Source: Bacillota bacterium (GTDB taxonomy: Bacteria; Bacillota; Clostridia; Peptostreptococcales; Anaerovoracaceae). From it: a DNA stretch of 64,000 bases. Positions 1-64,000 of the stretch are shown piece after piece. The position numbers and the translations under genes were made by a program. The notes beneath the pieces are model-generated. The model was not told where the DNA came from. It did not search any database and saw nothing but the letters and a program-made list of their open reading frames with translations. The number at the start of each line of letters is the position of its first letter. Position 1 is the first letter of the stretch. The DNA is taken from contig JAFUCA010000006.1 in the NCBI GenBank assembly GCA_017459895.1, positions 62,001 through 126,000 on the forward strand, given 5' to 3'.

Positions 1-1892
1 ATGATGATCTGGATCATCCTTTTGAAGTCGCCCGGCTCCTTCTCCTGGGGTCCTTCGTTACGGTTGCTTTTGCTTTGCATCTGCTGCTGCGTCTGCTGTT
101 TCTGCTGGTAGATCTCCTCTACGAAATCCGGGGTCACTTCCACCGGGACCCATCCGATGCCGTCCTTATAGATTTCCACCCAGGCATGCATATGGCTTCC
201 GGAGATACGCTTCTGGTATTCCGGAAGCTCTCCGGATGTCCCGGACAGATCCACGTCTGTACTGAGCCTTGCATGGTAGCTCTGCCTGCCCAGACTGGCA
301 AGATACCCCTCCGCGTACCGGGCCGGGATTCCAAAGTACCGAAACATCAGAACTCCCGCCGATGCGTAATAGCAGGAATTTCCCTGCCTTTGGGCAAACA
401 TGAACCGGTACAGTGGATCCTTCAGAAGCGAGGGCCCGGTGCTGATTCCGGGCGCATCGTTCTTCAGCCACCGGCGGATGGTCTGCGTCGCCTCCAGGTA
501 GCCCTCTCCATCGGAAGCCTCCAGCTGTTTTCGCAGCAGCGCCTCGGCCTGGGGATCCAGTTCCAGATAATTATCATATACGAACGTCCGGTACTCGACC
601 TGCGCCTCACGAAAATCCTCCACCGAAGCATCGGCTCTGCGCGTATTCATCCATGCAGGGTTTCCTGCGGAAAAAGCCTCCGAAGTGTCGTACAGGATCG
701 TATCGTATTCCATAACCGACGCGTCGTCCTCCGTCTGCCGGATATTCATATCCCGGTGGATCCCTTTGATGGTTCGGATGTCCGCGTCACTGATCCCATA
801 TGGGATGTACAGGAATTTTCGGTTTGCTTTCAGGTTGGCAACCACCACGCGGCTCTTCCTGCCGCCGATCGTCTGACCATTTTCCTCCAAAAGCTGCAGG
901 TACTGATAGTTCTGGGCCAAGGGGAAAAAGTCCCTGGTTTTGAGCCAGACGAACAATCCCGCCTGTTTCTTATTGTAGCGGGAAACATCGATCTCCTGCC
1001 ATCTGCCGTTCTGATACGTTCCTCCTACATACCCCTTGAGGTAATAGTTGCCGGACACATCCGCCCCGACGATCAGCCTGGTCCGATCATTTCCGCGATA
1101 GCCTGCAGCCTTTGCAAGATCCCCCCGGGGCGAGTCCTGCTCGCCGTAACGAAGGGTCTCCGCCTGATCGCTGACAGTCATGCGCATCGTATCCGCCAGC
1201 GCGCCTGGCTGATAGCTTCCCCACCGCATATAGGAAAGGCTGGCCGCCAGAGCCAACGCCAGCAGCAGGACCAGCAGGGCCGTCATCGATCTCTGTCCGA
1301 TCTGCCCGGATCTGCTCCAGATGACCGCGCCGGCAGATGCCACAACACCGAAGCAGCAGGCTCCGTAAGCTGCGGTGGCGTACAGGAACGCGATCAGCCC
1401 GATCAGCAGCGCCTGCACCAGCACGAACAGGAAGATCCTGCGCCGGTTCAGAAGCTCACTGTACAGGTAGGCCATGAGAAAAATCAGCGCAGAGGCAAAC
1501 AGGTCCACCCCCAGCTGCTGGGAAATCTGCTCCGGAAGCACGTAGTAGTAGACATCCGTGCCGTAGTGAACATTGAACAGGGCAATGCCGCCGTTCACCA
1601 TCTGCAGCAGCCCGGTTCGGAACAGGCCTCTGCCCGCCGTGACCAGCAGCGCTGTCAGCACGATGACCGCACCCAGAACCAGCTGCTGAAACCGGTGCGA
1701 GTTGATGCTGGCGCAGACCGTGCCGATGCCCGCCGCCGGAAGAAGCCAGCGCCAGTCCGGGGTCTCGATGAAGCCCTGTCCCAGAAGCAGCGCGGTGCCG
1801 AAGCTCGCGATCGCCAGCAGGATCAGCTTCCCGTAGTCCGTCCGTACGGTCTCTTTATTCAGATATATGATAAAGCCGTCTGCCGGATTCAA
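1..1892 (-). CDS. Transglutaminase-like membrane protein (3' end cut by window)
   Basis: Third member of a MoxR/DUF58/transglutaminase trio. The substrate of such proteins is unknown, but the enzyme part lies outside the membrane. About 630 codons are visible and the 3' end is off the window. Roughly the first 215 residues hold six or seven hydrophobic segments; a large soluble part follows. The transglutaminase core is clear: GNSCYYASAGVLMFRYFGIP with the catalytic Cys near residue 507, then SHMHAWVEIY with the catalytic His, and GWVPVEVTP where the third, acidic residue sits. A Gln-rich linker follows. I chose a TTG start at 1892 because GGGAGGAAAGG lies directly upstream; another in-frame TTG at 1910 has no such site. 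It begins 18 bases after the DUF58 stop, so it is probably co-transcribed. The family call is firm; the physiological role is inferred. Confidence 0.85.
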   Translation of the reverse strand, partial: MNPADGFIIYLNKETVRTDYGKLILLAIASFGTALLLGQGFIETPDWRWLLPAAGIGTVCASINSHRFQQLVLGAVIVLTALLVTAGRGLFRTGLLQMVNGGIALFNVHYGTDVYYYVLPEQISQQLGVDLFASALIFLMAYLYSELLNRRRIFLFVLVQALLIGLIAFLYATAAYGACCFGVVASAGAVIWSRSGQIGQRSMTALLVLLLALALAASLSYMRWGSYQPGALADTMRMTVSDQAETLRYGEQDSPRGDLAKAAGYRGNDRTRLIVGADVSGNYYLKGYVGGTYQNGRWQEIDVSRYNKKQAGLFVWLKTRDFFPLAQNYQYLQLLEENGQTIGGRKSRVVVANLKANRKFLYIPYGISDADIRTIKGIHRDMNIRQTEDDASVMEYDTILYDTSEAFSAGNPAWMNTRRADASVEDFREAQVEYRTFVYDNYLELDPQAEALLRKQLEASDGEGYLEATQTIRRWLKNDAPGISTGPSLLKDPLYRFMFAQRQGNSCYYASAGVLMFRYFGIPARYAEGYLASLGRQSYHARLSTDVDLSGTSGELPEYQKRISGSHMHAWVEIYKDGIGWVPVEVTPDFVEEIYQQKQQTQQQMQSKSNRNEGPQEKEPGDFKRMIQII

Positions 1893-1910
1893 TCCTTTCC
1901 TCCCGATCAA

Positions 1911-2966
1911 TCATTGCTCTGCCCGCAGATATGTTACATTATCGTAAGGGAAGTACTGCTGCGGCTCGGTGTCCGTCACGTAAAGGATCTGAGAGTATTT
2001 CCTCGCCGTCTGCTGCTGTTCCATGTACGTTTCCAGCAGCTCCGCCGTCAGTGCGATGCCGCCCTCCAGGATCCGCTGTTCCAGATAGTTGTAGTCTTCT
2101 CCGGACGCCACGTTAAAGCTCTGCAAAAGCTGGCCGTCCTCGCTGAGCACCAGCACATTGTGGTGTACTTCCTGCTTCAACAGATTCCAGCTCAGGTTCA
2201 GAGCATAACTGACCAGTTTATGGATCGCCTCTCCGGCCGGCTCCTGTTGAAGGGCGAACACCACCAGCGTATCCTGATCCGACGGCATATCGAGTTCACG
2301 CATCATGGTCTTGCGAAGGCGCGCCGTCAGCTTCCAGTGGATCCGCCGGACATTGTCTCCCCGTCGATACTCCCGGATATCCAGAATTTCGGATGGGTCA
2401 TTCCCTTTGCGGTGTAGGTATCGGTCCATGTATTTCTGGGACTTGTCCCGCTCCCACTGCATTTCATCCTCCATGATCTGAAGGACCGGGTATTGCTCGA
2501 AGCTGCCGGCGCTGGATGCGCGGAAATTCCCGCGAACCAGTCCGAATGCGTCCTGAAAGATCGCCTCCCCGATGTCCGCTTCGACCCGTCCGATATACAT
2601 GCTTTCGATGGGGATCTCCTCCCGGCTCGTCTGGCCGGGCAAAAGAAAACGGACCCGCTCCACAGGTGCCTCTGATCCTGTCAGGAGATTCCGCAATACG
2701 ATTTTCATCCGAACGAAAAAGACCGGAAGCCACATCCGGTTACGCAGGGAGATATGCAGGGATCCCCTTCCCTCCTGACCGCCGGTGAGGGAAACCTCCC
2801 CGCGAAGCAGCCGCCCGGCCAGAAGGCTCGAAAAAACAGACACCGCCAGACAGACCAGCAATATGACGAGCAGATAAAACGCCAGTTTCTCATTCGTCCA
2901 TATATACACGGCCAAAACGGCAATCAGCACGAGCGCGCACAGGATCCTGTTTCGTCTTACGCTCAT
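1911..2966 (-). CDS. DUF58 domain membrane protein
   Basis: DUF58 proteins accompany MoxR ATPases and are thought to act in assembly or quality control of envelope complexes; the exact function is not known. The 351-residue protein starts with two hydrophobic segments in its first 55 residues (ILCALVLIAVLAVYIW, then LLVILLVCLAVSVFSSLL). The DUF58 core is at about residues 190–240: EILDIREYRRGDNVRRIHWK followed by a basic stretch. The remainder resembles a von Willebrand-type fold, as usual. The start ATG overlaps the MoxR stop by four bases (ATGA), which indicates translational coupling, and the transglutaminase gene follows 18 bases downstream. No unusual residues seen. Confidence 0.88.
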   Translation of the reverse strand: MSVRRNRILCALVLIAVLAVYIWTNEKLAFYLLVILLVCLAVSVFSSLLAGRLLRGEVSLTGGQEGRGSLHISLRNRMWLPVFFVRMKIVLRNLLTGSEAPVERVRFLLPGQTSREEIPIESMYIGRVEADIGEAIFQDAFGLVRGNFRASSAGSFEQYPVLQIMEDEMQWERDKSQKYMDRYLHRKGNDPSEILDIREYRRGDNVRRIHWKLTARLRKTMMRELDMPSDQDTLVVFALQQEPAGEAIHKLVSYALNLSWNLLKQEVHHNVLVLSEDGQLLQSFNVASGEDYNYLEQRILEGGIALTAELLETYMEQQQTARKYSQILYVTDTEPQQYFPYDNVTYLRAEQ

Positions 2967-3904
2967 TTCAGCAGCTCCGGCGCCGGCGTTTCCTCGATGA
3001 TCTGATTCAGTATCTGCACTGCGCTCCTGCCTTCTCTCTTGGCTCTTCCGGACAAAAACAGCCGGTGCGCGCAGCAGTCGCCAAATACTGCGAGCATGTC
3101 CTCCGGAATAACATAGTCTCTTCCCTCACAGAATGCGCAGGCGCGGCTCATCTGCATGAAGGCGATCAGTCCTCTGGGACTGATCCCCAGAACGATATCT
3201 TCTCTCTGTCTGGTCGCATCGCAAAGGCGGATGAGATAGTTCAGCAATTCCTCCTCAAAGTGGATCTCGTTGACCTGATCTCTGATCTGCAGCACTTCTT
3301 CGGATGTCAGCACCGGGGATACCTTCTGTCTCTGCTGCTTGCCCTGGACATTCCGGAGCATCGCAAGCTCAGCCTTTGCATCGGGATAGCCCATGGAGAG
3401 CTTGACCATGAAACGGTCCAGCTGGGAATCCGGAAGGGGCTGGGTTCCGCTGCTTGTGATGGGATTCTGTGTCGCCATGACGATAAAAGGATTCGGCAGC
3501 GGATAGCGCACTCCATCTACGGTAACCTTTTCCTCTGCCATGGCCTCCAGCAATGCGGACTGCGTTTTCGCCGAGGTCCGGTTGATCTCATCTCCCAGCA
3601 GCAGATTGCACATCACGACCCCGGGCATATACTCGAACTTCCGGGTCCGCTCATCATAGAAGGCCGTCCCTGTTATATCGCTGGGCATGGTGTCCGGTGT
3701 GAACTGGATCCTCTTGCTGTCCAGTCCCAATGCGGTCGAGAAGGCCATTGCCAGGGTCGTTTTTCCCAGGCCCGGCACATCCTCGAGCAAAATGTGTCCC
3801 GAGGCGAAGATCGCCATCAGACACTTACGGATGATATCGTCTTTTCCCTTGATTACTTTACCGATCTCACTGATCAGATTCTGCACTGTCTGGTTCGCTG
3901 TCAT
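2963..3904 (-). CDS. MoxR-family AAA ATPase
   Basis: Predicted ATP-driven chaperone of the MoxR family, the partner of the DUF58 and transglutaminase proteins encoded next. At 313 residues it has normal length. Walker A is LLEDVPGLGKTTLA, Walker B/arginine region is LLLGDEINRTSAKTQSALLE, and the sensor-like MATQNP motif follows, all in the expected order. I chose the ATG at 3904, with CAGGAGAG seven or so bases upstream, over a longer reading that runs backwards through the Pro/Glu repeat tail of the neighbouring gene and would add a basic low-complexity leader. With this start the gene overlaps the 3' end of the upstream surface-protein gene by 38 bases in another frame, so the four genes probably form one operon. 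Confidence 0.9.
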   Translation of the reverse strand: MTANQTVQNLISEIGKVIKGKDDIIRKCLMAIFASGHILLEDVPGLGKTTLAMAFSTALGLDSKRIQFTPDTMPSDITGTAFYDERTRKFEYMPGVVMCNLLLGDEINRTSAKTQSALLEAMAEEKVTVDGVRYPLPNPFIVMATQNPITSSGTQPLPDSQLDRFMVKLSMGYPDAKAELAMLRNVQGKQQRQKVSPVLTSEEVLQIRDQVNEIHFEEELLNYLIRLCDATRQREDIVLGISPRGLIAFMQMSRACAFCEGRDYVIPEDMLAVFGDCCAHRLFLSGRAKREGRSAVQILNQIIEETPAPELLK

Positions 3905-5393
3905 GATCACTCTCCTGCTGGGTGTCCGGCTCTTCCGGATCATCGTTTCTGGCTGGCTCTGCCTGTTCCGCCGGAGATGTTGGTTCCGATGCGTCTGCTG
4001 GTTCTGTTGGCTTCGTTGGGCCTGCCGGATCGTCCGGTTCATCCGGTTCTGTCGGCTTCGCTGGATCGTCCGGTTCGGTTGGCTTTGTCGGGTCTGCCGG
4101 ATCGTCACTGTTTACGGGAACATACTTTGCGTAAAGCGTGTATTGCTGCCACTCCAGTCCGTCCCGGTTGATGCGGAACTCACTCTCTACTTCATAGGTC
4201 ACCGGTCCCGCGAACCGCTTCGTATATCCGGGGTTCTCATAGATCCCTTCCAGCCGGTACCGCTTGTTCTGACTGCCGTACCGATATTCCTTCTGCATGT
4301 TGAACTGGGATTCGCTTTTTATCGTCGTGGATCGTGTAATGGCGATCTTGCCGGTGTTATTGGGATTGTTTCGGTCGGTGATAAAGATATAGGCCGGCTC
4401 AACATGATAGGGGATCTCTAAGGTAAACCCCTGGTAGGTGATGGCTGCGGTAAAAGAGCCGTTCTCCTTTGTGGAAAAGCCGGAAACGGTGTAATCGGAA
4501 GGGCTCAGGGATTCTTTCGTCCCGTCTGCCATCCGCGCGATAACGGTTTCATCCTTGACAATGTCTTTCCATTTTACATCACCGCGGACTGCGAATTTTC
4601 GAATGGATGAGGCGAGGGATTTCGGATAGTTGTGTACCGTATATCCGGCGGTGGCGGAATGTCCGTTATAGGAGACCGTTGCCGCATGGGATCCGACGCT
4701 CTTCATATCTATGCCGGAAATATTGAAGGAAGATGTCGAAAGTTTCTTCTCGGAACCATCCGCCATGACGAGCCGCACCGAAAGATCCGACTTGCTGAAC
4801 GCGTCGCCGTATCGATACTGATCCGCCTTGTCCCAGCCGGCAACATAAATCGACTTTTCCCAGTTATTCACGGTGTAGTTCAGACTCGCGGAAAGGCCAT
4901 AGTACAAAACCGTGCAGGTGCCGCTGCCCAGTCGTTTGATGTCGAGTCCCTGCAGTGTGCAGTTCTCGATGGGTATATTCTCTTCGTCTCCGTTGCTGTA
5001 ATGCCCGCGGACACTGATCGCTGAGATCGACGGATCGATTCCGTACAGGAGGCCGTGACTGCCTGCCCAGGACGCCTGGATGGACACCAGCTTTCGCTCC
5101 GGTGTCTGCGCTCCGCCCTCGTCTCCCTCGCCGGACTTGCGCTCGCCCGCCTGTTCTCCGGGCTTCGTTTCTTTCGCGTTCTCGCTCTTCCTGTCAGAAA
5201 CATTGGAATCCTGCACGTCCGGAACTTCGATCACATCCTCGGCGATCTGCTCTTCCTGCGGCATTTCATAATTCATCTCGTTTCTGCTTGTGTACAGAGC
5301 CGCGTTCCGGTCTGAAACTGCCAGAGAGATCGCACTGCTTCCAACCATCAGCGCTCCGATTAATGCTATTAGAATGAGTCGTTTCTTGTCCAT
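3867..5393 (-). CDS. Secreted protein with tandem bacterial Ig-like domains and Pro-rich tail
   Basis: Function unknown; probably exported and surface-located. Of 508 residues, the first 30 form a signal or signal anchor (KKRLILIALIGALMVGSSAI). An acidic linker follows. Residues of about 100–345 contain three consecutive Ig-like repeats, each ending in a tyrosine-rich strand (LNYTVNNW, AGYTVHNY, IPYHVEPA) and each with a (S/A)DGS/NGD-type turn. After a further beta-rich region comes a C-terminal tail of about 80 residues built from PTKPTEPDDPA-like units, ending very acidic. I see no LPXTG motif. The tail's last 38 bases overlap the moxR start in a different frame. The repetitive DNA of the tail makes length variation between strains likely. 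The Ig-like call is by pattern only. Confidence 0.75.
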   Translation of the reverse strand: MDKKRLILIALIGALMVGSSAISLAVSDRNAALYTSRNEMNYEMPQEEQIAEDVIEVPDVQDSNVSDRKSENAKETKPGEQAGERKSGEGDEGGAQTPERKLVSIQASWAGSHGLLYGIDPSISAISVRGHYSNGDEENIPIENCTLQGLDIKRLGSGTCTVLYYGLSASLNYTVNNWEKSIYVAGWDKADQYRYGDAFSKSDLSVRLVMADGSEKKLSTSSFNISGIDMKSVGSHAATVSYNGHSATAGYTVHNYPKSLASSIRKFAVRGDVKWKDIVKDETVIARMADGTKESLSPSDYTVSGFSTKENGSFTAAITYQGFTLEIPYHVEPAYIFITDRNNPNNTGKIAITRSTTIKSESQFNMQKEYRYGSQNKRYRLEGIYENPGYTKRFAGPVTYEVESEFRINRDGLEWQQYTLYAKYVPVNSDDPADPTKPTEPDDPAKPTEPDEPDDPAGPTKPTEPADASEPTSPAEQAEPARNDDPEEPDTQQESDHDSEPDSAESDQ

Positions 5394-5757
5394 GATGTCG
5401 TGTCCCGGTACTTCTCAGTGCTATTACATTGTATTCTGTTTTGTTCTCTTATGTCAATGTCAAAGTAGATGGCACATCGTACCAGGAAAACAATTTGCAC
5501 TCGAAAAGGGCTTGACTCATTATCTGACTACCGGCGGTACGAAACGAAAGTGAAATTTAGCTGTTTTGATGATCCCATTCACTGGCGCTTGAAATCGAGG
5601 ATTTGTCCCAACGGATCCTAAGATATACGAGCTTTCGATCCGCACGCATCAAAAGTGCCTTTGTTGTCATTGCTATTGGACGGAGCCAGGCAAGTCATTA
5701 CCTCTCGCCGGCCAGCCTTTGCAAAAACGGGTAAGATGCGCAGAAGCCATAACGGAC
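5394..5757. other. Gene-poor gap, left part
   Basis: Upstream side of the Ig-like protein gene. I see no convincing coding frame. The stretch holds scattered TCGAAA/TTTCGA words (for example 5501, 5633) that resemble, but do not match well, the TTCGAGAT words of the array that follows, and one copy of the dispersed decamer as CAGCCTTTGC at 5713. No clear promoter could be assigned to the gene at 5393. Confidence 0.5.
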
Positions 5758-5758
5758 A

Positions 5759-5965
5759 TTCGAGATCCCGCGCATCCGGGAAGGCCTGAATCTCGAAAAG
5801 ATCCCCCTTACCACAGAATACCCGTCGACCTTCATGCCTCAGGCGGGCTCTCATTCGAGATTCCGAGCAATTCAATGCATCGAGATCTCTGATCGAAGGC
5901 ATTTGTCAGCCTTTGCGGAAGGAGCATTCGAGATCTCGCCTGCCTATGAAACCGCATAACTCGAA
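5759..5965. repeat. Phased inverted-word array, word TTCGAGAT
   Basis: Three dyads, each a TTCGAGAT followed by its reverse complement ATCTCGAA exactly 31 bases later (start to start): 5759/5790 (perfect), 5854/5885 (second arm 6 of 8 matches) and 5927/5958 (second arm 7 of 8). Steps between dyads (second arm of one to first arm of the next) are 64 and 42 bases. All steps are close to whole turns of B-DNA. The sequence between the arms is not conserved. A copy of the dispersed decamer lies at 5907 inside the array. Function unknown. Confidence 0.75.
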
Positions 5966-5993
5966 AGTCCCTTTTCCGCAACCGGCGCCGGCA

Positions 5994-6025
5994 GGAAAAC
6001 AGGAGACCCCTTGCGGAATCTCCTG
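5994..6025 (-). terminator. Rho-independent terminator of the LRR protein gene
   Basis: Read on the minus strand, CAGGAGA and TCTCCTG pair around a small inner stem, followed by TTTTCC. It lies 40 bases below the stop of the leucine-rich-repeat protein gene. Confidence 0.7.
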
Positions 6026-6064
6026 CGTTTGCTCTACCCTTGATCGGGCGTTTCTCGTTTTGAA

Positions 6065-9025
6065 TTACTTCACCTTAACGGCCTTGCCGGCGTTCTTCTT
6101 GGTGAAGATCTTCTTGTACTTCTTGACGAACTTCTTATTGGTCTTCTTGTTTCCGACCTTGACTTTCACAGTCTTGACCTTAGATCCCTTCAGGGAATTC
6201 TTAACGGTCTTCTTCTTGAGGCTCTTGGTCTTGACGGTTACGGTCTTTACCTTGGAACCCTTAAAGGCGTTCGGCGCGATCTTCTTCACATTTGCTTCGA
6301 TCGTCACTGCTGTGGCGTTTGTGCCTGCAAAGGCGTTCGTCGCGACCTCGGTCACCTTGTATGCCTGTCCGCCTACGGTTACTGTCTTCGGAACTGTGGC
6401 GTTCTTCGCCTTTGCTGCAGCCTTTGTGAACGTCACCGTCTTCGCCTTAGCATTGGTTACCGTAACGGTGGCACCAGCAACACTGACCGAAGCGCCATTG
6501 GCCGGAACCTTTTTCGGGATGATCCAGCTGTCCTTGGCGATCTCTTTCGTTCCTTCCGCGTCGCTGAAGAACTTGCCGCATTCGCTGCAGGTCCAGTATG
6601 CGCTGTTTCCTGCCGCATCGTAGGTTGCAGCCTTTGCCGGCGTTGCGACCAGCGTGTGATCCTTCTTGGCAATGGTCTTTGCCTCGCGGCTCAGCTCATT
6701 CTTACAAACCGTGCAGTAAACCACTTCATCGTAGCTGCCTTCCTTTTCGCAGGTGGAATCCTTCACGTTTTCCTGGACTGCAACTCCCGGAGTGTGCTCA
6801 CCTGTAGCCGGGATGATCCAGCTGTTTTCTTCGATTTCGTTTTCTCCTTCCCTGTCACTGAAGAATAAGCCACAATTATCGCAGATCCAATACTCACGGT
6901 TTCCTGCTTCACCGCAGGTTGCGTCTTTGGCCTTAACCTGACTGAGCTTCTCGTGTGTGCAATCTTCGTCAGTTGATTTGTTGTAAATCGTGAAGTAGGA
7001 AGAGTCGCTGTCGATTGTATAATTGTCTGATTCCGGAAGTGACACAGTCAGTTTGTAATCTCCTGGCTCTGTTGGAATTGCGTTTAACTCTTCCCAGATC
7101 TCATTGCCTTCATCATTTTCTCCAACGAAAACATAGTAAGTGTACTCAACTTGATCCAGAAGCCAATCCAGATTGCCGCCATCCCAGATGTCCAGCTCCA
7201 GCTCTGGCTCCAGGGCTTCACCTTCGGTGATGTCATCGCAGTGCACATAAAGCTCTCCTTCCGCCGGAAGAATTCGGATGTCTACCGGAGATTCAATCTT
7301 GATGTCTTCCTCATTTTCTTCATCATACTCTGTATATGAGTATATCTCCTTACTACTGATCCATTCTGCTCCATTGTAGGTGTCAGTTTCATCAACCGTG
7401 ATCTTGAAAAAGTATCTGCCAACTTCCGTCGGCTGCTCGGATGTCCACTCTGAATTGTCATCCTCTGCATCTCTGTATTCGATCCTTGGTTCGCCGAATG
7501 TTACATTCGCATCAACGAAATAGTCTTCCCCGTAGTATGTCTGCACCGGGCCCGAAGTAATGTAGTTTGCATACTTTCCTGTTTCCTCATCCACATCAGG
7601 GGTTACAAACATGAATGCCACCGGATCGGATTCCAGTCCTGTATACTCCGAAGTTGCGTCGACATATGCCTTCATATAATAGATTGTGTCAACACCGTCG
7701 GGCATGCTTTCCGTGTATACGCCGTCCTCCTCAGTACTGAACATGTAGTATTTAGTGCTGTCTCCGTAATCCGCATGGAATCCAAAATTCAGATTTCCTC
7801 CCTTTGTCAGGCGAAACGGATCGTCCGCTGTACCGTAGGCTGCTTGAGTCCAGTAGTTCATCTCTGCACCATGAAGCCAGCCCACGAACCGTTCATATCC
7901 TGTTCCATTCTCCGGATAAACGATTTCAAGTTCTGGATTTGTTCTCAGTGCATACCGAATTCCATAAAACCACCCTGGTTCCGGGGCTTGCTTTGAGATA
8001 AACTCGATCGTCTGCAGATTCGTACAGCCAAAAAATTCACAATCTGTATCCAACAGTGATTCGGCTAATGCCACTTTTTCCAATGCGGAGACATCTTCAA
8101 AGGCTTCGTCACTAATATACGTAGTTCCTTTAGGGACTGTGTATTCTTTTCCCGATTTTGCTTTCGGGTAGCACTCCAAATAATTGTTTGTTACGGTAAT
8201 ATCGTTTCCATCATCATCCGTGCTCTCATATGTTTCCTTACTGAATAACACTCCGTCCTTCGCAAAGAGCACTTCATTTTCTTCCGAAACAGAAATCTCC
8301 TTCAAGTTGTCCAGATTTCTGACCATCCAGGTTGAGAAATAATCCAGCTTTGAGTTAATCTTAATGCTCTCTACCGGGCAGCCTTCATAGAAACCGTAAC
8401 TATCGGTTACTTCTTCCGGCATAACATAGGTGGTATCTGTCTTTCCTCTGGGATAAAACTCAACACCGCACATGAGGTCTCCCTCATCTGTATCTTCATA
8501 ATAGAGGACCCCATCCGTTCCAAAATTCTTGTAGTACTCATTATCGCTGTCAACATTAACGGTCGTCAGCGCTTCAAAGAATCTCAGATAGTGATGATCC
8601 CCCAGTGTTTTCGGCAAAGAGATTGTTTTGATACTATCGTAACTTTCATCGCTGACCGGATAACGCGAGTCGATTGCGACGCTGTACACATTATAACCTC
8701 CCAGCGTCTCCGGAATTACGATCTCTGTCTTTCCCGTTGCATTAAGATCGCCAAGGACCTCCGCCACCAGCATCGGGTCTGGCTCAGATTCTCCTTCCTC
8801 TAATTCAATATCCGCATTCAGATCTTTGATGTGGTAAACGATTCCATCATCAGTCTGATACGTCGCTTCTACCTCTTGTCCGTCCGAATTCACATAAGTG
8901 AATGCCTTGTCAGAGGTTCCTCCACCATCTGCTGCGAAAACCGTCATCGGTACACACAGCATCGTCACTGCCAGCACTACTGACGTCACGACGGACAGCA
9001 GCCAGCGCTTTTCTGCAATAGCCAT
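6065..9025 (-). CDS. Large secreted BspA-type leucine-rich-repeat protein
   Basis: Probable surface or secreted protein of about 986 residues; function unknown, adhesion being the usual guess for this class. The N-terminus is a signal peptide (WLLSVVTSVVLAVTMLCV, cleaved near VFAADG). Residues of about 75–340 contain BspA/LRR_5-like repeats (TISLPKTLG, SIKINSKLDYF, YISDEAFEDVSALEKVAL). A beta-rich middle follows. Near residues 720–850 there are three Cys-pair units of the kind YWICDNCGLFFSDREG and YWTCSECGKFFSDAEG, common in clostridial surface proteins. The end returns to LRR_5-like units (VTEVATNAFAG, KIAPNAFKGSKVKTVTV) and closes with a Lys/Thr/Val-rich tail. I chose the ATG beginning MAIAEKRW, with AAGGAAGTG upstream, over a TTG 45 bases earlier. 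The gene stands alone, with a terminator downstream. Confidence 0.82.
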   Translation of the reverse strand: MAIAEKRWLLSVVTSVVLAVTMLCVPMTVFAADGGGTSDKAFTYVNSDGQEVEATYQTDDGIVYHIKDLNADIELEEGESEPDPMLVAEVLGDLNATGKTEIVIPETLGGYNVYSVAIDSRYPVSDESYDSIKTISLPKTLGDHHYLRFFEALTTVNVDSDNEYYKNFGTDGVLYYEDTDEGDLMCGVEFYPRGKTDTTYVMPEEVTDSYGFYEGCPVESIKINSKLDYFSTWMVRNLDNLKEISVSEENEVLFAKDGVLFSKETYESTDDDGNDITVTNNYLECYPKAKSGKEYTVPKGTTYISDEAFEDVSALEKVALAESLLDTDCEFFGCTNLQTIEFISKQAPEPGWFYGIRYALRTNPELEIVYPENGTGYERFVGWLHGAEMNYWTQAAYGTADDPFRLTKGGNLNFGFHADYGDSTKYYMFSTEEDGVYTESMPDGVDTIYYMKAYVDATSEYTGLESDPVAFMFVTPDVDEETGKYANYITSGPVQTYYGEDYFVDANVTFGEPRIEYRDAEDDNSEWTSEQPTEVGRYFFKITVDETDTYNGAEWISSKEIYSYTEYDEENEEDIKIESPVDIRILPAEGELYVHCDDITEGEALEPELELDIWDGGNLDWLLDQVEYTYYVFVGENDEGNEIWEELNAIPTEPGDYKLTVSLPESDNYTIDSDSSYFTIYNKSTDEDCTHEKLSQVKAKDATCGEAGNREYWICDNCGLFFSDREGENEIEENSWIIPATGEHTPGVAVQENVKDSTCEKEGSYDEVVYCTVCKNELSREAKTIAKKDHTLVATPAKAATYDAAGNSAYWTCSECGKFFSDAEGTKEIAKDSWIIPKKVPANGASVSVAGATVTVTNAKAKTVTFTKAAAKAKNATVPKTVTVGGQAYKVTEVATNAFAGTNATAVTIEANVKKIAPNAFKGSKVKTVTVKTKSLKKKTVKNSLKGSKVKTVKVKVGNKKTNKKFVKKYKKIFTKKNAGKAVKVK

Positions 9026-9201
9026 TGAAACACTTCCTTTCTTGTCTCTTCCTCTCACTTCCGGGATCAAAACTCACTCCCCGGAAGTCTCTGTAGCTTA
9101 TCGATGTCAGTATATCACGATGACTGTAAGTAAGTCTATCGGTATTAAATACCTGTTATAATTACGTGTCTCACTTTCTGGTTTGCCTAAAACCACAAAA
9201 A

Positions 9202-9231
9202 ATCCCTAAAATCAAAAAAAATCCCTAAAAT
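9202..9231 (+). repeat. Direct repeat ATCCCTAAAAT upstream of AAA gene
   Basis: ATCCCTAAAAT occurs at 9202 and 9221, each preceded by a run of A, directly upstream of the -35 element of the following gene. Position and symmetry suggest an operator. The second AAA gene of the window (61910) also has paired direct repeats at its promoter. Confidence 0.6.
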
Positions 9232-9259
9232 TGCAAAACACAACCAACCATGCTACAAT
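9231..9259 (+). promoter_or_regulatory. Sigma-A-type promoter for AAA ATPase gene
   Basis: TTGCAA at 9231, a 17-base spacer, and TACAAT at 9254. The start codon is 45 bases further on. Confidence 0.65.
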
Positions 9260-9304
9260 ATCGTTAACAAATCGTGTTTTTGATCAAAAAGAACAGGAGC
9301 TATT

Positions 9305-10402
9305 ATGTCTAATCCGTTTACGCCTACCTTCGGCATCGTTCCTCCTTACCTGGCCGGACGTGATCAAACGCTGGCCCGGATGAGAACGGCATTTCAGGAA
9401 TGGAAAGGAAATCCGAATCTCTCCACGATACTCATCGGCCCCAGGGGCTCCGGGAAAACCGCTATGTTGTCATGCATCAGCGACATTGCGAGAGAGCACG
9501 GATGGCTTGTCGCCGATACCGTTGCCCGGACCGGGATGCTGGAGGATATTCTGCAGAGAGCCTCTGACTCCGCTGCCGAACATATCGATGCCAGCGAAAA
9601 GAAACAGTTGACCGGACTGACCATCGGCAACATTTTCGGTCTTTCATGGTCAGCGGATGAAAAGGTCCGCCTTAACTGGCGCTCCCGCATCGGCCAGCTT
9701 CTGAAAGCTCTGAACCAAAGGGGTATCGGTCTTCTGATAACAGTGGATGAAGTCCGGGCAGATGTGGATGAAATGATTCAGCTTGCATCCGTATACCAGC
9801 TTTTGATCCGGGACGGGTATAAGGTATCTCTGGTGATGGCCGGTCTGCCTGCCCACGTCAGTGATCTGGTTACCAATGATAACGTTTCGTTTCTCCGGCG
9901 GTCGCGCCAGAATTATCTCGGCAGGATTCCGGATTCGGATATCCGATGCGCATTTCTCAAGACTGTGGAAAGCGGCGGCAAATCCATTGATCCTCAGGCC
10001 CTTGATCTCGCGGTAACAGCCTCTGACGGCTTTGCCTATATGATGCAGCTTGTGGGATATCAGATGTGGGAAATGGCAGGAGCCGCTTCTCAGATCGGTC
10101 AAAGGGAAGCGGTTCAGGGAATTCAGTACGCAGAAGAAGATTTCAGGCAGGGCGTTCTGAAGAGCACCTACCAGGAATTATCCGACGGAGATATCCGCTT
10201 CCTGGAAGCAATGCTGCAGGATCCGGAGGTCAGCATCCTGTCCGATATTTCCGGCAGACTGGGAAGAAGCACAGGATATGCATCAACCTATAAGAAGCGC
10301 CTCCTTCAGGCAGGTATCATTGAAGAAACCGCACGATCCCGATTCCGGTTCTGTCTGCCGGGATTCCGAGACTATCTGAAGGAACTGCACGAACAAATAT
10401 AA
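9305..10402 (+). CDS. AAA-type ATP-binding protein with winged-helix-like C-terminus
   Basis: ATPase of a family with unassigned function, widespread in Gram-positive bacteria and often annotated only as 'ATP-binding protein'. It opens with NPFTPTFGIVPPYLAGRD, typical of the family. Walker A is GPRGSGKTAM (about residue 48) and Walker B is LLITVDEV (about 150). The C-terminal quarter (from about residue 290: ISGRLGRSTGYASTYKKRLL) looks like a winged-helix DNA-binding domain. The general build recalls Orc/Cdc6-like and STAND ATPases. ATG at 9305 is preceded by AGGAGC. A good promoter and a direct repeat stand upstream, so self-regulation is plausible. The gene at 61910 encodes a paralogue. The next gene follows after eight bases. 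Confidence 0.78.
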   Translation: MSNPFTPTFGIVPPYLAGRDQTLARMRTAFQEWKGNPNLSTILIGPRGSGKTAMLSCISDIAREHGWLVADTVARTGMLEDILQRASDSAAEHIDASEKKQLTGLTIGNIFGLSWSADEKVRLNWRSRIGQLLKALNQRGIGLLITVDEVRADVDEMIQLASVYQLLIRDGYKVSLVMAGLPAHVSDLVTNDNVSFLRRSRQNYLGRIPDSDIRCAFLKTVESGGKSIDPQALDLAVTASDGFAYMMQLVGYQMWEMAGAASQIGQREAVQGIQYAEEDFRQGVLKSTYQELSDGDIRFLEAMLQDPEVSILSDISGRLGRSTGYASTYKKRLLQAGIIEETARSRFRFCLPGFRDYLKELHEQI

Positions 10403-10410
10403 CCACCACC

Positions 10411-11817
10411 ATGAGCAGCAAACAGAAACACCGAAAACATCAGACGCAGAAGCCCCCGGCCCATGCAAAGGCTGGGCTGGCCGCTCCGGAGGAGTCCCGG
10501 GCCGATTACCTGGCGGTCCTCCCCGGGCTGCTTTTGTGCGCCATGACGCTGCTGATCCTGCTGATGGATCTGGCGCTTCCGGGCATGGCGCAGGAGCAGT
10601 ACACCAACTTCCCGGCGCTGTTTCGCATGACTCATGCGGCGATCATCGCCGCCGGCGTACTGTTCTGGGTGATCTGGCTGGTGCGCCGGAAAAGCTCTGC
10701 CCAGGGACTGCAGGGGCTGCGGGAGGTGATGGCGCCGGCCCATGCGGGCGAAGCTGCCCGCATCGAGCTTCTTCCCGTTCTGTTTTTCGGGCTGTTTCTG
10801 GTGTGGATCCTGCTCTCCACGGCGGTGAACGGGCTGGATGAGAAAGCCCTTCACGGGGTATCGTACCGGAATCTCGGTATTTTTCACTTCCTTTCCCTGA
10901 TCCTCATCTATCTGTTTGTGAGCTCTCAGGTGAAGCGGGCATCCCTTCGGCAGGGACTTCTGGCGGCCTTTCTTCTTGTGAGCGATCTGGCGGCGCTGGC
11001 CGCTTTGGCAGACCACAGCATCCTCGCAATCCCAGCCTTTGCACAAAAAAAAGAACTCAGCGCGATCTTCTTTAACGGGAACCATTATGGATATTTTCTC
11101 ACGATGGCGGTGCTGGTCGGCGCGGGGCTCTTCCTCTGCCGGCAGGGGCGCCGGATGGAGCTGTTCGGGCTCATCTCCATGCTGCTGAATTTCGCGGTGC
11201 TGCTGCTGAACCACTCCCTGGGGTGCCTTCTGGCCGCGGGGATCTCGATGGGGTGTCTTCTGGTGCTGATGCTGCTGACCAACCGGGCCGCTGCGCGCCG
11301 GCTGGGAATTCTGCTGGGCTGTTTCGCCGGTCTGCTTCTGCTGGGGCTTCTGGCCCTCGCCCCGCTGCGCAGTGAATTTGCCGACCTTGCCTTGAGCTTC
11401 CATCAGGTCCTCTCGGGTGATGATGCGGGGTCCGCCGGCCACAACCGGTGGATGCTGTGGGGGATCACCTGCGATCTGATCTCGCAGCGTCCGGTGTTCG
11501 GCTACGGCTGCGAAGGAATTTCGGACATCCTGATGAGCGAGACGGGCCGGGCGAATCCCCACAATGAAGTCCTGACCTACGCGGCGTTCTTCGGCATCCC
11601 CGGTGCTGCATTCTATGTTCTGGGGCTGGTGTCGGTTTTCGCTGCGTGGCTCCGATGCAAAATCTGGCGCGATCCTTTTGTTCTGACTGCGGCGCTGGCT
11701 GCTCTCGGGTACTTCCTTTCGTCCCTGTTCGGCGTGCCTATGTTCTATACTGCGCCCTTCTTCTTCGTGTTTCTGGGACTGTCGCTGGGACGGCTGGAAT
11801 CGCCGGATCCCTCCTGA
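10411..11817 (+). CDS. O-antigen ligase/polymerase-like membrane protein
   Basis: Polytopic membrane protein of 468 residues, resembling the O-antigen ligase (Wzy_C/WaaL) family that joins or polymerises surface polysaccharides. I count about ten hydrophobic segments. The pattern of a large loop between late segments, containing GHNRWMLWGITCDLISQRPV, GYGCEGISDIL and NPHNEVLTYAAFFGIPGA, matches the family's His-containing signature region (NxHN). The substrate is unknown and no other glycan genes are adjacent. No good ribosome site precedes the ATG; the stop of the AAA gene is eight bases upstream, so translation may be coupled. The gene is markedly richer in G+C than the AAA gene before it. 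The dispersed decamer lies at codon 19 (10465). Confidence 0.72.
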   Translation: MSSKQKHRKHQTQKPPAHAKAGLAAPEESRADYLAVLPGLLLCAMTLLILLMDLALPGMAQEQYTNFPALFRMTHAAIIAAGVLFWVIWLVRRKSSAQGLQGLREVMAPAHAGEAARIELLPVLFFGLFLVWILLSTAVNGLDEKALHGVSYRNLGIFHFLSLILIYLFVSSQVKRASLRQGLLAAFLLVSDLAALAALADHSILAIPAFAQKKELSAIFFNGNHYGYFLTMAVLVGAGLFLCRQGRRMELFGLISMLLNFAVLLLNHSLGCLLAAGISMGCLLVLMLLTNRAAARRLGILLGCFAGLLLLGLLALAPLRSEFADLALSFHQVLSGDDAGSAGHNRWMLWGITCDLISQRPVFGYGCEGISDILMSETGRANPHNEVLTYAAFFGIPGAAFYVLGLVSVFAAWLRCKIWRDPFVLTAALAALGYFLSSLFGVPMFYTAPFFFVFLGLSLGRLESPDPS

Positions 11818-11842
11818 CCGGCCCTGAGCGAACGGGCACGAT

Positions 11843-13006
11843 TCAGCCTTTCTTCTGTTTCTCGCGCCTTTTGATTTCTTCCCAGAGCCGCTCGCCTTCC
11901 TCCGGGGTATCCACATGCATGTCCCCGAAGACCCAGGGATGCCGGCGAATCATTTTCTCGGAGATGCCCTGGATCACTTCGTCAATGGTAAACGCGTTTC
12001 TCTCTTTTGCCAGCTGGGAATTCAGCACGATCTGCAGCAGCACGTCCCCCAGCTCCTCGCAGAAGTTCTCATCGTCCTCGCTGTCGATGGCATCGGCCGC
12101 TTCCTGGGTTTCTTCCAGCAGGTACTTCTTCAAAGTCTGATGGGTCTGGGCCCGGTCCCAGGGGCAGCCGTCCGGCGCCCGCAGGCGGGAAACGATGTGA
12201 ACGAAGTCCTCGAACGTATAGCGCTCTTCGGACTGCAGATCAAAGGTCTTCGCCTCAGCTGCTTTTGCCGCGGCGTCCCGCTGCGGGTCCACGATGCCGA
12301 TGTCCGCGGTAATGATCTGTCCGCAGTAGCTCCCGGCGAAGGGCTGCAGGTGCACCGGTTTCTTCGCGTGAAAAGTAATGGTCACATCTGCCCGGACGCA
12401 GCGTTCATCCAGCTCGGCCTCCTCGGTGAGGTCGCCGCCCATGCCGGAGGGAATATCCAGCGCGAAGACCCGGGCCCCGCCAGCCTTTGCAGCTGCGATC
12501 TCAGCGGAGGCTGCCGCGCCCCGCTCCCGGAGCCGTCCGTGAAAGCCGGTGCCGTAGATGGCGTCCACCACCACGTCGGGGATTTCGCCCGGCGCCCCGT
12601 CCGTCCGATCCTCCATGGGGATTCCGAGTTCCATCGCCAATTTCCAATTCGCAATGGCATCCGGCGTCGACGGTTCCCCATCCACCAGGACGATGCTCAC
12701 CTGCCAGCCCCGCTGGTGCAAAAGCCTTGCGACCACGAAACCATCGCCGCCGTTGTTGCCCTTGCCGCAGTAGACCCGGGCCCGGATGGGTCGGTCCAGC
12801 TGGTAGGCATACCGAGTCGGGCTTTCAGGATCCCTCGCCGCCCTCATCTGCGCATCGTTAATAGGCGATGTCATTGTAATTTCAACGATTCGATTGGCCG
12901 CGATCGTTCCAGCGTTCTCCATCATCTGATAATAGGAGAGCCCCGCCGCGTCGGTATTCTGCTCCAGAATCTTCATCTGAGCGCAGCTCACAAAGTAGTC
13001 TTTCAT
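11843..13006 (-). CDS. Fusion of NAD(P)H-hydrate epimerase (NnrE/YjeF_N) and MazG
   Basis: Two 'house-cleaning' activities in one 387-residue chain. Residues of about 1–230 are YjeF_N: the helix with YYQMMENAG, then YCGKGNNGGDGFVVARLL, DAIYGTGFHG and ALDIPSGMGGD, the signatures of the epimerase that repairs damaged NAD(P)H hydrates. Residues of about 265–387 are a MazG nucleotide pyrophosphohydrolase: RLRAPDGCPWDRAQTHQTLK, the acidic EETQEAADAI and EELGDVLLQIVLN metal sites, and RRHPWVFGD. Both look complete. The NnrD dehydratase half that usually accompanies NnrE is absent. I chose the second of two close ATGs (13006) because AGGAAGG stands seven bases before it. An alternative reading as two proteins is unlikely, since the frame is open throughout. 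Confidence 0.88.
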   Translation of the reverse strand: MKDYFVSCAQMKILEQNTDAAGLSYYQMMENAGTIAANRIVEITMTSPINDAQMRAARDPESPTRYAYQLDRPIRARVYCGKGNNGGDGFVVARLLHQRGWQVSIVLVDGEPSTPDAIANWKLAMELGIPMEDRTDGAPGEIPDVVVDAIYGTGFHGRLRERGAAASAEIAAAKAGGARVFALDIPSGMGGDLTEEAELDERCVRADVTITFHAKKPVHLQPFAGSYCGQIITADIGIVDPQRDAAAKAAEAKTFDLQSEERYTFEDFVHIVSRLRAPDGCPWDRAQTHQTLKKYLLEETQEAADAIDSEDDENFCEELGDVLLQIVLNSQLAKERNAFTIDEVIQGISEKMIRRHPWVFGDMHVDTPEEGERLWEEIKRREKQKKG

Positions 13007-13380
13007 TTTCATCCTTCCTGCAAAAACGCTCGGTGGTTTCGTCTCTCCGCTGCTGCAAAGGCTGCCCGGGCCGCTTCCAATATCTGACACAATTGTACCT
13101 AACTGCGACTTGACGGCGTTATTTACAATTATTGTTTGATGATTTTGAACCTGCATCGCAGTTCAGGTTATTATTTACAATCCTGTGGGTGTTTTTCTTC
13201 AAATCGCGCTGGTCGCGCAGTCAATAATCTGCGAAAAACGCTGGCCGGCACCTGTTTTATTGACTACCGGCAAATGTCATTGTAAATACTGCTCTGAAAC
13301 TGCGCTTTAGGTACAAATTTACCCTTTCGTTTTTGTAAAAACTCATCTGAAATCCGGTTTAGGTACAAATCGACAGTATC
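13007..13380. repeat. Repeat-rich gap with 52-bp-spaced words
   Basis: Gap between the NnrE–MazG gene and the phosphohexomutase gene. TTATTTACAA occurs at 13119 and 13171 (52 bases apart) and inverted near 13280. TTAGGTACAA occurs at 13307 and 13359 (52 apart), each as the end of a roughly 30-base imperfect direct repeat beginning ACT..TCTGAAA, and inverted at 13093. AGTCAATAA at 13219 faces TTATTGACT at 13257. CGCAGTT words accompany several of these. The 52-base spacing is the same as the period of the arrays at 38.5 and 39.5 kb. A copy of the dispersed decamer lies at 13055. No coding frame was found. Confidence 0.65.
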
Positions 13381-13459
13381 CGCCAGTCAGCCCGCAGCCG
13401 GAGTTGACGGCATCATTCAGTCCGCCGCCGGAATTGGCAGCATCCGCCAGTCAGCCCGC
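13381..13459. repeat. Tandem repeat of about 32 bp next to phosphohexomutase stop
   Basis: CGCCAGTCAGCCCGC occurs at 13381 and 13445. Between them lies a diverged middle unit, so that two and a half units of about 32 bases are present, each containing CCGGA(G/A)TTG and GGCA. It ends at the 3' end of the neighbouring gene. Confidence 0.65.
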
Positions 13460-13460
13460 C

Positions 13461-15020
13461 TCACAGCTCCAGCCCGTCGTAGCTCCTCAGAAACCGCATC
13501 ATCACTTCTTCGATGGCGGCGCAGCCCCCCGGGCGGTCCGAAGCCATGTTCATCGGCAGGATCGGATCGTGCAGGGACTTGCGCAGGAGGCACCAGCCTT
13601 CCGGGAAGTTGATCCGCACGCCCTCGTAGTTCGGCTCCTCCAGAGAAAGGCCCGGCTCAGCCTTTGCGAAAGCTTCCAGATCCTCCAGCACCTTGTCGCC
13701 GTAGCCGCCAAAGTCCGTCGCTGTGATCGGGATCCGGATCTCCTTCTCGTCCGCCGGATCCTGCAGGGACTCGATCAGCGACTCGATCCGCCTGCCCTCT
13801 GCCTTGAGCTGCGCGGTGCGGATGACGATCTTCGTCGCGAGGTATGCGCCGTCATCCAGGAAATAATTCTCCTTCAGCGCCGCGTGCCCGGAGGTCTCGA
13901 TGGCCAGCTGGCAGTCGGTCCCCGCTTCATTGAGCTCCACGGCTTTGTTGATCACATTGCGGTAGCCCCGCTTGAACCGCAGGTGCGAAAGCCCCAGGTC
14001 CTTCTCCAGGAACGCCGTCAGCTGCCGGCTGGTGATGCTGTCGGTCACCACGGTCGTGCCCGGATGATCCTCCGCCACCAGCGCCGCCGCCATCGCGACG
14101 ATCCCGTTGCGGGCGATCTCCCGGCCCCGGCTGTCCACCGCCGCCGACCGGTCCACATCCGTATCGAAGATCAGCCCCAGATCCGACTGGGAAGCCAGGG
14201 TCCGCATGGATACCGACGCCATCGCTTCCTTATCCTCCGGATTCGGGGCGTGGTTCAGGAACATGCCGTCCGGATCCAGATACTGACTGCTGCTGATGTC
14301 CGCCCCCAGCGGCCGCAGCACTTTGCGCGCGTAGAAGCCTCCGGCGCCGTTGCCCGCGTCCACCGTGATCTTCAGCCCTTCCAAAGGCTGGTCTCCCATG
14401 CCGCAGCCATCGATGATCAGGCGGCGCAGATGGGCGCTGTAGGGGGTGATGATATCCGCTTCCTCCGCCGGGAAAATGATCTCCCCGCTGCGGTGGACGA
14501 AGCCCTCCGCATTGGCCGGATTCCCCAGGATCTCCTGCTGCTCCGCAGCCCTGCGGCCTTCCGCGAACTCCAGAATCTGCGTGATATCCTGCTTGTTCAG
14601 ACCGCCCTGGGGCGTGAAGAACTTGAAGCCGTTGCGGTTAAAGGGCAGGTGGCTGGCGGTGATCATAATGGTTCCGTCGCAGGCGAACTCCGGAAACACC
14701 GTCGCCATAAACATCGCCGGCGTGGAGGCCAGCCCGCAGTCCAGCACGCGGCAGCCATAGGGACCGAAGCCGTGCATCAGCCCGTCCGTCAGCTTGGCCC
14801 CGGTGATCCTCGGATCCCGCCCGATGGCCAGCTTCAGGTCCTGGGGCTTTTTGCCGGTCCGCCGGCAGAGCCAGGCCAGAAAACCGGCCGCGATGTCCGC
14901 GGCCGCCTCCTCGGTCAGATTCGGCATCTGCACCGGACCTCCCGCGGCCGCCTGCCCCCGGTCAACGATCGCAACGCCTCTGATGTCACTTCCATTCTGC
15001 AGTCTGCGATAATCCTTCAT
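13461..15020 (-). CDS. Phosphomannomutase/phosphoglucomutase family enzyme
   Basis: Alpha-D-phosphohexomutase that interconverts hexose 1- and 6-phosphates, supplying sugar nucleotides for the envelope. The 519-residue protein has the family's four-part build: an N-terminal substrate loop (GSDIRG), the phosphoserine loop ITASHLPFNRNGFKF with the catalytic Ser, the metal loop FDTDVDRSAAVD (D-x-D-x-D), the sugar loop IETSGHAALKENYF, and a C-terminal phosphate-binding region. The length and the GHAALKEN form match the 'phosphomannomutase/phosphoglucomutase' group of Clostridia; which sugar is preferred cannot be read from sequence. It starts at ATG 15020, 12 bases after the cvpA-like stop, so the two are probably co-transcribed. 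Confidence 0.85.
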   Translation of the reverse strand: MKDYRRLQNGSDIRGVAIVDRGQAAAGGPVQMPNLTEEAAADIAAGFLAWLCRRTGKKPQDLKLAIGRDPRITGAKLTDGLMHGFGPYGCRVLDCGLASTPAMFMATVFPEFACDGTIMITASHLPFNRNGFKFFTPQGGLNKQDITQILEFAEGRRAAEQQEILGNPANAEGFVHRSGEIIFPAEEADIITPYSAHLRRLIIDGCGMGDQPLEGLKITVDAGNGAGGFYARKVLRPLGADISSSQYLDPDGMFLNHAPNPEDKEAMASVSMRTLASQSDLGLIFDTDVDRSAAVDSRGREIARNGIVAMAAALVAEDHPGTTVVTDSITSRQLTAFLEKDLGLSHLRFKRGYRNVINKAVELNEAGTDCQLAIETSGHAALKENYFLDDGAYLATKIVIRTAQLKAEGRRIESLIESLQDPADEKEIRIPITATDFGGYGDKVLEDLEAFAKAEPGLSLEEPNYEGVRINFPEGWCLLRKSLHDPILPMNMASDRPGGCAAIEEVMMRFLRSYDGLEL

Positions 15021-15032
15021 TGTCCATCCTCC

Positions 15033-15653
15033 TTAAAATACAGCCAGCAGCAGGTTCCCGTCATATAAACTGCCTGCCAGATACGAAAATTTCAGACTCT
15101 CCGCAATCGACGCCGCCGTCTCCGGGGATGTCCCGTGCATCACCGGGATCAGCGCCGCCAGAAATACAAATGCCAGGAGAAGCCCCTCCACGCTGCCGAT
15201 CAGCAGCCCGCCCAGCTTGTTCGGCAGCCGGATCTTCTTCCCTCTCTTTCTCGTCAGGGGCCGGATCACGAGAATCAGCAGCAGCCGGATCACGATGGCC
15301 ACCAGAAGAAAAGCCAGAATGGTGAGAACGATGCCCTCCAGCGTATCGATCATCATCTCCGCCGTATTGTGGGCGGCCTGATCGACGGAATCGCTGAGGA
15401 TCAGCGGCATCCACTCTGCCTGCTGACTCACCCCGTCCGCGGCCGAGCCGATCTGATCGGTCAGGATCTCCCGCACCCGGTCTCCCACGATGGTGTTCTC
15501 CAGAAATTCCCGCAGCGTCGGCGCCGCGAAAAACCCCGCCGCCAGCGCGCCGATCCACCCGAACAGACGCACCAGAATATAGAGGAGCCCTCGCCACATT
15601 CCGAGCCCCATGGGAATTACGATTAATGCTGCTGTAATAATGTCCAGAATCAT
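15033..15653 (-). CDS. CvpA-family membrane protein
   Basis: Polytopic membrane protein of 206 residues, related to CvpA, first named for colicin V production. Its role in Gram-positive bacteria is not settled (envelope stress or membrane homeostasis). Four hydrophobic segments are seen: residues 1–20 (IITAALIVIPMGLGMWRG), 27–45 (LFGWIGALAAGFFAAP), about 105–135 (GIVLTILAFLLVAIVIRLLLILVI) and about 152–172 (LGGLLIGSVEGLLLAFVFLA). The GxxxGxxRG motif after the first segment and the LGGLLIG turn are typical. The following gene, on the same strand, starts 12 bases downstream. A GntR regulator lies upstream with a gap of about 50 bases. Confidence 0.8.
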   Translation of the reverse strand: MILDIITAALIVIPMGLGMWRGLLYILVRLFGWIGALAAGFFAAPTLREFLENTIVGDRVREILTDQIGSAADGVSQQAEWMPLILSDSVDQAAHNTAEMMIDTLEGIVLTILAFLLVAIVIRLLLILVIRPLTRKRGKKIRLPNKLGGLLIGSVEGLLLAFVFLAALIPVMHGTSPETAASIAESLKFSYLAGSLYDGNLLLAVF

Positions 15654-15705
15654 ACGCTCTTTCGAAAAAAGCGGGGTGATTCACTCCGCTTTGGTTCCTC
15701 TGCTC

Positions 15706-16386
15706 TCACTCTTCGCTGACCAGCTTTTGCTGGACGCCCTCTTCGATCACTAACTGCTTCAGCCGGTCGATGTGTATGTCCGCCGCGGCGCGGGCCCGCT
15801 TCTCATCGCCGCTGGCGATCGCCTCGATGATCTCCCGGTGTTCCTCCGGCATGTTCTCCGCCCGCTTGAAGTTATCGTAATAGATGTACCGAAAGCGGAG
15901 CACCAGCTCCTGCAGCTGCTCCACCATGTTCACCAGGATCTTGTTGTTGCAGGAGTCCACGATCAGCCGGTGGAACTGCGTGTCGTAACGGATCAGGTCC
16001 TGCATGTTTCCGGACTTCACCGCCTCGTTGTAGCAGTCCGCCACTTCCTTCAGCTCCTCCATCTCCACCGGAGACATGCGGGAGGCCGCGAGATATGCCG
16101 CCAGTCCCTCCAGGTCCTGCCGCACCTCCAGGATCTCAACCATGTCCTGCGTCGAGATCATCGACGCGTACGCGCCACGCCGCGGCTCGATGGTCACCAG
16201 ACCCTCCTTCTCGAGCTTGCGGATCGCCTCCCGGATCGGCGTACGGCTGACACCCATCTCCTCCGCGAGATCGACCTCCATCATCCGGGTCCCCGGAACG
16301 ATCGTCCCCGTCAGGATCTGTATTTTCAGTTCCTCATAAACCATCTCCCGCAGTGGTTTGTGATTCTGGATATCGAAGTTCAGCAT
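15706..16386 (-). CDS. GntR-family regulator, FCD (FadR/VanR) type
   Basis: Transcription factor of 226 residues with an N-terminal winged helix and a C-terminal all-helical FCD effector domain. The winged helix spans about residues 8–72 (REMVYEELKIQILTGTIVPG, EEMGVSRTPIREAIRKLEKE, GLVTIEPRRGAYAS). The FCD part shows the metal/ligand residues in D..FH..IV (YDTQFHRLIVDSCNN) and a late H (ADIHIDRL). The ligand, usually a sugar acid or organic acid, cannot be told. Three ATGs lie close together; I chose 16386 because GGAGG sits nine bases before it. Genes on both sides read the same way, and no operator was recognised. Confidence 0.85.
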   Translation of the reverse strand: MLNFDIQNHKPLREMVYEELKIQILTGTIVPGTRMMEVDLAEEMGVSRTPIREAIRKLEKEGLVTIEPRRGAYASMISTQDMVEILEVRQDLEGLAAYLAASRMSPVEMEELKEVADCYNEAVKSGNMQDLIRYDTQFHRLIVDSCNNKILVNMVEQLQELVLRFRYIYYDNFKRAENMPEEHREIIEAIASGDEKRARAAADIHIDRLKQLVIEEGVQQKLVSEE

Positions 16387-16414
16387 TCCCATCATCCTCC
16401 GCCTGTCCTGCGCC

Positions 16415-17413
16415 TCAGCGGGTCGTCCTGGTCCAGAAACTCTCCCGGTTGATCTGCCGCATCTCTTCGCAGATCCGCTTCGCCTCCTCCCGGCTTTCGC
16501 AAAGTCCGAACACCGTGGGGCCGCTTCCGCTCATCAGAACCCTGCCGTTCTTGCACAGGTCTTGCATTTTGTTCTTTGTATACACAACTATAGAATACTG
16601 CTTTAACGTGAAATTTTCAAGTACATTGATCATATTTTTTTGCACCGCCGCAAGGTCTTCGCAGGCCAGTGCCTGCACCATTTCGGCCACATCCGGGCGC
16701 TGCGGGATCTCCGCTTCATCCACCCCCCGGTAGGCCTGGGCCGTGGATACGCTGATGGGCGGTTTCGACAGTACCAGATCGCTCTCCAACCCCCGGATCG
16801 GCTCCAGATCCGTCCCCCTTCCGGAGGCGATGGCGCAGTGGCAGGCCAGAGGATCTCCTGCAAAGGCTGGAGCAAGCAGCGGATCCGCCGCTGCCTGGCC
16901 CATGACGCAGAAGGGTACATCCGAGCCCAGCTCGCCGCCGAGGCGGCACAGCTCCTCCAGGTCCAGGTGCAGATCCCACAGCCGGTTGATCCCGTGGATC
17001 ACAGCTGCGCAGTTGCTGCTGCCGCCAGCCAGTCCCGCCGCCACCGGGATCCGCTTCTTCATATCGATGCGGATCCGGCCCCGGCGGCCTTCCCCGTACT
17101 CCCGTATCATCAGCTCCGCCGCCTGCCAGGCCAGATTCCTGCGGTCGGTGGGGAGGTAGGGCCGGTTGGTGCCCACCGAAATGGAAACCGGCGGGAGATC
17201 CGGTTCGGCCGCGGCAGCCGGCCCTGCCGGCTCTGCCGCCGCGCCTGCGGCGTCCTCCTGCTCCTCCCAGCGGATCGACACGTCATCGTGCAGCAGGATC
17301 TGCTGCATGATCATATGCACTTCATGAAATCCTCCCGGAAGCAGTCCCTTCACGTCCAGGCAAAGGTTGATCTTCGCGTATGCCCGGATCTCCACATGTT
17401 CCGTCCTTGCCAC
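16415..17413 (-). CDS. ispE: 4-diphosphocytidyl-2-C-methyl-D-erythritol kinase
   Basis: GHMP kinase of the non-mevalonate (MEP) isoprenoid pathway; phosphorylates CDP-methylerythritol at the 2-hydroxyl in the cytoplasm. The 332-residue protein begins with AYAKINLCLDV, has the ATP-binding glycine loop KRIPVAAGLAGGSSNCAAV and the C-terminal MSGSGPTVFGL loop, the three hallmark motifs. Between the first strands sits a low-complexity insertion of about 20 residues rich in Ala, Glu and Pro (residues near 55–72), which is unusual for the family and lies on the surface. The last 90 codons are more A+T rich than the rest. It lies between the GntR gene and an Ig-like membrane protein gene, with no obvious functional link. 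Confidence 0.9.
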   Translation of the reverse strand: MARTEHVEIRAYAKINLCLDVKGLLPGGFHEVHMIMQQILLHDDVSIRWEEQEDAAGAAAEPAGPAAAAEPDLPPVSISVGTNRPYLPTDRRNLAWQAAELMIREYGEGRRGRIRIDMKKRIPVAAGLAGGSSNCAAVIHGINRLWDLHLDLEELCRLGGELGSDVPFCVMGQAAADPLLAPAFAGDPLACHCAIASGRGTDLEPIRGLESDLVLSKPPISVSTAQAYRGVDEAEIPQRPDVAEMVQALACEDLAAVQKNMINVLENFTLKQYSIVVYTKNKMQDLCKNGRVLMSGSGPTVFGLCESREEAKRICEEMRQINRESFWTRTTR

Positions 17414-17467
17414 TCTTCCCTGCTCCTTTCCTGCGGCCGCGCCTTCCGCGGCCCGTCATACATGAAA

Positions 17468-17493
17468 TCGCAGGTGAGTTACCCCACCTGCGA
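17468..17493 (-). terminator. Hairpin downstream of Ig-like anchored protein gene
   Basis: TCGCAGGTG and CACCTGCGA form a perfect nine-base stem around a loop of eight. The minus-strand tail (TTTCATG) has only a short T run, so efficiency is uncertain. Confidence 0.6.
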
Positions 17494-17504
17494 CACGGTC
17501 TTGC

Positions 17505-18449
17505 TTATTTTTTCTTTTTCTTGCCGACGTTCTTCTTCTTACCGGACTGGTTCTTCGGGTTTGTCGTTCCCTTGTTCGTCTTCTTCGGCTCCGCGTTCGG
17601 TCTGGTGCGCTTGACCTCGACCTTGTAGGTTCCGCCCACCGCGCTGATCGGCCGCGGTCCCGCAACCCGCTTGTTCTTCTCTCTGCGCATCTCCTCCAGG
17701 ATTCTCGCTTCGAGCTCGGCTTCGGCGGCCCTGCGTTTCTCTTCGGCCTGCTGCTTCTTCGATCTCTGCTTCTCGTTCTTCGCTACGATCTCATCGACGG
17801 ACTTGCCGGTCTTCTTGGCTTCCTTGTACGGATTGACGCCCTTGGTCGCGTGCTCTTCCTTCTCCTTCTCCGCCGCCTTCTTCGTGCTGCGCATGGTGAA
17901 GTAGACCATACCACCCATCATGGCGAACATGAGGATCATGTAGACGATCATGGAGCGCTGCTGATTCAGGGTCTTAAGGGACAGCTTGGTCGTATTGTTA
18001 TAGGTGGATCCGTCCGCCGCCTGCAGCCCGTCCCCGATGGTCAGCGTGTAGGTCGTCGCGCCCTTGATCTGGACGTTCTTCTCGTTGTTGTTGCTGTAGT
18101 CCGCCGCGACCATCATCAGTCCGCGCTTTTTTTCTTTTTCGCTGTAATAGACCTTGACGGGGATGCTTTCACCCTCTTCGTCCACCAGCGTGAACTGCTT
18201 CTCGTTGGCCTTGCGGACCGCCTCCGACTTCGGGAGCATCTCCTTGCTGAAGTAGATCTTCACGGAGAAGTTGTCCACCGCTACGCCGGTCGCTCCGTCC
18301 TCCGGAGAGGAGGAGACCAGTTCAAAGCCTGGCTTCGTTACCTGGGACGCATCCGTTGCCTCCGCATCCGCCTGGGCCGCGAAACAGGCCGGCGCCATCA
18401 TAAATATCGTTAGGATCATCGCGCATAACAATGCACTAATTCTTTTCAT
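17505..18449 (-). CDS. Exported Ig-like (Big_5) protein with membrane anchor and basic tail
   Basis: Unknown function. The 314-residue protein has a signal peptide (ALLCAMILTIFMMAPACFAAQ), an outer domain of about 130 residues resembling the SbsA-type Ig fold (SSPEDGATGVAVDNFSVKIY, ending in TYTLTIGDGLQAADG), one membrane segment (SMIVYMILMFAMMGGMVYF, about residues 168–187), and an intracellular part of about 125 residues that is highly charged: a Lys/Glu/Arg-rich probable coiled coil, then a very basic tail ending in KKKNVGKKKKK. The layout suggests a link between the cell surface and an acidic partner inside, possibly nucleic acid or membrane lipid; that is inference. The start ATG overlaps the tadA stop (ATGA). 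Confidence 0.72.
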   Translation of the reverse strand: MKRISALLCAMILTIFMMAPACFAAQADAEATDASQVTKPGFELVSSSPEDGATGVAVDNFSVKIYFSKEMLPKSEAVRKANEKQFTLVDEEGESIPVKVYYSEKEKKRGLMMVAADYSNNNEKNVQIKGATTYTLTIGDGLQAADGSTYNNTTKLSLKTLNQQRSMIVYMILMFAMMGGMVYFTMRSTKKAAEKEKEEHATKGVNPYKEAKKTGKSVDEIVAKNEKQRSKKQQAEEKRRAAEAELEARILEEMRREKNKRVAGPRPISAVGGTYKVEVKRTRPNAEPKKTNKGTTNPKNQSGKKKNVGKKKKK

Positions 18450-18925
18450 TCCTGTCCTTCCTCCGGTTTAGTATTTTTTCTGCGGCTTCTCAGCTCCCTG
18501 AAAAAGCCCTTCATCAGATCCGCGCACGCCTGCTGCATGCATCCGGTCTCTATGTCCACATGGTGGTTCAGCCGCGGCTCCTGCACGATATTGAACACCG
18601 ATCCGCAGGCTCCGGCCTTCGGATCCATCGTGCCGATGACGAGGCGCTCGATCCTGGACCAGACGATCGCCCCCGCGCACATGCTGCAGGGCTCCAGCGT
18701 CACGTACAGTGTGCACCCCGGAAGTCTCCAGCCGCCCAGCGCCCGGGCCGCTCTTCGGATCGCGATCAGCTCCGCGTGCGCCGTCGGATCCCGGTCGGTC
18801 TCCGTGCGGTTGTGCCCCCGGGCGATGATCTGCCCGTCCTTCACAATGACAGCTCCAACGGGGATCTCCCCCATCGCAGCTGCTTTTTTTGCCTCCTGCA
18901 GGGCCTCTTCCATGTATTTATCCAT
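18446..18925 (-). CDS. tadA: tRNA adenosine(34) deaminase
   Basis: Zinc enzyme converting A34 to inosine in the anticodon of tRNA-Arg(ACG), so that one tRNA reads three codons. The 159-residue protein shows the zinc ligands and catalytic Glu in the order expected: TAHAELIAI (His and catalytic Glu), then LEPCSMCAGAI (two Cys), and the tRNA-binding DPKAGACGS region. I start it at ATG 18925 (MDKYMEEAL); a longer frame would run into the upstream acetyltransferase gene. The ribosome site (TTTAGG) is weak, and coupling with the acetyltransferase, 16 bases upstream, may help. It overlaps the next gene by four bases. Confidence 0.92.
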   Translation of the reverse strand: MDKYMEEALQEAKKAAAMGEIPVGAVIVKDGQIIARGHNRTETDRDPTAHAELIAIRRAARALGGWRLPGCTLYVTLEPCSMCAGAIVWSRIERLVIGTMDPKAGACGSVFNIVQEPRLNHHVDIETGCMQQACADLMKGFFRELRSRRKNTKPEEGQE

Positions 18926-18941
18926 AGACCTAAAGATTTTA

Positions 18942-19538
18942 TCACAGTTCCCCGGACGGTTCAAGGGAAAGTGTTTCCTCGTATTCCTCCCGCAGCATGG
19001 AGTAGACCCGGCTGTCCCGGATCTCATTGTTGTACATCCGGTAGCACCTGCGCAGGGTTCCCTCGTAGCGGAAGCCGCACTTCTCGATGACCCGCCGGCT
19101 GCGCTGATTGGCCTCTCCCGTCCGGATCATCACCGACGCCAGCTGCAGCTCCTCGAATCCGTACCGCAGCAGGCGGCGGGCCGCTTCCGTCATAATTCCC
19201 TGTCCCCAGAAATCCTCGCTCAGGGAATACCCGAGCTCCCGGCTGTTGATGTTCGGCCGGTAGGCGTCCGGCTCGAATCCGATGCTGCCGATGGGCACAT
19301 CCGCAGGTCCCTCCAGGCCGCTGCCGGGCTTCGGCGTGATCGCCCAGGTCGTGTTCTGCTGAAACATCTGGGTGATGATCATGCGCGATTCCCGCACGTC
19401 CGCATGGGGCTTCCATCCGGCGTTCGGGCCTACGTTCGGATTCTTCGCGTAGGCGTACAGCGCCTCTGCGTCCCGGCGTTTCCAGCCGCGCAGGACCAGC
19501 CTTTGGGTCTCTAATGTTGGTACCTTGATTCTGGACAT
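18942..19538 (-). CDS. GNAT acetyltransferase, RimJ/RimL type
   Basis: Acetyl-CoA-dependent N-acetyltransferase of 198 residues. The RimJ/RimL pattern is clear: LETQRLVLRGWKRRDAEALY at the N-terminus, GSIGFEP, then YSLSEDFWGQGIMTEAARRL with the acetyl-CoA pyrophosphate loop, ANQRSRRVIEKCGFRYEGTL, and a C-terminal YSMLREEY. The substrate (a protein N-terminus or a small amine) cannot be inferred. Downstream of the LtaS-like gene by 15 bases and 16 bases upstream of tadA, so it is probably part of the long minus-strand operon starting near 25–31 kb or of a shorter local unit. Confidence 0.85.
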   Translation of the reverse strand: MSRIKVPTLETQRLVLRGWKRRDAEALYAYAKNPNVGPNAGWKPHADVRESRMIITQMFQQNTTWAITPKPGSGLEGPADVPIGSIGFEPDAYRPNINSRELGYSLSEDFWGQGIMTEAARRLLRYGFEELQLASVMIRTGEANQRSRRVIEKCGFRYEGTLRRCYRMYNNEIRDSRVYSMLREEYEETLSLEPSGEL

Positions 19539-19553
19539 TCGCCGCGCCTCTGT

Positions 19554-21536
19554 TTACTCTGTCGTACTGAGAACTTCTTTATTCTTCTCGACCTGGCTGA
19601 CCTTCATCTCCGAGGCCTTCTCCGGATCCACATCCTCGCTGAGAGCCAGGATGGTCGGTCCGAGGTAGACGGTCTTCAGCACCTCCCCGTTCAGGGAGAT
19701 CCGGCTGTACTCGGTGAAATTCTGTCCCTTGATGTAGTAGCGGTCGCCGATCTGCACGATCTTATCGATCTTGATCTTCTTGACGCCCATCTGCATATCG
19801 GTCGCCTCGTACGGATTCTTCTCTCCGTAGATGTACTGCCTGCCGTAGAGCATATCGTAGGCCAGGGCCTTGAAGTTTCGCATGTAGGATTTCTTGCCGC
19901 TGTAGTTCTGATGGTACCGGGTCAGCATTCCCGCGTGGATCCCCAGACGCTTCGTCACCTCCGCGTGGATGTAGTAGGCGTCCAGATTCTTTTCTTCCCG
20001 CTTCATGCCGAAGTTGTCCCAGATAATGTACTGGGTTTTGTAGAGATCTCCGGACTCCATCATGTCCGCCGTCATGTTCAGGGCCGGCAGATGGTCTCCG
20101 TACATGACCAGCACGACGTCTTCATCAAACGCCGCCAGCGTATCCGTCAGCTCCCGGACGAACTGATCCATCTCGAAGACCTGATTGGCGTAGTATTCGT
20201 ACGCCCACTTCATCTCTTCGGTGGGTGCCTTCGTCACCTCGATCTTCGGATCCTCCAGCACCGGCTCCGTCGGATACTTGCCGTGACCCTGTACGGAGAT
20301 CGTATAGATGTAATCCTTCCCCTTGGTGCTCTTCAGCGCGTCCATGATGTTGTCCGTCAGGACGCCGTCCTTCGCCCAGTTCTTCGGAGTCTTGACCACA
20401 TTGTTCATGTACTCCAGGGAGGTAAAGGTGTCAAAGCCCAGGTTTTTGAAAACGATGTTTCGGTTGTAGAAGGCGCCCCGGTGGTTGTGGATCGCGTGGG
20501 AGGTATAGCCCAGCTGCTTCATGTCGTAGGCCGCCGACTCGCAGGTCTTCTCGGTCAGCACGCTCTTATGGGGGTATTCCCCGGGGCCGAAAAATCTGGC
20601 GCTGATCCCGGTGATGGCTTCAAACTCCACATTGGCGGTTCCCGCGCCTACCGCAGGCACCGTGATGTAGCCGGAGGAATATTCGCTCATCAGCTCCCGG
20701 AAGTTGGGCATCGGGTCCTCGGAGTACTCGAATCCCTTGACCTGCAGCGGATCGATGAAGGACTCCAGCTGCAGATAGATGATGTTCGGGGTCTGCTCCG
20801 CTGTCCGGTCATCGTCCTTTCCCGGGGTGTAGATTCCGTCCTCTCCCATCTCCCCGCCGGAGAAGATCTTCTCAACGGATTCCTCGGAATAGCCGGAGGG
20901 CTTGTCGATCCCGGTCTTGACCCACGTGATCAGGAAAGAATACGGCGTTCCGTTCTCCTGGTATGCCAGGGGCAGGCTTCCGAAGAAGGTGTCCAGCACG
21001 CCGGTCTTCATCCCGCCCTGCAGCACGCCGAAGGACAGCGCCACGATCAGCACGATTCCGATCAGGGAATTCCGGTAGTTTGTCTTCTGCTTGCGTTTCG
21101 GAAGCTTCCGGAACAGAACGATCACGATTACCGCCAGAAGCGCGATGATGGCTCCGATCAGGATCAGATTCGTGACCGAGAAATAGTTGCGGAGGATCTG
21201 CGTTCCTTCCTTGAGGTTGCTGAGATCCTTCACGTTAAAGGGAGTCATTCGATTGGTCAGTATGACGCAGTTGGTGATGCCCAGGGCGACCCAGATCAGC
21301 GCGAACATGCACATGGCGAAGGCCCGCCTGCGAAACAGCATCGACAGCGAGAGCACGGCGATGATCAGCATGCAGTTGCACAGGGCAACCAGCGGATGCT
21401 GTCCCATGAACAGCGCCGCTCCGATGGGATCGTGCCTCGATAGCGCCTCCACGATATAGTCCACAACGATCGAAGCGATCGCTAGGATCACGACGCTGCT
21501 ATGAAAAAATCTATATATTAAGCTTCTGTCTTCCAT
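19554..21536 (-). CDS. LtaS-family sulfatase-type membrane enzyme
   Basis: Member of the lipoteichoic acid synthase/phosphoglycerol transferase family, which moves glycerol phosphate from phosphatidylglycerol onto a glycolipid or polymer outside the membrane. Of 660 residues, the first ~190 hold five membrane segments (e.g. VVILAIASIVVDYIVEAL, LVALCNCMLIIAVLSLSMLF). The extracellular sulfatase domain has metal-ligand Glu in YLQLESFIDP, catalytic Thr in GAGTANVEFEAITG, a His pair region AIHNHRGAFYNRN, and MYGDHLPALN. A beta-rich C-terminal extension of about 100 residues follows, unlike minimal LtaS. Its start overlaps the rsmA stop by 19 bases. The exact polymer made is unknown. Confidence 0.85.
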   Translation of the reverse strand: MEDRSLIYRFFHSSVVILAIASIVVDYIVEALSRHDPIGAALFMGQHPLVALCNCMLIIAVLSLSMLFRRRAFAMCMFALIWVALGITNCVILTNRMTPFNVKDLSNLKEGTQILRNYFSVTNLILIGAIIALLAVIVIVLFRKLPKRKQKTNYRNSLIGIVLIVALSFGVLQGGMKTGVLDTFFGSLPLAYQENGTPYSFLITWVKTGIDKPSGYSEESVEKIFSGGEMGEDGIYTPGKDDDRTAEQTPNIIYLQLESFIDPLQVKGFEYSEDPMPNFRELMSEYSSGYITVPAVGAGTANVEFEAITGISARFFGPGEYPHKSVLTEKTCESAAYDMKQLGYTSHAIHNHRGAFYNRNIVFKNLGFDTFTSLEYMNNVVKTPKNWAKDGVLTDNIMDALKSTKGKDYIYTISVQGHGKYPTEPVLEDPKIEVTKAPTEEMKWAYEYYANQVFEMDQFVRELTDTLAAFDEDVVLVMYGDHLPALNMTADMMESGDLYKTQYIIWDNFGMKREEKNLDAYYIHAEVTKRLGIHAGMLTRYHQNYSGKKSYMRNFKALAYDMLYGRQYIYGEKNPYEATDMQMGVKKIKIDKIVQIGDRYYIKGQNFTEYSRISLNGEVLKTVYLGPTILALSEDVDPEKASEMKVSQVEKNKEVLSTTE

Positions 21537-22411
21537 GATGAACCTTCCCTTGATGTCAGTTCGTCCGCGATCTTCGCAAACTCCTCAATAGACAGCGTTT
21601 CCGCCCGCCGGTTCTCTTCGATTCCCGCTGCCGCCAGAACCTCCCGGACCGTTTCCTTCGGCAGGTTCCCCGCGCCGCTGAGGGAGTTGACCAGCGTCTT
21701 TCGTCTCTGTCCGAAACCGGCTCTGATGCACGTGAAAAGTCTGGCCTCGTCTTTGACGCGGACAGCTTTTTCTTCCCGAAGCTCCAGCAGCAGCACCGCC
21801 GAGTCCACCTTCGGACGGGGAAGAAACACTTCCTTCGGCACGGAAATGATCCGGGACACGCGGCAGTAATACTGCACGGCCAGCGAGATCGCCCCGTACT
21901 CCCTGCTGCCCGGTCCCGCTTCGATCCGGTCCGCGACTTCCTTCTGCATCATCACGGTGATGGAGTCGATCGGAAGTTCCTCCTCCAGCAGCTTCATGAT
22001 GATGGGTGTGGTGATATAGTACGGCAAATTGCCGATGACCCGGACCGCGCCGGTCAGCCCGTAAGTCCGGATCTGTTCGTCGATCAGCTGCGCCAGATCC
22101 GTCTTCAGGACGTCCGCGCAGATGACCTCGATATTCTCATACTCCTGCAGGGTCTCCCCCAGGATCGGCAGCAGCCGCCCGTCCACCTCGATGGCGACGA
22201 CCCGGCCGGCCGCTTCCGCCGCGGCGGCGGTCAGGACCCCGATGCCCGGTCCGATCTCGATGACCAGATCCTGCGGTCCGATCCCGCTTCCGCGCACCAT
22301 GGCCTCCGGCACCGACGGGTCCGTCAGGAAATTCTGACCCAGACCCTTGGCAAACCGGAATCCGTATTTATCCTTCAGTTGTCTGATGGTTTTCGGCGAA
22401 TACAGATTCAT
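21518..22411 (-). CDS. rsmA: 16S rRNA dimethyladenosine transferase
   Basis: KsgA enzyme that dimethylates A1518 and A1519 of 16S rRNA during late 30S assembly. The 297-residue protein has the expected order of motifs: FAKGLGQNFLTDPSV, the SAM-binding VIEIGPGIGVLTAAAAEA, EVDGRLLPIL, and the catalytic NLPYYITTPIIMKLLEE, then FLPRPKVDSAVL. Start at ATG 22411, which overlaps the stop of the divIC-like gene by four bases. It overlaps the LtaS-like gene by 19 bases at its 3' end. No odd features. Confidence 0.94.
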   Translation of the reverse strand: MNLYSPKTIRQLKDKYGFRFAKGLGQNFLTDPSVPEAMVRGSGIGPQDLVIEIGPGIGVLTAAAAEAAGRVVAIEVDGRLLPILGETLQEYENIEVICADVLKTDLAQLIDEQIRTYGLTGAVRVIGNLPYYITTPIIMKLLEEELPIDSITVMMQKEVADRIEAGPGSREYGAISLAVQYYCRVSRIISVPKEVFLPRPKVDSAVLLLELREEKAVRVKDEARLFTCIRAGFGQRRKTLVNSLSGAGNLPKETVREVLAAAGIEENRRAETLSIEEFAKIADELTSREGSSWKTEA

Positions 22412-22962
22412 TGCGTGGTCATGTTCTCCGGAAATATATACAGTGTTTCCCCCGGCCGGATCAGACGCATCTGATCCCGCGCCTGCTCCTCCAGGTTCTG
22501 CAGGTCGTTGATCTCCTTGAGATCCTTTTCGAGCTGCTCTTTTTCTTCCTGATAGGTTATCTGTTCTTTTTTGGCAACGTGCAGATCATGCTTCAGCACC
22601 AGAATATGGCCGACGGAGTATCCCAGGACGACCACGATGAACAGCACGGCCGCGACGACCACCGCCCGGCGGTAGTTCCTGCGCCTTCGCAGCGCCATCC
22701 TCCGGCGGCCCTGCCGCTCTCCGGATGTCCCGGTCCACTGCCGGGGCTCCTGGGCCTCCTCCGCGGTGCGGCCGGATCTGGTGGGCCTGGCGGCCTTTCG
22801 CAGATCTTTTCGCTGCTGCTTCGACCGCTCCTTTTCTTCCCTGACCTGCCGCTCCTGGCTTCGCTGCTCCTGGCGCTGCTGCCGCTGCTTTCTGGCCTGC
22901 TCTATATCAATGACAGTGCTGCTGTCCTTGAATTTGCTGCTGCGCCGTTTTTTTCTTCCCAT
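22408..22962 (-). CDS. Septum formation initiator (FtsB/DivIC-like) protein
   Basis: Bitopic divisome protein of the FtsB/DivIC family. It has 184 residues: a long, strongly basic and Gln/Arg-rich cytoplasmic part (about residues 1–98), one membrane segment (AVVVAAVLFIVVVLGYSVG, about 100–118), and an extracellular leucine-zipper-like coiled coil (EEKEQLEKDLKEINDLQNLE) ending in the family's EEQARDQMRLIRPGETLYIF. The N-terminal extension is longer than in model FtsB or DivIC. Start at ATG 22962. In Gram-positive genomes such genes often sit near RNA-processing and cell-wall genes; here the M23 peptidase gene is upstream and rsmA overlaps downstream. Confidence 0.82.
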   Translation of the reverse strand: MGRKKRRSSKFKDSSTVIDIEQARKQRQQRQEQRSQERQVREEKERSKQQRKDLRKAARPTRSGRTAEEAQEPRQWTGTSGERQGRRRMALRRRRNYRRAVVVAAVLFIVVVLGYSVGHILVLKHDLHVAKKEQITYQEEKEQLEKDLKEINDLQNLEEQARDQMRLIRPGETLYIFPENMTTQ

Positions 22963-23003
22963 TCATATCCCCCTGCCGTGATGCCGGCCTGTTCTCATCC
23001 GCT

Positions 23004-25265
23004 CTATGGCAGATCCTGCAACGGGTCGTGGGACTGCCCGTTGGTGTGAATCTCAAAATGCAGGTGCGGCCCGGTGCTGGCGCCGGTATTACCCGACTCC
23101 GCGATGTGCTGCCCTTCGTATACCTCATCACCGACGCTGACCAGAATGGAGCTGAGATGTCCGTACCGGGTCATGTCTCCGTTCTGATGGTCGATATCCA
23201 CACAGTATCCGTAGCCGCCGAAGTATCCCGCCCGGATGACGATGCCGCCGTCCGCGGCCAGTACGTCGTTTCCTACATGCGTTCCCAGATCGATTCCCGC
23301 GTGGAGTCTTCCCCAGCGGTATCCGTAGTGGGAGGTCAGCGTGTATCCTCCGGCCAGCGGCCAGATATATACGCCGTCGCCCACCGACGGCGGACGTTCC
23401 GCGGTTCCCTGAAGAATGATCTTCTTGACCGGCTTCTTCGTGATGACGTGCTTCAGGACCTCCAGGCTTTCCTGCTCTCCGTTGATGGAGACCGTCCGCT
23501 CGGTAATGTCCTCGGATCCGTTCTTGCCTTCCTGCTCGATGATCTGCTCGTCCTCATACATCTCGTCGGTCTTCTTCGTGACGGTCTTGAACTTGATCTT
23601 CTGTGTATAGGACCGCCGCTCCGTCATTCGCACGGTCAGAAGCGGCGCGTGCTGGCGTATCAGCAGGGTGCTGCCGACCTCCAGCTTCGTCGGATCGACG
23701 CCCTCGTTGTCCAGCTGGAGCTTCTCCTCGGTCGTGCCGTAGGCCTCGGCGATATCGCTGAGGGTCTCTCCTGCAATGACCGTGTGCACGGTCTCCTTCT
23801 CGCCGCTGGTGCACAGCAGGTCCGTCATGCGGTCCGCCGAATAGACGTTCCGCAGGTTCGTGTTGCTCTTCTGGACCTCCACCGTCTCCAGGATCTCGGC
23901 CTTCTCGATGACCGTTCCCTTCTTGTCGCTGGAGTAGCGGTCCTCGATCTGCTTCAGGACCTCCGCAGCGACTTCCTTGCTTCGCACGCCGCCGATCTTC
24001 TTTCCGTTCACATAGATGCCGTAGGCCTTCACGTTCAGATCGCCCATGTACGTCAGCCGGCGCAGGACCTCATCCGAAGAGTCCGGGACGACGTCCTTGT
24101 CCAGGGTCGAGACCCTGCGGAAAGATATGTCGTCCTTCGCGTCGATGATGACTTCCATTTCTTTATCTTCGGTCAGGGCCCGCTGCACCATATCGGTGAT
24201 CTGCAGCACCTCGTCCTTGCTCTTGACGTAGCCCAGAACATGCCCGTTGTAGGAATACTCGTAGGCCGTGCAGTAATTGATGACTCCTGCCGCGCCCACA
24301 CAGACCAGCAGGACCATGCTCATTCCGGTCAGGAGAAGTCCCTTATGCCGTTCGCAGGCTTTCTTGAAGGCATCCATCCGGCGCCCCAGAGCGCTGTTGT
24401 GGTAGCGGCTGGCTCTGACGCGGGAAAGCTGACTTGCCGTGGCTCTCGCCTCGGCAGTCTTCTGTTCCTGCTCCTCGATCAGCGCCTGCAGCTCTTCCTC
24501 GGTCTCGGCGGCCCGCTTCTGCTCCCGGGGCACGATGCCCAGCAGGTCTCTCCATGAGAACCGGGCGACGGGCTGGATCTCGGTGCTGACCGTGGTATCG
24601 TGCAGGTTGATGATACCTCCGCCAAGCTCCGCGGATTTATCGGCGATCCGCTTCTTTCGCTTGACCTCCGCCCGAAGCTCCCGCTCCGCCTGCTTGCGCT
24701 TGGCTCTGGCCCGCCGCTCTTCCCGGCGCTCCGCGTTGCGTCTGGCCTTTTCCCTTCGGTAGGCTTCCTTCTCCGCCTGTCTGGCGGCCTTCTGCTTCGC
24801 CCTCTCATCCGCCTCTGCCTGCACCGCCTGCATCTGCGTTTCCATCTGCTGGCGGAACTGGTCCTCAAACGTTGCCGCCGGGGCGGTCTTCGCCTGCGCC
24901 TCCGCAGCCTTCAGCACCTGTTCCGGCGCCTCCTCGGGCTCCATCCGGGCCGGGGCCGGGGGCATCGCTTCCGCAGGTGCGGCAGGCTCCTCCGGCTTCG
25001 CCTGCGGCTCCTTCGCCGCAGCCTGCTCCTGGGTCTTCTGATCGGAGGCCTGCTCCAGCCTTTGCCCGACGAAGGATGTGTCCAGAACCTCCGTCTGCTT
25101 CAGCGAATGAAGGTCGTCTTTCAGCCTTTGTATTTCATCAAAGAAATGCTGCGCTTTCTCGTCTCCTGTGAGAAGCGCTTCTCTGTCGGTTTCGCTATTC
25201 AGTTCTATCGCTTTACCTGGTTCAGAAGCTGGTTGATCTGATCCCTGGTCACCTTTTCGTAGCAT
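23004..25265 (-). CDS. Membrane-anchored M23 peptidoglycan endopeptidase with LysM and G5-like parts
   Basis: Probable cell-wall hydrolase of 753 residues. The first ~280 residues are cytoplasmic, Ala/Glu/Lys/Arg-rich and likely coiled coil. A single membrane segment follows (LLLTGMSMVLLVCVGAAGVI). Outside are a region with two related ~60-residue units, a LysM domain (HTVIAGETLSDIAEAYGTTE), a G5-like region (VLKHVITKKPVKKIILQGT) and a C-terminal M23 domain with zinc ligands HAGIDLG and GPHLHFEIH, plus RYGHLSS. The active site looks intact, so it should cleave peptide cross-links. Start: ATG 25265, seven bases after AGGAGAAAGG, lies 61 bases inside the preceding gene; a GTG six bases earlier is possible. 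The long charged cytoplasmic part is unusual for the family. Confidence 0.83.
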   Translation of the reverse strand: MLRKGDQGSDQPASEPGKAIELNSETDREALLTGDEKAQHFFDEIQRLKDDLHSLKQTEVLDTSFVGQRLEQASDQKTQEQAAAKEPQAKPEEPAAPAEAMPPAPARMEPEEAPEQVLKAAEAQAKTAPAATFEDQFRQQMETQMQAVQAEADERAKQKAARQAEKEAYRREKARRNAERREERRARAKRKQAERELRAEVKRKKRIADKSAELGGGIINLHDTTVSTEIQPVARFSWRDLLGIVPREQKRAAETEEELQALIEEQEQKTAEARATASQLSRVRASRYHNSALGRRMDAFKKACERHKGLLLTGMSMVLLVCVGAAGVINYCTAYEYSYNGHVLGYVKSKDEVLQITDMVQRALTEDKEMEVIIDAKDDISFRRVSTLDKDVVPDSSDEVLRRLTYMGDLNVKAYGIYVNGKKIGGVRSKEVAAEVLKQIEDRYSSDKKGTVIEKAEILETVEVQKSNTNLRNVYSADRMTDLLCTSGEKETVHTVIAGETLSDIAEAYGTTEEKLQLDNEGVDPTKLEVGSTLLIRQHAPLLTVRMTERRSYTQKIKFKTVTKKTDEMYEDEQIIEQEGKNGSEDITERTVSINGEQESLEVLKHVITKKPVKKIILQGTAERPPSVGDGVYIWPLAGGYTLTSHYGYRWGRLHAGIDLGTHVGNDVLAADGGIVIRAGYFGGYGYCVDIDHQNGDMTRYGHLSSILVSVGDEVYEGQHIAESGNTGASTGPHLHFEIHTNGQSHDPLQDLP

Positions 25266-26467
25266 TGGCACCTTTCTCCTGTTTCAAGCAATCCCGTGTC
25301 TTTGCATAGCGGACAGGTATAGTGTGTGTCCATATAGTCCAGTTCGTAGTCGTTTTCGGTCAGCAGGAATGCCTTCTCCATGTTCAGGCGTTCCATTTCC
25401 TGCCGGATCTTCGCTCCGGCTTTTTTCTTGTCCACGGTATCCGAGATGATGATCCTGGACAGCTCGCTGTTCAGGGCGGTGATCCGCTCCTCGATCTCCC
25501 GGATCTTCGGTACGTTCGTGTATACCTCCTGGGCGCGCTGCTGCGCCTGCATCTCCTCCGTCTGCCGGAGCAGATCGTAGTATTCCATGATCTCCCGGCC
25601 GGTGGGCGCATCCGTATCGGTCTTCTCCCTGCGGCCTTCCTTGTTCCAGTTCTGCAGCACCTTGTTTACATAGTTGATGTTGGGGCTGGAGATCCCGGAG
25701 GTCCGGCTGCAGGCGTCCAGCACCGTTTCCAGCGACATGCCCAGCTCATCGAACCAGCTGTCGATGATCCGCTGCTCCTCTTCGGTGGCGTTGCGGGCGA
25801 ACCCCAGCGCCTGAAAGACGCGCCGCTGCATCGTGCGCCTGCGGTCCTGTTTTCCCAGCTCCTCCTCGACGGAAGCCACCTCCTGCAGTCCCCGGCTGCC
25901 CCAGTCCTGCACCAGCGCCTGAACGTACTTCAGGCTGGTCTTTCTCTGCTTCCTGGCGTAGGAGAACGCGTAGGTGATGGTCTCCGGCAGCATCTGGTAT
26001 TCCTCGATCCAGGAAAGGATCTTCTGCAGCTCGGAGCTGGAGAAAACCCTCCCGGTGATCTGCTCGATGTCCATGATCATCTGCTTGACCGGCGGATCCT
26101 CCATCAGCTGACTGATGCTCTGCACCGCGGTCTGGTGCGCCGGCGGCTGCCCGTACAGCTGCTGCTTGAGCACGAGAAACTCGACGTCGTAGTCGAAGCC
26201 GCTCTCGCTTCCCTTCATGTGCTTGCGGATCAGGTTCTGCTTCTCCCAGTAGGTCCAGGCTTTGAGCACGTCCTCCGGTTCCAGTCCCAGGGCCTTCGCC
26301 ACATCCGCATTGGTCAGCTTCTCGTCGAGGCCGGCATACATCAGGGCGAACAGGTAGACCTTCACGTAGTCCCCCGGGGCTGCTTTCATATATTCATTGA
26401 TAAAGAGATTCTCTACCGGCGTATCCAGCAGAAAATAATCGTTGATGCTTTCTCTGATAAATCCCAT
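25205..26467 (-). CDS. DnaD-domain protein with DnaI-like zinc region, AAA+ part missing
   Basis: Probable primosome component. The first ~110 residues are a winged-helix-like N-terminal DnaD region (VKVYLFALMYAGLDEKLT, NADVAKALGLEPEDVLKAW). Two DnaD/DnaB2-like modules follow at about 140–215 and 225–300 (IMDIEQITGRVFSSSELQKI; FNKEGRRE-type ending at YVNKVLQNWNKEG). From about residue 330 the sequence turns into what I read as the N-terminal part of DnaC/DnaI helicase loaders: EVYTNVPKIREIEERI, a helix pair, then the zinc site YTCPLCKDTGLLETGERCQC. It ends there, without the AAA+ domain. Start ATG 26467, after AGGGGAAG. dnaB lies directly upstream, which supports a role in helicase loading. 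Confidence 0.78.
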   Translation of the reverse strand: MGFIRESINDYFLLDTPVENLFINEYMKAAPGDYVKVYLFALMYAGLDEKLTNADVAKALGLEPEDVLKAWTYWEKQNLIRKHMKGSESGFDYDVEFLVLKQQLYGQPPAHQTAVQSISQLMEDPPVKQMIMDIEQITGRVFSSSELQKILSWIEEYQMLPETITYAFSYARKQRKTSLKYVQALVQDWGSRGLQEVASVEEELGKQDRRRTMQRRVFQALGFARNATEEEQRIIDSWFDELGMSLETVLDACSRTSGISSPNINYVNKVLQNWNKEGRREKTDTDAPTGREIMEYYDLLRQTEEMQAQQRAQEVYTNVPKIREIEERITALNSELSRIIISDTVDKKKAGAKIRQEMERLNMEKAFLLTENDYELDYMDTHYTCPLCKDTGLLETGERCQCYEKVTRDQINQLLNQVKR

Positions 26468-26487
26468 CGCTGTCTTCCCCTGCGGCT

Positions 26488-27822
26488 CTAAAAGGTTCCG
26501 AAACTGCTTCCGGCGCTGTCCACAAACTTGGTGATCTTCTCCAGCCAGGCGATCTTGATGGTTGCCGTCGGGCCGCTTCTCTGCTTGGCGATAATGACCT
26601 CGCACTCCCCGGGGACCGCCTCTTCCTTGTTGTAATATTCATCCCGGTAGAGGAACAGAACGATATCGGCGTCCTGCTCGATGGATCCGGACTCCCGCAG
26701 GTCGGACAGCATCGGCCGGTGATCGGTTCTCTGCTCCGGCGCCCGGGACAGCTGCGACAGCACGATCACAGGAACGTCCAGCTCCCTTGCCAGCAGCTTC
26801 AGGTTTCTGGAGATCACGGAGATCTCCTGGGTCCTGGAATCCGCCCGGCCCTCCGGGTTCATCAGCTGCAGATAGTCGATGATCACCAGATCCAGTCCCT
26901 GCTCCGCCTTCAGCCGGCGGCACTTGCTCTTCATCTCCATGATGCTGACGCCGGCGGTGTCGTCTATGTGAATGTTCGCCTTGGACAGCGTGTCCAGCGC
27001 GTCGTTGATGTCATCCCAGTCCCGCCGCTGCAGCTTGCCCTTCTTCAGGCTCTGCATGTCGACCCGGGACTCCATGGCCAGCAGTCTCTGGCCCAGCTGT
27101 TCCTTCGCCATCTCCATGCTGAAGACGAGCACCGATGCGCCGCCTTTGATCGCGGCGTTCAGCGCCACCGTCAGCGCAAAGGCTGTCTTACCCATGGCCG
27201 GACGGGCGGCGAGGATGATCAGATCCGACTTCTGAAGGCCGGAGGTCTTCTCATCCAGATCCCGGAACCCGGTGGTCACGCCGGTCAGGCCCCCTTCCAT
27301 CTGGGCGGCCCGGTCGATGATCTCGATGTTCTCCAGCAGCACGTCCTTGATGTGGGTATACTGCCCCTTCTGTCTCTGCTGCGAGATCTCGAAGATCCCG
27401 CTCTCCGCGTAGTCCAGAAGCTCGCCCGGCTCCATGGATCCCTCGTAGCCCTTCTCGATCACGTCGTCCGCCACCTCGATGAGCCGGCGGGAGGATGCTT
27501 TCTGCGCGATGATCTTCGCGTATTCCTCCGCGTTGGCCGTCGTCGGTGTGCCGGAGGAAAGGCTGGCGATGTAGGCTCTGCCGCCTACCATCTCGAGACT
27601 TCCCCTGCTCTTGAGCTCCTCCGATACCGTCAGCGCGTCCACCGGAGCATTCCTTCTGGACAGATTCAGCACGGCCTCGAAGATCTCCCGGTGATTCGCA
27701 TCATAAAAATCCCTGGCTTTGACGTTCTCGATGACGTCAAACAGAGCGTTCTTCGAGAGCAGCGCGGCCCCCAGGGCCGACCGTTCTGCATCCAGACTGT
27801 GCGGGGGAACCCTTCCGTCCAT
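26488..27822 (-). CDS. dnaB: Replicative DNA helicase
   Basis: Hexameric 5'–3' helicase (DnaC in Bacillus naming) that unwinds DNA at the fork. The 444-residue protein starts with the conserved VPPHSLDAERSALGAALLSK and has the N-terminal collar domain (to about 150), linker, and RecA-like ATPase: Walker A AARPAMGKTAFAL, Walker B DLVIIDYLQLM, and the DLRESGSIEQDADIV arginine-finger region. Length and motifs are normal; no intein. It lies between rplI and the dnaD-like gene, an arrangement usual in Clostridia. Confidence 0.96.
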   Translation of the reverse strand: MDGRVPPHSLDAERSALGAALLSKNALFDVIENVKARDFYDANHREIFEAVLNLSRRNAPVDALTVSEELKSRGSLEMVGGRAYIASLSSGTPTTANAEEYAKIIAQKASSRRLIEVADDVIEKGYEGSMEPGELLDYAESGIFEISQQRQKGQYTHIKDVLLENIEIIDRAAQMEGGLTGVTTGFRDLDEKTSGLQKSDLIILAARPAMGKTAFALTVALNAAIKGGASVLVFSMEMAKEQLGQRLLAMESRVDMQSLKKGKLQRRDWDDINDALDTLSKANIHIDDTAGVSIMEMKSKCRRLKAEQGLDLVIIDYLQLMNPEGRADSRTQEISVISRNLKLLARELDVPVIVLSQLSRAPEQRTDHRPMLSDLRESGSIEQDADIVLFLYRDEYYNKEEAVPGECEVIIAKQRSGPTATIKIAWLEKITKFVDSAGSSFGTF

Positions 27823-27836
27823 TGCTTCGTGTCCTC

Positions 27837-28280
27837 CTAAACCGTAACGTTAACCTTCAGCTTCGCGGCAACCTCCGAAAACAGCTTCACGGTCACGGTC
27901 TGCGTTCCGGTCTGCTTGATGGGCGCCGGCAGGTCGATCTTCTTCTTGTCGACCTTAATGCCCTCCTGGGCCTCCAGCGCATCCGCGATGTCCTTGGAGG
28001 TGATGGAGCCGAACAGCTTGCCGTTTTCTCCGCCCTTGGACTGAATGGTCAGCGTGATCTTCTCCAGCTCCTGGGCCTGCTTCTGCGCGGCGGCCTTCTG
28101 CTGCTGCCGCTTCTCCTCGGCGAGCGCCTTCTGCTTCTCCAGGCTCCTCACGTTGCCTTCGGTCGCTTCCTTCGCCAGACCCTTCGGCAGAAGCATATTT
28201 CTCGCATAGCCATCGTTGACCTTGACGACGTCGCCTGCCTTGCCCTTGCCTTTTACATCCTGTGTCAAGATTACTATCAT
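27837..28280 (-). CDS. rplI: Ribosomal protein bL9
   Basis: 50S subunit protein L9, 147 residues, with the N-terminal rRNA-binding fold (MIVILTQDVKGKGKAGDVVKV, then DGYARNMLLPKGLA), the long connecting helix rich in Glu, Lys and Gln (about 40–77), and the C-terminal domain. Normal length and start. The gdpP–rplI–dnaB order is typical of Bacillota. Confidence 0.96.
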   Translation of the reverse strand: MIVILTQDVKGKGKAGDVVKVNDGYARNMLLPKGLAKEATEGNVRSLEKQKALAEEKRQQQKAAAQKQAQELEKITLTIQSKGGENGKLFGSITSKDIADALEAQEGIKVDKKKIDLPAPIKQTGTQTVTVKLFSEVAAKLKVNVTV

Positions 28281-28292
28281 TATTCTATCCTC

Positions 28293-30047
28293 CTATTGTG
28301 AAGTTTTGAAGAATTCTTCGATTTCCGCCAGAATCTCCTGGGGTGTCATCGCCACCCGGGCACCGGCGGTGTTCAGATGTCCGCCGCCGCCGAACTGCTC
28401 CATGATCCTCTGCACATTGATGGTTCCCAGGGACCGGGCGCTGACCACGGTCTCTCCGTTCTGGTCCTGGCCCGCCACGAAGCTGGCCTCGATCCCCTTG
28501 ATCGTCAGCAGCTCGTCCGCCACCTGGGAGTTGACGATCTGCGCGTTATTGTTTCTTCCCTCGTGGATCGACATCGCGATGCGTCCGTCGATGATCTTCG
28601 CTCCCGCCACGCAGGCCGCGCGCACGCGGAAGTTCTCCGCGTTGGCCTGGAAGTACCGGCGGACCGTCTGCAGATCGGCTCCGTTTCGCCGCAGCCAGGA
28701 TGCCGCCTCGAAGGTCCGCACGCCGGCCTTGACCGCGAAGCGGTTGGTGTCCAGCATGATTCCCGCCAGCAAAGCATCCGCTTCGACCTTGGTCAGGGAT
28801 TTCTTCTCACAGGCGTACTGGACGACCTCCGACACCAGCTCCGATGCGGAGGAGGCGTAGGGCTCCATGTAGGACAGCACCTGATGGGGCAGCAGATCCT
28901 CTGCCCTGCGGTGATGGTCGATGACGACCAGCTTTTCGGTCATCTCCACCAGCTCCCGGCCCTCCACCAGGCCCGGCCGGTGGGTGTCGACGACGACCAC
29001 CAGCGAGTTCTCTCTGTACAGCGAAACCGCCCGTTCCTCGGAGACGAATTCGTAGTCTCCGGTATCCTTCGCGTCCTGGATCAGATCCGCCATCGTTTCA
29101 TCGTAGGATCCCAGCAGGATGTAGGTGTCCTTGCCAACGGTCTGGGCGATGCGGCTGACGCCGAGGGCCGCGCCGAAGCAGTCCATATCCGGATTCTTGT
29201 GTCCCATGATGAACACCCGGGAGGACTGGTTCATCAGCGCCCGCAGCGCGTGAGCGATCAGTCTGGATTTCCCCTTGTTCGACTTCTCGACGCCCTGGGT
29301 CCTGCCGCCGTAGTACTCCAGATCCTGCACGTCCTTGACCACCGCCTGGTCTCCGCCCCGGCCCAGCGCGATGTCCAGCGCATCCTGGGCATAGCGGTCG
29401 CTTGCCGCCGGGGTCTCTCCGCCCATGCCGACGCCGATGCTCAGCGTCACGGGGAAGTCCGCTCCGGCATCGATCTGCCTCGCCTCGTCCAGGATCGGGA
29501 AGTTGCCCTTCTTCAGCAGCTCGTAGCTGTCCTGATCCATGGTGAAGCTGTAGAGGTGATCCTTGTACCGGGTGATCGCCGCTCCGGCTTTGGTCGCCCA
29601 TCCCCGGATGAATTTGTCGATCTGATTGATCAGCTCCAGCTGCCAGTCCTCGGCGATGTTGATCAGCTCATCGTAGTTATCGACGCTGATCAGCCCGATG
29701 GCGAGCTTGCGGCGCTCGTACTTCTGCTTCAGCTCCTCATAGCCGGTGACATCGATGAAGTACAGGAGCAGCGACGCGGTGTCCCCTTCTCCCAGGAATT
29801 CTCCCAGCAGCTTGAACTTCCGGTCGTTTCTCTCCACATACAGCGGACGGTGCTCCCGCACCGCGTCCGCGATGATCGGCAGCTTCAGTCCCGTTAACGC
29901 GAAAATATCGCCATCAATGATGCCGTCGTACTTAAAAACTTCTGCAATCGTCCCGCTGGCTCTCGTCACCTTCCCCTGCATGTTGATCGCGCACATGGGG
30001 ATGGGCGAGTACCGGCTGATCAGACGCTCGATTCTTCCTGCGTACAT
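28293..30047 (-). CDS. gdpP: GdpP-type cyclic-di-AMP phosphodiesterase without membrane segments
   Basis: DHH/DHHA1 phosphodiesterase that hydrolyses c-di-AMP to pApA and so affects wall and osmotic balance. Of 584 residues, about 1–100 are a PAS-like domain, about 105–240 a degenerate GGDEF domain (the site reads GGETPAASDRY in place of an intact GGDEF), and about 270–584 DHH/DHHA1: GHKNPDMDCFGAALG, VVVDTHRP, VVIDHHRR, LDTNRFAVKAGVRTFE, and the C-terminal GGGGHLNTAGA. All DHH metal ligands are present. Typical GdpP begins with two membrane helices; here the protein starts directly with the PAS part, after a good GGGAGG site, so it should be cytosolic. Co-transcribed with rplI, whose start is 12 bases downstream of this gene's stop. 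Confidence 0.88.
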   Translation of the reverse strand: MYAGRIERLISRYSPIPMCAINMQGKVTRASGTIAEVFKYDGIIDGDIFALTGLKLPIIADAVREHRPLYVERNDRKFKLLGEFLGEGDTASLLLYFIDVTGYEELKQKYERRKLAIGLISVDNYDELINIAEDWQLELINQIDKFIRGWATKAGAAITRYKDHLYSFTMDQDSYELLKKGNFPILDEARQIDAGADFPVTLSIGVGMGGETPAASDRYAQDALDIALGRGGDQAVVKDVQDLEYYGGRTQGVEKSNKGKSRLIAHALRALMNQSSRVFIMGHKNPDMDCFGAALGVSRIAQTVGKDTYILLGSYDETMADLIQDAKDTGDYEFVSEERAVSLYRENSLVVVVDTHRPGLVEGRELVEMTEKLVVIDHHRRAEDLLPHQVLSYMEPYASSASELVSEVVQYACEKKSLTKVEADALLAGIMLDTNRFAVKAGVRTFEAASWLRRNGADLQTVRRYFQANAENFRVRAACVAGAKIIDGRIAMSIHEGRNNNAQIVNSQVADELLTIKGIEASFVAGQDQNGETVVSARSLGTINVQRIMEQFGGGGHLNTAGARVAMTPQEILAEIEEFFKTSQ

Positions 30048-30142
30048 CCGTACCTCCCGCGGGCCCTTGCGGACCCTGATTTTCGGTCGTAAATGATCGC
30101 CTAAAATAACACTTTATTATATCATCTTAAACGGTTTCTTTA

Positions 30143-30170
30143 CAACACAAAACCCGGAATGCCTCCGGGT
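30143..30170 (-). terminator. Terminator between rpsR and gdpP
   Basis: On the minus strand ACCCGGA and TCCGGGT pair around a short loop, followed by TTTTGTGTT. It lies about 20 bases below the rpsR stop and would separate or attenuate the rpsF–ssb–rpsR unit from gdpP–rplI–dnaB. Confidence 0.75.
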
Positions 30171-30189
30171 CTTTGGTGTCGTATCTCGA

Positions 30190-30429
30190 TTAGTCCTGTG
30201 TGTAAGGCAGCAGAGCAACGATTCTGGCTCTCTTGATGGCCTTGGTAAGCTCTCTCTGGTGCATCGCACATGTGCCTTTGATTCTCTTCGGAAGGATCTT
30301 GCCTCTCTCAGTGACATATTCCTTCAGAGTATCGACGTCCTTGTAATCGATTTCTTTGGTTTTATCCGCGCAGAACTGGCATACCTTGCGTCTTCTCATG
30401 CCGCCGCGTCTTCTGTTATCCATTGCCAT
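30190..30429 (-). CDS. rpsR: Ribosomal protein bS18
   Basis: 30S subunit protein S18, 79 residues, binding next to S6 on the platform. The core is [20 protein letters not shown] and [20 protein letters not shown]. It carries the zinc-ribbon-like pair CQFC near residue 17 and a later Cys, so it looks like the C+ (zinc-binding) form. ATG 30429 follows AAAGGAG. Last gene of the rpsF–ssb–rpsR unit, with a terminator downstream. Confidence 0.96.
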
Positions 30430-30447
30430 GGAACTGTCTCCTTTCTT

Positions 30448-30948
30448 TTAGAACGGAATGTCATCGTCCTGGATCTTCTGGAATCCTTCCGGGATTCCCT
30501 GGGAAGAATCCTCGGCCGGGCCTGACTGATACGGGTCCTCCTGTCCGAAGCCTCCCTGGGGCGCCTGCTGGTTCTGTGCATATCCTCCGAACTGCTGTCC
30601 GTAGTCCTGCCCGCGACCCTGTCCGCCGTCCTGATTTCCTCCGCCTAAAAATTCTACATTGTTGGCAATCACTTCGGTCGTGTAGACCTTGTTGCCTTCT
30701 TTATTGGTATAGCTGCCGGTCTGAATGCGGCCGTTGACAGCAACCTTTCTCCCCTTGGCGAGATACCGGTCGCAGTTCTCCGCCTGTTTGTTGAAAACCA
30801 CGATCGGAATGTAGCTGGTGCGCTGCTTATCCCCGTAGCCGTCATTGACTGCCACGGTAAATCTGCAGATCGCCGTCTGATTCATTCCCGTTGAGTATCT
30901 CAGTTCCGGATCTCTTGTCAGATTCCCAATCAGAATAACACTGTTCAT
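30448..30948 (-). CDS. ssb: Single-stranded DNA-binding protein
   Basis: Homotetrameric SSB that coats single-stranded DNA in replication and repair. The 166-residue protein has the OB fold in about residues 1–108 (MNSVILIGNLTRDPELRYS, VAVNDGYGDKQRTSYIPIVV, GRIQTGSYTNKEGNKVYTTE), a Gly/Gln-rich disordered linker, and the partner-binding acidic tip DDDIPF. Lies between rpsF and rpsR, its usual place. Confidence 0.95.
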   Translation of the reverse strand: MNSVILIGNLTRDPELRYSTGMNQTAICRFTVAVNDGYGDKQRTSYIPIVVFNKQAENCDRYLAKGRKVAVNGRIQTGSYTNKEGNKVYTTEVIANNVEFLGGGNQDGGQGRGQDYGQQFGGYAQNQQAPQGGFGQEDPYQSGPAEDSSQGIPEGFQKIQDDDIPF

Positions 30949-30964
30949 AATGTTCCCCTTGTCC

Positions 30965-31255
30965 CTATTTCTCGTCTTTGTTTACGATCATGTGTCTCAT
31001 GATGTTGTCCGAGATCTTGAGTCTTCTGTCGAGCTCCTTCGGCAGCGTCGGCGGTGCCTGGAATTCGATGACGACATAGTATCCTTCGCTCTTCTTCCGG
31101 ATCGGATACGCAAGTTTTCTCATGCCCCATACGTCTGCCTCTCCGATGACTTCGCCTTCGGTCTCGATGATGCCCTTAACGGCTTCCACGGTCGCGGCCT
31201 TGGCTTCCTCTTCGAGTGCAGGATCGATGATGAACATCAACTCGTAATTTGTCAT
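30965..31255 (-). CDS. rpsF: Ribosomal protein bS6
   Basis: 30S subunit protein S6, 96 residues (NYELMFIIDPALEEEAKAAT to the LDRRLKISDNIMRHMIVN strand). It forms a complex with S18. ATG 31255 is preceded by the near-perfect GGGAGGTG. First gene of the rpsF–ssb–rpsR unit; the leader upstream holds hairpins that may be the S6:S18 autoregulatory element. Confidence 0.95.
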   Translation of the reverse strand: MTNYELMFIIDPALEEEAKAATVEAVKGIIETEGEVIGEADVWGMRKLAYPIRKKSEGYYVVIEFQAPPTLPKELDRRLKISDNIMRHMIVNKDEK

Positions 31256-31259
31256 TGTT

Positions 31260-31356
31260 TCACCTCCCTGTGGACTAAATGGCGGCAGCTCTCTGCCGCA
31301 AGGAATCGTGCGGTTTTCGCACAAAATGATAGGCACGTCTGAAATGGCGTGCCTAT
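31260..31356 (-). promoter_or_regulatory. rpsF leader: possible S6:S18 autoregulatory RNA plus upstream hairpin
   Basis: In the minus-strand transcript three stems stand in a row before the rpsF ribosome site: ATAGGCACG/CGTGCCTAT (31329–31356), GTGCG/CGCAC with an ACCG loop edge, and GCGGCA/TGCCGC. S6:S18 leaders known in many bacteria use a stem with a CCG box; the ACCGC here could be that. The match to the known motif is by eye only. Confidence 0.4.
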
Positions 31357-31358
31357 AT

Positions 31359-31390
31359 ATTATATACTACTTTTTTTCAAATGCAAGTTT
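31359..31390 (-). promoter_or_regulatory. rpsF: Probable rpsF promoter
   Basis: On the minus strand TATAAT at 31364–31359 lies in an A/T-rich run, with TTGCAT 16 bases upstream and an alternative TTGAAA/TATAGG pair with a 17-base spacer. Which pair is used cannot be decided. Confidence 0.45.
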
Positions 31391-31419
31391 TTTCTGCGGA
31401 ACTTTTCGCTTCCCAGCCT

Positions 31420-31628
31420 CAACCCGGCTCAACCCGGCTCAGCCCGGCTCAACTCTGCCAATCAAGCCAATTCGAGACATTCTGGCCGAGTTCACAGCCC
31501 TGTATATGCCTCTCGGCGATGAAAACTCTGCCACTCGTTCACTCTTCAGCCATTCCGGCAGAGTTTGTGCTGTTTCCCGTCGAATAACTCTGCCAATCAT
31601 CATCACTCAGGGGTGTTCTGGCAGAGTT
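31420..31628. repeat. Phased inverted-word array, word AACTCTGCCA, with CAACCCGGCT tandem
   Basis: Three dyads of AACTCTGCCA and its reverse complement TGGCAGAGTT: 31451/31483, 31524/31556 and 31586/31619 (start to start 32, 32, 33). Arms differ from the consensus by at most one base. Steps between dyads (second arm to next first arm) are 41 and 30. Immediately left of it CAACCCGGCT repeats three times with a 10-base period (31420, 31430, 31440; third copy has one change). The stretch lies between the glycerate kinase stop and the rpsF promoter. No coding frame was found. Confidence 0.8.
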
Positions 31629-31678
31629 CGAAGCAGCAGATGCGGATAACCAACAGGCACGGACAATCTCTGTGTTTT

Positions 31679-32917
31679 TTACTGTGTCAAAACCCAGCGT
31701 TCTGCTGCGAATTTCGCGGCCCGGTACAGGTCCTGACGGCAGGTTCGTTCGTAGCGGGCGGGATCCGCGCAAAAGCTGGTGGTCTGGATCACCTCGGTGA
31801 TCCCCCGGTCACGGATCCTGGGCAGCACTCCGTCCATGAACTCACCGTCCCTGAGATCACCACCCCTGAAATCACCACCTCTGAGGTCACCATCCCCGAG
31901 GCCACCGTCCCTGAGGTCACCATCCCCGAGGCCGTCATCCACCTGGCCGACCACCGCAATCACCGGAACGCCCTGCCGGCTGGCGTGCTCGCCGATGACT
32001 GCCACTACCTTGCCCCGCAGGCTCTGCTCATCCAGCTTCCCCTCGCCGGTATAGACCAGATCGCAGGAAGCCAGCTGCTCATCGAAGCGGGTCATCTCCA
32101 GCACGATCTCCGCCCCCGGGCGCAGCCTGGCTCCGAGAAAGGCGACGGCACCGGCGCCGGCGCCTCCCGCTGCTCCCGCGCCGGGGATCTCGGACACGTC
32201 CATTCCCAGGTGCGTCTGTATCAGCTCCGCATAGATGCGAAGGTTTCGGTCCAGCCTTTGCACCATCGCATCATCCGCTCCCTTCTGGGGCGCGAAAACG
32301 AAGGCCGCTCCCTGGGGTCCATGCAGCGGGTTGTTCACATCACACATGACTTCGAATGTAACGCCCCGGATCTGCTCCTGCAGCCGGGAAAGATCCATGC
32401 CCCGGATCCGGTCAATGGTGCCTCCTGTGGGAACGAATTCCCGTCCCGCTTCATCGGTGAACCGGGCGCCCAGCGCTGCCGCGATGCCGAGGCCTCCATC
32501 GTTGGTGCAGCTTCCCCCAAGACCCAGAATGATCCTGCGGCAGCCGCCCCGGATCGCGTGAAGGATCAGCTCTCCGACGCCGTAGGTAGTGGTGCGCTCC
32601 GGATTTCGCTGCCCGGGATCGGTGATAAAGCCGGCCGCCGCGGCAAGCTCCACGACGGCGTCCGTATCTTTTTTCCAGTAATACGTCCGGCGGGGCTCCA
32701 TGAAGGGGTTGGCCGCCAGGCAGGATACCTTCTCTCCTCCGAGGGCATACCGGAAGCAGTCACAGGTTCCCTCGCCCCCGTCAGCCATGGGAATGGCGGT
32801 GACGTGAGTTCCTGGCGCGATATCTGTGATCGCCTGCCCGATGATGCGGCAGACTTCGGTGGCCGTCATCGTCCCCTTGAAGGAGTCCGGTATGACTATG
32901 ATGTGCTTCTGTTTCAT
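31679..32917 (-). CDS. Glycerate kinase with pentapeptide-repeat insertion
   Basis: ATP-dependent glycerate 2-kinase family (GlxK/GarK type), linking glycerate to glycolysis. The 412-residue protein has IPDSFKGTMTATEVC, MADGGEGTCDCF, the central LGLGGSCTNDGGLGIAAALG and VYTGEGKLDEQSLRGK, all standard. After VIAVVGQVDDG comes an insertion of about 35 residues made of five-residue units (GDGDL RDGGL GDGDL RGGDF RGGDL RDGEF MDGVL), then the normal end. The DNA is a 15-base minisatellite. Start ATG 32917 overlaps the upstream gene's stop by four bases. Whether the enzyme is still active is unknown; all visible catalytic regions are intact. Confidence 0.85.
   Translation of the reverse strand: MKQKHIIVIPDSFKGTMTATEVCRIIGQAITDIAPGTHVTAIPMADGGEGTCDCFRYALGGEKVSCLAANPFMEPRRTYYWKKDTDAVVELAAAAGFITDPGQRNPERTTTYGVGELILHAIRGGCRRIILGLGGSCTNDGGLGIAAALGARFTDEAGREFVPTGGTIDRIRGMDLSRLQEQIRGVTFEVMCDVNNPLHGPQGAAFVFAPQKGADDAMVQRLDRNLRIYAELIQTHLGMDVSEIPGAGAAGGAGAGAVAFLGARLRPGAEIVLEMTRFDEQLASCDLVYTGEGKLDEQSLRGKVVAVIGEHASRQGVPVIAVVGQVDDGLGDGDLRDGGLGDGDLRGGDFRGGDLRDGEFMDGVLPRIRDRGITEVIQTTSFCADPARYERTCRQDLYRAAKFAAERWVLTQ
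31843..31941. repeat. 15-bp minisatellite inside glycerate kinase gene
   Basis: About six units of (C/T)CCCTGAG(A/G)TCACCA, read on the plus strand, with few changes. The unit is a multiple of three and keeps the frame, adding pentapeptide-repeat-like residues. Confidence 0.8.
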
Positions 32918-33513
32918 TTCTCTTCACTGTACTCCGGAATGGCCAGATCCCCGATGATCGTCTTCATGCTGTCGTCCTCGAGGATGGCGTTCCAGCCGTT
33001 GTATCCGTCGCTGGTCAGCGGCAGATAGATGGTTTCTTCGTGGGTCTTCCCAGCCTTTGCAACCTTCTCGATCTGGGAAACGTAGATATCGAGGCACTTC
33101 TCGTTCAGCCAGTCCTTGTCGGTGATGTTCTCGTCGTAGAGGTGCTCGGTGACGTATTCGTAGGATTTCTTTTTGTATTTTTTCAGGACGCTGCTGAAGT
33201 CACACTGGGTGACGGTGATCTTCGCCACGGCGAGATCGTTCCGCTCCTCCACCGCTTCGATCTTGTAGTCGAAGTTGCGCAGCAGGGCCTGCTGCATCCG
33301 CGCCACGGTCTCATCGTCGCCCTCCAGATTGACCATGAAGTTCACGTAGGTGTTGCCGGCGTAGCGGTCCAGGGTCTCCTCCTGAAAGGTTTTGATCCCG
33401 TTCATGCATTCGGCGGCCACCTGCTGCGGGTCGACCTGGGTCGCGTCCGTCGTGCTGGTGTGCATCGCCGCCGCGATGACCACGCTGAAGATCAGATTGA
33501 GAATCGCGCTCAT
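32914..33513 (-). CDS. Hypothetical exported protein, relative of the lipoprotein at 34605
   Basis: Not recognised as a named family. The 199-residue protein has a short N-terminal hydrophobic segment (AILNLIFSVVIAAAMH). The middle, LRNFDYKIEAVEERNDLAVAKITVTQCDFSSVL, resembles the lipoprotein encoded at 34605–35303 (FDFDYKVEGEQI..., DVTITTYDMTKVF), so the two seem to be distant paralogues of a NTF2-like/DUF4878-type fold. It lacks a lipobox. ATG 33513 lies about ten bases below AAAGGA and is reached from a promoter shared back-to-back with the gene at 33613. It overlaps the glycerate kinase start (ATGA), so they are co-expressed. Confidence 0.6.
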   Translation of the reverse strand: MSAILNLIFSVVIAAAMHTSTTDATQVDPQQVAAECMNGIKTFQEETLDRYAGNTYVNFMVNLEGDDETVARMQQALLRNFDYKIEAVEERNDLAVAKITVTQCDFSSVLKKYKKKSYEYVTEHLYDENITDKDWLNEKCLDIYVSQIEKVAKAGKTHEETIYLPLTSDGYNGWNAILEDDSMKTIIGDLAIPEYSEEK

Positions 33514-33535
33514 CTCCGATATCCTTTCTCGTCCA

Positions 33536-33585
33536 TTGCAATTTTCTTCCGGGCTCCTTATAATGATAGAAGAAATTCGTTGCAA
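33536..33585. promoter_or_regulatory. Overlapping, symmetric divergent promoter
   Basis: Plus strand: TTGCAA at 33536, 17-base spacer, TATAAT at 33559. Minus strand: TTGCAA at 33585–33580, 17-base spacer, TATAAG at 33562–33557. The two -10 elements overlap and the -35 elements are identical. Transcripts would run left into the gene at 33513 and right into the gene at 33613. Confidence 0.6.
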
Positions 33586-33612
33586 TTGCAAGTGTCAGTG
33601 CGGGGAGTACCG

Positions 33613-34377
33613 ATGAGCGGCCAGGAGAAAAACAAAACCACATCCACCGGGGACGGATTCGACCGGACGGTGTATTACGTGAACCACAGACGCCGGTTTT
33701 TCAGCTGGAAAACGGCGCTGCTCGCGGTCCTGATCCTGGCGCTGTGCGGCTACGCCTATCAGGCCACGCTGGAGCACAATATCACCACGCTGCAGGACAA
33801 CGCGGTCAAGGCGGAGAAGTCGCTGCTGAAGAAGGCTTCCTCTCAGGGGGAGGCGGTCAGCATCGCGCCGGCCCTGCGGGAGGACACGGTCCGCCGGGTC
33901 ATCGAGGATCAGAGCATCCCCGCCTATTCCTACGATCAGTGCTGGAGTCTGGATGTGAGCAAGCCCAGCGGTGTCACTCTGGCCGATCTGCAGCTGGTCT
34001 CCCGGGGCGCCTTTGTCGGAATCGAGGACGCCTTCCTCAAGGCGGAGCAGGACTACGGCATCAACTGCCTGTTTGTCATGGCCATCGCCTCGCTGGAGAG
34101 CGCCAACGGCACCATGTGCTTTAAGCCCAACAATATGTTCGGCTTCGGAAGCCGCGGCTTCTCTTCGAAGTCGGAATGCGTGGATGTGGTCGCCCGCTCG
34201 CTGGAATACAATTACCTGACTCCCGGCGGCAGCCTCTATAATGGCACCCGCATCACCGACGTCAACAAGCGCTACGCGGCCAGCTCCACCTGGGATAATA
34301 AAGTGTGCCGGAACATGGCCCGTTACTATGCGACCATCGCCCCGGCACATAATGCGCGTCTGGAGGAATTGAAGTAA
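33613..34377 (+). CDS. Membrane-anchored glucosaminidase-domain protein
   Basis: Probable peptidoglycan N-acetylglucosaminidase of 254 residues. A short basic cytoplasmic start is followed by one membrane segment (TALLAVLILALCGYAYQAT, about residues 36–54), a linker, and a GH73-like domain from about residue 140: the catalytic Glu in LFVMAIASLESANGTM, then NNMFGFGS, and YLTPGGSLYNGTRITDVNKRYA. ATG 33613 follows GGGGAG. Regulated from the shared divergent promoter with the hypothetical gene at 32914. Reads towards the lipoprotein gene (convergent). Confidence 0.82.
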   Translation: MSGQEKNKTTSTGDGFDRTVYYVNHRRRFFSWKTALLAVLILALCGYAYQATLEHNITTLQDNAVKAEKSLLKKASSQGEAVSIAPALREDTVRRVIEDQSIPAYSYDQCWSLDVSKPSGVTLADLQLVSRGAFVGIEDAFLKAEQDYGINCLFVMAIASLESANGTMCFKPNNMFGFGSRGFSSKSECVDVVARSLEYNYLTPGGSLYNGTRITDVNKRYAASSTWDNKVCRNMARYYATIAPAHNARLEELK

Positions 34378-34414
34378 TTGGCGGAGCTGCTGCAGTTCTT
34401 TTTTTATAAACGAA

Positions 34415-34558
34415 GAATCTGCAACAAAATCGGATTTTCGTTGCAGATTCCTCTTATCTCAGGATCGAAACTACAAATACACGAGGCCGAAGTCCTTCCT
34501 TCGATCATTCATGTCCCGCTTGTTGCAGATCTCCCAAATTTGAATTTGAATCTACAGC
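34415..34558. repeat. Inverted-word cluster, word GAATCTGCAAC
   Basis: GAATCTGCAAC at 34415 faces GTTGCAGATTC at 34440 (perfect, 14-base loop). GTTGCAGAT recurs at 34522 and GAATCTACAGC at 34548. Lies between convergent genes; the first dyad could form a weak hairpin, without a T run. Confidence 0.6.
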
Positions 34559-34604
34559 AGCAGTTCATGTTTTGCCGACCGAAAGTCCATTCCTGTCCCG
34601 GATC

Positions 34605-35303
34605 CTATTCTCCGTCGTCCCCGGCGCCCAGCGTATTGACCACGTCATTCAGTACGTCCATCAGTCCGCCGGTGATGGCGTTCAGGAAATCCTTGTTATC
34701 CTCGGTGATCTCATCCACGATCCACTGATCGCCGCTCTTCGTCAGGGTCAGGCTCGCCTTCCCTTCGTGATCCTTGTCTTTGATCCCGCCGAGCTCCTCC
34801 TGCAGGATCTCATAGGCCATCTTGCTGTAATCCTCCTCCGTCACGCTGTTCGCACTCCCGGAAAACTGCTCCAGCGCCCGGCTCATAAACTCCTGATAGA
34901 AGTTGTTGAACACTTTGGTCATGTCGTAGGTGGTGATGGTGACATCCACGCTCGCGGTCTTGCCGTCCTCGGCGATCTGCTCCCCCTCCACCTTGTAGTC
35001 AAAATCAAACCATTTGGCCAGAAGTCCGTCCAAAATCTCCTTCGGGATGTCCTCGTCCAGCGCCCCGTCCTCGTAGGTGGACAGGAAGTCATTGCTCTCC
35101 CCTGCATAGACCTGTTTCAGCGTCTCTTCATCCTGGTTCTTGAAGGCGTCCAGGAATGTGCTGACCGTCTCCCCCGGCGTCATGTCGCCGCTGACCTTCG
35201 TTTCGTTTCCGCCGCAGGCGGTGAAGGCGATCCCGAGGATCACGCACAGCGCCGCGCATATGCAAAGGCTGGTAATTCTGTGTTTCATGGCTTGGTTTTT
35301 CAT
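34605..35303 (-). CDS. Lipoprotein of unknown function
   Basis: Exported lipoprotein of about 232 residues. The signal peptide ends in a lipobox (ILGIAFTACGG), with Cys near residue 27 of this start. The mature part is acidic, starts with a helix of the form GDMTPGETVSTFLDAFKNQD, and resembles the NTF2-like fold of DUF4878/DUF5105-type lipoproteins. It shares a middle segment with the protein at 32914. Three Met codons are close; ATG 35303 has GGAAAG at a good distance. The dispersed decamer lies in the signal-peptide region (35262). Confidence 0.7.
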   Translation of the reverse strand: MKNQAMKHRITSLCICAALCVILGIAFTACGGNETKVSGDMTPGETVSTFLDAFKNQDEETLKQVYAGESNDFLSTYEDGALDEDIPKEILDGLLAKWFDFDYKVEGEQIAEDGKTASVDVTITTYDMTKVFNNFYQEFMSRALEQFSGSANSVTEEDYSKMAYEILQEELGGIKDKDHEGKASLTLTKSGDQWIVDEITEDNKDFLNAITGGLMDVLNDVVNTLGAGDDGE

Positions 35304-35380
35304 AATTCTGCTTTCCGGGGCACTCCCCATGGTTTTCGACTACTTCGACCACCATCATCTTATCACATTTCTTCGGCCTC

Positions 35381-35505
35381 TGGGGTCGTCTGATGAAAAT
35401 CGTGGGGCTGCTTCCCCAGACATTCTCTGTATACTACCCCAAAATGGGGTTGGATTAGCAAAGCCTATGGGGTTACTTCCCCAGACAAATATTAATACCA
35501 CCCCA
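35381..35505. repeat. Phased TGGGG/CCCCA double-dyad array, two units
   Basis: TGGGG at 35381 and 35403, CCCCA at 35414 and 35437; then TGGGG at 35445 and 35468, CCCCA at 35479 and 35501. Steps are 22, 11, 23, 8, 23, 11, 22, so each unit is a symmetric set of four words about 61 bases long and the unit period is 64–65. The core TGGGGCTGCTTCCCCA and the right flank TATACTACCCCA recur almost unchanged at 40244–40281. Lies upstream of the lipoprotein gene. Confidence 0.8.
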
Positions 35506-35530
35506 GATCCTCAAATGTGTTGTCATAAAT

Positions 35531-35554
35531 CGGGAGCGGATCGCTCCGCTCCCG
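35531..35554 (-). terminator. Hairpin downstream of acid phosphatase gene
   Basis: CGGGAGCGGA and TCCGCTCCCG form a perfect ten-base stem with a four-base loop. The minus-strand tail is ATTTATG, a weak T run; the plus-strand side has no T run. Confidence 0.6.
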
Positions 35555-35591
35555 AAAATTGAGTTTGATTGAGTTCTTCGGTCAACTTGTT

Positions 35592-37211
35592 TTACTGAAT
35601 GGTATCGCCTGTCGGACTTGGGCCTTCATACCAGGTTTTGAATTTTTCCTTATTCTTGTAGGAGTGTGCCCAGATTTGATCAAAGATATAGCTCTGCTGA
35701 CCTTCAACCGTTCCGGAATCGTATTTATTTTCCGGGTCCCTACCCTTAGCCCAGGTAGTCTTGTACCAATCACCATAAGTGGCGTTCGGCAGAACGATAA
35801 AGTCGTTGCCCCAATGATCTTTCCAGTAGTCGCTGGAAGCATTGGCTGTTCTTGTGTTGTTGAACTGTTTTCTGGTGAAGTCTGCGCCATGACCGTCCCA
35901 TCTGTCTTTTCCTTCCCAGATTCCGGGATACTTTGTCTCGTAATCGGAAACCATATCGTTGATAGAATCACCCATGTACATGATGATCTTGTCATAACCC
36001 CCGACAGTCTTAGCAACGTTGGCACGTCTCCAACCTTTGTCACTGTCGAAGTCGGTTCCCTGAACCTGAACTCTGTAATCATTCGGGATAGAGAAGCTCT
36101 GCGGTGTCATTTCGACCTTGCCGGTCGCATTCAGCGCTTTCGTATAGGCGGCATCGTCATATACATTGATCCAACCATCCGCATCCTTTGCTCCCAGCTC
36201 AGCATCTCCATAATAGAAGTAATCCTGATAGGTCTTGAACGGACCGTCTCCATCCGGATCCTCACTCAACACTGCATAATCGTCGACCAGATCCGGCACG
36301 CCATTTCCATCTTTGTCCGGAGCCTTCTCCAGAAATTTTTGCTCATACAGCTGCTTTACTGTCAGATCCAGCTCATAGTATGGTCTGTTTGTGATGTAGT
36401 ACCATTCGATCCCGTTTTCATAGGTGTAGTCAACGAATTCTTTTGCTCCTGGAATAACGGTATCAGCGTCTGTCGCGACAGCCTGATAGTATCCATCCCA
36501 GTCATCGTTATTCCACGGTTCCAGGCCCAGTGCGATTCTTCCGGCCGCATCCAGAACAGCGCCCGCAATGTAGCAGGTGTCGTCTGCGATAGTAGAGTCG
36601 ATGTCCGTAACAATCGCCAGACCATCACCTTTACCATCGTTTGCATCGATCGCCTCATCCACTTTGATCCTTGCCAGATTGAATGCCTGCATCTACAGAG
36701 CTGCAACTTCCGCGGACTCCTGATACAGCAGAGCGTATACTGTCGCATCGCCCTGATAGTATCCGGTTACGGAAGTGTCGTCGCCTCTTACATAACCTTC
36801 ACTCTGCTTATTCACAGTTTTATTGCTTTTCTCAACGACCTTCGTCTCCGTCTTCGCCGGGTTTACTTTGACACTGATCTTCACCGTCTGCTTTCCGGAT
36901 TTTGCCGTGATGGTGGCAGAACCTGCGGCTTTCGCAGTGATGGTAATGGATTTACCTTTGGCTTTGCTTACAGCCGCAACCGCTTTTTTTGAAGATTTCC
37001 ATGTAACCTTCTTCAGCTTCGCTGCCTTCAGCCCGGTTGCCTTTACCGTAATGCTGTCGCCAACGGCAATGGTCGCCTTTGTTGCTGTCACGCCCAGCTT
37101 CGCTGCAGCGTGCGCCTGCATGGAGCCAGACAGCAGCGGCATGAATGCGATGGCACACAGCACCGCAACCGCAATCGCCAGCACTCTGACGTTCTTCATT
37201 GTGTTAGTCAA
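35592..37211 (-). pseudogene. Secreted HAD-type acid phosphatase with Ig-like domain, interrupted by in-frame TAG
   Basis: Reads as one secreted protein of about 539 residues with a single nonsense codon. The N-terminal part (about 172 residues) has a signal peptide (VLAIAVAVLCAIAFMPLLSG), a Big_2-like Ig domain (TATKATIAVGDSITVKATGL to VNPAKTETK) and the start of a class B/e(P4)-like phosphatase domain (GYYQGDATVYALLYQESAEV). After GTTGCAGCTCTG comes TAG, then ATGCAGGCATTC in the same frame, continuing the domain: AIVTDIDSTIADD (catalytic Asp pair), YYITNRPY, and YMGDSINDMVSDY. Both halves align with the expected continuous family sequence. It may be a null allele, a read-through gene or a sequencing error. 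A TTG start at 37211 fits the AGGAAGTG site; an ATG 12 bases later is possible. A good promoter lies upstream. Confidence 0.75.
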
Positions 37212-37268
37212 AAAATCACTTCCTTTCTTCTCTTCTGGATTCCTCTGTTCCAGTAATATTTTGGTGTG

Positions 37269-37298
37269 ATTTTAACCGGAGCACGTATGATTTGTCAA
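37269..37298 (-). promoter_or_regulatory. Promoter of acid phosphatase gene
   Basis: On the minus strand TTGACA (37298–37293), 18-base spacer, TAAAAT (37274–37269). About 58 bases from the start codon. GGAGCAC of the neighbouring repeat cluster lies inside the spacer. Confidence 0.7.
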
Positions 37299-37405
37299 CA
37301 ATCTTTATACACAACTTTTGCACAATCTTGCGGTAAATAATATGCAAATCGGGAGCACTTTTGCGATAACAGCGTGCTCCCGATGACTCGTTTTTACAAT
37401 CTTGC
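37279..37405. repeat. Repeat cluster, words GGAGCAC and ACAATCTTGC
   Basis: ATCGGGAGCAC at 37348 faces GTGCTCCCGAT at 37374 (perfect eleven-base arms, loop 15). GGAGCAC also occurs at 37279, 73 bases before its next copy. ACAATCTTGC occurs at 37322 and 37396 (74 apart), with ACAATCTT at 37298. The dyad could act as a hairpin, but no T run follows on either strand close enough to call a terminator. Confidence 0.6.
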
Positions 37406-37424
37406 TCTTGTATACAGTGTTTTT

Positions 37425-38348
37425 TTATTTCCAGAGCTTCTCCGGATAAAGACCTTTGTCCTTTTTTGACTGCAGCTCTGCCTTGACGGATTCCCGGTCT
37501 TCCTTATAGGTCACGCCGCACCACTTCTCATGGCACGGGAGCACCTTCACCTGGGCCTTGCCGCTGTGGATCAGTCCGTCGATGATGGTGGGCAGCAGAT
37601 ACTCTCCCTTGAGCGGATTGGCGGGGATCACGGTGCGGAAGAATTCATCGATCCCGCCCTCGATCGCCTGGATCATCCCTGCGGACAGTCCCCAGAAGTT
37701 CATGGATACCAGCGTCTCATCCGGGAGCACGCTCCAGCTTTTGCCCTCGTCCTCGGTGAAAGCGATACCCTCCGGCCGGCGCATGATCTTCGTCCGTTCG
37801 GTGATGCTGGTCAGGAAATGGTTCTCGTCCATCTCGCAGACCCCCCGGGCCACATGTCCGTTTTCGGTAATGGTGTTTCCCAGAATGTATCCAGCCATGC
37901 AAAGCTCCATCTTCGCTCCGTCCTCGTGGGTGGTCAGATAGTCATAAATGCTGGCAAAACCGCCCGGTCCGTAATAGTCATCGGCATTGATCACGGCAAA
38001 CGGTCCGTCGATCAGATCCCGGCAGGCGTAGATCGCATGCCCGGTACCCCAGGGCTTCTCCCGGCCCTCCGGAATCTCAACCCAGTCCGGAATGTCGTCC
38101 AGCTTCTGATAAGCGTACTCGACCTCCATGAACCGGCCGGCCCGCTCGTCCACCAGCTCCCGGAAAATATCCCGGTGCTCCTCCCGGATCACGAAGACCG
38201 CCCGCTTGAAGCCGGCCATCATTGCGTCATACAACGAGAAATCCAGTATGATCTCTCCGGTATCGGTCATCTTCTCGACCTGCTTGAGCCCCCCGTAACG
38301 GGAACCCATGCCCGCTGCCATTATGATTAACGTCGGTTCTTTAGTCAT
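37425..38348 (-). CDS. Sugar-phosphate nucleotidyltransferase-like protein
   Basis: NTP-transferase fold enzyme of 307 residues. It starts with the nucleotide-binding loop TLIIMAAGMGSRYGGLKQVE, and has the substrate region GTGHAIYACRDLI with the metal-binding FAVINADDYYG. This matches a group of nucleotidyltransferases found in Clostridia and Bacteroidetes whose product (probably an NDP-sugar) is not established. The C-terminal part is shorter than in GlmU or RfbA and lacks an acyltransferase domain. Start ATG 38348. Long repeat-bearing gaps on both sides suggest it is transcribed alone. Confidence 0.78.
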   Translation of the reverse strand: MTKEPTLIIMAAGMGSRYGGLKQVEKMTDTGEIILDFSLYDAMMAGFKRAVFVIREEHRDIFRELVDERAGRFMEVEYAYQKLDDIPDWVEIPEGREKPWGTGHAIYACRDLIDGPFAVINADDYYGPGGFASIYDYLTTHEDGAKMELCMAGYILGNTITENGHVARGVCEMDENHFLTSITERTKIMRRPEGIAFTEDEGKSWSVLPDETLVSMNFWGLSAGMIQAIEGGIDEFFRTVIPANPLKGEYLLPTIIDGLIHSGKAQVKVLPCHEKWCGVTYKEDRESVKAELQSKKDKGLYPEKLWK

Positions 38349-38399
38349 ATCCGTTTCCTCCTGTTGTATTCGGCAGTGTCAAACGCTCCATACGCAACC

Positions 38400-38700
38400 T
38401 GTCACTGCCCTTTTGTCACGCAGTGCAAGAAAAAGATCCGTTTCGTGACACTTTCACTGAACGTTTGTCACGCATGCACTCGTCTCTGCTGTCTTCGTGA
38501 CAAAACACTATGCAAAAGCTGTACAGCTCAGATGAAATTGTCATGTGAGATTGCTTATTCCCTCTTCGTGTGACAATTTCTTTCCCGATTTGTCACACGA
38601 TGGCCTTTTTTAGCCCGCTCCATGACAATGCCTTTTAGAAATTGTCACGGGACACACTGTATCCAGCTGGACTGTGACAATTCAGCTTTTCATCTGTCAC
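38400..38700. repeat. Phased inverted-word array, word TGTCAC (31/21 rhythm)
   Basis: TGTCAC (F) and GTGACA (R) alternate. Start positions: F 38414, R 38445, F 38466, R 38497, F 38539 (TGTCAT), R 38570, F 38591, R 38622 (ATGACA), F 38643, R 38674, F 38695. Steps: 31, 21, 31, 42, 31, 21, 31, 21, 31, 21. A further F at 38400 does not fit the rhythm. Flanking bases often extend the arms (GTGTGACAA facing TTGTCACAC at 38568–38598). The sequences between words are unrelated. The whole 446-base gap between neighbouring genes holds no coding frame. Confidence 0.88.
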
Positions 38701-38794
38701 CCGGCATTTTCCTGTGTCTCTTATTCTACCATGTCTTCGGCCAAATGGCGATTCGTTTCTCTTCCTGCAAAATCTGCAGCAGCACCGGTTCGGA

Positions 38795-39343
38795 TCAGAA
38801 CAGCACTGCCCCCGGATCCCGGTCAAAGTAGATGCTCTTGGAATTCACAGACAGCGGAATCCCATAGCTGACCTTCACCGACGGATCCAGAAACGCCATC
38901 CGCTGGGCGGCCTGTCCGGCGCTGAACATGACCCGGTTGTCGATCCGGTGATCCGCTGCAACGGACACCGCTGAGCCAACCGCGATTCCAAGATCCGTCA
39001 CAATCAGAGCGCATCGTCCGCCGGCCCGGACCATCTGCCCGCAGTTTTCAAACCCGCAGTACCCGCAGTGCTCCAGTCCGAAGGGCACGTTCTTCGCGCC
39101 GATGATCACCACCGCCTCGCTGGCATCCACGTTCCCCGCGTCCCGCTCGAAAAACTCCGCATCGGTCTCTCTGGCAATGTCCCGCATGTGGTCAGCCAAC
39201 TCCGCCTTGTCCTCCCCGGTCAGCACGTAGGCCAGGATGTTGTCCTTGCCGGAGGCTTTCGGCGCGGAGATCGCTGCCGCCGTCATTGCCCGCGCTGTCT
39301 CCAGCGCCGCCTGCGTAATCGCCTGTTCCCTCGTTTCGATCAT
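38795..39343 (-). CDS. DUF2148 ferredoxin-like domain protein
   Basis: Function unknown; family DUF2148, common in anaerobes. The 182-residue protein has a Cys cluster, CGYCGFENCGQMV followed by a further Cys at GGRCALIV, likely to bind an iron–sulphur cluster, and a C-terminal hydrophobic part with GSAVSVAADHRIDNRVMFSAG. The N-terminal ~30 residues are helical. ATG 39343 has GAGGAG upstream. A longer frame begins inside the repeat array and is rejected. It stands between the two most regular repeat arrays of the window; whether this matters is unknown. Confidence 0.78.
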   Translation of the reverse strand: MIETREQAITQAALETARAMTAAAISAPKASGKDNILAYVLTGEDKAELADHMRDIARETDAEFFERDAGNVDASEAVVIIGAKNVPFGLEHCGYCGFENCGQMVRAGGRCALIVTDLGIAVGSAVSVAADHRIDNRVMFSAGQAAQRMAFLDPSVKVSYGIPLSVNSKSIYFDRDPGAVLF

Positions 39344-39386
39344 ATGTAATCTCCTCTCTGGCGCAAAGATTCTGCCGCAAAAGTTA

Positions 39387-39609
39387 TTTGTGAGAGTTAC
39401 TCCTTCATTTTGATAAATTTCTCTCACAAATCAGCCCTTCCAGTGAGGGTTCTTTCGTGATTCTTTTGCTTTTCCCTCACAAATGCTCTCTGAATTGTGA
39501 GAGTTTATCCTTGTTTTACCCAAACTTCTCTCATAATCGAGTCTCTTCCGTGAGGTTTTCTTTACCTTTTTGTTCTTTTACTCTCACTGATCCTTGATTT
39601 CTGTGAGAG
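39387..39609. repeat. Phased inverted-word array, word GTGAGAG (31/22 rhythm)
   Basis: GTGAGAG-type (F) and CTCTCAC-type (R) words alternate: F 39390, R 39421, F 39443 (GTGAGGG), R 39474 (CCCTCAC), F 39497, R 39528 (CTCTCAT), F 39550 (GTGAGGT), R 39581, F 39603. Steps: 31, 22, 31, 23, 31, 22, 31, 22. The first dyad is perfect over ten bases (TTTGTGAGAG facing CTCTCACAAA). In the second, both arms changed together (GTGAGGG with CCCTCAC), which keeps the pairing. Inner spacers are 24 bases, pyrimidine-rich, and otherwise unrelated. It fills the gap upstream of the DUF2148 gene. Confidence 0.9.
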
Positions 39610-39657
39610 TTTTTCTTCATTTCATCGATTACCCATCATCAGGACAGTCGAGCTGAC

Positions 39658-40149
39658 TCAGAATGAGGTTTGTTCTCTTCGCACCTGCTCAAACAGCGCC
39701 TTCTGCCGCGCGTGGTGCTCCTCAAACTTCGCGCGCTTCTCCGCCTCCGTCCCGAACTTCATAAACGCGTGATAGGTGCCCTCTGTCCGCCGGGCTCTCT
39801 CCCACAGTTCTTCCAAAGGCTGGTCTTCCCCCGTGATGACCACTTCATGCTGCAGGATCAGCCCTCTGGAATCGTCATCGTAGAGAATCCCGTCCCCGCA
39901 GGCAACGACCAGGCCTCCTCCGGCCTCTTCGCAGATCCGACTGACCTCTTCAAATTCCGCGTTCCGATAGGCGTGCTCCCCGCCCATCATGCAAAGTCTG
40001 GCGATGCTCCTGCCGTCGGTTTCTTCAATGCGGGCATCCAGGTCGCAGACCGGCCAGCCTTTGGATGATGCGATGTCAGAGGCAACTTCTGCAATCGGTG
40101 CTCCGAAATAGCCGGTCACGAATATCAACTTCTGTTTGCTGTCTGTCAT
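39658..40149 (-). CDS. Shikimate kinase-like protein without a P-loop
   Basis: Relative of shikimate kinase (AroK) of 163 residues, probably not a kinase. It keeps the substrate region VCDLDARIEETDGRSIARL, the lid-like EHAYRNAEFEEVSRI and a strand LVVACGDGILYDDDSR that matches the family's GGG turn in part. But the position of the Walker A loop reads TGYFGAPIAEVASDIAS and lacks the GxGKS/T residues that bind ATP. Other core aro genes are not nearby. Start ATG 40149; read divergently from the plsC gene, with a TGGGG/CCCCA unit in between. It could be a pseudo-enzyme with a regulatory role, or a decaying duplicate. Confidence 0.68.
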   Translation of the reverse strand: MTDSKQKLIFVTGYFGAPIAEVASDIASSKGWPVCDLDARIEETDGRSIARLCMMGGEHAYRNAEFEEVSRICEEAGGGLVVACGDGILYDDDSRGLILQHEVVITGEDQPLEELWERARRTEGTYHAFMKFGTEAEKRAKFEEHHARQKALFEQVRREQTSF

Positions 40150-40220
40150 GGTGTGATTTCCTTTGTTTTTATGAATATCTTAACACACCCCGGCCAGGAA
40201 ATCTCGGCAAAATCGATCTA

Positions 40221-40314
40221 TGGGGAAGTATTTCATAGATCCATGGGGCTGCCTCCCCACAGGAAACGCTATACTACCCCACATGACGTCCCGGATTTAT
40301 GGTATACTTCCCCT
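40221..40314. repeat. Phased TGGGG/CCCCA double-dyad unit in divergent promoter region
   Basis: TGGGG at 40221 and 40244, CCCCA at 40255 and 40277 (steps 23, 11, 22), then CCCCT at 40310 (33 further). The unit has the same core and right flank as the array at 35381–35505. TATACT precedes the CCCC words at 40277 and 40310, and its inverse AGTAT follows the first TGGGG; TATACT could double as a -10 element for the plsC gene 20 bases downstream. Confidence 0.78.
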
Positions 40315-40330
40315 AGAGAGGTAAGCGATC

Positions 40331-41110
40331 ATGAAGATTTTTCCCAACATCCCGGGCTTTGCGAAGCTGGTGTACTGTCTGAAATATTTCAATCCCTATC
40401 GGAAGAAGATCGAGGCTGCAAAGGCTGCCGGCGACTTCGAAGAGGAGCGGGCGCAGATCCTGGCGGCCACCTCCAGCTGGGGGCCGATGATCATGGATAT
40501 GTTCGGCAGTGAGGTCCTTGTGGAGGGACTGGAGAACCTGCCGGAGAAAGGGCCGGTGGTCCTGGTGGGAAATCATCAGGGGTACGCGGACATCGCCGCG
40601 TATTTTGCGGCGTTTAAGAAATTCCAGTTTGCCTTCGTGGCCAAGCGGGAGCTGGCGCAGATCCCGCTTTATGGGAAATGGATGCCCCGGATCCGCAGCG
40701 TTTTCATCGAACGGGATGATCCCCGGGCCTCCCTGGAGGCGATCAAGGAAGGGGTCGCTCTGATCGAGCAGGGATTCTCTCTGGTCATTTTCCCGGAGGG
40801 GACGCGGTCGAAGGGGCCGGTTCCGGGACCGTTCATGAAGGGATCGCTGAAGCTTGCCACCAAGCCGGGGGTTCCCATCGTTCCCGTCTCCATGAACGGA
40901 ACCTATAAGATGTATGAGCAGATCGGCGTTATCCGTCCGGCGACCATCCGCATCATCGTTCACGAGCCGATTCCGACGGCGGGTCTGTCCCGCCAGGAGG
41001 AGAAGGCGCTCAACGAGCGGGTCGAACAGATCGTGAAGGACGGCGTGCGGCAGCTGGCCCTGCGGGACGGGGATATTGCAGAAGATATCACAGAGGACAG
41101 GACCGAATAG
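40331..41110 (+). CDS. plsC: 1-acyl-sn-glycerol-3-phosphate acyltransferase
   Basis: Adds the second acyl chain in phosphatidic acid synthesis, at the inner membrane face. The 259-residue protein has the acyltransferase motifs in order: VLVGNHQGYADIAAYF (the NHxxxxD box reads NHQGYAD), FAFVAKRELAQIPLYG, VFIERDDP, LVIFPEGTRSKG and KPGVPIVPVSMNG. Residues 1–60 form a helical N-terminus without a clear membrane segment, typical of this shorter clade. Start ATG 40331, after GAGAGG. Lone plus-strand gene among minus-strand neighbours. Confidence 0.9.
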   Translation: MKIFPNIPGFAKLVYCLKYFNPYRKKIEAAKAAGDFEEERAQILAATSSWGPMIMDMFGSEVLVEGLENLPEKGPVVLVGNHQGYADIAAYFAAFKKFQFAFVAKRELAQIPLYGKWMPRIRSVFIERDDPRASLEAIKEGVALIEQGFSLVIFPEGTRSKGPVPGPFMKGSLKLATKPGVPIVPVSMNGTYKMYEQIGVIRPATIRIIVHEPIPTAGLSRQEEKALNERVEQIVKDGVRQLALRDGDIAEDITEDRTE

Positions 41111-41122
41111 CCGCTGGCCGCA

Positions 41123-41992
41123 CTACAGAACCGGCAGCAGCGCCTCCCTGATCTTCGCGAAATCGATCACCAGCTCTCCCTTCGAGATCCGAACCGGCAC
41201 CTGCTCGTCAAAGGAATAGAATGCCGGCACCTGATTCTCCGGATCGGTGAAGTCATAGACGATCACACTTTGATGGGCCCCGTCCACGATCCAGTACTCC
41301 CGTACACCGGCATCCCGGTATTTTTTCAGTTTCAGAATGCAGTCCCGGCTGCTGGTGCTGGGGGACAGGACCTCCAGAACAAAGTCCGGCGCGCCCCAGA
41401 TCGCATGGTTCCTGTATTCCTGATGGCATATGACCAGCAGGTCCGGCTCTACCATGGTCCGCTCGTCCTTATCCAGCTGCACATCCAGCGGCAGATAGAC
41501 CCTGCAGTCCCCGCCGGATCTCTTCTGATAATCCAGGAAATAATAATAGATCTCGCCGACCAGCGCCTGATGGCGCATGTTCGGCGTTGTCATGTCGTAG
41601 ATCACACCGTCGATCAGCTCTCCCTTCCAGTCCTCCGGCATGGCGAAAAAATCATCCACCGTGAACTCTCCCTGCCTTTTTCCCCGGGGCAGATCGATCT
41701 CCTTCGCAGCCCCATAGGAGAAAGCGACCTCCCGGAACCGCGCCTCTTCTGACTTCGGCAGCTTGTAATAATAATACGGTTCGTTGGGCGTGCTGACCCG
41801 GACCGCCCGGGAATCCGGCTTCCAGTCCCGCAGGACATTTTCCAGTTTTACCATGGTCTGTATATGCGGCTGTCTGGTGATCCCGCTGAAGACCTTCTGC
41901 ACGGTGCTGAGGGGCACCTCCGCCAGCTCCGCGATCTGCCGGTTCGAGTATCCCAGTTCCTTCTTTCTTTCTCTCATCTCCTGAATGTTCAT
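41123..41992 (-). CDS. Uma2-family (DUF820) nuclease-like protein with HTH domain
   Basis: Two-domain protein of 289 residues. Residues of about 1–60 are a Cro/C1-type helix-turn-helix (MNIQEMRERKKELGYSNRQI, AEVPLSTVQKVFSGITRQP). After a linker, residues of about 105–289 are a Uma2 domain of the restriction-endonuclease-like fold: DFFAMPEDWKGELIDGVIYD, VEPDLLVICHQEY, PDFVLEVLSPSTSSRDCILK and YRDAGVREYWIVDG, holding the E/D-x-K type residues. The role of Uma2 proteins is unknown; they often occur in several copies. I chose ATG 41992 (GGAGG eight bases upstream); an ATG 15 bases earlier is also possible. Confidence 0.82.
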   Translation of the reverse strand: MNIQEMRERKKELGYSNRQIAELAEVPLSTVQKVFSGITRQPHIQTMVKLENVLRDWKPDSRAVRVSTPNEPYYYYKLPKSEEARFREVAFSYGAAKEIDLPRGKRQGEFTVDDFFAMPEDWKGELIDGVIYDMTTPNMRHQALVGEIYYYFLDYQKRSGGDCRVYLPLDVQLDKDERTMVEPDLLVICHQEYRNHAIWGAPDFVLEVLSPSTSSRDCILKLKKYRDAGVREYWIVDGAHQSVIVYDFTDPENQVPAFYSFDEQVPVRISKGELVIDFAKIREALLPVL

Positions 41993-42086
41993 CTCCAATA
42001 CCTCCATTTATTTCCTTTTTGGTGTTATGATTATATAACATACAAAACCGAAATGCAATATTTTTCCATTATATTCCCGCAAAAAA

Positions 42087-42205
42087 GACCGCCGCTTCGA
42101 CATCTCACTAATGCCTTCCGCGGCAGTCCTGTTCGTTCTGCCCATGGTCTCCCGAACCCCGGTTTCTCAAAACTCATGGTTTCCCGGATCCCCGGTTTCT
42201 CAGAA
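42087..42205. repeat. Dyad GACCGCCGC and 32-bp tandem repeat
   Basis: GACCGCCGC at 42087 faces GCGGCAGTC at 42120 (one mismatch, 24-base spacer, 33 start to start). Next to it a unit beginning CATGGT(C/T)TCCCG and ending CCCCGGTTTCTCA occurs twice, at 42143 and 42175 (period 32). Together they fill the gap between the HTH–Uma2 gene and trpS, reaching the trpS stop. Confidence 0.7.
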
Positions 42206-43183
42206 TCCCAGACCGAACCGGTCCCGAATCCGCTTCATGGTCTTCTCGGCGATGGCGTTTGCCCGCTCGGCGCCGTCCCGCAGGACAGCCTTCAGCTCCT
42301 CGGACTCCCGGATCTCATGATAGTTCTCCTTGATCGGACGCAGGGCCTCCTGGGTCAGCGCCACCAGTTCCTTCTTCAGGTCGCCGTAGCCCCTCCAGTT
42401 CTGATCCGCCAGGATCTCCTCGACGGTCCTGCCGCTGAAGGCGCTGTAGATGTTCAGCAGGTTGCTGACCCCCGGCTTGTTCTCCGGATCGAAGCGGATC
42501 TCGCCGTCGGAGTCAGTGGTCGCCCGCATGATGGATTTCTTGATCTTGCTGTCTTCATCCAGCAGTGAGATCCGGCTGTGCTCATTGATGGCGCTCTTGC
42601 TCATCTTCTGATTCGGATCGTCCAGCGCCATGATGCGCGCGCCGGCCTTCATGAAGCGTCCGTCCGGGATCACGAAGGTGTCATCGCCGAACCGGTGATT
42701 GACGCGGATCGCGATGTCCCTGCACAGTTCAATGTGCTGCTTCTGGTCGTTCCCCACCGGGACGATATCGGTATCGTAGAGCAGAATGTCCGCCGCCATC
42801 AGCACCGGATAGGTCAGAAGGCCGGTGCCTACCGACTCCTTGCCGCCGCTTTTGGCCTTGAACTGGGTCATGCGGTACAGCTCTCCGGTGTAGCTGCTGC
42901 AGCAGAGGATCCATCCCAGCTCCGCGTGGCCGCTGACGGAGGACTGCACGAAGATAATGGATTTCTTCGGATCGATGCCGATGGCCATGTACAGCGCCGC
43001 CACATCCAGAATGTGCCGGTGCAGCTCCTCCGGATCCTGGGGGACCGTGATGGCATGCTCATCGACGATGCAGTAAATGCACTCGTGATCCTCCTGCAGC
43101 TCGACGAACTGCTTCAGAGCGCCGAGATAATTACCGAGGTGAATGTTTCCTGTCGGCTGTACGCCGGAAAATACGCGCTTCAT
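42200..43183 (-). CDS. trpS: Tryptophanyl-tRNA synthetase
   Basis: Class I aminoacyl-tRNA synthetase charging tRNA-Trp. The 327-residue protein has the HIGH-type motif in SGVQPTGNIHLGNYLGALKQ, the tryptophan-binding region and the KMSKS motif (DDPNQKMSKSAIN). Length is normal for bacterial TrpS. It lies 27 bases downstream of gyrA and may be read from the gyrBA transcript. The last codons overlap the tandem repeat of the following gap. Confidence 0.95.
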   Translation of the reverse strand: MKRVFSGVQPTGNIHLGNYLGALKQFVELQEDHECIYCIVDEHAITVPQDPEELHRHILDVAALYMAIGIDPKKSIIFVQSSVSGHAELGWILCCSSYTGELYRMTQFKAKSGGKESVGTGLLTYPVLMAADILLYDTDIVPVGNDQKQHIELCRDIAIRVNHRFGDDTFVIPDGRFMKAGARIMALDDPNQKMSKSAINEHSRISLLDEDSKIKKSIMRATTDSDGEIRFDPENKPGVSNLLNIYSAFSGRTVEEILADQNWRGYGDLKKELVALTQEALRPIKENYHEIRESEELKAVLRDGAERANAIAEKTMKRIRDRFGLGF

Positions 43184-43210
43184 AATTTTCTCCTGATTCT
43201 CCTGTCCTGT

Positions 43211-45802
43211 TTATTCATCGTCCTCCGGATCGTAGACGCTGATCGTCATCTCCGTCTGCTCCGTTCCGTCATCCTTCGCCTCTTCCGCCTTTGCGGCAGC
43301 GGCAGCGGCTTCGGCCTTTTTCTTTTCTTTTTTCTTTTTCAGAGCGAGCTCCGCGTCCCTGGCGTGCTCCTCCTCATTGATGACCCGCGCCATGGAGATG
43401 ATCTCCACATCCTGTCCGGCCCGCATGATCTTCACACCCTGGGTCGCCCGGCCGAGCACGGAGACATCCTTCGCCTCGATGCGGATCACGGTGCCCTCGG
43501 AATTGATCAGAATCACCTCATCGTCGTGACGGACGACTTCGGCGCCGATCAGCTTGCCGGTCTTGCGGAACTTGCTCTTGTCGTAGGTCAGCAGACCCTT
43601 GCCGCCGCGGGCCTGGATCTTGTATTCATCCACATCGGTACGCTTGCCGTAGCCCTTGCTGGTAACCACCATCAGCTGCTCGCCCGGCTGCACCAGCTGC
43701 ATGGAAACGACCTCGTCGTCCTCCTCCAGGTTGATGGCCCGAACGCCGCCGGCGATCCTGCCCATCGGCCGGACATCTTCCTCGGAGAAGCAGATGCACT
43801 TGCCGTTTCTGGTGATGATGATGACGTTATCGTCTCCCGTCGTCTGCTTGATGCCCACCAGCTCATCGCCGTCTTTCAATGTGATGGCGATCAGGCCGGT
43901 CTTGCGGTTGGTGTCGAACTGGGAGATCGCCGTCTTCTTGATGGTGCCCTTCTTCGTTACCGCGATCAGGTACTTGTCGTCCCGGAAATCCCGGAATGGG
44001 ATGATCGTGGTGATCCGCTCCCGCTGCATCAGATTCAGGAAATTGACCGCCGGGGTTCCCTTCGCCGTCCGGGTGGCCTCCGGGATCTCGTAGGCACGGA
44101 TCTTGTGCACCTTGCCGGTATTGGTAAAGAACATCAGCTCATCGTGGGTCGAGCACATGATCAGATCCTTGACGAAGTCATTTTCTCTGGTGGTCAGCCC
44201 GGTGATGCCCTTGCCGCCTCTCTTCTGAGTCTTATAGGTGTCCGCCGGGATCCGCTTCAGATATCCCAGATGGGTCTGGGTGATGGCCACCTGTTTCTCC
44301 TCGATCAGATCCTCAATATCCATCTCGCCGCTGTCGTTGACGATCCTGGTCCGGCGCTTGTCTCCCCACTTCTTCTTGATCTCCAGAAGCTCGTCCTTGA
44401 CGACGCCCATCAGCTTCTTCTCGTCCGCCAGCAGCTCTTTATAGTAAGCGATCCTCTCGCACAGTTCCTTGTATTCGGCTTCGATCTTCTCCCGTTCCAG
44501 ACCCTGCAGCCGGCGCAGCTGCATGTCCAGAATGGCCTGCGCCTGCACATCGGAAAGACCGAACTTCTTCATCAGTTGTTCTTTCGCGTCGTTGTATGCC
44601 TTGCGGATGGTGGCAATGATCTCGTCGATGTTGTCCAGGGCGATCCGCAGACCTTCCAGGATGTGCGCCCGGTCCTCCGCCTTCTTCAGATCGAACCGGG
44701 TCCTGCGGGTAACGACCTCCTTCTGATGCTTCAGATATTCATTGAGGATCTCGTACAGATTCAGGATCTTCGGCTGTCCGCCCACCAGCGCCAGCATGAT
44801 CATGCTGAAGTTTTCCTGCAGCTGGGACTGTTTGTACAGCTTGTTCAGCGTGACCCGGGGATTCGCGTCCCGCTTCAGCTCGATGACGACCCGAAGCCCC
44901 TTCCGGTTGGACTCATCGCGTATTGCCGATATACCTTCTATCTTCTTATCCCGCACCAGCTCGCCGATCCGCTCCAGCATCCTGGCCTTGTTGACCTGGT
45001 ATGGAATCTCGGTCACGACGATCTGGGACCGTCCTCTCGTGGTCTCCTCGATCTCCGCCACCGCGCGGACCTGCACCTTGCCCTGACCGGTCCGGTAAGC
45101 CTCCTCGATCCCCTTCTTACCCAGGATCTGGGCTCCCGTCGGGAAATCCGGCCCCTTGATGATCTTCATCAGATCCTCCACGGTGCAGTCTTCATCGTCG
45201 ATCATCTTCACCGCCGCGTCGATGGTCTCTCCCAGATTGTGTGGCGGAATGGAGGTGGCCATACCTACCGCGATGCCGTTGCTGCCGTTGATCAGCAGAT
45301 TCGGCACCCGGGAGGGCAGAACAACCGGTTCCTTCTCCTCTTCGTCGAAGTTGGGAATGAAATCCACCGTATCCTTATCGATGTCCCGCAGCATCTGCAG
45401 GGCGAAGGGCGTCATCCTCGCCTCGGTGTAACGCATGGCCGCCGCGCCGTCGCCGTCGATGGATCCGAAGTTTCCGTGGCCGTCCACCAGCGGGTATCTC
45501 GTCGCAAAAGGCTGGGCCAGCTTGACCATCGCGTCATAGATGGAGCTGTCCCCGTGAGGGTGGTACTTACCCATGACTTCACCGACGATACGCGCCGACT
45601 TCTTATGAGGCTTGTCCGGTGTTACTCCCAGACCGCTCATGCCGTATAAAATTCTTCTGTGTACCGGTTTGAGACCATCTCTGACATCGGGAAGCGCCCG
45701 TCCGACGATGACGCTCATGGCGTAGTCGATGTACGAGTTCTTCATCTCGTCATGGATCTCATGCTGTATCATTTTCTGGTCTTCCAGCAGATTGGTTGTC
45801 AT
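43211..45802 (-). CDS. gyrA: DNA gyrase subunit A
   Basis: Breakage–reunion subunit of gyrase, which introduces negative supercoils. The 863-residue protein starts the winged-helix/tower part with [20 protein letters not shown], the quinolone-determining region reads [14 protein letters not shown] (Ser present, wild-type-like), and the active-site Tyr is in [10 protein letters not shown]. The C-terminal beta-pinwheel has the GyrA box as [13 protein letters not shown], which marks a gyrase rather than topoisomerase IV. The acidic/basic tail (about 60 residues: [20 protein letters not shown]) is low complexity. It begins 41 bases after gyrB. Confidence 0.96.
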
Positions 45803-45843
45803 TCAGTGTCCCTTTCTCGTGCAAAAGCTGGGCCTGCCTTTGC

Positions 45844-47775
45844 TTAAATATCCAATGTCGCGTAAACCGCATGTTCCTCGATGAACTTCTTTCTCGGCGG
45901 TACCTTATCTCCCATCAGGGTGGTGAAAATCTCATCCGCCGCGGCGCCGTCGTCCACGGTGATCTGGATCAGCGTCCGCTTGGTGAAGTCCATGGTGGTA
46001 TCCCACAGCTGCTCCGCGTCCATCTCTCCCAGACCCTTGTAGCGCTGGATCTCGACTTTGTTGTTCTTGCCCTTCTTGTCCTTGGCCAGCTCCGCCAGCA
46101 GCTTCTCCTGCTCCCGATCGGAATAGGTATAGTAAATATCCTTGCCCTTCTTGACCCGGAACAGCGGCGGCTGAGCCGCGTAAACGTAGCCGTTCTCGAT
46201 GAGCGGCGTCATGTACCGGTAGAAGAAGGTCAGAAGCAGTGTCCGGATGTGGGCGCCGTCCACGTCCGCATCGGTCATGATGATGATCTTATGATACCGA
46301 AGCTTCTCGATGTCGAAGTCGGAGCCGATGCCGCATCCGAAGGCGGTGATCATGTTCTTGATCTCATCGGAATTGAGGATCCGGTCCAGGCGTGCCTTCT
46401 CGACGTTGAGGATCTTGCCCCGCAGCGGCAGGATCGCCTGACGGGCACGGTCTCTGCCCTCCTTGGCGCTTCCTCCCGCGGAGTCACCCTCCACCAGGAA
46501 GATCTCGGAGATCTCCGGATCCTTCTCGGAGCAGTCCGCCAGCTTGCCCGGCATGGAGTTGCCGTCCAGGAAGTTGGCCCGGCGGGCCTGCTTTCTCGCC
46601 TTCTGCGCCGCCAGACGGGCCCGGGAGGATTTCAGGCACCGCTCCATGATGGTCTTCGCCTGAGATGGATTTTCCTCCAGAAATGCCATGACATAATCCG
46701 CCGTCGCGGTCTCCACGAAGCCCCTCATATCGCTGTTTCCGAGTTTCGTCTTCGTCTGACCCTCGAACTGAGGCTCCGTCAGCTTGACAGAGATGACCGC
46801 CGTCAGACCTTCTCTGACGTCCTCGCCGGAGAGAGGCTCATCCTTCTCCTTCAGGAACTTGTTGTTTCTGGCGTAGTTATTAAAGATTCTGGTCATGGCG
46901 GAACGGAATCCCATCAGATGGAATCCGCCCTCGGTGGTATTGATGTTGTTGGCAAAGGACAGCACCGTTTCGCTGTAGCTCTCGGTGTACTGCATGGCCA
47001 CTTCGACTTCCTTCTCGCTGTCTCTGGCTTCGAAGTAGATGATGTCCTTGTGAATGGCATCCTTGTTGCCGTTCATGAACTCCACGTAGTTCTTGATGCC
47101 GCCCTCGTAATGGAAGACTTCTTCCTTCTTCCTTCCTTCCCGCTCATCCTTCAGGGTGATCTTCACGCCCTTGTTCAGGAACGCCATTTCCCGAAGTCTT
47201 CTCTGCAGGGTATCGTAATCGTAGACGACCTCATCGAAAATCTCCGGATCCGGCCAGAAGGTGGACTTGGATCCGGTCTTTCGCGCGTTTCCCACTTCCT
47301 CCAGCGGCGTAACCGTCTTGCCGTATTCGTAAGCCTGCCGGTAGACCTTGCCGTTTCTTCGCACCTCTACCTCCATCCGTGTGGACAGAGCGTTGACGAC
47401 CGACGCACCGACGCCGTGCAGACCGCCGGATACCTTATATCCGCCGCCGCCGAACTTTCCGCCGGCATGCAGTACAGTGTGGATGACCTCCACCGCCGGC
47501 TTCTTCATCTTCGGATGCATATCCACCGGCATGCCGCGCCCGTCATCCTCCACCATGATGGAATTATCCTTCTGAATGACGACCTTGATGTTGCTGCAGA
47601 AACCAGCCAGCGCCTCGTCGATGCTGTTATCTACAATTTCGTACACCAGATGATGAAGTCCTCTGGGTCCGGTGCTGCCGATGTACATGCCCGGACGCTT
47701 TCTGACCGCTTCCAGACCTTCCAGTACCTGGATCTGCTGCGCATCATACTGCTGTACTTTTTCGTTTTTTGCCAT
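45844..47775 (-). CDS. gyrB: DNA gyrase subunit B
   Basis: ATPase subunit of gyrase. The 643-residue protein has the GHKL ATP-binding motifs ([38 protein letters not shown]), the transducer domain, and the TOPRIM domain ([17 protein letters not shown], with EGDSAGG and the later DADVDG acidic triad), ending with the usual GyrA-binding domain. Length is normal. In the dnaA–dnaN–recF–gyrB–gyrA order of Bacillota. A strong promoter lies just upstream in the recF–gyrB gap. Confidence 0.97.
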
Positions 47776-47817
47776 ATTATTCTCTCCCGGTCCTTACTTT
47801 AATGTATACCACACGAT

Positions 47818-47846
47818 ATTGTAGCACAAAATCGTTGATTTGACAA
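47818..47846 (-). promoter_or_regulatory. gyrB: gyrBA promoter
   Basis: On the minus strand TTGTCA (47846–47841), 17-base spacer, TACAAT (47823–47818), about 45 bases above the gyrB start. The 230-base recF–gyrB gap shows no other obvious element. Confidence 0.75.
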
Positions 47847-48004
47847 GTTTTTATGGCTTTCTAACAAAAATATCAACAACATGGTAAAAACCCTCTTAAA
47901 TCTTAATTTTTACATTAAAAATGACCGAAATTTCTAAAGGTCTACTTCAACAAATTTCCAGTCATTTCCTTTTACTATATATGGTGCACGGAATTTTCTT
48001 CCTA

Positions 48005-49096
48005 TTATATTTCTATGTCGATCTCTCCCTGTCGTATCTTATATACCTTCCCTTCCGGCAGGGCCCTTGCCACGGATCCCATCAGATCTGTAGTTGTGAT
48101 AAACATCTGATTCTCCCCCAGCGAGTTGATCAGATACTTCTGCCGTTCATTGTCCAGCTCCGACAGCACATCGTCCAGCAGCAGCACAGGCCGTTCCCCG
48201 GTCTCCTCCTCGATCAGCCGGATCTCCGAAAGTTTCAGCGACAGCGCCGCCGTTCGCTGCTGCCCCTGGGATCCGAATTTTCGCAGATCGACTCCATCGG
48301 CGCAGATCCGGATATCATCGTGATGGGGCCCCTTGCGGGTGGTGCCGTACGCCCGGTCCTTTTCCTTCGATTCCCGCAAAAGCTGGAGAAACTGTTCCTC
48401 TTCTCCTCCCTCCGCATCGATCTGGGATTCATAGTCCAGCTGCAGATGTTCCCTTCCTCCGGAGATCCGCTGATGGATATCTCTGCTGATCTCATTGGTT
48501 TTTTCGAGGAATCTGCGGCGTTCCCGGACCAGACGGGCACCGGAGCGGACCAGCTCCTCATCCCATATCTCCAGAACCGCCTCATCAATCCGCTCCTCCT
48601 TCAGATAGGCATTTCTCTGCCGAAGGACCCTGCGGTAGGTGTTCAGATCATTCACATAACCTGGACGGATCTGACACAGCTCCCGGTTGATGAATCCCCT
48701 TCTCTTCCCCGGCTCATCCTTCACGATCTTCAGATCCTCCGGAGAAAACACGATGATGTGCAGCCGGTCCAGAAGCTCGGATGTCTTACTGATCTTCACA
48801 CCATCGACCTTCACAGCCTTTGCACCCTCCCGGCTGACCACGATCTCGCTCACGTGATCTTCATCATCGTAATGGGAAACCGCCCGAACCTTGCAGTAAT
48901 CCTGCCCGAACCGGATCATCTCCCGGTCGCGCTGCGTCTTGAAGGATCTGGCCACCGCATTCAAATAAATACCCTCCAGCAGATTGGTCTTTCCCTGGGC
49001 ATTCTCACCCAGAAAGATGTTGATGTCCCTGCTGAAGGATACATTGAGATGTTCGTAGTTTCTGAAGTTTTCTAATTCGAGCTCGCGGATGTACAT
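48005..49096 (-). CDS. recF: DNA repair/recombination protein
   Basis: SMC-like ATPase that helps load RecA at single-strand gaps. The 363-residue protein has Walker A (FLGENAQGKTNLLEGIYLNA), the signature GQQRTAALSLKLSE and Walker B (PVLLLDDVLSELD). Normal length. The S4-domain gene (yaaA) usually found between dnaN and recF is missing here: dnaN ends only 18 bases upstream. That 18-base gap contains the dispersed decamer GCAAAGGCTG (49100). Confidence 0.95.
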   Translation of the reverse strand: MYIRELELENFRNYEHLNVSFSRDINIFLGENAQGKTNLLEGIYLNAVARSFKTQRDREMIRFGQDYCKVRAVSHYDDEDHVSEIVVSREGAKAVKVDGVKISKTSELLDRLHIIVFSPEDLKIVKDEPGKRRGFINRELCQIRPGYVNDLNTYRRVLRQRNAYLKEERIDEAVLEIWDEELVRSGARLVRERRRFLEKTNEISRDIHQRISGGREHLQLDYESQIDAEGGEEEQFLQLLRESKEKDRAYGTTRKGPHHDDIRICADGVDLRKFGSQGQQRTAALSLKLSEIRLIEEETGERPVLLLDDVLSELDNERQKYLINSLGENQMFITTTDLMGSVARALPEGKVYKIRQGEIDIEI

Positions 49097-49114
49097 AATG
49101 CAAAGGCTGGCCTG

Positions 49115-50227
49115 TTACATGGAAGGAATCCGGACAGGCAGAATCAGATATTCATAAGCATTCCCTTCGGCGGGACGCACGACGCAGGGAGTGACGCTGG
49201 TATTCAGGTGAAGCGTGACCGTTTCATCGTCAATCTCCTTGATGACATCCATTACATACTTGGAGTTGAATCCGATCTCGATGTCATTTCCGGTCTTATC
49301 GATGACCAGCTCTTCCCGGACATTTCCCTCCTCCGAGCGGGAGGTGATGGTCATCAGATCGTCTTTTACCGAAATCTTGACCAGATTGTTCTTCCCTTCC
49401 TTGGCCAGAAGAGAAGCTCTCTCGATGCTTCCGGCGAATAATTCCTTATTGACCACCAGTCTGGTGGAGCTGTCCGTGGGAATGATCCTGCGGTAATCGA
49501 TGAAGTCCCCTTCCATCAGGCGCAGAGCAATCTCGGTTCTTCCGGTATAGATGATCGCTCTCTTTTCTCCAAGATAGAGCTTCATATCCTCTTCCTGATC
49601 ATCTTCTGCGATGATTCTGGAAATTTCATTCATGATCTTCGCGGAGGCGATGAATTTTCTCTCTTCTTCATTCTTCATCGGCTCATTGGAAAGAGCCAGA
49701 CGGAATCCGTCCAGAGCGACCATTGTGGTAAGATCTTCGGTCATCTGGGTCAGGATGCCGGTCAGAACGCCCTTCGCCTCGTCGATGCTGGCGGCGAAGG
49801 ATGTCTTTCGAACCATGCTGCGGAACAGCTCCTTATCCATCACCATGAAGTAATCGTTTTCTTCTCTCTTTCCCGTTTCCGGGAATTCATCCGCTGCCAG
49901 CGTCAGAACCTGGAAACTGGAGGAACTGGTGCTGATGGATAGAACATCGCTGCCGTTATCCTCAATAAAGACGGTTTCGTTGGGGAGCTTGCGGATGATC
50001 TCACCGAACAGCTTGGCGGTTGCCACTGCAGAACCCTCTTCTTCTACCGTCGCATCGATTTCTCTTCGAATGCTCATATCCAGATTGGAAGAAGTCAGAA
50101 CGACCTTGTCCTGCTGCGCTGTGATCAGGATTCCCTTTAGAACAGGAATGGTAGTTCGGTTCGATACAGCTTTTGAGACGGTGCCCAGCGCTCTGGTAAG
50201 CTCCTGCTGATTACATTTGAATTTCAT
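49115..50227 (-). CDS. dnaN: DNA polymerase III beta subunit (sliding clamp)
   Basis: Ring-shaped clamp that tethers the polymerase to DNA. The 370-residue protein has three similar clamp folds (MKFKCNQQELTRALGTVSKA; FRSMVRKTSFAAS; FAGSIERASLLAKE) and the C-terminal partner-binding pocket near TPCVVRPAEGNAYEYLILPVR. Start ATG 50227, after GGGAGGTC. It follows dnaA across a 181-base gap containing part of the replication origin. Confidence 0.96.
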   Translation of the reverse strand: MKFKCNQQELTRALGTVSKAVSNRTTIPVLKGILITAQQDKVVLTSSNLDMSIRREIDATVEEEGSAVATAKLFGEIIRKLPNETVFIEDNGSDVLSISTSSSSFQVLTLAADEFPETGKREENDYFMVMDKELFRSMVRKTSFAASIDEAKGVLTGILTQMTEDLTTMVALDGFRLALSNEPMKNEEERKFIASAKIMNEISRIIAEDDQEEDMKLYLGEKRAIIYTGRTEIALRLMEGDFIDYRRIIPTDSSTRLVVNKELFAGSIERASLLAKEGKNNLVKISVKDDLMTITSRSEEGNVREELVIDKTGNDIEIGFNSKYVMDVIKEIDDETVTLHLNTSVTPCVVRPAEGNAYEYLILPVRIPSM

Positions 50228-50408
50228 GATGACCTCCCGAAAAAGAAAGACATTTGTTTATATTATATATTCAGTATTAGTAGTAATAGAGTCTGTGAAA
50301 AGTGTGAATAACGGGAAGAACCATTGATTTTTCACAGTTTCTTATTCTTTATGGTGTGTGGATAACCCTTCAAAAACAGGCACAGTGGCTGTGAAAACGC
50401 TGTGAATA
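50228..50408. other. oriC, unwinding part (dnaA–dnaN gap)
   Basis: Read on the dnaA strand, DnaA boxes TTATCCACA (50365–50357) and TTATTCACA (50311–50303) are followed by the triplet series CTATTACTACTAATA (50289–50275), then an A/T-only run to about 50255. This is the order box – DnaA-trio – unwinding element known from the Bacillus subtilis origin. A further TGTGAAAA/TGTGAATA-type sequences surround the boxes. The dnaN ribosome site lies at the left edge. Confidence 0.75.
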
Positions 50409-51800
50409 TTATTTCAGATCATCCATCAGCTGTTTGATCTCTTCGGCGACGGTCGCATTGGTTTTGATCTCACCGGCGATCTTGTCGCAGGCGTGCAGCA
50501 CCGTCGTATGATCTCTTCCTCCGAAGGACTGTCCGATCTTCGGCAGGGACATATCCGTCATCTCTCTGGTCAGATACATGGCGATCTGTCTGGGATGGGT
50601 CACCTCTCTCTTCCGGTTGGAGGATTCCATATCCGCCAGCTTGACGTTGAATTTCTTGCAGACGGCCTGTTTGATGGTTTCACAGGTGATCGTCACTTCC
50701 CTGGGATCGAAAATATCCGGAAGCTGCTGTTTCGCCAGTTCGACGGTGAGAGCCTTGTCCTTGTTGATAAGTACCTTGTAGGCGATGACCCGGGTCAGAG
50801 CGCTTTCGAGGTTACGGATATTGAACTTCACCTTCTCTGCGATCAGATCGATGATCTTGAGCATAACGTCGTCCAGATCCACTCCCTGCTGCTCTGCCTT
50901 GTTCCGCAGAATCGCGACTCTGGTCTCATAGTCCGGGGGCTGGATGTCCGCGACGATGTTCCACTGAAACCTCGATTTCAGACGTTCATCCAGATCCGTC
51001 AGCTTGCTGGGATGACGGTCGCTGGTGATGATGATCTGCTTCTCCAGTTCATAGAGGGTATTGAATGTATGGAAGAATTCGTTCTGCGTTCCTTCCTTGC
51101 CCTCGATAAACTGAATATCGTCGATCAGAAGAACGTCAACGGTTCTGTATTTTTTTTTCAGGTTATTTATTTTCTCGTTGCTTTGTTTGGCTCCTCTTGT
51201 CGCTTCAATGAACTCGGAAGTAAACATCTCGGAGGAAACATAGAGAACCTTCATGTTGGGGTCCTTCTGCTGGATAAAGTTTCCGATGGCATGCATCAGA
51301 TGGGTTTTTCCCAGACCGGATCCGCCGTAAATGAAGACCGGATTGTAGACCTTCGCCGGTGTCTCGGCGACGGCCAGACAGACGGCATGGGCATAATTGT
51401 TATTCGGTCCGACGATGAAGTTATCGAAACTGTACTTCGGATTCAGGAAGAATTCCTGTTTCAGCGCGTCGGAGGAAAGCGGCTTCAGAGAAGGAGTGTC
51501 CTTCTGTTTCGGATTTCGGAGGGCATCATTGATTTCCCTTTCGCTCATCACCTTCAGGAGGACGTGGAATTTGCTGCCGCATACCTTGGAGACGGCATCT
51601 TCGATCTTATCCATGTAATGCTCGGTCAGAAGGTTCAGACGCATCTGATCCTGAACCGCAATCAAAAACGTACCCGCTTCCTTATCCATCTCGATCGGTT
51701 TCAGGGGAAGAAACCAGGTTTTGTAGCTGATTTCGGTCATGGTTCCCCGGACGTCGTTCAGAATACTGTTCCATGTTGTATTGTCAATCCGCTGCTTCAT
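50409..51800 (-). CDS. dnaA: Chromosomal replication initiator
   Basis: AAA+ initiator that binds DnaA boxes and opens the origin. The 463-residue protein has domain I (about 1–85), a short linker, AAA+ (Walker A YGGSGLGKTHLMHAIGN; Walker B VLLIDDIQFIEGKE; sensor-type ITSDRHPSKL) and domain IV with the box-binding signature GGRDHTTVLHACDKI. All complete. ATG 51800 has no strong ribosome site within 15 bases (AAAGGA lies about 18 bases upstream), which could limit expression; no better in-frame start is seen. A possible promoter is CTGTCA/TATGAT around 51842–51870 on the minus strand. Confidence 0.97.
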   Translation of the reverse strand: MKQRIDNTTWNSILNDVRGTMTEISYKTWFLPLKPIEMDKEAGTFLIAVQDQMRLNLLTEHYMDKIEDAVSKVCGSKFHVLLKVMSEREINDALRNPKQKDTPSLKPLSSDALKQEFFLNPKYSFDNFIVGPNNNYAHAVCLAVAETPAKVYNPVFIYGGSGLGKTHLMHAIGNFIQQKDPNMKVLYVSSEMFTSEFIEATRGAKQSNEKINNLKKKYRTVDVLLIDDIQFIEGKEGTQNEFFHTFNTLYELEKQIIITSDRHPSKLTDLDERLKSRFQWNIVADIQPPDYETRVAILRNKAEQQGVDLDDVMLKIIDLIAEKVKFNIRNLESALTRVIAYKVLINKDKALTVELAKQQLPDIFDPREVTITCETIKQAVCKKFNVKLADMESSNRKREVTHPRQIAMYLTREMTDMSLPKIGQSFGGRDHTTVLHACDKIAGEIKTNATVAEEIKQLMDDLK

Positions 51801-52049
51801 CGTATAATAAACTTAATTCCTTTGACAAAAATACAGATATATCATAACACAAAAACGTCAAAATGACAGAGTACAGATCAAATCCTTCCCAAAAATAATT
51901 ATCCACAAAAAATGCACAGGTAAAAGTTGATCGATTTTTGAGTTGATTACATGATTCCTGCAAAATATCCACAACTGGTGGATAAAATTGTGCATAATTT
52001 GAACAGGGACACCTATATATTGTTGCCGGAAGGCTCAGAGAGAAATAAA
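51801..52049. other. oriC, upstream DnaA-box cluster
   Basis: Between dnaA and rpmH lie DnaA boxes: TTATCCACA at 51899 (perfect), TATCCACA at 51966, GTGGATAA at 51978 (one change from the inverted box) and TGTGCATAA at 51989 (TTATGCACA inverted). With the dnaA–dnaN cluster this makes a two-part origin as in Bacillus. The region is A+T rich and has no coding frame. Confidence 0.8.
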
Positions 52050-52078
52050 TTGACATCAAATGGTTTGAGAGGTATAAT
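52050..52078 (+). promoter_or_regulatory. rpmH: rpmH operon promoter
   Basis: TTGACA at 52050, a 17-base spacer, TATAAT at 52073: a consensus promoter, reading into rpmH. Confidence 0.85.
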
Positions 52079-52091
52079 ATTCAAGCTAATG

Positions 52092-52130
52092 TGCGCAAAT
52101 TGAAATTAAGATTTGCGCGGTATTTTGTTT
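52092..52130 (+). promoter_or_regulatory. Leader hairpin before rpmH
   Basis: GCGCAAAT at 52092 and ATTTGCGC at 52110 form a perfect eight-base stem, followed by GGTATTTTGTTTT. It may attenuate transcription before rpmH or protect the mRNA 5' end. Confidence 0.5.
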
Positions 52131-52166
52131 TATGTAAGAGTCATGAATTAAGGAGGATACGCTACT

Positions 52167-52301
52167 ATGAAAATGACATACCAGCCTAAGAAGAGACAGA
52201 GAAAAAAAGAACACGGCTTCAGAAAGAGAATGAGCACGAAGAACGGAAGAAACGTCCTGAAGAGAAGAAGAAGAAGAGGAAGAAAAGTATTATCAGCATA
52301 A
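52167..52301 (+). CDS. rpmH: Ribosomal protein bL34
   Basis: 50S subunit protein L34, 44 residues: [20 protein letters not shown], then [20 protein letters not shown] and VLSA. It differs from typical L34 only in small substitutions (KM for KR at positions 2–3). ATG 52167 follows AGGAGG. First gene of the rpmH–rnpA–yidD–yidC–jag unit. Confidence 0.97.
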
Positions 52302-52322
52302 AGACCTGCAGGAGGTCTTTTT
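52300..52322 (+). terminator. Attenuator between rpmH and rnpA
   Basis: AAAGACCT pairs with AGGTCTTT, followed by TTG and a short T run. It would let most transcripts stop after rpmH, giving more L34 than RNase P protein, as in other bacteria. Confidence 0.7.
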
Positions 52323-52343
52323 GTATTGCGGCCCGCCTGAGAA

Positions 52344-52688
52344 ATGTTAAAAAAAGAAGTATTAAGAAACAGAAATGATTTTAGCAGGATCTACCGCAGG
52401 GGAAGATCCGTCGGAGAACGCTATGTCGTCCTGTTTTTTATGAAAAACGGATTGGAATACAACAGAACCGCATTTCTGGCAAGCAAGAAAGTAGGAAACA
52501 GCGTTCAGAGAAACCGGGCGAGAAGAGTGCTGAGAGAATGCTGGAAGAAGCATCAGGACATCCTTCCCGCCGGATATGATTTTATCATCATCGCGAGAAA
52601 TACGATTAACGGCAGGAAGTGTCAGCAGGTGCAGGAATCACTGGACAGCGCTGTTCGGAAGGCGAAGATTACCAAACCCGTGAGGTGA
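52344..52688 (+). CDS. rnpA: Ribonuclease P protein component
   Basis: Basic protein subunit of RNase P, which removes tRNA 5' leaders. The 114-residue protein has the RNR signature as [20 protein letters not shown] and begins [19 protein letters not shown]. Normal length. The ribosome site is weak (CCTGAGAA), so it may depend on re-initiation or low expression. Confidence 0.95.
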
Positions 52689-52693
52689 ATCAA

Positions 52694-52903
52694 ATGAAGA
52701 CGATACTGATCTGGATCATCCGGTTCTATCAGAAGTTCATATCACCACTGTTTCCGCCGACCTGCAGGTTCTATCCTACCTGCTCCGTTTATTTTATTCA
52801 GGCACTCGAAAAATATGGTTTTTTTAAGGGAAGCTACCTTGGAATAAGGAGACTGCTGAAATGTCATCCGTTCCACGAAGGAGGATACGATCCCTTAAAA
52901 TAG
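52694..52903 (+). CDS. yidD: Membrane protein insertion efficiency factor
   Basis: Small membrane-associated protein, 69 residues, with the three conserved Cys of the family: [13 protein letters not shown] and [14 protein letters not shown]. The N-terminal amphipathic/hydrophobic helix is [17 protein letters not shown] start it at ATG 52694; longer readings run back into rnpA. Begins five bases after rnpA, and yidC follows after 15 bases, the usual order. Confidence 0.94.
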
Positions 52904-52918
52904 AAGGAGAAGAAATTA

Positions 52919-53656
52919 ATGTATACAATATTGGGAGTAATCGCAAAGCCTCTCGGTATGCTTCTTGACCTTCTATATGGTTTCATCGGTAATTACGGTA
53001 TCTGTATCATCATCTTTACCGTAATAGTCAAGGTCTGTCTGTACCCTCTGTACATCAAGCAGATTAAATCCACTGCGAAGATGTCGGATCTGCAGCCAAA
53101 GATGCAGGAGATCCAGAACAAGTACAAGAACGACCAGGAAACCATGAATATCAAGATGCAGGAGCTCTACAAGGAAGAGAAATTCAATCCTATGGGTGGA
53201 TGTCTTCCAATGCTCATTCAGATGCCGATTATCATGGGACTGTTCGCGCTTTTGCGTAATCCGATGCGTTACATGACGGATGACAACATGATCTTCGCAT
53301 TTCATGAGTCCTTCGTCTGGATCAGAGACCTGGCGCAGCCGGATCCGTGGATCCTGCCGATCATTGCAGGCGTGGCAACATTTATCGCGTTCACGATGAA
53401 CCGGATGCTGCAGGATACGGGAAATGCCGCAGGCAATCAGATGCAGGGAATGACCAAGATGATGCAGTATGTATTTCCTGTCATGATCCTGTGGATGGCA
53501 AGATCGTTCCCTTCGGGACTGGCGCTCTACTGGGCGGTCAGCCAGATCATTCAGATTTTCTTCAACATTCACATGTCCTCCATCCGTAAGAAGATGAAGC
53601 AGGAATCCGAAGAAAGAAGAATGAGAGAGAAACTGGAGAAAAAGCTGAACAGATGA
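52919..53656 (+). CDS. yidC: Membrane protein insertase
   Basis: YidC/Oxa1/SpoIIIJ insertase that helps membrane proteins fold and insert. The 245-residue form has the five core membrane segments of Gram-positive YidC; the first carries GNYGICIIIFTVIVKVCLYP, followed by the cytoplasmic helical hairpin (MQEIQNKYKNDQETMNIKMQ) and KFNPMGGCLPMLIQMPIIMG. I see no lipobox, so unlike Bacillus SpoIIIJ it does not look like a lipoprotein. The conserved Arg in the groove appears to be replaced or shifted (sequence there reads TVIVKVCLYP, with Lys at that place). Directly followed by jag. Confidence 0.92.
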   Translation: MYTILGVIAKPLGMLLDLLYGFIGNYGICIIIFTVIVKVCLYPLYIKQIKSTAKMSDLQPKMQEIQNKYKNDQETMNIKMQELYKEEKFNPMGGCLPMLIQMPIIMGLFALLRNPMRYMTDDNMIFAFHESFVWIRDLAQPDPWILPIIAGVATFIAFTMNRMLQDTGNAAGNQMQGMTKMMQYVFPVMILWMARSFPSGLALYWAVSQIIQIFFNIHMSSIRKKMKQESEERRMREKLEKKLNR

Positions 53657-53686
53657 TAGGCTAACAAGCTGGAGGAATAAATAACA

Positions 53687-54532
53687 ATGGATGCAATCGA
53701 AAAATGGGGCGTCAGCGTGGAAGAAGCCGTTGACCTGGCTTTGCAGGAAATGAAGCTTTCCAGAGATGACGTAGAGGTCACGGTACTGGAGGAGCCGTCC
53801 AGAGGTTTCTTCGGAATCGGATCGAAGCTCGCGAAGGTCCGCGTGGAGAGAAAAGCCCCTGTGATAGAAGAGAAACCGGAAGAAGTGAAGGAAGCTCCGG
53901 CCAGGAAGCCGGGTCCCATCGGTAAGGAAGAAGTCAGACCGGAGGAACTGGTCACACCGAAGGACCGTCAGGACAGGAAGCCGAGAGAACGCAAGGACAG
54001 AGACCGTAAGAAAAAACCCAGAAAAGAAAAAAGAGAAACCGTCAACATCGCGCTGGACGGAATCGATAAAGAAAGCCTGGAGATCACAGAGGATCATGAG
54101 GCCCTCACCTTCCTGAAGGAAGTCACCGCCAAAATGGGTCTGAAGCTGGACTTCACCTGCCGCACCGGCGAAAACCTGGTGTACATCGAGATGAGCGGTG
54201 ATGATTCCAGAACGGTCATCGGCAAGCGCGGACAGACCCTGGACGCGATCCAGTATCTGACCAGCCTGGTGGTCAATAAGGACAACAAAGCATACATCAA
54301 GGTTGTCATCGACGCGGAGAATTACCGGGCGAAGAGACAGAGAACGCTGGAGCAGCTGGCGGATCGTCTTGCCGGCAAGGTCGTCAAGACCGGCAAGCAG
54401 GTTCGGCTGGAGCCGATGAATCCGTATGAGAGAAAGGTCATTCACGCGACACTTCAGTCTCATCCGAGTGTCATCACCAGAAGCGAAGGCGAAGAGCCCT
54501 ACCGGAGAGTGATCATCGAACTGAAGAAATAA
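53687..54532 (+). CDS. jag: RNA-binding protein KhpB/Jag
   Basis: RNA-binding protein linked to cell-elongation control; pairs with KhpA. The 281-residue protein has the Jag_N domain (residues 1–52, ending FFGIGSKLAKVRVERK), a charged linker of about 80 residues rich in Lys, Arg and Glu, a KH domain (YIEMSGDDSRTVIGKRGQTL, with the GKRG loop) and a C-terminal R3H domain (RLEPMNPYERKVIHATLQSH). Normal order. Follows yidC, as is usual. Confidence 0.93.
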   Translation: MDAIEKWGVSVEEAVDLALQEMKLSRDDVEVTVLEEPSRGFFGIGSKLAKVRVERKAPVIEEKPEEVKEAPARKPGPIGKEEVRPEELVTPKDRQDRKPRERKDRDRKKKPRKEKRETVNIALDGIDKESLEITEDHEALTFLKEVTAKMGLKLDFTCRTGENLVYIEMSGDDSRTVIGKRGQTLDAIQYLTSLVVNKDNKAYIKVVIDAENYRAKRQRTLEQLADRLAGKVVKTGKQVRLEPMNPYERKVIHATLQSHPSVITRSEGEEPYRRVIIELKK

Positions 54533-54539
54533 ACTTACG

Positions 54540-54565
54540 GAGTCCGCGCGCAGCGGACTCTGTTC
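54540..54565 (+). terminator. Hairpin after jag
   Basis: GAGTCCGC and GCGGACTC form an eight-base stem, followed by TGTTCATATT. T run is weak. The dispersed decamer follows at 54573, before mnmE. Confidence 0.55.
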
Positions 54566-54604
54566 ATATTATGCAAAGGCTGGACTAAGCGGGGAGGAAA
54601 TGCT

Positions 54605-55978
54605 ATGGAGGATACAATCGCGGCCATCGGCACACCGCTGGGAGAGGGCGGCATCGGAATCATACGGATCAGCGGCCCTGCCTCCCGGGCAATATTGGAG
54701 GATATTTTCGAATGCGCCGGAGATGCGGCGGACCTCGAAAACCGCCGGCTGAGCTATGGGCGCATCATCGACAAAGAAAACAATCAGATCGTCGATGAGT
54801 GCATGGCTGTATTCATGAAAGCGCCTAAGACCTATACCGCAGAGGATACCGCGGAGATCGACTGCCACGGGAGCATGGTATCACTGAGGAATGCTCTTCA
54901 GCTGATCCTGAGAAAAGGCGCCCGGCTGGCGGAGCCCGGGGAGTTCACCAAGAGAGCCTTCCTGAACGGGCGCATCGACCTGTCCCAGGCGGAGGCGGTG
55001 ATCGATGTGGTCCGGGCGAAGACGGACCGAAGCTTTGATGTGGCGATCAGCCAGCTGCAGGGAGCACTGTCTCTGAAGGTATCCGATATCCGCCGGTCCC
55101 TTCTGGATCTGCTGGTGGACATCACCGTCAACATCGATTATCCGGATGAAGACATCGAAGAGATCACCTACGAGAAAATGGGAGATGATCTTCTGCTGAT
55201 CCGGGAGAGGATCGACCAGCTGCGCAGCACGGCGCATTCCGGCAGGATGCTCCGGGAAGGCCTGCGCATCGTGATCTGCGGCCGGCCGAATGTGGGCAAA
55301 TCCTCCCTGATGAACGCATTGCTTCGGGAAAACCGGGCCATCGTAACGGAGATTCCGGGAACGACCCGGGATACCATTGAAGAGAGCGTCAACATCCGGA
55401 GCATCCCGGTAAATCTCATCGACACCGCGGGAATTCATGAGACCGAGGACATCGTCGAACGGATGGGAATCGAGCGGAGCAAGGACGCCTTCAATCAGGC
55501 GGACTACATCCTTCTGGTGCTGGATGCAAGCCAGCCTTTGACTGAGGAGGACCGTCTGCTGATCTCCACCATCGGAAACCGCAGCTGCCTCGTTGTCATG
55601 AACAAGCAGGATCTGGGGATGTGTCTGGATACGGATGAGCTCCGCAGTGCCCTCCCCCGCGGCCGGCTCCTTCCGGCATCCATGAAGAAGGAGGAAGGCA
55701 TTTCACAGATCGAGGATCAGATCGAGGAACTGGTCTACGGGAGCACCACTCCCTCAGGAGATCATGTCCTGGTGAATAACGTTCGGCACATCCAGCTTTT
55801 GGATCAGGCGGCAGAGGACCTCTCGAGAGCCACGGAGATGATCCGACGAAACGAGCCCCTCGATTTTATCGAAGTCGATGTGCGAAGCGCGTACGATGCG
55901 CTGGGGGAGATCATCGGAGAGACGGTTTCCGACGAGATACTGAATGAAGTGTTTTCCCGGTTCTGCCTGGGAAAATAG
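54605..55978 (+). CDS. mnmE: tRNA modification GTPase
   Basis: GTPase that with MnmG installs the 5-carboxymethylaminomethyl group on wobble U34. The 457-residue protein has the N-terminal tetrahydrofolate-binding domain (IAAIGTPLGEGGIGIIRISG), the helical domain, the G domain (GRPNVGKSSLMNALL; TEIPGTTRD; DTAGIHET; NKQD) and the C-terminal FCLGK, a variant of the FCIGK end with the functional Cys. Normal length. Begins the mnmE–mnmG–rsmG unit. Confidence 0.96.
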   Translation: MEDTIAAIGTPLGEGGIGIIRISGPASRAILEDIFECAGDAADLENRRLSYGRIIDKENNQIVDECMAVFMKAPKTYTAEDTAEIDCHGSMVSLRNALQLILRKGARLAEPGEFTKRAFLNGRIDLSQAEAVIDVVRAKTDRSFDVAISQLQGALSLKVSDIRRSLLDLLVDITVNIDYPDEDIEEITYEKMGDDLLLIRERIDQLRSTAHSGRMLREGLRIVICGRPNVGKSSLMNALLRENRAIVTEIPGTTRDTIEESVNIRSIPVNLIDTAGIHETEDIVERMGIERSKDAFNQADYILLVLDASQPLTEEDRLLISTIGNRSCLVVMNKQDLGMCLDTDELRSALPRGRLLPASMKKEEGISQIEDQIEELVYGSTTPSGDHVLVNNVRHIQLLDQAAEDLSRATEMIRRNEPLDFIEVDVRSAYDALGEIIGETVSDEILNEVFSRFCLGK

Positions 55979-56000
55979 GAAGTGCGACTGAGGACAGGCT

Positions 56001-57914
56001 ATGAGTACATATCAGATGGGTGAATACGATGTGATCGTGATCGGGGCCGGGCACGCCGGGTGTGAAGCGGGCCTTGCCTGTGCGCGCCTCGGCAAGCGGA
56101 CGCTGATGCTGTCGATCAATCTGGAGGCTGTGGCGATGATGGCCTGCAATCCCTCCATCGGGGGCACGGGAAAAGGCCACCTGGTGCGGGAGATCGACGC
56201 GCTGGGAGGGCAGATGGGTCTGAACATCGACAAGACCTTCATCCAGAGCCGCATGCTCAATACCGCCAAGGGCCCCGCGGTCCATTCCCTGCGGGCTCAG
56301 GCGGATAAGAACGAATATCACATCGAGATGAAGAAGACCCTGGAGCAGGAGCCGCTGCTGCAGATGAAGCAGGGAGAGGTGGTGGATCTGCTCCTGGAGG
56401 AAAAAATTCCCGGACAGAAAAAAGTCTGCGGTGTGGTGCTCCGCACCGGGAGCACGTACCGGGGGAAGGCCGTGATTCTTGCGACCGGAACCTTCCTGGG
56501 GGGCAAGGTCTTCATCGGAGACAGCGTCTATGAGAGCGGTCCCAACGGTCTGGCGCCCTCCACCGAGCTTGCCCGCAGACTGCGGGAGCACGGGCTTCCC
56601 ATGCGGCGATTCAAGACCGGAACACCGGCGCGGGCGCTGGCCCAGAGTCTGGATTATGATAAGATGCTCCCCCAGGACGGCGATCCAGAGGTGGTCCCCT
56701 TCTCCTTCATGAACGATCATCTGGAGGTGGAAGGCGGACAGGTGCGCTGCTGGCTGACCTACACCAATGAGAAGACCCATGAGGTGATCCGGGCGAACTT
56801 TCACCGGTCGGCTCTGTTCGGCGGACAGATCGAAGGCATCGGCCCGAGGTACTGTCCCTCCATTGAGGATAAGGTGAACCGGTTTGCCGACAAGAAACGG
56901 CACCAGACCTTCATCGAGCCGGAGGGCAGATACACCGATGAGGTCTATATTCAGGGGATGTCCTCTTCCCTTCCGGAGGATGTGCAGGACGCATTCTACC
57001 GGACCATCGAAGGACTGGAGCATCTGGAGATCGTGCGGCCGGCCTACGCCATCGAGTACGACTGCATCGATCCGCTGGCATTGAAGGCGAGCCTCGAAAA
57101 CCGTCAGATCGAGGGGCTGTTCTGCGCCGGACAGTTCAACGGCAGCTCCGGCTATGAGGAGGCAGCGGCCCAGGGACTGATGGCTGGGATCAATGCGGTG
57201 CAGAAGCTGGAGGGAAAGGACCCCTTCATACTGGACCGCAGCGAAGGCTACATCGGCGTTTTGATCGATGACCTTGTGACCAAGGGGACGAACGAGCCCT
57301 ACCGGATCATGACCAGCCGGGCCGAGTACCGGCTGCTCCTGCGGCAGGACAATGCGGACCTGCGGCTGACGGAGAAGAGTTACCGGATCGGACTGGCGAG
57401 CGAGGAGCGTTATCAGAAGATGCTCCACAAGAAGGAGATGCTGCAACGGGAGACGGACCGCCTGCAAAGGCTGGTCGTGCAGCCGGAGGTGATCAATCCG
57501 ATCCTGGAGGAAGCCGGGAGCACGAAGATCAGTGCGCCGGTGCCGCTGATCGATCTGCTGCGAAGACCGGAAGTACGCTATGAGATGACAGCTCCGGCCG
57601 ACCCGGCCCGCCCGGTCCTGTCCCGCCACGAGCAGCAGGCGCTGGAGGTGCAGATCCGCTATGAAGGCTACATCGAGAAGCAGATCCGGCAGGTGGAGCG
57701 GTTCCGCCGACTGGAGCAGCGGGTGCTCCCGGAGGATCTGGACTACCTGTCCATCGACGGGCTTCGGATCGAAGCCCGACAGAAGCTGGATCAGCTGCGG
57801 CCGGTCTCCGTGGGACAGGCCTCTCGGATCTCCGGTGTCTCCCCCGCCGACATCAATGTGCTCCTGATCCATCTGGAGCGGATGCGCCGCGGCAGGAAAA
57901 AATCAGAGGAGTAA
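56001..57914 (+). CDS. mnmG: tRNA uridine 5-carboxymethylaminomethyl modification enzyme
   Basis: FAD-dependent partner of MnmE (GidA). The 637-residue protein has the FAD dinucleotide site [20 protein letters not shown], the conserved [20 protein letters not shown], the active-site region HSLRAQADK, and the C-terminal GIDA-associated domain ending in [13 protein letters not shown]. Normal length. Starts 22 bases after mnmE; rsmG follows after four bases. Confidence 0.96.
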
Positions 57915-57918
57915 GATA

Positions 57919-58665
57919 ATGAGAAGCTACGAGGTGAGTGACACCCATATCCTTCGGATCGCTGAGGCAATGCAAAGGCTGGACATTCCGGAGGAGGAGA
58001 AAAAGGCGAAGACCCTGGAAGGCTATATGACAGCTGTGATCGACAGGAACCGGGCCGTCAATCTGACGGCCATCACCGATCCGGAGGAATTCGTCGAAAA
58101 GCATTATATCGATTCCCTGTCGGTCGCTTCCTTAGAGGAATTTGGCGGAGCGAAGACGGTGATCGATCTTGGAACCGGGGCGGGTTTTCCCGGAGTGCCT
58201 CTGGCGGTTGCCTTCCCGGAGAAGGAGTTTCTGCTGGCCGATTCCCTGAACAAGAGGATCGAGGTCGTTCAGGAATTCTGCAGGGATCTGGAGATCCGAA
58301 ATGTGCGGGCGATCCATGGCCGGGCGGAGGATCTCGGCCGGCGGGAGGATCTGCGGGAGCATTTCGATATATGCATTTCCCGGGCCGTGGCAGATCTCTC
58401 CGTGCTCGCGGAGTATTGCCTGCCCTTCGTGAAGGTCGGAGGATGGTTCATCTCCTACAAGGGTCCGTCCTGCGAAGAGGAGGTCCGGGAGGCGGAGCAT
58501 GCCATCGGACAACTGGGAGGCGTCGTGGAAAAAATTGTAAAACCAGACCAGAACGCCGGATCAGGCCATAAATTGGTGCTTATACGAAAGAAAGAATCTA
58601 CACCACCTGCGTATCCACGAAGGCCCGGAAAGCCAGCCAAATCGCCGCTGAGAGCTTCCAAATAA
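57919..58665 (+). CDS. rsmG: 16S rRNA (guanine-527-N7) methyltransferase
   Basis: GidB methyltransferase acting on G527 of 16S rRNA. The 248-residue protein has the SAM loop TVIDLGTGAGFPGVPLAVAF, the LLADSLNKRIEVVQEFC strand and SRAVADLSVLAEYCLPFVK. Length is normal; the tail is rather basic. The dispersed decamer encodes MQRLD near residue 19. A parS site follows 38 bases after the stop. Confidence 0.95.
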   Translation: MRSYEVSDTHILRIAEAMQRLDIPEEEKKAKTLEGYMTAVIDRNRAVNLTAITDPEEFVEKHYIDSLSVASLEEFGGAKTVIDLGTGAGFPGVPLAVAFPEKEFLLADSLNKRIEVVQEFCRDLEIRNVRAIHGRAEDLGRREDLREHFDICISRAVADLSVLAEYCLPFVKVGGWFISYKGPSCEEEVREAEHAIGQLGGVVEKIVKPDQNAGSGHKLVLIRKKESTPPAYPRRPGKPAKSPLRASK

Positions 58666-58703
58666 TGTAAAATCATGGTAATTTGACCTCAGAAAATGTT
58701 TCA

Positions 58704-58719
58704 TGTTTCACGTGAAACA
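58704..58719. other. parS site, perfect
   Basis: TGTTTCACGTGAAACA, the exact ParB-binding palindrome. It lies between rsmG and parA, inside a longer inverted repeat that also runs into a T tract, so the stretch may double as the rsmG terminator. Confidence 0.95.
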
Positions 58720-58816
58720 TTTTTTGCGTTAACGAGGGAATAAGGTAGGTGACGGATGAATCTAAATGGGGTATAATAAAACGGTGTTATTGCTGGCAAT
58801 GAAACGGAGGACTGAA

Positions 58817-59593
58817 TTGGGAAAGGCAATTGCGATATTTAATCAAAAGGGCGGTGTAGGCAAGACAACGACGAATATTAATCTGGCTGCCTGCCTGGCA
58901 ATGAAGGGGAAGAAAGTCCTTGTTCTTGATATTGACCCCCAGGGGAATACGACCAGCGGACTCGGGTTCTCGAAGAGAGACCTGGAACTGACCACCCACG
59001 AGGTGCTGATCGAGGATGACATCCATCCGGAGGAGGCGGTTCTGCCCACCGGCGTGGAGAATCTGTTCATCATGCCCGCCAGCGTTCAGCTGGCCGGTGC
59101 GGAGGTGGAACTGATCAACATGCCCGGACGGGAGAAGCGGCTGAAGATGGCCATCGATATCCTGAAGCCGGACTACGATTATATCTTTATCGACTGTCCC
59201 CCTTCTCTCGGGTTCCTGACGATCAATTCCCTGACCGCCGTCGATTCCGTGCTGATCCCGATCCAGTGCGAGTTCTATGCGCTGGAAGGCGTCAGCCAGC
59301 TGATGAGCACCATCGATATCGTCCGGACAAATCTGAATCCCGGACTGGAGATCGAAGGTGTCATTCTGAGCATGTTCGATGGCAGAACCAACCTGTCCGT
59401 GCAGGTGGTGGAGGAAGTGAAGAAGTACTTCCGGGAGAAGGTCTATGCTACCGTGATCCCCCGGAACGTCCGGCTGGCGGAGGCACCGAGCCACGGAATG
59501 CCGGTCATTCAGTACGATCCGCGTTCGACGGGAGCGCAGGCATATACGGAGTTCGCTGAGGAGTTTCTGGAATCTGAGGGGGAACGTAAATGA
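58817..59593 (+). CDS. parA: Chromosome partitioning ATPase ParA/Soj
   Basis: Walker-type ATPase (ParA/Soj) that works with ParB and parS in origin segregation and, in Bacillus, regulates DnaA. About 258 residues. The deviant Walker A is FNQKGGVGKTTTNINLA, followed by VLDIDPQGNTTSGLG and the DYIFIDCPPSLGFLTINSL strand. I chose a TTG at 58817, so that the protein begins MGKAIAIFNQKGG like its homologues; GGAGG lies seven bases before it. ATGs at 58766 and 58799 would add a leader without support. Overlaps parB by four bases. Confidence 0.94.
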   Translation: MGKAIAIFNQKGGVGKTTTNINLAACLAMKGKKVLVLDIDPQGNTTSGLGFSKRDLELTTHEVLIEDDIHPEEAVLPTGVENLFIMPASVQLAGAEVELINMPGREKRLKMAIDILKPDYDYIFIDCPPSLGFLTINSLTAVDSVLIPIQCEFYALEGVSQLMSTIDIVRTNLNPGLEIEGVILSMFDGRTNLSVQVVEEVKKYFREKVYATVIPRNVRLAEAPSHGMPVIQYDPRSTGAQAYTEFAEEFLESEGERK

Positions 59594-60516
59594 CGGCACA
59601 GAAAAAAGCGCGGGGACTGGGCCGCGGCCTGGATGCCCTGTTCGGGGATGTTGAGGTAAACTCTCCCCGGCCGCAGACAGCGGCGAAGAAAACAAAGCCG
59701 GAGAAGCCGGCAGCCGAAGAAGAAGACGTTCGAGAGAGAGACCTGAAGTACATCGATATCAACGATATCAAGCCCAATGCCGCACAGCCGAGAAAGAATT
59801 TTGACGAGGATAAGCTGGAGGAACTGGCGGAATCCATCGAGCAGCACGGACTGATCCAGCCCATCGTTCTGCGTGCCGCGGGGCAGGGCTACGAGATCGT
59901 TGCGGGAGAACGGCGCTGGCGCGCGGCCAGGATGATCGGACTTAAGGAGCTTCCCTGCATCATCAAAGAGCTGACCGACGAGGAGAACATGCTCCTCGCC
60001 ATCATCGAAAACATGCAGCGGGAGGATCTGAATCCCATCGAGGAAGCCGAGGGGCTGAAGCAGATGATCGACACCTACGGACTGACCCAGGAACAGGTTT
60101 CCCGGGGCGTCGGCAAAAGCCGGCCGTATATCACCAACAGCCTGCGTCTTCTGAAGCTTCCGCCAAAGCTGCGGTATATGACCGCGGACGGCAGCCTTTC
60201 CATGGGGCATGCCAGAGCGCTGGCGGCGGTAAAAGACGAGAAACTGCAGATCGCGCTGGCGGAGCGGGCGGTAAGCGAAGGCCTGTCGGTCCGGCAGATC
60301 GAGAAGCTGGCCCAGGAGAGCGGCAAAGCCGGAACCAGGAGAAAACCCCGGAAGACCAAGAGCGCTGACGAGAAGCGGGTCGAAATGGAGCTGCGGGAGG
60401 CGCTGGGAACGAAGGTGAGCCTACAGAGAAAAGGCGCCCGCGGCAAGATCGAGATCGAGTTCTATAACGGAGAGGAAATGGAGCGGCTGATCGATCTTCT
60501 GAGGGCGATCCGATAG
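59590..60516 (+). CDS. parB: Chromosome partitioning protein ParB/Spo0J
   Basis: CTP-dependent sliding clamp that loads at parS. The 308-residue protein has the CTP/arginine-rich box (IVAGERRWRAARMIGLKELP), the helix-turn-helix (LTQEQVSRGVGKSRPYITNS, LRLLKLPP) and the C-terminal dimer domain. The short Lys-rich N-terminus (ARGLGRGLDALFGD) is the ParA-activating peptide. Start ATG 59590 overlaps the parA stop (ATGA). A parS site lies 13 bases after its stop. Confidence 0.95.
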   Translation: MTAQKKARGLGRGLDALFGDVEVNSPRPQTAAKKTKPEKPAAEEEDVRERDLKYIDINDIKPNAAQPRKNFDEDKLEELAESIEQHGLIQPIVLRAAGQGYEIVAGERRWRAARMIGLKELPCIIKELTDEENMLLAIIENMQREDLNPIEEAEGLKQMIDTYGLTQEQVSRGVGKSRPYITNSLRLLKLPPKLRYMTADGSLSMGHARALAAVKDEKLQIALAERAVSEGLSVRQIEKLAQESGKAGTRRKPRKTKSADEKRVEMELREALGTKVSLQRKGARGKIEIEFYNGEEMERLIDLLRAIR

Positions 60517-60529
60517 AGTGAAACGGGAA

Positions 60530-60545
60530 TGTTTCACGTGAAACA
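60530..60545. other. parS site, perfect
   Basis: TGTTTCACGTGAAACA, identical to the site at 58704. The two flank parA–parB. It lies in the leader of the next gene. Confidence 0.95.
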
Positions 60546-60586
60546 CTGTTAAAAATATCATTTATAATAGAGAAAGAGGTACAACT

Positions 60587-61780
60587 ATGGAAAGAAATGT
60601 AGGAACCATCTCGAGAGGAATCCGGTGCCCGATCATCCGGGAAGGCGATGATCTGGCGAAGATCGTTGTGGACAGCGTCCTGACCGCGGGACAGACCGAC
60701 GGGTTCGAGCTGCGGGACAGAGACATCGTCTGCGTGACCGAATCGGTCGTTGCCCGGTCCCAGGGAAACTACGCGTCCGTGGATGCGATCGCAGCGGATG
60801 TGAAGGCGAAGCTGGGGGGAGAGACCATCGGCGTCATCTTCCCGATCCTGTCCAGAAACCGGTTCGCGATCTGCCTGCGGGGCATCGCGAAGGGGGCGAA
60901 GAAGATCGTGCTGATGCTCAGCTATCCCAGCGATGAGGTTGGAAATGAGCTGGTCTCCATCGACCGGATCGACGAGGCGGGCGTGAATCCGTACAGCGAT
61001 GTTCTCACACTGGAGAAATACAGAGAGCTGTTCGGTGAGAACCGGCATCCCTTTACCGGCGTAGACTATGTTCAGTACTACGGAGATCTGATCCGGGAAT
61101 GCGGCGCGGAGGCGGAGATTATTTTCGCGAACCAGCCGAAGACGATCCTGAACTATACGAAGAATGTCCTGACCTGCGATATCCACACCAGAGCGCGGAC
61201 GAAGCGCATCCTGAAGGCCGCCGGCGCGGAGGTCGTCTGCGGGCTGGACGATATCCTGAATGAGTCCGTGGACGGCAGCGGATTCAACTCGAAGTACGGA
61301 CTGCTGGGCTCCAACAAGGCAACGGAAGACAGCGTCAAGCTGTTCCCCGAGAACGGCCAGCCTTTGGTCGACGAGATCCAGGCGCAGCTGAAGGAGAGAA
61401 CCGGCAAGAACGTGGAGGTCATGGTCTATGGTGACGGCGCCTTCAAGGATCCGGTTGGTAAAATATGGGAGCTAGCAGACCCGAGCGTGGGCGTTGCCTG
61501 GACCAAGGGTCTGGAGGGCACCCCGAACGAGCTGAAGCTGAAGTACCTGGCGGACAACGACTTCGCGGACCTGTCCGGCGACGCGCTGAAGGAAGCGATC
61601 TCCGGCCGCATCAAGGAGAAGGACGGCAGCCTGGTGGGCAAGATGGAATCCGAGGGAACCACGCCCCGCCAGCTGACGGATCTGATCGGATCGCTGTGCG
61701 ACCTGACCAGCGGCTCCGGCGACAAGGGAACCCCCATCGTATTCATCCAGGGATACTTTGACAACTACACCACGGAATAG
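60587..61780 (+). CDS. Coenzyme F420-0:L-glutamate ligase-like protein
   Basis: Member of the CofE/FbiB fold (F420_ligase family), 397 residues. The N-terminal half shows DRDIVCVTESVVARSQGNYA and the central part has the conserved GLLGSNKATEDSVKLFP, VYGDGAFKDPVGKIWELADP and TSGSGDKGTPIVFIQGYFD. Clostridia are not generally known to make F420, and members of this family in such genomes are not characterised, so the reaction may be another gamma-glutamyl or amide ligation. ATG 60587 follows AAAGAGG. Transcription probably runs on from parB. A strong terminator lies behind it. Confidence 0.72.
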   Translation: MERNVGTISRGIRCPIIREGDDLAKIVVDSVLTAGQTDGFELRDRDIVCVTESVVARSQGNYASVDAIAADVKAKLGGETIGVIFPILSRNRFAICLRGIAKGAKKIVLMLSYPSDEVGNELVSIDRIDEAGVNPYSDVLTLEKYRELFGENRHPFTGVDYVQYYGDLIRECGAEAEIIFANQPKTILNYTKNVLTCDIHTRARTKRILKAAGAEVVCGLDDILNESVDGSGFNSKYGLLGSNKATEDSVKLFPENGQPLVDEIQAQLKERTGKNVEVMVYGDGAFKDPVGKIWELADPSVGVAWTKGLEGTPNELKLKYLADNDFADLSGDALKEAISGRIKEKDGSLVGKMESEGTTPRQLTDLIGSLCDLTSGSGDKGTPIVFIQGYFDNYTTE

Positions 61781-61803
61781 CTTGAATCCTGCGAATGATA
61801 AAG

Positions 61804-61828
61804 CCCGGCATTTTCGCCGGGTTTTTTC
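61804..61828 (+). terminator. Rho-independent terminator
   Basis: CCCGGC, short loop, GCCGGG, then six T. Ends the parAB/ligase transcript. Confidence 0.88.
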
Positions 61829-61857
61829 TTGACACTTAACTATAAAAACTATAAAAT
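61829..61857 (+). promoter_or_regulatory. Promoter of second AAA ATPase gene
   Basis: TTGACA at 61829, a 17-base spacer, TAAAAT at 61852. The -10 lies inside the first copy of the direct repeat listed next. Confidence 0.75.
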
Positions 61858-61886
61858 TAAAACATAAACTATAAAAACTATAAAAT
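61838..61886 (+). repeat. Twenty-base direct repeat overlapping the promoter
   Basis: AACTATAAAAACTATAAAAT occurs at 61838 and 61867 without change (29 start to start). Each is itself built of two ACTATAAAA units. The first copy covers the -10 element, the second the transcript start, as expected for a repressor site. Confidence 0.75.
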
Positions 61887-61909
61887 CAATAAAAGAAAGG
61901 ATGCGAGCA

Positions 61910-62992
61910 ATGTACGATAGCAGTCCTTACAATCCTTCCTTTGGGTCTGAACCGGGGGCATACATTCACAGAGAAGATGTGGAGAATAAAATCCTAAACA
62001 AATTCTGTGAAGAAAAAACAGGTCCACGGTCATATATGATCATGGGAGCACGCGGATCCGGAAAAACAGTTTTAATGCATCACATGGCAAACAGATTTGA
62101 AACGTTTGATGATTGGGTCGTTGTAAGAATGAATCCAAATGTCAATATGCTGGACTCATGTATGAGAAAACTGTACGGGCATAAGAAAGCATCCCCCATT
62201 ATCAAAGCAGCGAAGATCAATCTGAATCTGTTTAGTCTGACACTGGAAATGCCGACACCTCAGGTGGCAGATGTGGAGGAAGCCATAGCAGAGATCCTAA
62301 AAGAACTGAAAAAGAATGAGATGAGGCTTCTGATCGTCATAGATGAAGCAACAAACACACCATCCATGAAGGCATTTGTAAGCGCATATCAGAATCTGAT
62401 CGGACAGAAATTGCCTGCATATATGCTGATGACAGGCCTTTATGAGAAGATCAACTCTTTGAGGGAAGAAGATAATCTGACCTTCTTGTACCGCATGCCG
62501 AGAATCTATCTCGAACCGCTCAACATCGGAGAAATCGAAATGAATTACAAAGAAGTGTTTGATCTTAAAGATAGCGAGGCAGGCAGGATGGCGGCGATCA
62601 CAAAGGGGTATTCCTACGCGTTCCAGCTTTTGGGAGATCTGACTTGGGAGAATGACGGTGACTATACAGCTGTTCTTGAGGAGTATCGTGCGCAGCTCTA
62701 TGAGGTAGTCTACAGCAAACTCTGGCGCGAGACAACCCCGGTAGATCGGGATGTTCTATATTGCATCGCATCTTCGGAAGATGGGAAAGTGAAAACAATA
62801 AGAGAGATGCTTGGAAGAGAATCAAATGAATTTTCTCCATATAGTGATAGACTGAAGAAAAAAGGCGTTGCGGACGGTAATCGAAGGGGGTATCTGGAGC
62901 TGGCCCTTCCCTTCTTTAAAGGATATGTCCTGGATCATTATAATGGTTATTATCGCACAAGACCAGTGGAGGACCTTCCGGAGGGATTATAA
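61910..62992 (+). CDS. AAA-type ATP-binding protein, paralogue of the gene at 9305
   Basis: Same family as the protein at 9305. About 360 residues with Walker A GARGSGKTVLMH (near residue 47) and Walker B LLIVIDEA (near 143), and a C-terminal part (REMLGRESNEFSPYSDRLKK) that looks like a winged helix. It is much richer in A+T than the housekeeping genes beside it, which suggests a different origin. I chose the second ATG (61910), nine bases after GAAAGG, matching the shape of the paralogue's N-terminus; 61901 is possible. Own promoter, operator-like repeat and terminator: a single-gene unit. Confidence 0.78.
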   Translation: MYDSSPYNPSFGSEPGAYIHREDVENKILNKFCEEKTGPRSYMIMGARGSGKTVLMHHMANRFETFDDWVVVRMNPNVNMLDSCMRKLYGHKKASPIIKAAKINLNLFSLTLEMPTPQVADVEEAIAEILKELKKNEMRLLIVIDEATNTPSMKAFVSAYQNLIGQKLPAYMLMTGLYEKINSLREEDNLTFLYRMPRIYLEPLNIGEIEMNYKEVFDLKDSEAGRMAAITKGYSYAFQLLGDLTWENDGDYTAVLEEYRAQLYEVVYSKLWRETTPVDRDVLYCIASSEDGKVKTIREMLGRESNEFSPYSDRLKKKGVADGNRRGYLELALPFFKGYVLDHYNGYYRTRPVEDLPEGL

Positions 62993-63087
62993 TGCTCAAC
63001 CACCACATCTTGTACCAACCATCCCTGCACACCCCCGGCAGCAAAAAAGTAAAAAAAAAGTATCATTTCAATCCTACTCATACAAAG

Positions 63088-63129
63088 GCTGTGAAACCCG
63101 TTGAAAAACCAACGGTTTCGCAGCTTTTT
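63088..63129 (+). terminator. Rho-independent terminator of second AAA gene
   Basis: GCTG-GAAACCCGTT pairs with AACGGTTTC-CAGC around a GAAAAACC loop, then five T. Confidence 0.82.
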
Positions 63130-63166
63130 CGCTTCGAAAGACATACGAAACCACTCTGTTTAAGAT

Positions 63167-63196
63167 TTGACAACCTAAGTACAAGAATTGTATTAT
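63167..63196 (+). promoter_or_regulatory. Promoter of surface protein gene
   Basis: TTGACA at 63167, an 18-base spacer, TATTAT at 63191; the start codon is 100 bases further, leaving a long leader. Confidence 0.6.
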
Positions 63197-63296
63197 AACC
63201 TATGTATGTATGCGCTGTAACGAAAACGTTTGCGCGCACACAAAACCGTAATCAAATCAATTATCAATCGCATATACGAAGCATTAGGAGCCCGAC

Positions 63297-64000
63297 ATGA
63301 GGAACAACAAATCTGCCAATAGAATGGTCGCCGTTACACTGGCACTGATGATGGCCGTAACTCCGTTTTTCAGCACCCACGCGATGGAGACGACGGCGCC
63401 GCCGCCGGATGTGACGGCAGCGCAGGAAACGGATCAGACGCAGAGCACCGGGGATAAGGTGACACCTTCGAAGCCCGAGGTCCAGACGGACGCAGAGAAG
63501 GCCGAGACGAAACCGTCACCATTGAGGGCAAAGGCAACTTCCAGGGAAAGACCAGCTGTAGTTATATAATCACACCCGCCGATATCGCGCAGGCCAGTAT
63601 CGCAGCGATGGATCCCGTGAGGAACACCGGTGAGGAGCTTACACCGAAGCCGGAGCTGATCTTCAACGGCACGACGCTGAAGGAAGGAACTGATTACGAG
63701 ATCACCGGCTACGAGAACAACGTTGAGATCGGAACCGCAGCCGTCCGCATCCAGGGCAAAGGCAATTTCACAGGAACGACCAGCGGAAGCTTCGAGATCA
63801 TCGAGAACGACGGAGGATACTCTGAACTTCCGGCAGCAGAACAGAAGACAGTGAACAGTATCGCAAGCAAGCTGGGCATGGATGTTCCGGAAGCAATGGA
63901 CGTCTATAACTACGCTAAGGAAGCCGGTGTCCCGACGGATACGCTGTCGATCACAGATGAAACGATCCTGAAGGGGAACACAGACACAGACGTGAAGGGA
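63297..64000 (+). pseudogene. Secreted surface-repeat protein, frame broken near 63.5 kb (3' end off window)
   Basis: Starts with a signal peptide (MVAVTLALMMAVTPFFSTHA) and a Thr/Glu/Pro-rich linker in one frame, which ends at a stop at 63567–63569. The sequence then makes sense only in the -1 frame, which is open from about 63452 to the window end. That frame reads TVTIEGKGNFQGKTSCSYII, then GTDYEITGYENNVEIGTAAV and a second GKGNFTGT unit: repeats common in clostridial surface proteins. So either one base is missing (or two added) between about 63455 and 63565, or an internal deletion joined two frames. Regulated slippage is possible but no canonical slippery heptamer is seen. ATG 63297 follows AGGAG. 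Confidence 0.65.

Follow-up and report, generated by a model that had tools for sequence, protein, structure and literature searches.

Helically phased arrays of inverted words and a diversified PD-(D/E)XK nuclease-like protein family in a Bacillota genome: a candidate protein-plus-repeat system

Several intergenic gaps in the 64-kb stretch of DNA analysed here (the window) hold short words that are followed about 31 bp further on by their reverse complement, and these dyads are chained into arrays that share one layout and differ in their words. A sequence-only reading had counted 16 such dyads, had taken each gap to have its private word, and had proposed a protein or complex that sits on one face of the helix and either reads the word or has itself made the copies. 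The arrays read in the window are the following.

5758..5967: TTCGAGAT array of three dyads (5759/5790, 5854/5885, 5927/5958; 31 bp, at most 2 mismatches), steps 95 and 73, with a homologous copy in L007
31451..31628: AACTCTGCCA array of three dyads, words starting at 31451, 31524 and 31586 with partners at +32, +32 and +33 bp, steps 73 and 62
about 34390..34557: degenerate TTGCAGAT array, its word being the one beside paralog L187
35381..35505: two TGGGG quads, of the word family of paralog L194
38413..38681: TTGTCACG array (TGTCAC word) of five dyads (38414/38445, 38466/38497, 38539/38570, 38591/38622, 38643/38674; all of 31 bp, no dyad with more than 1 mismatch), steps 52, 73, 52 and 52, with additional half-sites at 38400 and 38695
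39387..39609: GTGAGAG array of four dyads (39390/39421, 39443/39474, 39497/39528, 39550/39581; 31 bp, at most 2 mismatches) and a half-site, steps 53-54
40221..40281: single TGGGG quad, in a divergent gap
42087..42128: lone GACCGCCGC dyad (42087/42120; 33 bp, 1 mismatch), whose membership in the class is unsupported

The quads consist of two words followed by two inverted words, spaced by about 22, 11 and 23 bp. Fifteen of the 16 dyads counted earlier lie in arrays as described, and the lone GACCGCCGC dyad exists without further support. The TTGCAGAT array and the TGGGG quads (35381-35505 and 40221-40281) are further arrays, additional to those of the sequence-only reading. The count of dyads over the whole window has no peak at 31-33, and the case therefore rests on clusters of the same word in register.

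For a wider survey, intergenic gaps of at least 100 bp were collected from 1.03 Mb of the 2.50-Mb genome; the small contigs L017-L022, which are very short or repeat larger ones, were omitted from this set, and L136, which partly repeats L102, was retained. At least three dyads of one word were found in 39 of 292 real gaps and in 0 of 876 shuffled gaps, and two dyads of one word in 29/292 and 19/876, respectively. Seven of 47 arrays and six of 68 gaps called by the detector were removed by hand as GC-rich or coding-like. The arrays are thus real, exceed the shuffles and occur more widely than had been reported, both elsewhere in this genome and, with other words, in relatives. The notion of a private word per gap did not survive, since the words form genome-wide families: TTGTCAC-N25-GTGACAA gave 90 dyads genome-wide (control 0), about ten of them on the duplicate contigs C12 and C25. 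Among the window words, GTGAGAG alone was confined to one array in the sampled sequence. Each family has its own step pattern, that of TTGTCAC being mostly 52, 73, 52, 52 (one weak cluster was excluded from this tally), and for the majority of families a partner protein was found.

The geometry is common to at least ten words. Dyads are about 31 bp wide with arms of 7-10 bp and are chained at steps of 4-14 turns; these steps correspond to whole turns of the helix (coherence 0.91 at 10.45 bp), as had been suggested, and multiples of about 10.3-10.45 bp were obtained in this genome and in relatives. Within dyads the AT content is periodic at about 10 bp, with peaks near 0, ±10 and ±19 from the dyad centre, and central A-tracts lie on both strands about equally (29 AAAA and 33 TTTT among 157 dyads). 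Seven words judged GC-rich or coding-like and one L203 hit were omitted from the phasing and AT analyses. Homologous array copies are 96-100% identical in the arms and 60-80% in the remainder, and one homologous pair has zero indels over 261 bp. The earlier description of the spacers as unrelated does not hold strictly, because some array copies share spacers. Some TTGTCAC elements carry the end motif GGYAGYGTCA..TGACGCTACC, and no clear case of a target-site duplication was seen.

A candidate partner of the arrays is a PD-(D/E)XK nuclease-like protein of which the genome encodes 14 paralogs. The array-side proteins are stand-alone and roughly 260-340 aa long by gene call. Scans with Pfam and NCBIfam gave no name for the family, and no Pfam family scored above the cut-off in the 13 A2 members or in the tabled A3 members. 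The acid triad of the PD-(D/E)XK superfamily (E177, D207 and E221 in L181 numbering) is invariant in 13/13 aligned own paralogs, and these have no lysine at the usual catalytic place two residues past the second acid. A nuclease domain is further indicated by PADLOC PDC-S68 matches in 10/10 A3 members and, for the domain of a viral relative, by a Foldseek match to Bax1. Eleven of the 14 paralogs adjoin arrays (those of L191 and L192 were identified by eye, without the detector), with ten different words among them, including TTGTCAC, AACTCTGCCA and ATTCCTTA; TTTCYGCGAA is common to two paralogs. No array was recognised in the flanks of L184, L185 and the partial L195, and no partner protein was found for GTGAGAG.

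The pairing extends to other genomes, where at least three dyads within 1.5 kb were found at 25 of 49 homologue loci and at none of the remaining 24. Control loci gave arrays in 2/27, both in gene-bearing genomes, or 0/25 when L114 and L159, already known as array holders, were omitted. At class level an array lay beside 14 of 29 homologue loci, with 5/87 shuffles positive; the other 15 had no array of at least three dyads within 1.5 kb, and in two class-level arrays the steps (75; 48 and 61) agree poorly with whole turns. By manual reading, 19 of 25 arrays are on the 5' side of the nuclease-like gene that they accompany. Words read beside a gene recur through the genome concerned, with 72 and 20 dyads genome-wide for TGTTGGC (and 21 in a third genus), 21 for ACTATGC and 33 for AGTCTCCAA, and these three hardly occur in other genomes. 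Protein similarity predicts word similarity (Mantel r 0.237, 0/5000 permutations) for manually read words in 33 of 36 pairs; L194 was left out because its reading frame was a wrong one, and L204 and L222 for lack of a frame. Arrays of at least three dyads numbered 0 in 263 kb from nine other genomes, most of them gene-bearing. Three congeners that lack the gene had 0 arrays in 160.6 kb, which is weak support for the pairing because gene-bearing congeners can be array-poor as well. Gene-bearing congeners (G013, G004, G003) gave nine hits, several of which look like chance hits in coding sequence, and some of their stretches were picked because they contain the gene.

We consider it probable that the arrays are binding platforms of this diversified family, each protein having its own word. 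There is strong support for each protein reading a word of its own. The earlier interpretation was partly supported as a whole: the single geometry with many words, the whole-turn phasing and the proposal of a protein that sits on one face of the helix and reads the word or made the copies find support. We infer direct DNA binding, dimerisation and DNA bending. Each family member would recognise a word of about 7-10 bp, and two inverted words separated by about three turns would be bound together by a symmetric protein, probably a dimer, with the DNA bent at the AT-rich dyad centre. Dyads chained at whole turns would all face one way. The gene would usually have an adjoining array, more arrays of the same word would have been set into gaps throughout the genome, for the most part behind gene 3' ends, and selection would keep words and spacing while spacers drift.

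The arrays lie mostly downstream of gene 3' ends and avoid divergent gaps (3/58 against 59/234, detector hits after the hand removal described above). Two orthologous gaps measure 314 and 446 bp here and 21, 12, 0 and 97 bp in relatives; on these comparisons the arrays are insertions gained lineage by lineage. The expectation that an orthologous gap would keep the geometry while the word changed was not demonstrated: across conserved gene pairs, the counterpart of one species' array is mostly a short, array-less gap. In one orthologous gap, TGTCCCG dyads in G011 face a differently laid-out TGGGG quad in this genome.

The same observations could be read as the marks of architectural or regulatory DNA binders, with the arrays as operators or topological insulators behind genes, an inactive or secondary nuclease fold, and arrays that spread otherwise and are kept by selection. 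Words and spacing conserved at single loci with diverged spacers, the avoidance of divergent gaps, the AT pattern of bent DNA, the frequent position of the array 5' of the protein's own gene and the missing lysine would all suit such proteins, and yet the invariant acid triad is unusual for a dead nuclease and the lineage-wise gain of arrays as insertions also argues against them; we regard this reading as unlikely, if deserving of attention.

A role in defence, in which the nuclease attacks foreign DNA and the chromosomal arrays hold, gate or mark it as self, seems quite improbable. It is suggested by matches of the nuclease domain to the PADLOC candidate defence families PDC-S68 (10/10 A3 members) and PDC-S69. 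These families, like helicases encoded on plasmids and viral contigs, have a C-terminal nuclease domain homologous to the array-side proteins. The PDC-S68 models, however, exceed 1200 positions and the viral helicase fusions measure about 1200 aa, whereas the array-side proteins are stand-alone and accompanied by arrays; the helicase/ATPase body of PDC-S68 is absent, A3 member 1 matching only positions 1089-1218 of the 1221-position profile. Many paralogs with dispersed arrays would also be an unusual defence layout, and relatives in phage and plasmid records are few (3 and 8 records, all short of 80% query coverage). The modelled domain of the viral relative L246 (pLDDT 70, two sequences) had Bax1 as its best PDB match (Foldseek E 9.7e-4), with the R2 retrotransposon endonuclease domain also among the best fold matches; both matches are to this model of the viral domain, and we know of no link of either to repeat arrays.

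That the arrays act as RNA, as hairpin chains for termination or mRNA stability, is very improbable, since the complementary arms, the one paired change in a GTGAGAG dyad (GTGAGGG/CCCTCAC) and the position behind 3' ends are set against whole-turn steps, a fixed loop length, central A-tracts equal on both strands and the lack of any Rfam match in the window at the gathering threshold.

The arrays had also been described as unlike REP/BIME elements, MITEs, CRISPR and terminators. By repeat layout this stands for CRISPR arrays, since the words are short, inverted and set at fixed step patterns in place of constant direct repeats. By the central tracts it stands for intrinsic terminators, whose hairpins are strand-specific with a T run behind them, since here A and T tracts are about equally frequent on the two strands. 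REP elements form a less sharp contrast than had been claimed, because REP families also have one word per enzyme (PMC2817692). RAYT-REP/REPIN/BIME systems (PMC2817692, PMC3116915) likewise have one enzyme per repeat word with co-variation of the two, repeats that adjoin the enzyme gene and are dispersed between genes, and a repeat abundance that tracks the presence of the enzyme; the nuclease-like genes here similarly adjoin a genome-dispersed repeat. The enzymes differ, RAYT being related to IS200/IS605 (Y1) transposases, while the protein here is PD-(D/E)XK-like and Pfam gave no Y1/HUH match above the cut-off in the 13 A2 members or the tabled A3 members. The repeats differ as well: a GI REPIN has two 16-mers with first residues 71 bp apart, whereas the arrays have words of 7-10 bp at a distance of about 31 bp, in dyads chained at whole turns instead of paired inverted REPs that form one hairpin. 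A RAYT as the main spreader of the arrays was rejected, the one Y1 gene of the genome having its own inverted repeat.

Plasmid iterons and partition sites resemble the arrays in that inverted words recur at regular spacing close to a gene whose product probably binds them, as at F-plasmid sopC. They differ in being near-identical tandem units at one place, whereas the arrays are dispersed over the chromosome, their spacers have diverged and one genome has many words. When public genomes were searched for TTGTCACG-N23-CGTGACAA, 35 stretches were found, all with a single dyad place except Marinomonas L046, where the repeats adjoin plasmid-type Rep and ParA genes. L046 and L066 were rejected as members of the class, both being 73-bp tandem repeats.

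With the arrays read as binding platforms of the nuclease-like family, the combination looks like a protein-plus-repeat system of an undescribed kind, which by analogy may work like RAYT-REPIN with an unrelated enzyme; in the literature searched, which covered few subscription papers and no bioRxiv, nothing was found on an array-nuclease system. By the same analogy, the cutting activity of the nuclease may drive the dispersal of the arrays, which would then be non-autonomous elements, much as is proposed for RAYT transposases and REPs. More tentatively, and at a level that we place somewhat short of probable, a restriction-like nuclease family would write its own arrays: a paralog would cut or copy at its word and, with no classical transposase involved, plant phased arrays at new sites between genes, and word specificity would drift to give about a dozen parallel protein-word lineages per genome, class-wide. 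That words stay conserved in diverged copies would be expected of a host function no less than of a selfish one.

A multi-copy protein family that is unnamed in Pfam and NCBIfam scans hereby gains a partner and thus a testable function. The system is a clear example of DNA phasing at whole turns that is maintained while the sequence between sites drifts, and it supplies dozens of natural protein-word pairs from which to learn how a nuclease-like fold shifts its DNA specificity. It also suggests that the logic of one enzyme, one repeat word and many dispersed copies arose around an enzyme that has no relationship to HUH transposases.

The dyads described in the sequence-only reading, each a short word followed by its reverse complement about 31 bp on, were present in the window at the places and with the spacing reported there, and 15 of the 16 were within arrays, i.e., several dyads of the same word in one intergenic gap. 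In a plain count over the whole 64-kb window, dyad numbers by distance had no peak at 31-33; the departure from chance lies in the recurrence of one word in register, not in the dyad distance alone. Comparison with shuffled gaps bore the arrays out: at least three same-word dyads were present in 39 of 292 own gaps versus 0 of 876 shuffled gaps, and two in 29 of 292 versus 19 of 876 (1.03 of the 2.50 Mb of the own genome, in 52 stretches and the window; own gene calls; gaps of at least 100 bp; own-gap counts prior to any removal of rows by hand).

The suggestion that each gap has a private word did not hold; the words form genome-wide families. TTGTCAC-N25-GTGACAA, searched with at most one mismatch, has 90 copies in the own genome versus 0 in the reversed control, about 10 of the 90 being repeats on two small duplicate contigs (C12 and C25), and occurs at most once per genome in 48 congeners. 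Thirteen TTGTCAC arrays were accepted in the 1.03-Mb sample, and the steps 52, 73, 52, 52 were found in the array of the window and in five others, with mirror-image order in two. Further words of the own genome were AACTCTGCCA, TTCGAGAT, ATTCCTTA, TTTCYGCGAA, CCTACCAT, TTGCAGAT, TTTTGTAC, TACTGTAA, TGGGG quads (two words, then two inverted words) and GTGAGAG, which had a single array in the sample. In many elements of the ATTCCTTA arrays (stretches L003, L006, L102, L110, L144, L147 and L149) the outer arms extend into ACCGG..CCGGT ends, and complementary letters stand immediately outside these ends in some copies, perhaps a trace of an insertion mechanism. Separately, 1.03 Mb of the own genome had 278 exact copies of the 11-mer GCAAAGGCTGG, most of them with a T in front (reversed control 0; e.g., near window position 35265), also within genes. 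Samples of G011, G001 and G010 contain this 11-mer too, and the remaining congener samples that were counted had at most one copy; it is similar to a DNA uptake signal or a Chi-like one.

The centre-to-centre distance of the two words in a dyad is 31-33 bp for most words and about 26-29 bp for two. As had been proposed, the arrays are helically phased: own dyad-to-dyad steps are multiples of 10.45 bp with a coherence of 0.906 (41 arrays, 116 steps), versus a largest value of 0.27 among 500 random sets. The arrays of other genomes (n = 25, 63 steps), with a best period of 10.3 bp and a coherence of 0.826 versus a largest random value of 0.44, are the better test given their many different words, because related arrays do not give independent steps. 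Across 157 own dyads, AT content has maxima at 0 (0.86), ±10 (about 0.7) and ±19 (0.88) and minima at ±5 (0.33-0.39), the outer peaks falling partly inside the words themselves; 88 dyads of relatives have peaks at the same positions and shallower dips. Central A-tracts occur on both strands (29 AAAA and 33 TTTT in the 157 own dyads), in 39% of dyads versus 15% at random gap positions. The AT pattern and the A-tracts on either strand point to bent duplex DNA, not RNA.

Word and spacing are constrained. In four comparisons of homologous array copies the arms were 96-100% identical and other positions 60-80%; window 5736-5996 and stretch L007 align without indels, and all of their 43 substitutions lie outside the 48 arm positions. 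Between conserved gene pairs, three relatives have 21, 12 and 0 bp in place of the 314-bp gap 39344-39657, another has 97 bp in place of the 446-bp gap 38349-38794, and where the own genome has 181 bp with a TGGGG quad, the gap in G011 is 642 bp long and carries TGTCCCG dyads; the arrays were therefore gained by lineage. They are scarce in divergent gaps (3 of 58 versus 59 of 234 other gaps; Fisher p 5e-4; 62 of 68 array-bearing gaps retained, six removed by hand).

Clustering of 876 predicted proteins revealed a family encoded beside arrays, which was left unnamed by Pfam and NCBIfam scans. A profile search of the own genome gave 15 places, or 14 after removal of a duplicate contig; the detector found arrays in the 1.5-kb flanks of nine paralogs, and others were read by eye.

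Arrays flanking paralog loci of the own genome
L181: AACTCTGCCA array on both sides (detector)
L183: TTGTCACG array (detector)
L186: ATTCCTTA array (detector)
L187: TTGCAGAT array (detector)
L188 and L193: TTTCYGCGAA array at each (detector)
L189: CCTACCA array (detector)
L190: TTCGAGAT array (detector)
L194: CATGGGG array (detector)
L191: TTTTGTAC array (flank read by eye)
L192: TACTGTAA array (flank read by eye)

No array was recognised in the flanks of L184, L185 and the partial L195; the nearest CCTACCA array is about 1.6 kb from L184. Of the 13 full-length paralogs, 11 adjoin arrays, compared with 124 of 876 genes in the background. The binomial probability of 2.7e-8 serves as a guide, since the compared windows differ somewhat and two of these pairs were found by eye. 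Ten different words among the eleven gene-array pairs is above random draws (P 0.002; word abundances entered by hand). L185 is adjoined by a diverged copy of a distinct intergenic repeat (about 320 bp, motif GGATTTGTCCCA), whose copies, mostly 86-92% identical, include the following.

Copies of the repeat of about 320 bp
L134, 8026-8383
L108, 15668-16026
L104, 2892-3216
L138, 15928-16251
L003, 17439-17759
further copies elsewhere

The protein was found in 45 of 48 congeners. Wider samples, in which the own genome and some of the congeners are counted too, gave it in 79 of 297 genomes for the order and in 43 of 391 for the class. Arrays were likewise found in relatives: the flanks of 25 of 49 homologues hold arrays of at least three dyads, mostly of different words (shuffles 0 of 147; control loci 0 of 25, or 2 of 27 once two previously omitted loci were added), and, read by hand, the array is 5' of the gene in 19 of the 25 array-bearing loci. 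In the class sample 14 of 29 homologue loci had arrays (shuffles 5 of 87). Words co-vary with the protein. TGTTGGC, the word seen next to the gene in G238 and G279, formed 72, 20, 21, 0 and 0 dyads in G238, G279, G268, G031 and G152 (controls 0, 1, 0, 0, 0), ACTATGC 21 in G047 (control 0) and 0-2 in four others, and AGTCTCCAA, with two mismatches allowed, 33 in G031 (control 0) and 0-1 in four others, all counts including the gene-side array. Protein similarity predicted word similarity (Mantel r 0.237, 0 of 5000 permutations; 33 of 36 protein-word pairs), a modest effect because close paralogs often differ in word. Three congeners without a protein match (G019, G024, G029) had 0 arrays in 160.6 kb, with about 6 expected at the own rate, a test that says little because there were likewise 0 arrays in 263 kb from nine further genomes, of which most carry the gene. 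In a rumen Clostridia bin (L039, 4883-5090) three tandem, terminator-like hairpins AAAAAGGGACTA..TAGTCCCTTTTT lie 3' of a gene.

Such proteins are probably frequent in gut Clostridia, in multiple copies. The residues invariant in 13 aligned paralogs (R173, S174, E177, D207, E221, G224, Y231) make up the pattern of a predicted PD-(D/E)XK nuclease, with the lysine away from its usual place. In a second alignment, 10 of 10 members matched PADLOC PDC-S68 models, the best at 1e-34; for the member tabled, the match fell on the C-terminal end of the profile. Seven of the ten matched a HEAT-PDDEXK model. Relatives on plasmids and viral contigs were mostly portions of ATPases or helicases; the domain of one viral relative, as modelled from two sequences (pLDDT 70), was nearest to the Bax1 endonuclease. 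A PDB sequence search gave nothing convincing.

In RAYT-REP systems, enzyme and repeat are adjacent and co-evolve, and repeat number tracks the enzyme (PMC2817692, PMC3116915). The array system shares this logic of adjacency and co-variation but is not a RAYT-REP member, because it differs in the superfamily of the enzyme, in word length, in the unit and in the helical lattice; no description of the array system was found in the literature searched. A lone RAYT-like Y1 gene (L161, about 1350-2100) has on its flanks the inverted repeat GACGGAGAACCGTCCCCTGTC, which bears no relation to the array words. In Marinomonas, 73-bp tandem repeats carry TTGTCACG dyads (L046, 560-1600; L066, 2006-3070); those of L046 adjoin plasmid-type Rep and ParA genes and look like iterons or a partition site.

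The constraint on arrays at single loci favours a lasting function, whose beneficiary may be the host, the protein gene or the arrays alone. Each protein may occupy its own dyad on bent DNA as one symmetric unit, the bound units would be aligned on one helix face, and nuclease activity may be involved in the spread of the arrays.
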